Position numbers and translations under genes: made by a program
NCBI GenBank assembly: GCA_900498245.1
Contig: LS998015.1
Span: 3,157,610-3,185,830 of the forward strand
Length of the DNA stretch: 28,221 nt
Origin: Candidatus Zixiibacteriota bacterium
GTDB lineage: Bacteria > Zixibacteria > MSB-5A5 > GN15 > PGXB01
Reading direction: 5' to 3'
The notes under the pieces: model-generated
Database searches by the model: none
Told to the model about the DNA's origin: nothing
What the model saw: only the letters and a program-made list of their open reading frames with translations
Shown: positions 1 to 28,221 of the stretch, piece by piece
Position numbering within the stretch: the first letter of the stretch is position 1
Layout: every line of letters starts with the position of its first letter

Positions 1-278
1 GCCCCCTCATAGGGCATTTCTATTTTGAAATCAAAACGGATTCGTTTTTTGACGGAAGTCACCGAATAGACGATTTCGAATTTTTCGCCGGTGTCGACGG
101 CGGCGATATTGTTGAGAAAATCGATCTGCAGGGTTTCATCGGCAGTAATATTTTTGCAGAATTCCAGGAGATCTTCACGCTTGATTCGGAAAACCGGCTC
201 ATATTTCCCGGTTTCCAAAAGCTCCGCCCGGCCCGGAAACTTATCCTGGATATATTTGGTCAGTTCGTCACGATTCAT
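1..278 (-). CDS. nuoC: NADH-quinone oxidoreductase subunit C (NuoC), partial
   Basis: The first 92 codons of a gene that continues past the left edge of the window. The translation begins MNRDELTKYIQDKFPG and contains LQIDFLNNIAAVDTGEKF followed by a strand-rich segment, which matches the N-terminal half of the 30-kDa subunit of respiratory complex I. This subunit sits in the peripheral arm with NuoB and NuoD and helps dock the quinone site; it binds no cofactor. The ATG lies 12 bases after the nuoB stop, and an AAGGA Shine-Dalgarno overlaps that TAA stop, so this start is well supported. It is the third gene of a nuoABC run. The order nuoA-B-C is standard, so nuoD is expected next, outside the window. 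Confidence 0.9.
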   Translation of the reverse strand, partial: MNRDELTKYIQDKFPGRAELLETGKYEPVFRIKREDLLEFCKNITADETLQIDFLNNIAAVDTGEKFEIVYSVTSVKKRIRFDFKIEMPYEG

Positions 279-290
279 CGAAGCAAATCC

Positions 291-797
291 TTAAGACCAA
301 TCCTGCACCTTGAGAGTTTTGACTTTTTTCTGAAGAGTTAAACATCCTTCCAGAAGCGACTCCGGCCGGGGAGGACAGCCGGGAATATAAACATCGACCG
401 GCACGATATGATCGATCCCTTTTTCGACGGCATAACTGTCGTAGTAGAATGGGCCGCCATGAACCGTGCAGCCGCCCATAGCGATAACATAACGCGGCTC
501 GGCCATCTGGTCATACAGGAGGCGGAGCCGGGGGGCCATTTTTTTGGTAATGGTGCCGGCAGCGATGATTAAATCGGATTGGCGCGGCGAGGCCCGGAAA
601 ATCATGCCGAAGCGATCAAAATCGTAACGGGAGGCCCCGGTGGCCATCAATTCGATAGCACAGCAGGCGGTTCCGAACAGCAAATACCACAACGAACTGG
701 CCTGCGACTGGCTCAAGACATAATTGAGCGAGGTGGTGGCGATGCCGCCGCCAGGGAATTTCTCCAAATATACCGGAAGTTTCTTTATTACACCCAT
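291..797 (-). CDS. nuoB: NADH-quinone oxidoreductase subunit B (NuoB)
   Basis: A 168-residue protein, the usual length for the PSST subunit of complex I, which carries the terminal iron-sulfur cluster N2 that reduces quinone. The cluster ligands are visible: adjacent C45 and C46 in [14 protein letters not shown]110 in [10 protein letters not shown] and C141 in PGCPPRPE. It sits at the cytoplasmic membrane surface between the peripheral and membrane arms. The gene overlaps the end of nuoA by 10 bases and precedes nuoC by 12 bases, so the three are translated from one message and are probably coupled. No key residue is missing. The main alternative would be the small subunit of a membrane-bound NiFe hydrogenase, but the nuoA and nuoC neighbours argue for complex I. 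Confidence 0.97.
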
Positions 798-1141
798 TTC
801 AATACTCCTTTCTTCCAGGCATAGAAGAGGCCAAAAAGTAATACGGCGATAAAAATCACCATTTCAATCAGAGCATAGAGCCCCAATTGCCCGAAAGCGA
901 CCGCCCACGGAAAGAGAAAGACCGCTTCGACATCGAAAACCACAAAAATCAGCGCAAAGATATAGAAACGGTTGTTGAACTGGATCCAGGCGTCCCCGAT
1001 AGGCTGTTCGGCCGATTCGTAACTCTGGTTTTTGGCCTTATAGGGGTGCGCCGGCCGAATCAGGCGGGCCAGGAAGAAGGTAAACAGGACCATTCCAATC
1101 CCCACTCCCAGGAAGACCAGAACGGCTAAATATGCTGACAT
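788..1141 (-). CDS. nuoA: NADH-quinone oxidoreductase subunit A (NuoA)
   Basis: A 117-residue membrane protein with three predicted transmembrane helices at about residues 3-27, 59-79 and 87-110. The conserved loop between helices 1 and 2 ([21 protein letters not shown]) and the helix-2 motif [15 protein letters not shown] are diagnostic of the ND3/NuoA subunit of complex I, whose loop senses the active/deactive state near the quinone site. The ATG is preceded by a purine-rich GAGG and GAGAG stretch. It is the first gene of the nuo operon and overlaps nuoB by 10 bases. The upstream region holds a promoter-like pair and a CRP-type palindrome. Confidence 0.96.
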
Positions 1142-1170
1142 TCTCTCAAAACCTCATAAGTCAAATCAAC

Positions 1171-1190
1171 TTTGTGACTTTAGTCACAAA
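1171..1190 (-). promoter_or_regulatory. Perfect CRP/FNR-superfamily-type operator upstream of nuoA
   Basis: A perfect 20-bp palindrome, TTTGTGACT-TT-AGTCACAAA, contains TGTGA-N6-TCACA, the consensus of CRP-type regulators. It lies 29 bases upstream of the nuoA start. If the promoter proposed at 1201-1228 is right, the site sits just downstream of the transcription start, which would suit a repressor. Which regulator binds is unknown, because no crp-like gene is present in the window. Confidence 0.65.
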
Positions 1191-1200
1191 TAATGGCGAG

Positions 1201-1228
1201 AAATTAACCGTTTTTGAGGAGAAGTCAA
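1201..1228 (-). promoter_or_regulatory. Candidate sigma-70-type promoter for the nuo operon
   Basis: On the minus strand TTGACT (1223-1228) is followed after 16 bases by TAATTT (1201-1206). The -35 match is good and the -10 match is partial. The expected start would be near 1194, directly before the palindrome at 1171-1190. This is a motif reading only. Confidence 0.35.
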
Positions 1229-1324
1229 GAGTTTTTGGGAAAAAAAATTAAAATTGTCCGAATTTAAATGATAATGCAATAGTTACGTTTATGCACTTAC
1301 TGCGGAATGACAACACTATGGGAT

Positions 1325-1365
1325 CTAAAAAGATAACACGGTCCGGACAAATTGCCCGGGCCGTG
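1325..1365 (-). terminator. Intrinsic terminator after the DUF4139 gene
   Basis: On the minus strand a 10-bp stem, CACGGCCCGG with CCGGACCGTG (one mismatch), encloses a 9-base loop and is followed by TTATCTTTTT. It begins 10 bases after the stop codon of the gene at 1375, so it ends that transcript before the nuo promoter region. Confidence 0.7.
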
Positions 1366-1374
1366 CGGCAATAA

Positions 1375-3081
1375 TTAGAGACCGGAGATCACCGCCCCTC
1401 TGGGATAGCCGAGGCGATAAGAGAAAGTGACAATCTTTTCTTCATCGGGGGCAAGAGTGATATCCCATTTGGCCCGGCCCTGCTCGTCGATAGACGCCGG
1501 TCTTGGATCTATGTCCTTTGTCTTGATCTTGATCTGATTATGCTGGCTGACCGGCAAGGCCTCTTCGAGAGAAATTGTCTTCGGGATGGGGGCGTGATTT
1601 TTCAGGGTAATTTTGACGGTTTCGGACAATTCTTCCTGGCCGCCAAAGATGCTTTTCTTGCGAGAAACGATTTCTCTTTTGACGGTTATCTGGTTATCCA
1701 AACCGAACGGCAGTTCAAATGCCTGTCCGGGGACAATTGTCTCCTTAACGGACGCTTTGCCGAGGTAGCCCGATTCGACAAAAATATTGACCACCCCCGG
1801 CATCAAGACACCCCGATCATTATTGGTCAGGGTGGCCTGCCGGTAAACGCCCGTAACATTGCGGGGGCGGCAGATATAATTTGTAGCGGCGTCAAAATCC
1901 CATTGGGCAATAGGACAGCGAACCGATTTGTCACCCGAAGGGATGGACTCTTTTCTAATTATCAAGTACGAGATATCAAAACCAATCATTTTTTGAATGG
2001 CTGACGAGAGATTTCCCAGCCCGCCGGGCCCGTATCCCCCCAACGGATCCCCGATATTGGCACCGTCAACCAAATATGATACTTCTCCGGCACTTCCCCC
2101 CCTGATCCTGATTTCACCCCTGTTGGTCGTGACAACCCCGGGACTTTTTTGAAGAAGGTCATCGACATTCGAGATCGGCATGGCTTCAATGGATGCCCGC
2201 GATATGGTAATTTCGCCCGGCCCGGCATTAAGAGAGGGGCGGGAGGTCGATATGGTAATATTCACATCATCCCAATCTTCCCCGGTCCGTTGCACTATTT
2301 CGGCGAAATAATCGAGCCGGACTTTGCCGGTACCGGGATCGTAACGGGCGTCATACAAAGGGGTCCAGGATGCCCCCGGGAGCATATATGTCAGCGCCAA
2401 TTTGACCTTCCCTTCCCCGGCCAGCCGTACATCAATTTGCACCGATCTTGTTCTATTTCCGGAGGAGGCGTCTGATTTTGCCAATTCTTCTTTGAGAAGT
2501 TTCAGTTTTTCTGAAATATCCGCCCTTTCCCTGCTGAAATACCGCAAGGAGTCGGTCACCAATCTTAACTTCTTACCGAAAAATTGCATGCCCGCCTCCC
2601 ATTTGACGGCATCGATGGTACTGGCGGCGATCTGACGGGTCATCTCATCGGTGCCGGTCTTACCGATGGTCATAAGAAAATTTTTTTCATCTCCCAGGAC
2701 GCTGATATGATCATCGATCTCCTTAAGCCTGATTTCCTCCAGTTCCTTGATCCGGCTCTCCAATTCCGCCACTCGTTTCTGTTGGGACTCGAGGTGATTA
2801 ACTTCGGAATGATTCAGACCGAGAATAGTAACACCGTCAAGTCCTGAAGTGGAGACCTGAAACGAAGAGACATCGGCCAGATGCGGAATATTCTCGAATG
2901 TTACAGACTGATCTCCGGCGGGAAGTTCGACTGCCCCGCTTCGGGTCACCGTCGCCTCTCCGGGGTAAACGGTGACCGATTCGATTCTTGATTCAATATT
3001 CACCGAAGATGCCACGGCGCCGGATGTCAATAAAGCCAGAATTATCAATCCGGCCGTACTTATAGCCAATTGCCGTTTCAT
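1375..3081 (-). CDS. Secreted DUF4139/MuiA-family protein with an inserted TonB-plug-like segment
   Basis: A 568-residue protein from the chosen start. An in-frame ATG four codons upstream (3093) exists, but GGAGG ends five bases before the ATG at 3081, so 3081 is preferred. Residues 1-25 form a signal peptide. Next come the N-terminal DUF4140-type domain (VTVYPGEATVTRSGAVELPAG), a coiled coil around residues 90-205, and a DUF4139 barrel with the typical ASWTPLYDARYD and STSRPSL motifs. The rest of DUF4139 follows from about residue 385 to the end (GVVNIFVESGYLGKASV). Between the halves, at about residues 294-370, lies a segment resembling the plug of TonB-dependent receptors: DDLLQKSPGVV, IRIRGGSAGEVSYLVDGANI and a trailing SAIQKMIGF. 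The function of DUF4139 proteins is poorly known; mucoidy inhibitor A is the named member. The protein is probably periplasmic or surface-associated and stands as a single gene with its own terminator. Confidence 0.85.
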   Translation of the reverse strand: MKRQLAISTAGLIILALLTSGAVASSVNIESRIESVTVYPGEATVTRSGAVELPAGDQSVTFENIPHLADVSSFQVSTSGLDGVTILGLNHSEVNHLESQQKRVAELESRIKELEEIRLKEIDDHISVLGDEKNFLMTIGKTGTDEMTRQIAASTIDAVKWEAGMQFFGKKLRLVTDSLRYFSRERADISEKLKLLKEELAKSDASSGNRTRSVQIDVRLAGEGKVKLALTYMLPGASWTPLYDARYDPGTGKVRLDYFAEIVQRTGEDWDDVNITISTSRPSLNAGPGEITISRASIEAMPISNVDDLLQKSPGVVTTNRGEIRIRGGSAGEVSYLVDGANIGDPLGGYGPGGLGNLSSAIQKMIGFDISYLIIRKESIPSGDKSVRCPIAQWDFDAATNYICRPRNVTGVYRQATLTNNDRGVLMPGVVNIFVESGYLGKASVKETIVPGQAFELPFGLDNQITVKREIVSRKKSIFGGQEELSETVKITLKNHAPIPKTISLEEALPVSQHNQIKIKTKDIDPRPASIDEQGRAKWDITLAPDEEKIVTFSYRLGYPRGAVISGL

Positions 3082-3190
3082 AAAGGCCTCCATAATTAAG
3101 AGTTCTGATTAAATGCTACTGTGGGGATTACAATTAAGAGACGATTAACTTCCCTAATATTGGCAATGATTTTTTGAAAGAAGAAGTTAA

Positions 3191-4357
3191 TCAGGCTAAT
3201 TTTTTTGCCAGTGTCAGATAAATTGCCGGGACAGCAATGGCTACAACTGCCCCGGAATAAAATACGATCGGCACGCCGAATTGCGACGCCAGAAGCCCGA
3301 TTATGACACCGGCGAAAACTTCACCGACGGAGCAGATCATATTATATCCGGACAAGAAAGCGGCGCGGTTTGGTCCTTTGTACTGCCGGTTTAGATGGGT
3401 CGAGAGAGCCGGGCGAATCAATTCTTTGAAGAGAAAATAAGCCACGAGGGCGTTGATGGCATAATTATTCGAAACCCGGGGCATGACCCAAAGCAGGACC
3501 GCAATTGAAATAAAGCAGGCAATCAAATAAGAGCCAAGTCTATTATAATAGTACTCGCTGAATCGTACGAACACCAATGTAAGAAGCGCTCCCACGGCGG
3601 TGAAAAAACCGAAATAGGCGACATCAATTTTACGAATCTCCCCAAAGAGAACCTGCCAGTACTGATCGGCTCCTTCGAAGACAAGATTGGCCAAAACTCC
3701 GACCGCAAAAATGGCCATGATTATTCTATTGGCCCGGATGGAATGATGAAGCGATTTGAGACTGCCTTTTATGTTCGTGGTGCTGTCATCAGTGCGGTTT
3801 CGGGATGTTTCGGTTAAAAACTGTGAAACGACCAGCCCGACAAAACCGAGGGCGATAATCGGGATAAAGAGAATCGGGAGATAATATTTTGCCAGTAAGC
3901 CTCCGCCAATCATACCGGCCAGAGAAGCGGCGGTCCGTACCGCGGTCCGGTTGCTGAAAAGGCGGGAAAGAGATTTTTCTCGCTTTTCAGTGTCGAAGGA
4001 ATCGACTGCCAGCGCTTCCAGCGCCCCGGAAATAAAGGTCTCGGCGATTCCGAAAACAATTTCGGCGACCAGAAATCCGGCGAAACCGCGGAAGTGGAAA
4101 AAGATCAGGCCGGAGATCCCGAACAGGAGGAATCCTGCGGCAGTTGACAGTTTGCGCCCGTAGCGGTCGGCAAAAAGGCCGGTGGGGAGTTCGAATAAAA
4201 TAATGGAGGCTTCGAAGACCGAGGCCAGAAGCGCCACCTCGAGCAGAGTCACCCCAAAGTGGCGGAAATAGACCACATAGACCGGCAATATGGTACCGCT
4301 CAGAAGCGCCAGAACCGCTTCCAGAATATAAAAGAGCCTTACATTTTTCGGGTTCAC
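3191..4357 (-). CDS. Major facilitator superfamily transporter
   Basis: A 388-residue hydrophobic protein with about 11-12 transmembrane helices, the normal size for an MFS permease. The loop after helix 2 carries the MFS signature A in the form GLFADRYGRKLS. The protein resembles drug- or metabolite-efflux members, but the substrate cannot be read from the sequence. The start is a GTG at 4357, one base after the TGA of ridA; a GGTGA lies 7 bases upstream inside ridA. An ATG overlapping this site is out of frame and immediately followed by a stop. The placement implies translational coupling to ridA. Confidence 0.88.
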   Translation of the reverse strand: MNPKNVRLFYILEAVLALLSGTILPVYVVYFRHFGVTLLEVALLASVFEASIILFELPTGLFADRYGRKLSTAAGFLLFGISGLIFFHFRGFAGFLVAEIVFGIAETFISGALEALAVDSFDTEKREKSLSRLFSNRTAVRTAASLAGMIGGGLLAKYYLPILFIPIIALGFVGLVVSQFLTETSRNRTDDSTTNIKGSLKSLHHSIRANRIIMAIFAVGVLANLVFEGADQYWQVLFGEIRKIDVAYFGFFTAVGALLTLVFVRFSEYYYNRLGSYLIACFISIAVLLWVMPRVSNNYAINALVAYFLFKELIRPALSTHLNRQYKGPNRAAFLSGYNMICSVGEVFAGVIIGLLASQFGVPIVFYSGAVVAIAVPAIYLTLAKKLA

Positions 4358-4358
4358 A

Positions 4359-4742
4359 TCATATCACCGCGATGGCTTCGATTTCGACTTTGCCGTTTTT
4401 CGGAAGTCCCGAAACCTGGACGGTTGCCCGCGCCGGCATCTCTGATGTGAAATAGCGGCCATAGACTTCGTTGACGGCGGCGAAATCGTTCATATCGGTG
4501 AGATATATGGTCGTTTTGACCACGTTTTTCATATCGGCGCCGGCCGCCTGCAGGATGGCCCGGATATTTTTGAGGACCTGATCGGTCTGTTCGGCGGCGG
4601 TCACCCCGACCAAAGTGCCGTCGGAGGGATTAAGCGCCACTTGTCCGGCGCAGAAGATCATCTGGCCGGCGGAGATTTTTATCCCTTGCGAGTATGGCCC
4701 GACCGCGCTCGGGGCGCCGGTTGTCTTGATTATCTCTTTCAT
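4359..4742 (-). CDS. ridA: RidA family reactive intermediate/imine deaminase
   Basis: A 127-residue YjgF/YER057c/UK114 family protein, which hydrolyses reactive enamines and imines such as 2-aminoacrylate released by PLP enzymes. The family motifs are all present: GAPSAVGPYSQGI near the N-terminus, the GQVALNP and NVVKTTIYLTDM segments, and PARATVQVSGLP with the substrate-carboxylate-binding arginine, followed by VEIEAIAV with the active-site glutamate. The reading frame is open further upstream, but the ATG at 4742 begins the conserved domain and is preceded by a good AGGAG, so the longer form was rejected. It is the first gene of a two-gene run with the MFS transporter and has a promoter-like pair upstream. 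Confidence 0.95.
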   Translation of the reverse strand: MKEIIKTTGAPSAVGPYSQGIKISAGQMIFCAGQVALNPSDGTLVGVTAAEQTDQVLKNIRAILQAAGADMKNVVKTTIYLTDMNDFAAVNEVYGRYFTSEMPARATVQVSGLPKNGKVEIEAIAVI

Positions 4743-4784
4743 AATTTCTCCTGAAAAATAAATATTGGCTCCAAAATTTCTTTC

Positions 4785-4813
4785 AGAATAAATCGAAAAT
4801 AACGAAGAATCAA
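4785..4813 (-). promoter_or_regulatory. Candidate sigma-70-type promoter for ridA
   Basis: On the minus strand TTGATT (4808-4813) and TATTCT (4785-4790) are separated by exactly 17 bases. A start near 4778 would leave a leader of about 35 bases before the ridA ATG. The stretch between the divergent genes is AT-rich here. Confidence 0.45.
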
Positions 4814-4910
4814 TGTAATAAGTCCGCAAATTTTCGCCATTGCTTTGGCAATCGGTCAAATCGGCGGGTGTCGGCCGGCGTATCATACGAAAACGGAACG
4901 CGAGGCCAAT

Positions 4911-5681
4911 ATGGAACAGACCGCCAACGCCACCTATATCAAGTTAAAATCTTATGATGATTTCAGGACATCCCAACTCGATTCGGCCAAATGGACCAAA
5001 GCTCGACTCCCTCTCGGGGACGACCGATTCTGGGAATATTACGATCCCAATACCGTTATAAAAACCGGCCACGGCGCCTGCGAAATTACGGTCAATCCTT
5101 TTTCCCGAAGCCATAATTCTGTCCAGATTGCCGACAATCCCAAGACCCTTATCGCTTCGGCCTCTCCCCTTGAAATCGGCCCCGATGATATATTGAGCGT
5201 CTCGGTCGATATCGCGGCCCGGGCCTATAATAATGATCCCCATGACATCTGGGACGCCTTTATCACTTTCAATCTTTTCGATTTCGAATCCGGCGTGGTT
5301 TTGGATTTTCTGCTTAACGGTCATCTGGTCTATGCCCTGTTTGAAAGACTCTATATACCGGGTTTGACCGACGAAACAACCGCTTTTACCCGCGAAGCGA
5401 ATCTTCCCGTGCCGACCGAGCCGGGGAAAGTGCACAACTGCATAATCAATTACGACCGGAAATTCGATACGGCGCTCTGGATAATCGACGGCCAGCCGGT
5501 TTACCGGGTTCCCAATATCCCCGTGAAAGTCAACAGGTTCCATCTCGGGATGGGGCTGATGACACTCAAACCAATCCGGGCCGCTTTTCCCTATTATTTT
5601 CCCAAATCGACCTCACTTCACGGGCAGGGGATATCCGGGGTCTGGGCCAATTATCGATTCGGTTTGACCAAAAATAATTAA
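4911..5681 (+). CDS. DUF6081-like protein of unknown function
   Basis: A 256-residue protein starting at an ATG with GAGG five bases upstream. A longer in-frame start at 4845 is less likely because it lacks a Shine-Dalgarno. There is no signal peptide or membrane segment. The sequence is mostly beta-type, with an early tryptophan-rich part (SAKWTKARLPLGDDRFWEYY) and the segments NPFSRSHNSVQIADNPK, DIWDAFITFNLFDFESG and CIINYDRKFDTALWIIDGQP. From memory this pattern matches the DUF6081 family known mainly from actinobacteria and fungi, with a jelly-roll look, but no reaction is assigned. The gene is divergent from ridA and stands alone. Its presence in an FCB-like genome could reflect transfer. 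The family call is moderately secure; the function is unknown. Confidence 0.7.
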   Translation: MEQTANATYIKLKSYDDFRTSQLDSAKWTKARLPLGDDRFWEYYDPNTVIKTGHGACEITVNPFSRSHNSVQIADNPKTLIASASPLEIGPDDILSVSVDIAARAYNNDPHDIWDAFITFNLFDFESGVVLDFLLNGHLVYALFERLYIPGLTDETTAFTREANLPVPTEPGKVHNCIINYDRKFDTALWIIDGQPVYRVPNIPVKVNRFHLGMGLMTLKPIRAAFPYYFPKSTSLHGQGISGVWANYRFGLTKNN

Positions 5682-5706
5682 ATTTTTTAAAAAAAGTTAA
5701 AGTCAG

Positions 5707-5725
5707 ACTGCCAGATTCTGTCAGT
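5707..5725 (+). promoter_or_regulatory. 19-bp near-perfect palindrome before a putative -10 element
   Basis: ACTGCCAGA-T-TCTGTCAGT is symmetric apart from one position. It is followed by a C5T5 run and by TATATT at 5735-5740. It is too compact to be a convincing terminator hairpin, so an operator reading is preferred. The spacing to TATATT suggests control of the transcript proposed at 5747-5876. Confidence 0.3.
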
Positions 5726-5746
5726 CCCCCTTTTTATATTAGAGCG

Positions 5747-5876
5747 GATGTTGGTTCTTTTCTGAAACTGTGAGGGATGGGGTCGGAGAGGTTCGGCGCC
5801 CGCCGGACCGACCAGGGAGGGGGGCGGCCCAAATGTGACGGCGGCAGGATTCGTTCTTGCCGCCATATTTTTTTAA
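5747..5876 (+). ncRNA. Possible structured small RNA, unassigned
   Basis: A 263-base gap between the DUF6081-like gene and lepB holds a GC-rich structured stretch. GGTCGG (5781-5786) pairs with CCGACC (5808-5813), and inside it TTCGGC (5792-5797) pairs with GCCGGA (5802-5807) around a GCCC loop. This leaves an AGAGG bulge on the 5' side only. G-rich and C-rich tracts follow, then a strong terminator. No open reading frame fits. I compared it from memory with SRP RNA, 6S RNA, RNase P RNA and common riboswitches and found no match. It could instead be an untranslated leader that ends by attenuation before lepB. Confidence 0.3.
5840..5876 (+). terminator. Strong intrinsic terminator upstream of lepB
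   Basis: GGCGGCA (5840-5846) pairs perfectly with TGCCGCC (5858-5864) around an 11-base loop, followed by ATATTTTTTTT. It ends either the DUF6081-like transcript or the putative RNA at 5747. Confidence 0.75.
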
Positions 5877-5885
5877 TATTATCAT
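5857..5885 (+). promoter_or_regulatory. Candidate lepB promoter overlapping the terminator
   Basis: TTGCCG (5857-5862) and TATCAT (5880-5885) are 17 bases apart. The -35 element lies inside the 3' arm of the terminator hairpin, so transcription into this region and initiation from it would share the same bases. This is a motif reading only. Confidence 0.3.
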
Positions 5886-5888
5886 AAT

Positions 5889-5922
5889 CCCCTGAAACAG
5901 GGGGAGTTAAAGAATATCCCCC
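5889..5922 (+). promoter_or_regulatory. Mutually exclusive hairpins in the lepB leader
   Basis: CCCCTG-AAA-CAGGGG can form at 5889-5904. Alternatively GGGGGA (5900-5905) can pair with TCCCCC (5917-5922). The two structures share the same G-run, so only one can form at a time. The G-run, GGGGGAG, is also the only Shine-Dalgarno-like sequence in the leader. Confidence 0.35.
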
Positions 5923-5944
5923 ATTGGCCGATAAACTTAAAAGT

Positions 5945-6670
5945 ATGGATAATAATTTCCTTCTCCAGGAATTTCAGCCGACCGAGATCAAAGAGCCGAT
6001 TGTCCGGCCGCCGGTCCTGAAAAGAAAACGGAAACCAATCTGGCGCGAGTATCTGGAAGTAATTCTGATTTCATTGGCCGCGGCGGTCCTTCTGCGCCTC
6101 ATGGTCGTTTCGGCGTATCGTGTAGATTCGGCTTCGATGGAGGATACCCTGCTTGAGGGAGATTATATTTTTGTCAACAAATTGGCGTACAGTTTCGGCG
6201 ACCCGAAAGCCGGGGATATCGTGATTTTCAAATCCCCTCTCAATCCGACCAAGGATTATATCAAACGGATCGTGGCGCTTCCGGGGCAGACGGTGGAAGT
6301 GGTCGATAAGGTAATCTATGTCGATAACCAGTTGGCCGCCATCTATCCCCATGCCAAGAACAGCGATCCCAAGATTCTGCCGATGCAGTTATCGAGCCGG
6401 GACAATTTCGGTCCGATTCAGGTTCCCTCCGAGAATTATTTTGTCCTCGGGGACAACCGCGATAACAGCCAGGACAGCCGGTTCTGGGGATTCGTTCCGA
6501 AAGAGAATCTCAAAGGCAAGGCCATTTTCGTCTACTGGTCGTGGACGCCCGACAAAAATTCTCCCGAATGGAGATTTCCGTACGTAATATCCGCTTTCCA
6601 GATGGGTTTTTATTTCATCACTAATTTCCCGTCGCAGACCCGCTGGGAGCGGTTGTTTACCGCTCTCTAA
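5945..6670 (+). CDS. lepB: Signal peptidase I
   Basis: A membrane serine protease that removes signal peptides from exported pre-proteins. From the ATG at 5945 it has 241 residues. An in-frame TTG at 5924 would add seven; neither start has a good Shine-Dalgarno. A transmembrane anchor at about residues 36-57 follows a basic segment (LKRKRKP). The catalytic serine lies in DSASMEDTLLEGD (S64) and the general-base lysine in DYIKRIVALPG (K107). The box E motif GDNRDNSQDSRFWG is intact. The catalytic domain then faces the periplasm. The stop codon abuts the ATG of hemW directly, so both are probably on one message. In this window it is functionally linked to secA, and to the several signal-peptide-bearing products encoded here. 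Confidence 0.95.
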   Translation: MDNNFLLQEFQPTEIKEPIVRPPVLKRKRKPIWREYLEVILISLAAAVLLRLMVVSAYRVDSASMEDTLLEGDYIFVNKLAYSFGDPKAGDIVIFKSPLNPTKDYIKRIVALPGQTVEVVDKVIYVDNQLAAIYPHAKNSDPKILPMQLSSRDNFGPIQVPSENYFVLGDNRDNSQDSRFWGFVPKENLKGKAIFVYWSWTPDKNSPEWRFPYVISAFQMGFYFITNFPSQTRWERLFTAL

Positions 6671-7810
6671 ATGTCGCTCGGACTCTATATCCATTTTCCG
6701 TTCTGCACCAATTTCTGCAGTTATTGCGATTTCTATAAAGAGATTCACAGCGTCGAACTGGAAAAATTATACTATCGCGCCCTGGAAATCGAACTGGCCC
6801 TGGCCATTCCGACTATCGATCCCGAGGACCGCGAGTTGGCCTCGCTTTATATCGGCGGCGGGACACCATCGCTCACCGACCTGAACATTCTGGAACGGTT
6901 TGTCGCGAGCATCAAGAAGCATTTCATCCTGTCAAAGGATCTGGAATTTTCTTTTGAGATTAATCCGGAGTCGATCGACGCCGAGAAATTGCAGTTTTTG
7001 AAAGCGCTCGGGGTTAACAGGCCGATTTTCGGGATGCAATCATTCAACTTTCGCCAACTGAAACTCCTGAATCGAAAGCACAAACTGGAGGATTCCTTTC
7101 GGGCGGTTTATCTGGCACGGGCGCTCAGCTTTGACAATTTCGGCATCGATATGATATTCGGCCTGCCGAAACAGACCGCCAGAACGCTCGGTGATGATTT
7201 GAATCAGATAATCGAACTTATGCCCCCGCATATTTCGTACTATCAGTTGACGGTCGAAAAAGGGACGCCTCTGGAAAACAAAATCGAATCCGGCAAATTG
7301 AAACTTCCCGACAGCGACCTCTGCGCCGGAATGTACCGTGCCATAAATGAAGAATTAAACAAGCATAAATATTTCCGTTATGAGATTTCGTCGTTCGCCC
7401 AGCCCGGCTATGAATGCCGCCATAATTTGCGCTATTGGGATGGGGGCGATTTTCTCGGCCTGGGGCCGTCGGCGCACAGTTTTATCGGCGAGCACCGCTT
7501 CGCCAACAGCCCCGATTTAAATTTTTATTTGAAGCAACTGTCCGGGAACAAGCGTCCTCTAATTCTCGACACCGACAGCCGGGAGGCCCGTATTTCCGAG
7601 GCGATTATGCTGGGACTTCGCACGGCGCATGGAATCGAACGCCGGCAGTTTTTACATCGCTTCGGGATTTCGGTCGAAGAGGCCATCGACCGGGCCAGTT
7701 ATGAAGCCCTGGTGAAAGGCGGTATGATTGCGCCGAACGATGAGCATATCAAATTGACCGAATCCGGTTTCCCCCTGGCCGATGAGATAATTCGACGGCT
7801 GGTGAAGTAA
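6671..7810 (+). CDS. hemW: HemW-like radical SAM protein (coproporphyrinogen III oxidase-like)
   Basis: A 379-residue radical SAM enzyme. The 4Fe-4S-binding motif is C12-x3-C16-x2-C19 (CTNFCSYCDFY), followed by the SAM-binding GGGTPS. The C-terminal HemN_C-type winged region includes HNLRYWDGGDFLGLGPSAHSF and ARISEAIMLGLRTAHGI. The motif ends CDF rather than CxC, and the length is shorter than oxygen-independent HemN (about 450 residues). Both point to HemW, a heme-trafficking chaperone, and not to the true oxidase. Many genomes annotate it as HemN. It follows lepB with no gap and is probably cotranscribed. Confidence 0.93.
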   Translation: MSLGLYIHFPFCTNFCSYCDFYKEIHSVELEKLYYRALEIELALAIPTIDPEDRELASLYIGGGTPSLTDLNILERFVASIKKHFILSKDLEFSFEINPESIDAEKLQFLKALGVNRPIFGMQSFNFRQLKLLNRKHKLEDSFRAVYLARALSFDNFGIDMIFGLPKQTARTLGDDLNQIIELMPPHISYYQLTVEKGTPLENKIESGKLKLPDSDLCAGMYRAINEELNKHKYFRYEISSFAQPGYECRHNLRYWDGGDFLGLGPSAHSFIGEHRFANSPDLNFYLKQLSGNKRPLILDTDSREARISEAIMLGLRTAHGIERRQFLHRFGISVEEAIDRASYEALVKGGMIAPNDEHIKLTESGFPLADEIIRRLVK

Positions 7811-7861
7811 TAAGAATTCTTCTTGATAAATTTTGATCCTTATATTTTTTATTCTCTTCCG

Positions 7862-7990
7862 AAAATTCAAAAGGTCAAACAAGAATGTTTGACCTACCCG
7901 GAATCTTGCCTCTATGCTACCACCGTGAACTAAAGTAGGACAAGCATTCCTGCTTGTCCCTGATTTCATCGGATAGAAATGTCTAGCATA
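7862..7990. repeat. REPIN-like element, copy 1
   Basis: Two palindromes lie in inverted orientation 37 bases apart. The first has 10-bp arms, AGGTCAAACA (7872-7881) and TGTTTGACCT (7886-7895), with an AGAA loop and ends in CTAC. The second starts GTAG (7935-7938) and has 9-bp arms, GGACAAGCA (7938-7946) and TGCTTGTCC (7951-7959), with a TTCC loop. Read on opposite strands both have the form GTAG plus an 8-bp stem and 4-base loop, which is the architecture of REP sequences mobilised by RAYT/TnpA-REP transposases. A second collinear copy lies at 9202-9330. The rest of the stretch 7811-8038 holds nothing else that I recognise. Confidence 0.85.
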
Positions 7991-8038
7991 TCATTAAATT
8001 TACGAAATAGAGAGATGGAGTTTTTCAGCCGGTCAACC

Positions 8039-9085
8039 TTAATCCGGCACCATCCTTCCCTCTCCAAATCTTAAAATCCAAAAATCCGAATCAAGTAGAT
8101 TATGGCTCAATAGGGCCTTATGAAGATCCCTGACATGGGCATCGACAGCCTGTTCCGGGTGCTCGCAAAAAGTGGCGAAATGCATGCCTATACTTTGCCT
8201 CGATTCCAGGAGGAGATGAATCAGAACGGCCTCTTCGGGATTGATATGCTCCTCTTTCATGAACCACCTTTTTTCATAGTTGCCCAGAGGAAGAATAGTT
8301 GCCCGGAAAGAGCCAAAATGATTCTTAATTTCATTGATAAAAGGTCCAAAACCGGTATCGCCGGCAAAATAAATATTTCCGGCTTTGCCTTCTATTACGA
8401 ATCCGCCCCAGAGAGTGCGATTATTGCCCCATATGAAGCGGCCGGAATTATGTTTTGACGGGACAAAAGTAATCTTCAATTGGGATTGGCTCGCAACAGT
8501 GCTTTGCCACCAGTCCAATTGGGTCACTTTTGAAATTTCTTCCGAAGCAAGTAATTCGCCTATTCCCAGGCCCGCAATAATTCGGGGATTATCCCTCTGC
8601 ACCAGCGTGCGAAGTGTCGGCAAATCCAAATGATCGAAATGGTCATGACTTATTAATATTATATCTATCTTTGGAAGGTCACCAATTTTTATCCCCGGAG
8701 CCCGAATGCGTTTTGCCCCCATGAAAGAAAAGGGACCGGCCCGCATCGACCAGATGGGGTCGGTCAAAAGATTGAGGCTGTCTGTTTGAATCAAGACCGT
8801 GGCATGATTGATATAGGTGATCTTCAGACTATCGCCGGAGACAAATTTGATCGGCGCCGGCATGGGAGGGTTATCAATCCATTCCGGCCAATCTACTGTT
8901 TTCATTTCCCACAGCCATTTTAAATGGTCGGCGAAAGTATGGTCCGGTTCGTTATAGTGGAAGTATTTACCGTCAAAATGCCCGGATTGGGGCCCGTCAT
9001 ACAGCGGCCGCGTGGACACAAAATAGATAGCCGCAATGCTCAAAGCCGTAACAATTAAAATCAAAACAAATATCTTTTTAACCAT
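8039..9085 (-). CDS. Membrane-anchored metallo-beta-lactamase-fold hydrolase, NAPE-PLD-like
   Basis: A 348-residue protein starting at the ATG of MVKKIFVLILIV. The frame is open 38 codons further up, to 9199 at the edge of the second repeat, but that extension has no domain character. Residues 1-23 form an uncleaved membrane anchor or signal peptide. The metal site HxHxDH is SHDHFDHLD (H147, H149, D151, H152); further ligands are expected in PSKHNSGR, FAGDTGFG and IGMHFATF. Family motifs of the N-acyl-phosphatidylethanolamine phospholipase D-like group are present: INHATVLIQ, LLTDPIWSMRAGPF, GAKRIRAPGI, TLWGGFVIEG and HINPEEAVL. Substrate is unknown; a lipid phosphodiester is a family-based guess. 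The gene lies alone between two copies of a REPIN-like repeat. Confidence 0.85.
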   Translation of the reverse strand: MVKKIFVLILIVTALSIAAIYFVSTRPLYDGPQSGHFDGKYFHYNEPDHTFADHLKWLWEMKTVDWPEWIDNPPMPAPIKFVSGDSLKITYINHATVLIQTDSLNLLTDPIWSMRAGPFSFMGAKRIRAPGIKIGDLPKIDIILISHDHFDHLDLPTLRTLVQRDNPRIIAGLGIGELLASEEISKVTQLDWWQSTVASQSQLKITFVPSKHNSGRFIWGNNRTLWGGFVIEGKAGNIYFAGDTGFGPFINEIKNHFGSFRATILPLGNYEKRWFMKEEHINPEEAVLIHLLLESRQSIGMHFATFCEHPEQAVDAHVRDLHKALLSHNLLDSDFWILRFGEGRMVPD

Positions 9086-9201
9086 AGCAGAGGTTTGCAC
9101 CTGATAATAGACTGTTATTAATTTACGAATTCTGGTCGGGAAAGTTCGCTTTGATATAGGTTGGCATTGTTTTCGATCGTGACTTAATACTTCACCCATT
9201 A

Positions 9202-9330
9202 AAAATCCAAAAGGTCAAACAAGAATGTTTGACCTACCTGGAATCATGCCTCTATTCTATCGGCGTGAATAGCAGTAGGACAAGCATTCCTGCTTGTCCC
9301 TGATTTCAACGAATAGGAGTGTCCGGCTTA
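9202..9330. repeat. REPIN-like element, copy 2
   Basis: A direct copy of the element at 7862-7990, shifted by exactly 1340 bases with no insertion or deletion over about 125 bases. The two palindromes are identical to those of copy 1: 9212-9235 with CTAC ending at 9237, and GTAG at 9275-9278 followed by the second stem to 9299. The 37-base spacer is only partly conserved (both copies have a TGCCTCTAT core and CGTGAA). It lies between the hydrolase gene start and rarA. Confidence 0.85.
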
Positions 9331-9395
9331 TAATTGGAATTCCACGCCCCGAAAATCCCTTCATCATATATCTTTTCATTTATTATATTGGCCTT

Positions 9396-10751
9396 ATGGA
9401 ACTTTTCGACAATGAGCCAGCCGGCGAGAATGAAACGCCGGTTGATTTGAATTCCCCCCTGGCCGATCGGATGCGGCCGCGGAATTTCGAGCAGTTTATC
9501 GGGCAGGAAAAACTGGTCGGGAAAGATACCCCGCTCCGGCGGGCAATCGAGCAGGATCGGGTCGGTTCAGTCATTTTCTGGGGTCCCCCCGGCTCGGGCA
9601 AGACGACGCTGGCGGAGTTGATGGCCCGCGCCACCAAGGGGCAGTTTGTGCCGTTCTCGGCGGTCACCTCGGGGATAAAAGAAATCAAGGAAGTGATCTC
9701 GAAGGCCCGTCATTACCGCCAGATGTCAGGCCGGAAAACCTATATTTTTATCGATGAGATTCACCGTTTCAACAAGGCTCAGCAGGATGCCTTTCTGCCG
9801 TATGTCGAAAAGGGGGATATTGTCCTGATCGGCGCCACCACCGAGAACCCGTCGTTCGAAGTCATCTCGGCGCTTCTGTCGCGGGTCAAGGTCTATGTTC
9901 TGGAGCGCCTGAAGGAGAAAGATCTGGCGGCGATAATCAAAAATGCCTTGTCCGATTCCGAGCGGGGTTTGGGGACGAATAATATCGCTATCGATGACAA
10001 GGCGCTGGAGTTTATTACGATTGCCGCCGACGGCGACGCCCGCCGGGCGCTGAATCTTCTGGAGGCCTGCGCCGAAGATGCCGGGAAGGGCGGACGAATC
10101 ACCCTTGAAAAGGCGACTGAGATTCATCAGAAAGGGGCGCTTCTATATGACAAAACCGGCGAAGAGCATTACAATATTATCTCGGCCCTGCATAAGGCGG
10201 TCCGGGGGGGCGACCCTGATGCCTCGCTGTACTGGCTGGCGCGGATGCTCGATTCCGGCGAGGATCGTCTCTATATCGCCCGCCGGATGATCCGGATGGC
10301 AATCGAGGATATCGGCCTGGCCGACACCAACGCCCTCACTGTGGCTCTCAATGCCCGCGACACATATCATTTTCTCGGCTCCCCCGAAGGGGAACAGGCG
10401 CTGGCCCAGACCATAATTTATCTGGCCTGTGCGCCAAAATCGAACGCCGCCTATATGGCGTTCGAAAACGCCATGAAAGATGCTTCGGAGAAAGGATCGC
10501 TTCCGGTGCCGCTCTGGATCCGCAACGCCCCGACCTCGCTCATGAAAGCGCTCGGATACGGCAAAGATTATAAATATGCCCACGAATACGAAGATGCCAT
10601 GACCGACCAGGAATATTTCCCGGAAGAACTGGCGGGTACGAAATATTATCATCCGACCCAGCGCGGAAAGGAAATAAAAATCGCCGAATATCTGGAGAAA
10701 TTTCGGGAATATCGGAAAAGACTGATGGAGAAGAATAAGAAGGAGAAATAG
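9396..10751 (+). CDS. rarA: Replication-associated recombination protein A (RarA/MgsA), AAA+ ATPase
   Basis: A 451-residue clamp-loader-like AAA+ ATPase acting at stalled replication forks. Walker A is GPPGSGKTT (residues 63-71), Walker B is FIDEIHRF (D120, E121) and sensor 1 lies in [10 protein letters not shown] (146-155). The C-terminal tetramerisation domain shows the family motifs [23 protein letters not shown] and [29 protein letters not shown]. The length is typical. The frame is open upstream to 9294 inside the repeat element, but the conserved N-terminus ([21 protein letters not shown]) begins just after the ATG at 9396, so that start is preferred even though its Shine-Dalgarno is weak. 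The gene looks monocistronic. Confidence 0.95.
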
Positions 10752-10811
10752 GGCGGCATCTTTTTCAAAATATTTCCAACTTGAACCCGGTTTTGAATGT
10801 AGAATATCTAA

Positions 10812-10839
10812 ATGACAACAAGGAATAGAATCATAATAT
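10812..10839 (+). promoter_or_regulatory. Candidate promoter for the gene at 10867
   Basis: ATGACA (10812-10817) and TAATAT (10834-10839) are 16 bases apart in the 115-base AT-rich gap after rarA. A start near 10846 would leave a leader of about 20 bases. Confidence 0.35.
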
Positions 10840-10866
10840 ACCCGCACTGATTGATTTAAATTAGAT

Positions 10867-12135
10867 ATGTCATTGAAAAAAATAGTCCTAATATTTGCCC
10901 TGATGCTGTTGCCGACGCTTCACGCGGCGGCGCAGGTTACGTTGATACCGATGGATGAAACCCAGACCGATCATCTTAAGGCGTACGGGATTGCTTTCAA
11001 GGCGCTGGAGATGGGGATAAAAGTAGAGTGGCTCTTGAACTACCGGGGCGGGTCCTTCATGTTTGATACCCGCGATGAACTGACCAACGCCTGCCTGGTG
11101 CGGGGAGTCAAGACGGAATCGATAACCTCGGCCGATGTCGCCGATATCTACCGCACCATCGAAACCGAAAATATGGAGAAGGTGACACTGGAGAAAGCCC
11201 CCGCGATCGCGGTCTATACGCCCAAGAATGTCCGGCCGTGGGATGATGCTGTCACGCTGGCGCTGACCTACGCCGATATCAAATACACGATGATCTGGGA
11301 CGACGATATCCTGGCCGGGGCGCTCGATAATTTCGACTGGCTCCATCTGCATCATGAAGATTTCACCGGGCAGTACGGCAAATTTTACGCAACTTTCCGC
11401 AACCAACTGTGGTACCGTCAGGATGTCGAAACCAACGAGGCGATGGCCAAAAAACTGGGGTATCATAAAGTCTCCGAGATGAAGCGCGATGTCGCCAAGG
11501 TCATCAAAGATTATGTCCGCCGGGGCGGATTCATGTTCGCCATGTGCTCCGCGCCGGAGACATTCGATATCGCCCTGGCAGCCCAGAACGATGATATTGT
11601 ACCGTCGGAGTTCGACGGCGACCCGGTTGACCCCGATGCTCAGAAAAAACTCGATTACTCTCAGACTATGGCGTTCGAGAATTTCTCGGTCTCGCTCGAC
11701 CCGCTGGAGTACCGTCACAGCAATATCGACACTTACCCCGACCGGCTGGTGAAATTCCCAACGCCGGACAACGACTATTTTTATCTATTCGAATTTTCCG
11801 CCAAACTGGATCCGGTTCCGACCATGCTGGTGCAGGATCATGTCGGGATGGTGAAAGGATTCATGGGGCAGACGACCGCGTTCCGCAAATCACTTCTCAA
11901 AAAATATGTGACGATTCTCGGGCAGGTGGATGGGTATGATGAAGTCCGGTATATTCACGGCAATTACGGCAAAGGGACATTCACGTGGCTCTCCGGTCAC
12001 GACCCGGAAGATTATCAGCATATGGTAGGGGACCCGCCGACCGATTTATCGCTTCACAAAAATTCCCCGGGGTACCGTCTGATTTTGAACAATGTCCTCT
12101 TCCCCGCCGCGAAGAAAAAAGAGCGGAAGACATAA
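10867..12135 (+). CDS. Secreted protein of an FCB-group family, often labelled 'asparagine synthetase B'; function unknown
   Basis: A 422-residue protein with a clear signal peptide (residues 1-23, cleavage after AAAQ). The conserved start of the mature part, LIPMDETQTDHLKAYGIAFKALEMG followed by WLLNYRGGSF, belongs to a family that I recall as widespread in Bacteroidetes and related phyla and often annotated as asparagine synthetase B. I see no N-terminal nucleophile cysteine and no ATP-binding loop to support that name. A segment GGFMFAMCSAPETFDIALA resembles the nucleophile elbow of class I glutamine-amidotransferase-like folds, and HGNYGKGTFTWLSGHDPEDYQH near the C-terminus resembles ThuA-like proteins. 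A periplasmic amidotransferase-like fold is therefore plausible but unproven. The gene stands alone, convergent with the island at 12.3-14.5 kb. Confidence 0.7.
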   Translation: MSLKKIVLIFALMLLPTLHAAAQVTLIPMDETQTDHLKAYGIAFKALEMGIKVEWLLNYRGGSFMFDTRDELTNACLVRGVKTESITSADVADIYRTIETENMEKVTLEKAPAIAVYTPKNVRPWDDAVTLALTYADIKYTMIWDDDILAGALDNFDWLHLHHEDFTGQYGKFYATFRNQLWYRQDVETNEAMAKKLGYHKVSEMKRDVAKVIKDYVRRGGFMFAMCSAPETFDIALAAQNDDIVPSEFDGDPVDPDAQKKLDYSQTMAFENFSVSLDPLEYRHSNIDTYPDRLVKFPTPDNDYFYLFEFSAKLDPVPTMLVQDHVGMVKGFMGQTTAFRKSLLKKYVTILGQVDGYDEVRYIHGNYGKGTFTWLSGHDPEDYQHMVGDPPTDLSLHKNSPGYRLILNNVLFPAAKKKERKT

Positions 12136-12143
12136 TTGATTTC

Positions 12144-12165
12144 CGGCAGGAAAGGGTTCCTGCCG
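12144..12165. repeat. REP-like perfect hairpin
   Basis: CGGCAGGAA (12144-12152) and TTCCTGCCG (12157-12165) form a perfect 9-bp stem with an AGGG loop. On the minus strand it is preceded by GT to read GTCG-headed, similar in design to the GTAG-headed repeats at 7862 and 9202 but with different bases. It lies 8 bases after a stop codon and lacks a T-run, so it is a poor terminator. Confidence 0.45.
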
Positions 12166-12190
12166 ACGCGACAAAAAACATGACCTTAGC

Positions 12191-12262
12191 AGGTTAGAAG
12201 CGTTTTCAATCCTGACATTTTATCGTTTACCTCTGATGTCAGGATCTGAGAAGATACTGACC
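12191..12262. repeat. Diverged direct repeat A, left boundary of the surface-protein segment
   Basis: About 72 bases align without gaps to 15054-15125 at an offset of 2863. They share TCCTGACATTT exactly, plus AGCGT, GTCAG, ATCT and AGAAGAT at matching positions. Copy A also contains an 8-bp inverted repeat, CCTGACAT (12211-12218) and ATGTCAGG (12236-12243). Similarity is roughly two thirds of positions by eye. The remainder of 12136-12345 shows no gene. Confidence 0.55.
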
Positions 12263-12345
12263 AACTCGCTACAGCTTATGCAGATTGCGATCATTCCCGT
12301 ACCGTCGTTAGACCAGACAAACTTGTGATCAACAATGTTGAATGC

Positions 12346-12837
12346 CTAGTCGATATGGCCACAGACGGCCGGAATACCGCCTTTGTATTTCCAGTTGATA
12401 ATTCTTGAAACGTCAAGAATATTGACCGCTCCGTTGCCATCCGCGTCGGCCTGTGACTGACAAACCGGCGCCGCAGCACCTTTATACTTCCAGTTAATGA
12501 TCTTCGACACGTCGAGAATATTAACCGATCCATTATTATCAGCATCACCCGGAGTCGCGCAACAGCTTGCAGAGCCGAAATTCTGGAGGAACCCGTGTAG
12601 CAAATTATAACCGGTGGAATTTCCGCTTCCGGCCGCCGTCTGCCCGACTACTCCAGTGACGACATAATTGGTTGACGTCCCATGATTACCTCCGGAGGCA
12701 ATCACCTGCCATGTAATCTGTTCACCAGCCATGGCCGGTGACGCCACTGCTTTAATAAAGGATTTACTGGCCGGCGGATCATTACCATACGCGACAATGG
12801 AGACCAGGAATATTAATGCTAAAATATATTTCTTCAT
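12346..12837 (-). CDS. Secreted protein with two dockerin type I repeats
   Basis: A 163-residue protein with a signal peptide (residues 1-18). A middle region (residues 35-88), with VVTGVVGQTAAGSG and NLLHGFLQNF, is typical of FCB cell-surface proteins ending in a dockerin. Two calcium-binding dockerin repeats follow: GDADNNGSVNILDVSKIINWKYKG (97-120, shown here as the full motif span) and a second copy at 130-153 in which ADADGNGAVNILDVSRI is nearly identical. Each has the D-x-D-x-N/D-G-x-V/A-N-I-x-D calcium loop. Dockerins bind cohesins in cellulosomes, but in this lineage they may serve as generic anchoring or stability modules; no cohesin is present here. The gene starts 7 bases after the stop of the S74 gene and is probably cotranscribed with it. 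Confidence 0.85.
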   Translation of the reverse strand: MKKYILALIFLVSIVAYGNDPPASKSFIKAVASPAMAGEQITWQVIASGGNHGTSTNYVVTGVVGQTAAGSGNSTGYNLLHGFLQNFGSASCCATPGDADNNGSVNILDVSKIINWKYKGAAAPVCQSQADADGNGAVNILDVSRIINWKYKGGIPAVCGHID

Positions 12838-12844
12838 ATGGCGC

Positions 12845-14473
12845 TCATTTCGATGACAGGATGTTTTTGGTGTTGGACTCTTTTGCCGCCATCTCGTTTA
12901 TCTGTTTGATCAATAACTGAACCTGCTGTTTCAATTGATCCATTTCCGATTGGAGGTTGGCATTTCTATTGGCAAGTTCTTTGATAGCCGCAAGGGCAAT
13001 TCCCGACGGATCAATAGTGGAAATAGTTGTGTCACTTTCACCCAATTTAAAGAGTAGATAGAAATCCTGAGCCATTGGACCAATATGCTCGATACTAGGG
13101 TCCTGTGATTTATAGCTCCATCTGCTGACCGGAAGATTCTTTAACTTGGCCAATATTTCGGCTCCATCGGCAGGGCGAATATTGCGTTTAACGGTGCTAT
13201 CAGAGACCGACACCCAGGCTGAAGCGCCGGGTGCTAGGGTTACGCCCGCCGTTAGTGCAGCGTTTGAGTAGATTCGCGTACCACCAGAAGCACGAACTGC
13301 GAATTCGTTTGATGAGGCCGATTGAAAGCTGGAATTCGTGCTATCCGCCCATATGAAAGACCCAGCGTGATTTGAACGCACCTCAACATTTCGGCCGGCC
13401 GCAAAGGAGTATGGGGCATATATCTGACAGCCGTCGCCTCCCGGAATTGTAGAAGACTTGGCATTTTCCCTTATGTAGTTCCCAGAACCTCCTCCAATTG
13501 TTGCCGCGTCCGCTCCAAGGCTGATTGAATTGCCTAAACCTCCTCCTATCGCTGCACCGTCAGCCCTAGCATGATTTTGATCGCCACCGCTCACCGTGGC
13601 GCAATATCCATTTGCCCAACCATTAGAACCGCCCGCAACCGTGCCGAGTAAACCAAGAGCAATATTATTCCAACCTCCTCCTATGGTGCACCAAGTACTT
13701 TCGGCCCTGTTTAGTTCTCCGCCACTGACAACGGATGCAATTCCATTTGCGCTGTTGGAATTCCCCCCACCAACAACCGAATAATTTCCGCGAGCAGAAT
13801 TCGAATCTGCAGCGGTAAATCCGCCCCCGCCTGAAATTACGGAGTATTCGCCTCTTGCTACGTTGTTTGCTCCGCCCGCAATTGTTGACCAAGAGGCAGT
13901 CGCCATATTCTTCTCGCCACCTGAGACTGTGACCGAATACTGACCGGATACAGTGTTAGACCATCCCCCGCTGATCGCCCCATAGGTACCAGTATTAGTA
14001 TGCCCCGGGCCAATAGTAGCACGACCGGTTATCCATACATCACCCATAATCGTACCCCCAGTCGCCGTATTTATGGTAGCAACCGAGTCTGCTCTTGTCC
14101 CATGATACGCATAGGCGACAGCGGCAAATGTCGTGCGAGGTGTCAGCTCTGGATCAGTCTCTACCCCTATTCCGAGCCATCGGTCCGGTGCCGCAAACAT
14201 TGTCGCTGTTAATGGATGCACGGCCCCCAATTGGACAGAGAAGAGGCCATCTGTGACCGTCACTGATAGAGTCTCTGCCCACAACACTGTCCCTGCTGAA
14301 ACAGCATCATAGAGCGTGAACCTGAGACTGTAGACGTTGTTGGCTACCGACTCACCAGAGGCGTTGGTCAAACGCCCTTGGTAATTCATGGTGCCAGGCA
14401 CATCCGCAAAACTGAGGGATACACTCGCTAAATAGACAGCGAGTCCCATAATTAGAGTCGCGCGCTGAAACAT
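12845..14473 (-). CDS. Secreted tail-fibre-like protein: YadA-type head repeats with C-terminal Peptidase_S74 chaperone domain
   Basis: A 542-residue protein starting at an ATG with GGAGG eight bases upstream. Signal peptide at residues 1-23. The N-terminal domain (PGTMNYQGRLTNASG, residues 26-125) is typical of FCB surface proteins. Residues 168-345 hold about nine imperfect repeats of 16-20 residues built on the pattern S/G-x-V-S/G-GG-x-x-N-x-A, as in YadA/Hep_Hag head domains. The C-terminal domain (about 424-500) is an intramolecular chaperone of auto-processing type: S424 and K429 in SDSTVKRNI form the expected Ser-Lys pair, with PMAQDFY and ALAAIKEL further on. A coiled coil at 498-533 ends the protein. 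Trimeric folding and self-cleavage are expected from the family. Codon use looks less GC-rich than the neighbours. Confidence 0.88.
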   Translation of the reverse strand: MFQRATLIMGLAVYLASVSLSFADVPGTMNYQGRLTNASGESVANNVYSLRFTLYDAVSAGTVLWAETLSVTVTDGLFSVQLGAVHPLTATMFAAPDRWLGIGVETDPELTPRTTFAAVAYAYHGTRADSVATINTATGGTIMGDVWITGRATIGPGHTNTGTYGAISGGWSNTVSGQYSVTVSGGEKNMATASWSTIAGGANNVARGEYSVISGGGGFTAADSNSARGNYSVVGGGNSNSANGIASVVSGGELNRAESTWCTIGGGWNNIALGLLGTVAGGSNGWANGYCATVSGGDQNHARADGAAIGGGLGNSISLGADAATIGGGSGNYIRENAKSSTIPGGDGCQIYAPYSFAAGRNVEVRSNHAGSFIWADSTNSSFQSASSNEFAVRASGGTRIYSNAALTAGVTLAPGASAWVSVSDSTVKRNIRPADGAEILAKLKNLPVSRWSYKSQDPSIEHIGPMAQDFYLLFKLGESDTTISTIDPSGIALAAIKELANRNANLQSEMDQLKQQVQLLIKQINEMAAKESNTKNILSSK

Positions 14474-14559
14474 TCTGAAGTCCTCCGTTGTTATTTTTGG
14501 TTTAGGTTCATGTTCGTTACCGCATTCTCAATACTGCACGCCGCCGATTAGATGAGCAC

Positions 14560-14588
14560 ATTCTGCAATTTATTCTGTAACGTGCCAA
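14560..14588 (-). promoter_or_regulatory. Weak candidate promoter for the S74-dockerin pair
   Basis: On the minus strand TTGGCA (14583-14588) and CAGAAT (14560-14565) are 17 bases apart, which would give a leader of about 80 bases. Both elements match the sigma-70 consensus at only four positions. Confidence 0.22.
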
Positions 14589-15053
14589 GAAACCATTCTA
14601 TGTTCTTAATGCCTGTGTCAAATAGCTTTACTTAGATTATCTGAGTAATGGTGCGCATTTCTCCAGAGATAAATTCGCTTTATATGGCGCCCTGTTTTGA
14701 AAAGCATCCGGCCCGGGGTAATTACGATATTCCTCGCTAAAAACACTTATGTTGCACAGGGGTTGGCTGATATAACCAGAATCCACAGAGGTCTTCTGGA
14801 AAGACTGACTCGCAGATTTTTGACCAAGTTCGCCATGCACATCCTGCTCCACTCCCCAAGGCTGTCATAATAAATATGTCTTAAATATATGCCATACTGT
14901 GTCCGGTTCATTGTGAACCGCCATATCCGCGTCCGCTAAGTAATTATTGCATGTAATTATCGGGCCCGTGCTCTGACCCCGGCTAAATATAGCAAATTAT
15001 CCAAATTAGTCAATTAGAATATTGGAGGCCACAGATAGAAATATGGCCACCCA

Positions 15054-15125
15054 AGTTCAGGAGCGTCTTTGGTCCTGACATTTGTTCTATATCCATCGGC
15101 GTCAGTATCTAAGAAGATCCTTACC
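15054..15125. repeat. Diverged direct repeat B, right boundary of the surface-protein segment
   Basis: The partner of 12191-12262. It keeps TCCTGACATTT (15073-15083), the downstream GTCAG and the AGAAGAT block in the same register. The inverted repeat seen in copy A is reduced here to CTGAC and GTCAG. It lies 24 bases past the end of the GT39 gene. Confidence 0.55.
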
Positions 15126-15149
15126 TACCCTATACTACTCTGGCTACAC

Positions 15150-16634
15150 TTATTTGGGCATTTTTTCAAAAAGATAGTACCCCTCGTTCGGCGCCGAGAA
15201 TATTTGATGGTACATTTTCAATTGCGCCGAAAACTGCTCCGGGGTGAGGCCCAAATCCTCAAGATTAATCGGGCCGGCGATGAAGTACTCTACGCCCAGA
15301 CTGTCGGCGCGGTACTCCAGATACGGTACGGTCAGGGGCTTGTCAGTGGCATCCTGTGTCCCCAGCCAGGCGAGCATATCATAGCGTTTGATATTATCGA
15401 ATAGAAATTCATACGGCGCCATTACGGTTGCCCCCGGCTTAATTTTATTATCAATTTCCCGAATGGCGGCAATCTGCCCCGGCGCATCGCGGCGGATCAG
15501 GGCGGCATCGATCAGGGCATAGCCGCCATATAACACGAACAAAACTATCCAGCCCGGGAGGATTATTCGTTTCATGAACCGCCGAAACCCGGAAAGGCCT
15601 TGAGGCAGATCATAAATCACTTTCGCAACGGCTATCGCAAAGAACGGCATCAAAGGGAGCATGTAGCGGCGGAATTTTAAAAGCGGGAGCATCCCGATAA
15701 AAACGAGATTGGCCGCCAGATAAATCCAGAAGAAGGAATTGTTGCGGTATTTCTGCCGGGAAGTCAGAATCATCGCCAGAATCATCAGGCCCGAAAGCCC
15801 GATTACTTCGGGCCCGCGGAATAATTGCTTGTGCTCTTCGAGCAAATCGGCCAACGGCTGCCACCAGGTGATATTGACCTTGGGTGTCAAGTAACGATTC
15901 TGAAACAGGTGATGCATGAAAGCGGCCCGGTCGGTCACAAACCCGGAAAAGTACGGTGCAAAGGAGGCCAGGCCGAACAGGACGAATATGAGGGTCAGGC
16001 GATATTGCTTATGCCACAGAAGCGCCACGCCCCCGGCGAAAACGAAGGTCAGCCCCAGAGGGTGAGTCAGCCCGCTCAAGCCGGAGAGGATTCCGGCCAG
16101 CGCCACCGGGATGACCCGATTCTCCTGCCTTCCTTTATCGAGCAAAACATATCCGGCAAAACCGAGAAGAGTGAGAAACATCTCGGGGCGAAATATCCGC
16201 ATCGGCTCCCAGAAACCGGGTGTCCAGACCAGAATCAGACAGGCAGCCAGAGCGATTTTTTTTCCAGTTGCTGATTTCAAATAAAAATAAAGAACCGCCA
16301 GTAACCCCACCCCGGCCAGCGCCGAAACCAGCCGAAGTTGATACAGGCCCCAGCCGAATACGGATGATACCAGCGCCCCGGCCCAGACGAGCAGTTTATG
16401 ATAGATCATAATCTCGCCGCTTAAAGGGGGGTGATCGCGGAACATCTCGGTAATAATAAGCCCGCGGGTCATCCAGGAATAGACCTGCTGGCCGATCCAG
16501 GCCTCATCGACATAAATGGCGCGGTTGATGAAGGCCAGGGGAAAGAGAATCAGGAAGAGAAGGCCCAAAACGGCGGCCGGGTACCCTGAAAAAATTTTTT
16601 GGACAAATTTTCCGGTCCCGTTTTTATCGGGCAT
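15150..16634 (-). CDS. Membrane glycosyltransferase, GT39/ArnT-like (PMT family)
   Basis: A 494-residue integral membrane protein with a cytoplasmic N-terminus, a first helix at about residues 20-38 and roughly a dozen helices in total. The first periplasmic loop has the family's acidic motif, YVDEAWIG (D43, E44), and a second motif RDHPPLSGEIMIYHKL, both typical of glycosyltransferases that use polyprenyl-phosphate sugars (protein mannosyltransferase/ArnT superfamily). The C-terminal third is soluble and probably periplasmic. The acceptor (protein or lipid) and the sugar cannot be told from the sequence. A strong promoter-like pair just upstream means it need not depend on the GH57 gene 124 bases away. 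Confidence 0.82.
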   Translation of the reverse strand: MPDKNGTGKFVQKIFSGYPAAVLGLLFLILFPLAFINRAIYVDEAWIGQQVYSWMTRGLIITEMFRDHPPLSGEIMIYHKLLVWAGALVSSVFGWGLYQLRLVSALAGVGLLAVLYFYLKSATGKKIALAACLILVWTPGFWEPMRIFRPEMFLTLLGFAGYVLLDKGRQENRVIPVALAGILSGLSGLTHPLGLTFVFAGGVALLWHKQYRLTLIFVLFGLASFAPYFSGFVTDRAAFMHHLFQNRYLTPKVNITWWQPLADLLEEHKQLFRGPEVIGLSGLMILAMILTSRQKYRNNSFFWIYLAANLVFIGMLPLLKFRRYMLPLMPFFAIAVAKVIYDLPQGLSGFRRFMKRIILPGWIVLFVLYGGYALIDAALIRRDAPGQIAAIREIDNKIKPGATVMAPYEFLFDNIKRYDMLAWLGTQDATDKPLTVPYLEYRADSLGVEYFIAGPINLEDLGLTPEQFSAQLKMYHQIFSAPNEGYYLFEKMPK

Positions 16635-16683
16635 AAGTTATCGATCCTGCCAATTTGATTATTTTCAATTAAAATCAGAGGAT

Positions 16684-16727
16684 AGTTTACCCCGGCAGGA
16701 TAAAATGTCAAGGAGATTCTGCCGGGG
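16684..16727 (-). promoter_or_regulatory. Promoter of the GT39 gene embedded in a long-armed inverted repeat
   Basis: On the minus strand a consensus -35 TTGACA (16706-16711) and TAAACT (16684-16689) are 16 bases apart, giving a leader of about 43 bases. Perfect 9-bp arms, CCCCGGCAG (16690-16698) and CTGCCGGGG (16719-16727), lie between the two promoter elements and just upstream of the -35. This suggests an operator or, less likely, a terminator for the GH57 transcript, since no T-run follows. Confidence 0.55.
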
Positions 16728-16758
16728 GAAATATTATGGAGGCGGCCAATATTTCGAC

Positions 16759-18942
16759 TTAATGGAGCGCGCCGGCGCCTATACCGGCGAACCGGTTCGG
16801 CATATCGGCGGTACTCCCCGCAAAGAGCATGAAGGTCAGTTCCAGCGGTATGCCCCGTCTCAGGTTCAACCGGAAAACATTCAAAAGGGATGTCCCCTGA
16901 TAGACTTTTTCGAAGCCGGCTTCTGAGAGAGAAATGGTAAAAATCGGCACCTGCCAGATATCGCATTCTTTGTCGCAGGTTAGAGCGACGGCTATTTTGC
17001 GCCAATCATCGCGAAGGGTCACATTCTGGCATTGCGACTGCTGTATGACGGAATCGAGGAAACTTCCACCGGGGCGACTCCCGCCATAAAGAGGGTAGCG
17101 GTCGTGGGCGTGCCCCGCCTGGAAATTGAAATTATTTTCCACCGCCAGACGGACATCGAATAAATCATCATTGGGCGCGGTCAGAGCGTAGTTCACCGAG
17201 ATCACATCGGAATCGGGCGCGAAATAAAACCGTTTTTCCACGGCAACCGCCTTGGCACCGTCGGGCCGCCAGAGCTGTCCGGTTCTCCGAAACGCTACGA
17301 CCCCTTTATCGACCGAGCCGTAGTATTGATAGGGAGTGTTCACGAAATCGCCCTCGTCGCCGAAATCGCCGGAAAGGAAAGTTTGAATATCGGTATCCTG
17401 ACTCAGGAAGTGATCGATAAAGCAACGGCGAAGATACCAGTCTTCGGCCAGAAGTTTTTCCAGACCGGCCTCTTTGGTCAGCACCAAGTCATGAATGGAA
17501 GCGGTTCCGTCCTTGACTTTTTCCTGTCCCTCAATGTGGGCATTGGCCAGTTTGCGGTGGTACCCTTCGCGGCGCCGTTTGAGAGTGTCGGTCAGATTGA
17601 AGGAGGCGGCGCGGCTGTCGAGTTCCACCAGCATCCCGCCGCTTGCGGGCTTGAACCAGGCGGCGAATTTGTTGGTGCTGATCGTGATGTCATCCTTGCC
17701 GTCGCAGTCGTAGTCGTATTGCCGCCGTTCGGTGGCATTATCATTATCGTCTTTTATCAGATTCTCGGCCTGAATCAGGTTCTCAAAAATCGCCTGGCGC
17801 AAATGGGGAAGGTACAGCCCGCCGAAGACGCCGTGCCAATAGGGGCAATTGCACTGCCCGGCATAGAGATGATGCCGGGCGCGGGCGATTCGATCAGTTT
17901 CGTGCGGATGGGCGGCGGTAAATTTTTCGAGTTGTTCCGAGACGGCCATCATCCGCTTGTGCATCAGATTGGCCTCTTCGTATTTCGCCAGAAATCCCCG
18001 CCAATGCCCGCCCCGGACATAGCGGCCGTATTTTTCGAACTTGTCCTGACTCTTGAGCCAGGTTTCGAATTCCTCGTATTCGACAAAAGCCTTCGCCGGA
18101 AGCGACCAGTGGAGCATCTCTTCGTATGATGCGGTCGGCAGATAAACCCGTCCGACCGGTTCGGTTTGAGCCGCTTCGCCCAGCGTAATTATCTCCAGCC
18201 AGTCGGAATTACGCAGAAGGGCATCGAAGAAATCATTAAGCCAATGGTCATCGTAGCAGTGCTGATGGGTTTTGGGCCAGACGCCGAATTTTTCGCCGTC
18301 ATCGGCGTATATGGCCATCCCGCCGCCGTTCCGGTCGGCCTGACGTTTCAATTCATCGATGACTTTGTCAACTGTCCCGAAAGGAATCAAATACCGCAAT
18401 TTTTTTTGAATCGGAAGCAACTTGACGGCATAACCTTCCTCTTCGGTTATGAAAATCCCTTTCAAATCATCGCGTTCCAGACCGGCATAAAGGAAATGAG
18501 TATCATCCACCGGCAGATAATTTACGCCGGCGCGGTGCAATACTTTGGGCAGATGCGGTTCCCAGACCCGCTCCGCCAGCCAGAATCCGGTGCAGTCACA
18601 GCCGAAATGTCGTTTCAAATAGTCGCTCAAAAGCGCAATCTGGCCCAATTTGTCGCGGTCGGGAATCGACGGCAATATCGGCTCGTAGAAGCCGCCGGTC
18701 ATAAGTTCGATCTGTCCCCGGTTGACAAGTTTCTTTGTCAGGGCCAGATATTCGGGGTGGTGTTTCTCCTGCCAGTCCCAGAGTATTCCCGATTGGTGCA
18801 GGGAGAGACGGATATTTTCGAAATTATCCAATAGATTCAAAAACGGGGCATAGGCATCCCGATGGGCCTGTTCAAAGACGGAATCAAAATTTCCGACCGG
18901 TTGATGATTATGAAGGCCTATGGCCAGTTTGAATTTCGACAT
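16759..18942 (-). CDS. Glycoside hydrolase family 57 enzyme (4-alpha-glucanotransferase/alpha-amylase type)
   Basis: A 727-residue protein without a signal peptide, so probably cytoplasmic and acting on stored alpha-1,4-glucan. The five GH57 regions can be followed: HNHQP (11-15), the start of the glycan-binding part; GGFYEPILP (83-91); the nucleophile region GFWLAERVWEP with E124; the acid/base region IYADDGEKFG with D214; and the tryptophan-containing segment from about residue 295 on. The catalytic positions agree with the Thermococcus litoralis 4-alpha-glucanotransferase (E123, D214). The C-terminal half is of the DUF1925/DUF1926 beta-sandwich type. Its start overlaps the mlaD stop by one base (TGATG), so it is translationally coupled to an MCE gene, an unusual partner. 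Confidence 0.92.
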   Translation of the reverse strand: MSKFKLAIGLHNHQPVGNFDSVFEQAHRDAYAPFLNLLDNFENIRLSLHQSGILWDWQEKHHPEYLALTKKLVNRGQIELMTGGFYEPILPSIPDRDKLGQIALLSDYLKRHFGCDCTGFWLAERVWEPHLPKVLHRAGVNYLPVDDTHFLYAGLERDDLKGIFITEEEGYAVKLLPIQKKLRYLIPFGTVDKVIDELKRQADRNGGGMAIYADDGEKFGVWPKTHQHCYDDHWLNDFFDALLRNSDWLEIITLGEAAQTEPVGRVYLPTASYEEMLHWSLPAKAFVEYEEFETWLKSQDKFEKYGRYVRGGHWRGFLAKYEEANLMHKRMMAVSEQLEKFTAAHPHETDRIARARHHLYAGQCNCPYWHGVFGGLYLPHLRQAIFENLIQAENLIKDDNDNATERRQYDYDCDGKDDITISTNKFAAWFKPASGGMLVELDSRAASFNLTDTLKRRREGYHRKLANAHIEGQEKVKDGTASIHDLVLTKEAGLEKLLAEDWYLRRCFIDHFLSQDTDIQTFLSGDFGDEGDFVNTPYQYYGSVDKGVVAFRRTGQLWRPDGAKAVAVEKRFYFAPDSDVISVNYALTAPNDDLFDVRLAVENNFNFQAGHAHDRYPLYGGSRPGGSFLDSVIQQSQCQNVTLRDDWRKIAVALTCDKECDIWQVPIFTISLSEAGFEKVYQGTSLLNVFRLNLRRGIPLELTFMLFAGSTADMPNRFAGIGAGALH

Positions 18943-19844
18943 CAGAAAATCCTTACGGTGAGATTGATATATTTCTTGGGGTTGGTACGGATATCGTTGA
19001 CGAGGTCATCGAGGTTGTCGGCGGTTTTGCGCAGGTCGTCATAGAGACGGCGATCCTGGGTCATCATCTGCAGGGTCCCGTCGCCGTGCTGGAGATTGTC
19101 GGCAAATTCGCGGGCCGTGGCCGCCATCGCTTCCAGATCGGTCACGATTTTTCCGATGCTTTTGGAACTGGAGTCCACTCGCGATAGAACGGAATCGATC
19201 CGGGTGGAATTGGCGACGGCAATTTTTTTCAAGGAGGCCGAAGCGGCCAGAAAGTTATCGGCGGTTTTATCCAGTTTGGAATTATTTCGTTTCATATATT
19301 CGGAAAGAGACTGGGACAGTTCCTCAAAATTGGCCACGGTTTGTGTGAATTTGGCCAGGTTGGAATCTGAGGCCACCGAAGTTTTCAAGGAATGGACGAG
19401 GTTCCGCAGTTCTGTCACCATCTCCCCCATCATCCCCATCACTTCCGGAATCCCGGTATCATATTTTCCCTGAACCAGTTGATTTCGGTCGAATGGTTTG
19501 TCCGATTTGCCCGGCCAGACGGCAATAAACCGTTCCCCCATCAGGCCGATATTTTTAACGGTTATGGTGGCATCCTCCCGCAAATCGACTTCATTTCGGA
19601 GCACCAAATCTACCTTCACCCCTTCTTTGGTCAATGTCAGGCGCCGGACTTTCCCCATTCTTATACCGGAAACCATGACCGGATCGCCGGGACTCAACGA
19701 TCCGACATCATTAAATAAGACGGAAATCCGGTAATTTTCTTTGCCGAAGCGGTACCCCTGGATCCAGATGATGGTCGCCACGAAGATTATTATAGCGGCA
19801 ATAACCAGCAGACCGACACGAAGTTCTATGTTTTTAGACGTCAT
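18942..19844 (-). CDS. mlaD: MlaD-family MCE-domain protein
   Basis: A 300-residue protein with one N-terminal transmembrane helix (about residues 8-28) and an MCE domain at about 37-115 (ISVLFNDVGSLSPGDPVMVSGIRMGKV, given here only as the domain's opening span 39-65). The rest is a helical, partly coiled-coil tail. MCE proteins form hexameric rings in the periplasm and bind lipids for transport between membranes, normally with an MlaE permease and MlaF ATPase. Neither is encoded nearby: the gene upstream is rsgA and the one downstream is GH57. It may work with a transporter encoded elsewhere. The ATG has AGG eight bases upstream. Symbol used for family, not for proven orthology. Confidence 0.88.
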   Translation of the reverse strand: MTSKNIELRVGLLVIAAIIIFVATIIWIQGYRFGKENYRISVLFNDVGSLSPGDPVMVSGIRMGKVRRLTLTKEGVKVDLVLRNEVDLREDATITVKNIGLMGERFIAVWPGKSDKPFDRNQLVQGKYDTGIPEVMGMMGEMVTELRNLVHSLKTSVASDSNLAKFTQTVANFEELSQSLSEYMKRNNSKLDKTADNFLAASASLKKIAVANSTRIDSVLSRVDSSSKSIGKIVTDLEAMAATAREFADNLQHGDGTLQMMTQDRRLYDDLRKTADNLDDLVNDIRTNPKKYINLTVRIF

Positions 19845-19872
19845 TTCAAATACCTACTAAATAGTTCGGTAA

Positions 19873-19900
19873 CTTATAAAAACACTTTATCTTATAAAAA
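19873..19900 (-). promoter_or_regulatory. Two identical 10-base repeats upstream of mlaD
   Basis: On the minus strand TTTTTATAAG occurs twice (19891-19900 and 19873-19882) with a period of 18 bases. Each contains TATAAG, a possible -10 element, in the 80-base AT-rich gap between rsgA and mlaD. This could be a promoter pair or a regulator site. Confidence 0.3.
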
Positions 19901-19924
19901 TCCAGAGGGATCGACAGATTAAAT

Positions 19925-20821
19925 TTAAAGCGATTGGCGGATAGAGAGATAACTCTGATAGCGAAACTCCGGAATCTCCCCTTTTTCCACTGCTTCCTTG
20001 ACCGCGCATCCCGGTTCCTCCATATGGGCGCACCCGGCAAAACGGCACTTTTCCAGATAGGGGTGCATTTCGGGATAATACGAATCCAGTCTCTCTTTAT
20101 CTATCTCAATAAATCCCATGACCTTAAGGCCGGGAGAATCGGCCACATATCCCCCCTGAGGCAGAGCGAAAAGTTCAATATGGGTCGTAGTATGTATGCC
20201 CCGATCGGTTGAAACGGAGATTTCGCCGGTTCTGATGTTTAATCCCGGAATCAGTCTATTGAGAAGAGCGCTCTTGCCGACGCCGGAGTGACCACCCAGC
20301 AGAGTGTTATGATTTTTGAGAATATCGAGAAGGTTATCACACCCCTCCCCGGTTTTGGCTGATACAAAAAAAATCGGGACATTAATGGCCCGGTAACCTC
20401 TCTCAAGATCAATGAGAATGGCGGGGCGCTCCAGATCAATTTTATTGATTATGACAATCGGTTTCAGATTTCCCATTTCCGCGGCGATAATAAATCTGTC
20501 CAAAAGCCCCGTTTTGAGAGCCGGATTGGCGGTCGAACCGACCACCGCCAGTTGATCGAGATTGGCGGCCAGAATCTGCCTTTTGCCGATCAGACCCTTG
20601 GCCGGACGGCAGAACATGGTGGCGCGCTCCGCCACCGATTCGATTATGCCGGTGCCGTCGGGGTTAAGCGTGACCGTAACATTATCGCCGACCGCCACGG
20701 GCGTGGTCGCGCGGGCGATAAATTTCAATTTGCCTCTGATTTCGCAGAAGAGTTCTCGGTCCTGACAACGAACTATGAAGGACTTCCCATGCCCCCGGAT
20801 TACAGTTCCTTCAACCGCCAT
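19925..20821 (-). CDS. rsgA: Ribosome small subunit-dependent GTPase A
   Basis: A 298-residue circularly permuted GTPase that assists late 30S maturation. The N-terminal OB fold (MAVEGTVIRGHGKSFIV, VAVGDNVTV) is followed by motifs in permuted order: G4 NKID (126-129), G5 SAKTGEG, G1 GGHSGVGKS (176-184), G3 DSPGL (228-232). The C-terminal zinc site uses C259, C264, H266 and C272 in CRFAGCAH...GC. The frame is open 19 codons further upstream, but the conserved OB fold begins at the ATG at 20821. The start lies within the last codons of the small gene upstream (11-base overlap), which supports coupling. Confidence 0.95.
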   Translation of the reverse strand: MAVEGTVIRGHGKSFIVRCQDRELFCEIRGKLKFIARATTPVAVGDNVTVTLNPDGTGIIESVAERATMFCRPAKGLIGKRQILAANLDQLAVVGSTANPALKTGLLDRFIIAAEMGNLKPIVIINKIDLERPAILIDLERGYRAINVPIFFVSAKTGEGCDNLLDILKNHNTLLGGHSGVGKSALLNRLIPGLNIRTGEISVSTDRGIHTTTHIELFALPQGGYVADSPGLKVMGFIEIDKERLDSYYPEMHPYLEKCRFAGCAHMEEPGCAVKEAVEKGEIPEFRYQSYLSIRQSL

Positions 20822-21029
20822 GCACTGATTCGTCTTCCTCTTCCGCAAGGAGGTCGCGCCAGTCGACCCGCTCGTCATCTTCGGGGCGGCGAATCGTTCG
20901 GCGACTCTCTTTTTTCTTTTCCTGGAAACGCCGTTCCTGATCTTTTCTGACGGTGTGTTCCCATTCCTGGACTTTGCGTCCCTTGCGGGAGGGTTTCTGC
21001 AGTTTCTTCATTCCTTTTCTGTCAAACAT
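20811..21029 (-). CDS. Small highly charged protein of unknown function upstream of rsgA
   Basis: A possible 72-residue protein, or 66 residues if translation starts at the second ATG (21011), which directly follows an AAAAGGA. The N-terminal half is very basic (LQKPSRKGRKVQEW and RKDQERRFQEKKKESRRT) and the tail is acidic (DWRDLLAEEEDES). No signal peptide or known domain is visible. The composition suits a nucleic-acid-binding or ribosome-associated protein. Its last 11 bases overlap the rsgA start, so it is probably the first gene of the rsgA-mlaD-GH57 run. The gene call rests on this overlap and on codon use like its neighbours. Confidence 0.55.
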   Translation of the reverse strand: MFDRKGMKKLQKPSRKGRKVQEWEHTVRKDQERRFQEKKKESRRTIRRPEDDERVDWRDLLAEEEDESVHGG

Positions 21030-21220
21030 ACCACATTGATCGTTGAAATAATTAAAAGTCGATACTAAATATATCGGCCGGAGCCCATATTCATTTTAGG
21101 CAAAAATGACACAAATTGAATTCGTTCCGAACGGTACCATACAGCTTTAAGGTCGCTCAAATTTAAAAAGCGGCATAAAAAAAGCAACTGAAATCTTAAA
21201 CAATTGTTAAATTTATACGG

Positions 21221-21249
21221 TTGATGAGGCCGCTTGTTTAGTTTATATT
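21221..21249 (+). promoter_or_regulatory. Promoter of secA
   Basis: TTGATG (21221-21226) and TATATT (21244-21249) are exactly 17 bases apart. The start would be near 21256, leaving a leader of about 24 bases. The leader is too short for a SecM-like regulatory peptide. Confidence 0.55.
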
Positions 21250-21279
21250 GAGGACTCGAAAACATAAAAAACGGTAACT

Positions 21280-24200
21280 ATGGCAAATATAATAACCAAA
21301 ATTTTCGGCACCAAGCATGACCGGGATATAAAGAGAATATCCCCCCAGATTGAAGAAATAAATGAGGAATTCGAAAAACTCGCCTCTCTCTCCGATGAGC
21401 AGTTAATCGCCAAGACCGAGGAGTTCCGCAAGCGCCTGGCCGAAGGCGAAACGACCGACGAACTCCTGCCGGAAGCATTCGCGGTGGTGAAGGACGCCTG
21501 TCGCCGCCTGGTGGGCAAATCATGGGATGTGGCCGGTATCGAAATCGAATGGAACATGGTTCCTTACGATGTGCAGTTGATCGGCGGGATTGTTCTGCAC
21601 GAAGGGAAAATCGCCGAAATGGCCACCGGCGAAGGAAAAACCCTGGTGGCGACATTGCCCACTTATCTCAACGCCCTGACAGGAAAAGGGGTGCATATTG
21701 TCACGGTCAATGATTACCTCGCCAAACGCGACTCGCAATGGATGGGGCGGATATTCGAATTTCTCGGCCTGAAAGTCGGATGTATTCAGAACGAGATGGA
21801 TAACGCCGCCCGCCGCAACGAATATAATAAGGATATTACCTACGGCACCAATAACGAATTCGGCTTCGATTATCTTCGCGATAACATGGCCCAGACGGTC
21901 GAGGACCGGGTGCAACGCGGTTTCAATTACGCCATCGTCGACGAAGTCGACTCGGTTTTGATCGATGAAGCAAGAACGCCTCTGATTATTTCGGGACAGG
22001 TGGAAAGCGACCTGCATCAGCGTTTCGCCGAAATGCAGCCGATTGTCCACGCCCTGGTCCGCAAGCAAACGGCCCTGATAAACGAAAAAATCGCCCAGGC
22101 CGAAAAGTATTTGAGCGAGGAAAGTTCCGAGCACAGTTACGACGCCGGACGGCTTCTGCTGGAGGTCTCCCGGGGGGGACCCAAGAACAAAAAATTCCTG
22201 AAACTAATCAAGGAGCCGGGCATGAGGGAACTCATGACCAGCGTGGAATCGGATTATCTTCGCGACAAAAAATTGTATGAGGTCGATGAAAGTCTTTTCT
22301 ATGTTATCGATGAGAAGGAAAACTCGATCAATCTGACCGATAACGGCCGTACCCAATTGCCTAAGGCCGAGCAGGAACTTTTCACGATCCCGGATATAAG
22401 CGAAGGGTTACACGAAATCGAGACCGATACATCGCTGACGGCCGAACAGAAGACCAAAAAAATCGACGACTTATACCGGATCCACGGGGAGCGTTCCGAG
22501 AAGGTCCATTCCATCAGCCAGATTCTGAAGGCCTATACCCTGTTCGAGAAAGATGTCGAGTATGTCGTCCAGGACGGCAAGATTTTGATTGTCGATGAAT
22601 TCACCGGCCGGCTGATGCCGGGACGACGCTATTCCGACGGACTCCACCAGGCGATCGAAGCGAAGGAAAATGTCCGAATCGAAGGGGAATCGCAGACGCT
22701 GGCGACTATCACCCTCCAGAACTATTTCCGCATGTACGAGAAACTGGCCGGTATGACCGGGACCGCGGAGACCGAGGCCCAGGAGTTTTGGGATATCTAT
22801 AAACTCGATGTCGTCTCCATTCCGCCCAACGAACCGGTCCGGCGAATCGATTTCAACGATGAAATCTATCTGACCCGCCGCGAGAAATACAACGCCATTA
22901 TCGAAGAAATAATCGATTGCTATAACGCCAAGCGGCCGGTTCTGGTCGGCACGGTTTCGGTCGAAGTTTCAGAGACTCTCTCGCGCATGTTGAAACGTGC
23001 CGGCGTGCCTCACAATGTTCTCAACGCCAAATTCCACCAGATGGAAGCGGAGATTGTCTCCAAAGCCGGTCAAGCCGGCGCCGTCACGATCGCCACCAAC
23101 ATGGCCGGACGAGGCACCGATATCAAACTCGGGCCGGGGGTGGTCAAACATCAGAACTGCGCTTTGGTTTCGCCGCGCACCGACGAGGAAATTTGTCCCT
23201 TCATCAAGGATCTGAAATGCCGGGAGAAGGTCCCCTGCGGTTTACATATCATGGGCACCGAAAGGCATGAATCGCGGCGTATCGACCGCCAGTTGCGCGG
23301 CCGGTCCGGGCGCCAGGGCGATCCCGGTTCATCGAAATTCTATCTTTCGCTCGAAGATGACCTGATGCGGCTGTTCGGATCGGACCGGCTGGCCCGGGTC
23401 ATGAGCAGTATGGGGGTCAAGGAAGGCGAAGTTATCACGCATCGGATGGTCACCAAGGCGATCGAACGAGCCCAGAAACGGGTGGAACTGCAGAATTTCG
23501 CCATCCGTAAACACACCCTCGAGTACGACGATGTCATGAATTCCCAGCGGGAAGTGATATATGACCGCCGCCTGGCCGCGCTCGAGAAAGAATCGATAAA
23601 AGATGAAATTCTGGAACTGATTGAATCGGTTCTTCGGGGGATAATCGATCAGTATTGCCCTCCCAAGGAATACTCCGAAAACTGGGATTGGACCGGGATG
23701 AAGGCCGAACTCCTGCGGACGTTTCTTCTCAATCTCGATACCAAGGAAGCCGAGTACCCGTCGTTCACCCATGAATCGCTGTTCGACCGCCTGCACGAAG
23801 CGGTTCTGGGATTTTACGGCCAGAAAGAGAAACTGTACGGCGACGATATCATGCGGCGGCTCGAACGCTATGCCGTTCTGATGACGATCGACAAGCACTG
23901 GCGCGATCATATGTATGAAATGGATCAACTGAAAACCGGTATCGGGCTGCGGGCCTACGGTCAGCGCGATCCGCTGGTGGAATATAAACGGGAGGCCTTT
24001 GCCATCTTTGCCGAGATGATCCAGACCATCGACCGGGAAATTGTCGGAATGGTTTACAAACTTCAGGTGAACCTGCCGGAAAAAACTCTGGAGGAACGGC
24101 GCCGGGAGGCGGCCCGGGCACGCATGATGGCGGTGCATCAGGATACGACCGGCATGGGCATAAATTCGGCCCGTCCCGACGAGGAACGGGCGGCCAGCCC

Positions 24201-24330
24201 GATGGCGGAGGCCTCGCAGAGCGGCAAGCCGAAACCGTTCAAGAGAACCGTCCCGAAAGTCGGGCGGAACGATCCCTGTCCCTGCGGGAGCGGGAAGAAA
24301 TACAAGAAATGCCACGGCGCCGCCGAATAA
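21280..24330 (+). CDS. secA: Preprotein translocase ATPase SecA
   Basis: A 1016-residue motor that drives unfolded pre-proteins through SecYEG. Walker A is MATGEGKT (114-121) and Walker B is in [14 protein letters not shown] (from D221). The preprotein-binding region, helical scaffold and [20 protein letters not shown] follow, then NBD2 with GRGTDIKLG and [21 protein letters not shown]. The C-terminus carries the zinc finger [14 protein letters not shown] (C1000, C1002, C1011, H1012) that binds SecB or ribosomes. It is about 115 residues longer than the E. coli protein. Part of this is an insertion around residues 235-400, as in Bacteroidetes SecA. A second insertion in NBD2 contains four cysteines (627, 639, 647, 653). 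It is monocistronic with its own promoter. Confidence 0.98.
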
Positions 24331-24372
24331 ATACGGCGCAAAAAAATGTATCCAATCGAGGCGGGACACGTA

Positions 24373-24387
24373 ATCAATATTATTGAT
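24373..24387 (+). promoter_or_regulatory. Perfect palindrome directly before the arsC-like gene
   Basis: ATCAATA-T-TATTGAT is perfectly symmetric and ends 10 bases before the ATG at 24398. The ATCAA...TTGAT form resembles operators of ArsR/SmtB-type repressors. No regulator gene is in the window, so which protein binds is unknown. Confidence 0.4.
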
Positions 24388-24397
24388 GGTGTGAGGT

Positions 24398-24823
24398 ATG
24401 AAAACTATCCTTTTCATCTGCGGCGGGAACTCCTGCCGCAGTCAGATGGCGGAGGGTTTCGCCAGATTTCTGGGGGGTGACCGATTTAAAATCAGGTCGG
24501 CCGGAATTTTTCCGGTCGGCGTGCACCCGATGGCGATATGGGCCATGACAGAAATCGGCATCGATATTTCGGATCATGCATGCACCATGCTGAATAAAGA
24601 TATTATCGCCGAGAGCGATTATATAGTCACGCTCTGCCGGGAGGCCCGCGATGACTGCCCGCCTCTTCCGCCGGAAGTGAAGCATATCCACTGGGACATT
24701 GAAAATCCGGATAAGGCCTATGTTTCCGAAGAGGCCCGGCAGGCCGGTTTCGCCCGGGTGCGCGATGAGATCAAAAGGCGCATCGAGCAACTTCTAATTC
24801 AAATAGATAAAGGAGAAATATGA
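24398..24823 (+). CDS. arsC: Arsenate reductase-like protein of the low-molecular-weight tyrosine phosphatase fold
   Basis: A 141-residue protein. The phosphate loop CX5R is CGGNSCR (C8, R14). The redox helix carries C80-x6-C87 (LCREARDDC), which corresponds to the C82/C89 pair of thioredoxin-coupled ArsC of Staphylococcus aureus, so arsenate reduction via a cysteine relay is more likely than protein dephosphorylation. Length is normal for the family. The neighbours are not arsenic genes: its last four bases overlap the start of an M16 peptidase gene (ATGA). A cellular role in redox or phosphate chemistry remains possible. A perfect palindrome sits between the secA stop and this start. Confidence 0.85.
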   Translation: MKTILFICGGNSCRSQMAEGFARFLGGDRFKIRSAGIFPVGVHPMAIWAMTEIGIDISDHACTMLNKDIIAESDYIVTLCREARDDCPPLPPEVKHIHWDIENPDKAYVSEEARQAGFARVRDEIKRRIEQLLIQIDKGEI

Positions 24824-26364
24824 AAAGGTATCTGCCAGGTTTGGTCTGGCTGACTTTGACGGTCATTCTAACCGCTGGAATCGTCACGGCTCAGGATCAG
24901 ATGCAGTTCCCGGTCCAGCAATTCACGCTCCCCAACGGGCTGAATTTCCTGGTGGTCGAGCGGCACACGGCGCCGGTATTTTCCGGTTATATCAGTGTCG
25001 CGGTCGGCTCGGCATATGAAGTGCGGGGGGATATCGGATCGGCGCATCTTCTCGAACATATGATGTTCAAGGGCTCACAAAATATCGGGACCACCAATTA
25101 TGCGGCGGAATCAGTCCTTATGGCCAAGGAAGATTCTGTCTGGGATAAAATCGACCGGGCCCGGCAGGACCTGATTTATATCCGGCTCAATCAGCCGGCG
25201 AGGGCTGAAGACCAGCAAAGGTATATCGATTCCCTGAAAATTGTCCTCGATACCTTGACGGCCCAGAGTTCTCAATATGTGGTGCAGAACGAGTTCGATC
25301 GGATATATACTAGAAACGGGGCGGCCGAATTCAATGCCGAAACCGGGTATGACCGGACCAAATATTATGTTTCTTTGCCTTCGAATCGAGTTGAATTGTG
25401 GTTCGCGATGGAGTCGGACCGGTTAAAACATCCGGCCTTCCGGGAATTTTTCCCGGAGCGCGATGTGGTCAGCGAAGAGCGCCGGCTCTCGGTGGAAAAC
25501 AATCCCGGCAGTAAACTATATGAGCAGTTAATCGGGACCGCTTTTATTGCCCATCCGTATCAGGTCTATTGGGAATGGCAATCGGAAGAAAACAATCTGA
25601 CACGGAGCGATCTGAACAACTTTTTCAAAACCTATTACATCCCGCAACGGATGACGATTGCGGTGGTCGGCGATGTTAAACTGGAGGAAGTCAAAAAACT
25701 CGCCGAGAAATATTTCGGCGACATTCCGGCCGGCAAACAACCGGAGCCGATCTATACGGTGGAACCTCCCCAGCCGGGGGAAAGGCGGGTCGATGCCGAA
25801 CTTGACGGTTCGCCCACCATTTATATCGCCTATCATGCGGTCGCCTTCAATTCCTCGGAACAGGCCCCGTTCCAGGTGATCGGGCGGCTTCTCGGCGACG
25901 GACGGACATCGCGGCTTTACAAGGCCCTCGTGATTGATAATCCGCTCTGCCTCGATATTTCGGTCGGGGCCTTCCCCGGCGGCGAACTGGGTGATGACGC
26001 TCCCGATATTTTCGTGATTTATGCCTATCCCAAGGAAGGAGTGACGCTTGCCGCGGTTGAAAAAGGGGTTTACGATGAATTGGCGAAACTCGACAGCACC
26101 CCGGTTTCCGATCATGAACTGCAGAAAATAAAGAATCGTCTCGACGCCGAGTTCATCTGGGGATTTTATTCCAACCTCGGGCTGGCCGACCGGCTGGCCA
26201 CGGCCCAGAATCAGGCCCATGACTGGCACTATCTTCTCAAAATGCGAAACAATCTCAAGGCGGTAACCGCCGCCGATATCATGACCGTAGCGAAAAAATA
26301 TTTCACCTCTGAGAATCGAACGGTCGCGACCCTCATTCCCAAGGTTGCAGGAGGTGCCGAATGA
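24820..26364 (+). CDS. M16 family zinc metallopeptidase, catalytic subunit
   Basis: A 514-residue secreted protease with a signal peptide (residues 1-25). The inverted zinc motif HxxEH is intact in HLLEHMMFKG (H76, E79, H80), with the distal glutamate expected in VVSEERRLSVENN. A charged insertion of about 65 residues (about 92-165) lies between the zinc motif and the next conserved block. The second M16 lobe follows (IAYHAVAF, RLLGDGRTSRLYKAL). It lacks the RxxxGLxY motif of the substrate-binding half. The upstream AAAGGAG gives a good start, and its last four bases overlap the next M16 gene. The pair is likely a periplasmic heterodimer in which this protein supplies the zinc site. Confidence 0.9.
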   Translation: MKRYLPGLVWLTLTVILTAGIVTAQDQMQFPVQQFTLPNGLNFLVVERHTAPVFSGYISVAVGSAYEVRGDIGSAHLLEHMMFKGSQNIGTTNYAAESVLMAKEDSVWDKIDRARQDLIYIRLNQPARAEDQQRYIDSLKIVLDTLTAQSSQYVVQNEFDRIYTRNGAAEFNAETGYDRTKYYVSLPSNRVELWFAMESDRLKHPAFREFFPERDVVSEERRLSVENNPGSKLYEQLIGTAFIAHPYQVYWEWQSEENNLTRSDLNNFFKTYYIPQRMTIAVVGDVKLEEVKKLAEKYFGDIPAGKQPEPIYTVEPPQPGERRVDAELDGSPTIYIAYHAVAFNSSEQAPFQVIGRLLGDGRTSRLYKALVIDNPLCLDISVGAFPGGELGDDAPDIFVIYAYPKEGVTLAAVEKGVYDELAKLDSTPVSDHELQKIKNRLDAEFIWGFYSNLGLADRLATAQNQAHDWHYLLKMRNNLKAVTAADIMTVAKKYFTSENRTVATLIPKVAGGAE

Positions 26365-27764
26365 AATCTCGCATTGTCATATGGATTACCTTGCTTTTGA
26401 CAGTGAGTCTGTCGGCGTATGCCGTCAATCCCCGGGATATGAAATTCCCGGATTTGAAATTCAACCCGCCGGAGCCGATGCGGTTCGTGACCGACAACGG
26501 CACGGTGGTCTTTTTCCTCGAGGATCATCAATTGCCGGTGATGTCGGTTTCGATAATGTTCCACGGCGGTTCGGCGTACGATCCGGCCGACAAGATCGGC
26601 TTGTCCGATATTACCGCGACTCTACTTCGCACCGGCGGGGCGGGCCAAAGAACATCCGATCAGGTCGATGAGGATCTGGATTTTGTCGGCGCCAGCATCG
26701 TCAGTCAGGCTTCAAGCGACTATCTGGCCATGGTCCTCAAATGCCTGAAAAAGGATCTTGATCTGGGACTGGGCATATTTGCCGACATGCTCCAGCATCC
26801 CCTGTTCGACACCGCCAAAATATCCCTGGAACTATCGAACCGCAAAGATGCCATTCGCCGTCAGAATGACGATCCAGGAATGCTGACAAGGCGGATATTT
26901 TATGAGACCATTTATGCCGGGCACCCGTACGGTTATTTCCCGACCCTGGCAAGCACCGATAATATCTCGCGCGACGGCCTATTGACCTGCTACAACGAAT
27001 ATTACAACCCCGATAACGCCGTGATGTCGATCACCGGAGACATTACTCTCGATGAATTGAAAGGACTTCTAAATAAATATTTCGGGAAATGGGCGAAAGG
27101 GAACAAAACCATTACCCCGCCGCCGATCGCGACGATGCAGTACAAGCCCGGGGTTTATTATGTCCGCAAGGATATCAATCAGGCCAATATCCGAATGGGA
27201 GAGTTAATCATGACCGACAAAAATCCGGATCGTCACGCCATGGATGTCCTGAATTTTGCCCTGGGCGGCGGCGGATTCACGTCACGGCTGACGGGACAAA
27301 TCAGAACCACAGCCGGACTGGCCTATTCGGTGGGAAGTTATACGTACTATCGCCCGGAGATGGGGAGTTTCTTCGCCATCTGTCAGACCAAGGCCGAAAC
27401 CATGGGTGAGGCGACCCGGATGATGCTGGATATCATAAATCAGGTCAAAGACAGCGGTATCACCCAGCAGGAAATGGACATGGCCAAAGAATCGCTCATT
27501 AATAGTTTTGTTTTCAATTATGCTACGCCCGACCAGATTGTCGATGCCAGCGCCATTATGGAAATCGGCGGTTTTCCGCCCGATCAGATGAAAAGAGATC
27601 TGGAGGCGTTTAAAGCGGTCACGCTGGCCGACTGCAACCGGGTGGCGGCCAAGTACCTCGATCCCAAAAATATGGCCATCATTATCACCGGGGCGAAAGA
27701 AAACTTCGACAAGCCGCTCGACACTTTCGGGCCGGTGACCGATGTCCCGCTCGAAATCAAATAA
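26361..27764 (+). CDS. M16 family peptidase-like protein, non-catalytic partner
   Basis: A 467-residue protein with a signal peptide (residues 1-21) and M16 fold. Where the zinc motif HxxEH belongs it reads IGLSDITATLLRTGG (about residues 79-93), so all ligands are lost. It keeps the substrate-binding arginine and tyrosine in RTTAGLAY (R315, Y322). This is complementary to the upstream protein, as in mitochondrial processing peptidase and bacterial M16B heterodimers. It starts in the ATGA overlap with the upstream gene, with GGAGG nearby, so the two are produced in a coupled way. A strong terminator ends the operon. Confidence 0.9.
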   Translation: MKSRIVIWITLLLTVSLSAYAVNPRDMKFPDLKFNPPEPMRFVTDNGTVVFFLEDHQLPVMSVSIMFHGGSAYDPADKIGLSDITATLLRTGGAGQRTSDQVDEDLDFVGASIVSQASSDYLAMVLKCLKKDLDLGLGIFADMLQHPLFDTAKISLELSNRKDAIRRQNDDPGMLTRRIFYETIYAGHPYGYFPTLASTDNISRDGLLTCYNEYYNPDNAVMSITGDITLDELKGLLNKYFGKWAKGNKTITPPPIATMQYKPGVYYVRKDINQANIRMGELIMTDKNPDRHAMDVLNFALGGGGFTSRLTGQIRTTAGLAYSVGSYTYYRPEMGSFFAICQTKAETMGEATRMMLDIINQVKDSGITQQEMDMAKESLINSFVFNYATPDQIVDASAIMEIGGFPPDQMKRDLEAFKAVTLADCNRVAAKYLDPKNMAIIITGAKENFDKPLDTFGPVTDVPLEIK

Positions 27765-27786
27765 TATTTAGATCAGCATTAATATG

Positions 27787-27815
27787 GGCCGTCCGGTTCG
27801 GGCGGCCTTTTTTTT
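27787..27815 (+). terminator. Strong intrinsic terminator of the arsC-M16 operon
   Basis: GGCCGTCCG (27787-27795) pairs with CGGGCGGCC (27799-27807), with one T-G wobble and a GTT loop, followed by eight T. It lies 22 bases after the M16 stop and before the convergent Omp85 gene. Confidence 0.9.
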
Positions 27816-28221
27816 AGAATTGGAGACCGATATTCAGATACCATCGTCCCGGGTGGCTCCCCGCTTTGCCGTAACCGATATCAATCGGTCCCAGGGGTGA
27901 ATCATAAGCCGCGGAGAAACCGTACCCTTGGCGCAAATGACGGAGTTTGATCTGATCGGCCGAGGCATATACTTCGCCCGCGTCGAATCGGGCTGTCAAA
28001 TAAAAATCATACGGCAGATTGTGACGCAGTTCGAAGTTGGCCAGGACCATTTTGTCGCCGTACAATTCATCGGTATGGAAACCGGGGAAAGAATAAGGCC
28101 CGCCGATATAGAATTTTTCCGAGACAGGAACCTTTTCACCGGTATCGGTCCAGCCGACGGCGAGTTTAGGGTGGAAATTGAACCGCCGGGTAATGGGGAA
28201 ATATGATTCGATCGAACTGAA
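27814..28221 (-). CDS. Omp85-superfamily outer membrane protein, C-terminal barrel, partial
   Basis: The last 135 codons of a gene that begins outside the window; the frame is open to the right edge. The sequence is made of alternating hydrophobic and polar strands and ends YLNIGLQF with the C-terminal phenylalanine recognised by the BAM machinery. FYIGGPYSFPGFHTDELYGDK matches the conserved segment before the last strands in Omp85 barrels (BamA, TamA, and patatin-linked PlpD-type proteins). DSPLGPIDIGYGK is also characteristic. Which of these families it belongs to depends on the missing N-terminus. The stop lies within the T-run of the convergent terminator. Confidence 0.85.
   Translation of the reverse strand, partial: FSSIESYFPITRRFNFHPKLAVGWTDTGEKVPVSEKFYIGGPYSFPGFHTDELYGDKMVLANFELRHNLPYDFYLTARFDAGEVYASADQIKLRHLRQGYGFSAAYDSPLGPIDIGYGKAGSHPGRWYLNIGLQF

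Follow-up and report, generated by a model that had tools for sequence, protein, structure and literature searches.

Our analysis of a 28,221-nucleotide stretch of a Zixibacteria genome (the window) revealed an exported protein of the MuiA family in which a variable loop of the DUF4139 domain holds a truncated plug that stems from the Oar-like TonB-dependent receptor of its own lineage. Across its relatives, the same loop took up pieces of the receptor's N-terminal periplasmic module (CarboxypepD_reg, TonB-box region, and plug) many times independently. MuiA proteins and receptor plugs are both known families; what appears to be new is that MuiA carries a piece of plug and that such pieces have been renewed repeatedly from the receptor of the same genome, and we found neither described in the open papers searched. 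Those searches likewise returned nothing relevant on the plug domain in connection with MuiA, domain insertion, or gene conversion, and no paper on DUF4139 function, although DUF4139 is named in this literature.

Table 1. Features of the MuiA-family gene and its surroundings (window positions; residues count from the start of the 572-aa frame).
Feature	Positions	Strand	Basis
MuiA-family protein gene (DUF4140, coiled-coil hairpin, split DUF4139), 572 aa	1375..3093	(-)	ORF and profile search
Sec signal peptide MKRQLAISTAGLIILALLTSGAVA	3010..3081	(-)	Read from the sequence; model helix 2-22
DUF4140 domain, residues 40-140	2674..2976	(-)	Profile match
Coiled-coil hairpin, residues 101-212	2458..2793	(-)	AlphaFold model; fold search returns long-helix proteins only
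DUF4139, first part, residues 232-289, ending ...STSRPSLN	2227..2400	(-)	Profile match and alignment
Receptor-derived insert, a truncated TonB-receptor plug, residues 295-369 (ITISRASIEAMP...SSAIQKM)	1987..2211	(-)	Profile match and receptor alignment
Conserved plug core IRIRGGSAGEVSYLVDGANIGDPLGGYG	2032..2112	(-)	Profile match and alignment
DUF4139, second part, residues 370-565	1399..1986	(-)	Profile match and alignment
nuoA-like gene downstream of the MuiA gene, followed by nuoB- and nuoC-like genes	788..1141	(-)	Names via sequence recognition

The identity of the host protein is given by hmmscan matches to TIGR02231 (MuiA; 2e-91, 307.3 bits against a cut-off of 112.6), DUF4140 (1.1e-19), and DUF4139 (3.7e-46, residues 232-565, split), with the two domains in the order of the family. 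Its signal peptide, as read from the sequence, probably starts at M5 and lacks a lipobox cysteine. The protein is not a receptor, as the sequence-only reading had held: outside the insert its 572 aa are DUF4140 and DUF4139, and among the Pfam matches there is no receptor barrel family, and hence no sign of a C-terminal 22-strand barrel. The position of the gene upstream of nuoABC is common to the window genome (G000; 3.5 Mb, single contig), its congener G089, and G081, of a sister genus. The window genome also encodes a second, shorter DUF4139 protein (G000:C1:2713942-2714775, L002; 456-aa frame) with no recognized receptor insert.

Within DUF4139, the Plug family (PF07715) matches residues 296-362 (E=1.9e-8, 35.2 bits against a cut-off of 23.9). 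This bears out the sequence-only reading, which had proposed a plug-derived segment here and whose named motifs are all present. The span it gave, 2202-2032 (residues 298-354), lies inside the insert, which alignment to receptors widens to ~75 residues, from I295 to M369 (2211-1987). Specifically, the host sequence ...STSRPSLNAGPGE is followed by ITISRASIEAMP...SSAIQKM, after which DUF4139 resumes. The further description of the segment as a clean domain insertion does not hold, as the plug is incomplete at both ends. The profile match covers positions 11-80 of 107 and leaves out the C-terminal strands, and the corresponding GGF.AEYG..SG sequence is absent, with DUF4139 resuming directly after SAIQKM. 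On the other side, only NAGPGE separates the host motif STSRPSL from the plug piece, with neither a TonB box nor the receptor's N-terminal extension there. The insert and the plug of the receptor in its own genome share 64.5% identity over 76 codons, and the congeneric genome G089 has the same insert, so the likeness to a plug is not due to chance. A 12-base direct repeat, ATTACCATATCG, lies at approximately 2200-2211 and 2254-2265 (minus strand), at the insert start EITIS and in the host motif NITIS, respectively; the homologous site in the receptor reads ACCATATCG (9 bases of the repeat). We considered this repeat as a relic of the junction and rejected it, as G089 does not share it.

Structure prediction does not support a complete, independently folded plug, since confidence in the insert stayed low even with a deeper alignment. 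With 18 MuiA sequences, AlphaFold modeled most of the host at pLDDT >85 and the insert at <50. With ~45 receptor plugs added, residues ~300-330 rose to pLDDT 62-69, forming two short helices and two short strands, and residues 332-369 remained at <50. The sequence-only reading had counted a disordered loop, or the lack of a profile match, against a plug; the former is matched only in part, with pLDDT <50 over most of the insert, and the plug profile match is significant. That reading had also suggested that the segment might occlude a beta barrel of the host domain, an idea we discarded, as neither the model nor the fold searches give a barrel in DUF4139. The best fold matches were to long-helix proteins for the hairpin and to beta-sandwich-type side domains for residues 405-558, the latter weak, and all were at levels common by chance, so that no fold family was concluded for the host.

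A search of 132 genomes of the phylum Zixibacteria pointed to the donor. In most of these genomes the insert, matched on its own, hits plugs in proteins of ~1,130 aa, largely at ~40-66% identity. The representative in the window genome is a 1127-aa protein (L034:1247-4630, minus strand), which we identify as an Oar-like TonB-dependent receptor because it combines CarboxypepD_reg and Plug and adjoins a PorV-like gene (PF19572, 1.9e-12; L034:254-1246, minus strand, directly downstream). It is one of six other plug matches in this genome, all in frames of 710-1137 aa, leaving the MuiA protein as the only short, non-receptor plug carrier. The MuiA and receptor genes lie ~700 kb apart. A foreign origin of the insert was rejected on composition, as its GC3 (~0.57) equals that of both host and receptor; values are also close in most other Zixibacteria.

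MuiA homologues occur in 19 of the 132 genomes, and their loops hold different portions of the same receptor module, which further undermines the notion of a clean domain insertion. CarboxypepD_reg, a TonB-box-like stretch, and plug are found together in G036 (cut by a contig end), G021, and G057; box and plug in G019 and G030; the plug only in G000, G089, G081, G044, and G070; and a piece of the box region only in G023, G074, and G117. Short or weak plug-like motifs are present in G073, G075, G087, G088, and G114, and no recognizable receptor piece was found in the loop of G040. In alignments, the longer inserts start near the mature N-terminus of the receptor.

The inserts also tend to resemble the receptor of the genome in which they reside. 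By local alignment against ~46 receptors, congeneric ones excluded, the best receptor was the genome's own in 11 of 18 genomes, and it ranked second for the G044 insert and third for that of G114. None of 100,000 random pairings reached the observed total (permutation p<=1e-5). For the window insert, its own receptor (score 248) and that of the sister-genus genome G081 (247) tie as nearest relative, and the own receptor ranks only eighth for the G089 insert, so this capture predates the window's genus. In a tree built from 46 receptors together with 10 inserts, starred branches pair the inserts of G019, G030, G036, G057, and G081 as sisters with their own receptors; that of G021 joins its own receptor with SH-aLRT 97-98, with weaker placement for G070. 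Receptor branches are near zero in length and insert branches long, which identifies the receptor as the donor.

These trees bear directly on whether a single ancient plug insertion into MuiA could have been passed down by vertical descent and retained as a folded domain. All inserts do sit in the same loop, and one shared event is compatible with the data for G000, G089, and G081, whose genes are syntenic and linked to nuo (AU p=0.62), so that single ancestry may apply within the window's own family. For the whole set, a single clade of inserts is rejected (AU p=2.9e-5, 186 log units), the starred branches force at least 8 changes, and long inserts are nearer to their own receptors than to other inserts. 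We consider one ancestral insertion for the whole set very improbable. Rather, acquisition was repeated, as the inserts do not form one clade and 11 of 18 are closest to the receptor of their own genome.

The captures are not recent. Compared with their own receptors, inserts show pS of 0.61-1.0, that is, saturated synonymous sites, at a residue identity of 49-81% (for G019, dN 0.119 and dS 1.49), and recent gene conversion in Zixibacteria was rejected on this saturation. An unconstrained insert would by then have lost most of its residue identity; thus, the long inserts are old and have been constrained at the protein level since their capture. Between the window and G089, the insert has a pN/pS of 0.28 (95% interval 0.17-0.44), against 0.07-0.28 (median 0.16) in windows along the host and about 0.11 (0.07/0.62) in the receptor plug. 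The insert is constrained in the window's genus, although only as strongly as the most relaxed of the host windows. Such constraint could reflect only a need to fold or to stay soluble.

The latter point touches the main competing explanation, that the DUF4139 loop is simply permissive, tolerating almost any soluble sequence, with receptor pieces recombined by chance being kept if they fold or do no harm and then eroding. Most MuiA proteins of other phyla have a low-complexity linker at this very site, different fragments persist in different species, one genome (G040) has no insert, and the low pLDDT of the insert fits as well. However, a merely tolerant loop does not account for the constancy of the donor (the N-terminal module of a single receptor type throughout at least four phyla), nor for residue conservation over 60-180 codons with synonymous sites saturated. 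We regard this explanation as quite possible, though somewhat less likely than the docking role described below.

Beyond Zixibacteria, the sequence-only reading had considered that related chimeras may exist in Bacteroidota, and these were found in Persicobacter sp., where the loop of a plasmid-borne MuiA contains CarboxypepD_reg together with the SusC-like sequence EEVVVVGYG, as well as elsewhere. In a group of 9-13-Mb genomes with Oar-like receptors, which we infer to be probably Myxococcota, second MuiA paralogues carry CarboxypepD_reg and the box region at 72-93% identity to the Oar-like receptors of the same genomes. There, inserts match their own receptors when genera are compared, but the pattern is not clean inside a single genus, and the high GC3 (~0.9) makes pS difficult to interpret. 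Several MuiA paralogues of ~720-760 aa with the Oar N-terminal module occur per genome in this group (L126, L127, L132-L135, L172, L189-L196), and some adjoin an ordinary MuiA gene.

In a third, small phylum, one MuiA paralogue has CarboxypepD_reg, and ordinary paralogues carry short plug pieces that score 95 (G298) and 97 (G296) against receptors, compared with maxima of 55 and 58 for shuffled loops. G302 scores 64 against 50 for shuffled loops, G301 and G260 are marginal, and by the same measure the loop of G297 holds no plug piece. Within one genus of this phylum (L095, L096, L097, and L098, of G298, G296, G260, and G297, respectively), the MuiA loop forms a hypervariable cassette of ~90 nt with sharp boundaries, and its flanks share 92-94% identity where compared. 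The plug pieces that the cassettes encode are of the resident type of receptor and differ from one cassette to the next; their GC3 is 0.23-0.60, against 0.78-0.81 in the host, and where tested pS to the receptor is 0.86-0.96 (few sites). The cassettes specify receptor-like peptides without DNA likeness to the receptor.

One function that might be imparted by such inserts is access to the TonB-ExbBD motor, with the insert supplying a TonB box so that MuiA acts as a TonB decoy or a TonB-driven protein. TonB-box-like stretches follow CarboxypepD_reg or precede the plug in G019, G021, G030, G036, and G057, and also occur in the Myxococcota-like and Persicobacter chimeras; in addition, the homologous N-terminal part of Oar (extension and plug) binds the TonB C-terminal domain (PMC6434023). 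However, a box is missing from the window protein and from those of G089, G081, G044, and G070, with NAGPGE alone standing before the window's plug piece, and we judge this function unlikely. More generally, no single binding function fits all inserts, since no one element is common to them.

The best explanation, which we find plausible while stopping short of calling it probable, is that the loop mimics the resident receptor and serves as a docking element by which MuiA is tied to it. A piece resembling that receptor's plug or N-terminal extension would let periplasmic MuiA dock to the receptor or to its binding partner: TonB where a box is present, and the barrel or plug partner where only the plug is present. 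As the window version has no box, docking to the barrel or plug partner would be the sole form of the idea that remains for it. Docking of this kind would couple an envelope protein to one particular receptor, and mimicry would account for a donor that never departs from this receptor type and in most cases belongs to the same genome. The strongest arguments for it are this constancy of the donor and the resemblance of inserts to the receptor of their own genome, with the binding of TonB by the homologous part of Oar (PMC6434023) as the sole experimental anchor. Weighing against it are the distance between the MuiA and receptor genes, the variety of the inserts, which have no common element, the relaxed constraint and the eighth-ranked own receptor (G089) in the window's genus, and the low model confidence of the insert.

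A bolder extension, to which we give little credence at present, is that MuiA proteins carry, as the recognition element in a general partnership with receptors, a display copy of part of the Oar-like receptor of the same genome, and that this copy is renewed time and again while receptors diverge. The hypervariable cassettes of the small phylum would be one expression of this; there, because the cassettes use non-native codons, the likeness would need to be maintained or restored in the protein rather than in the DNA. Regardless, the recurrent uptake of receptor pieces hints at an unrecognized partnership between MuiA and these receptors. DUF4139/MuiA proteins are widespread and almost unstudied, and the loop suggests a concrete, testable partner for them. 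It is also unusual as a recurrent transfer of sequence from one gene family to an unrelated one, with donor and recipient both constant. In Pseudomonas aeruginosa, MuiA has been reported to affect swarming and biofilm (PMC10418997; PMC7603352).

Relative to known systems, the window protein shares its signal peptide, DUF4140, hairpin, and DUF4139 with the mucoidy inhibitor MuiA family (TIGR02231; PF13600 and PF13598), whereas ordinary members have a low-complexity linker in place of the receptor plug piece. Plug domains outside receptors may also occur in non-receptor proteins of Bacteroidota, in hosts other than MuiA. Finally, in Oar-type TonB-dependent transporters such as Myxococcus xanthus Oar, CarboxypepD_reg, TonB box, plug, and barrel form one protein (PMC6434023). 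The window insert is a piece of such a plug, to which the longer inserts of its relatives add CarboxypepD_reg and the box region, but MuiA lacks the barrel, and the window protein additionally lacks the extension, the TonB box, and the C-terminal plug strands.
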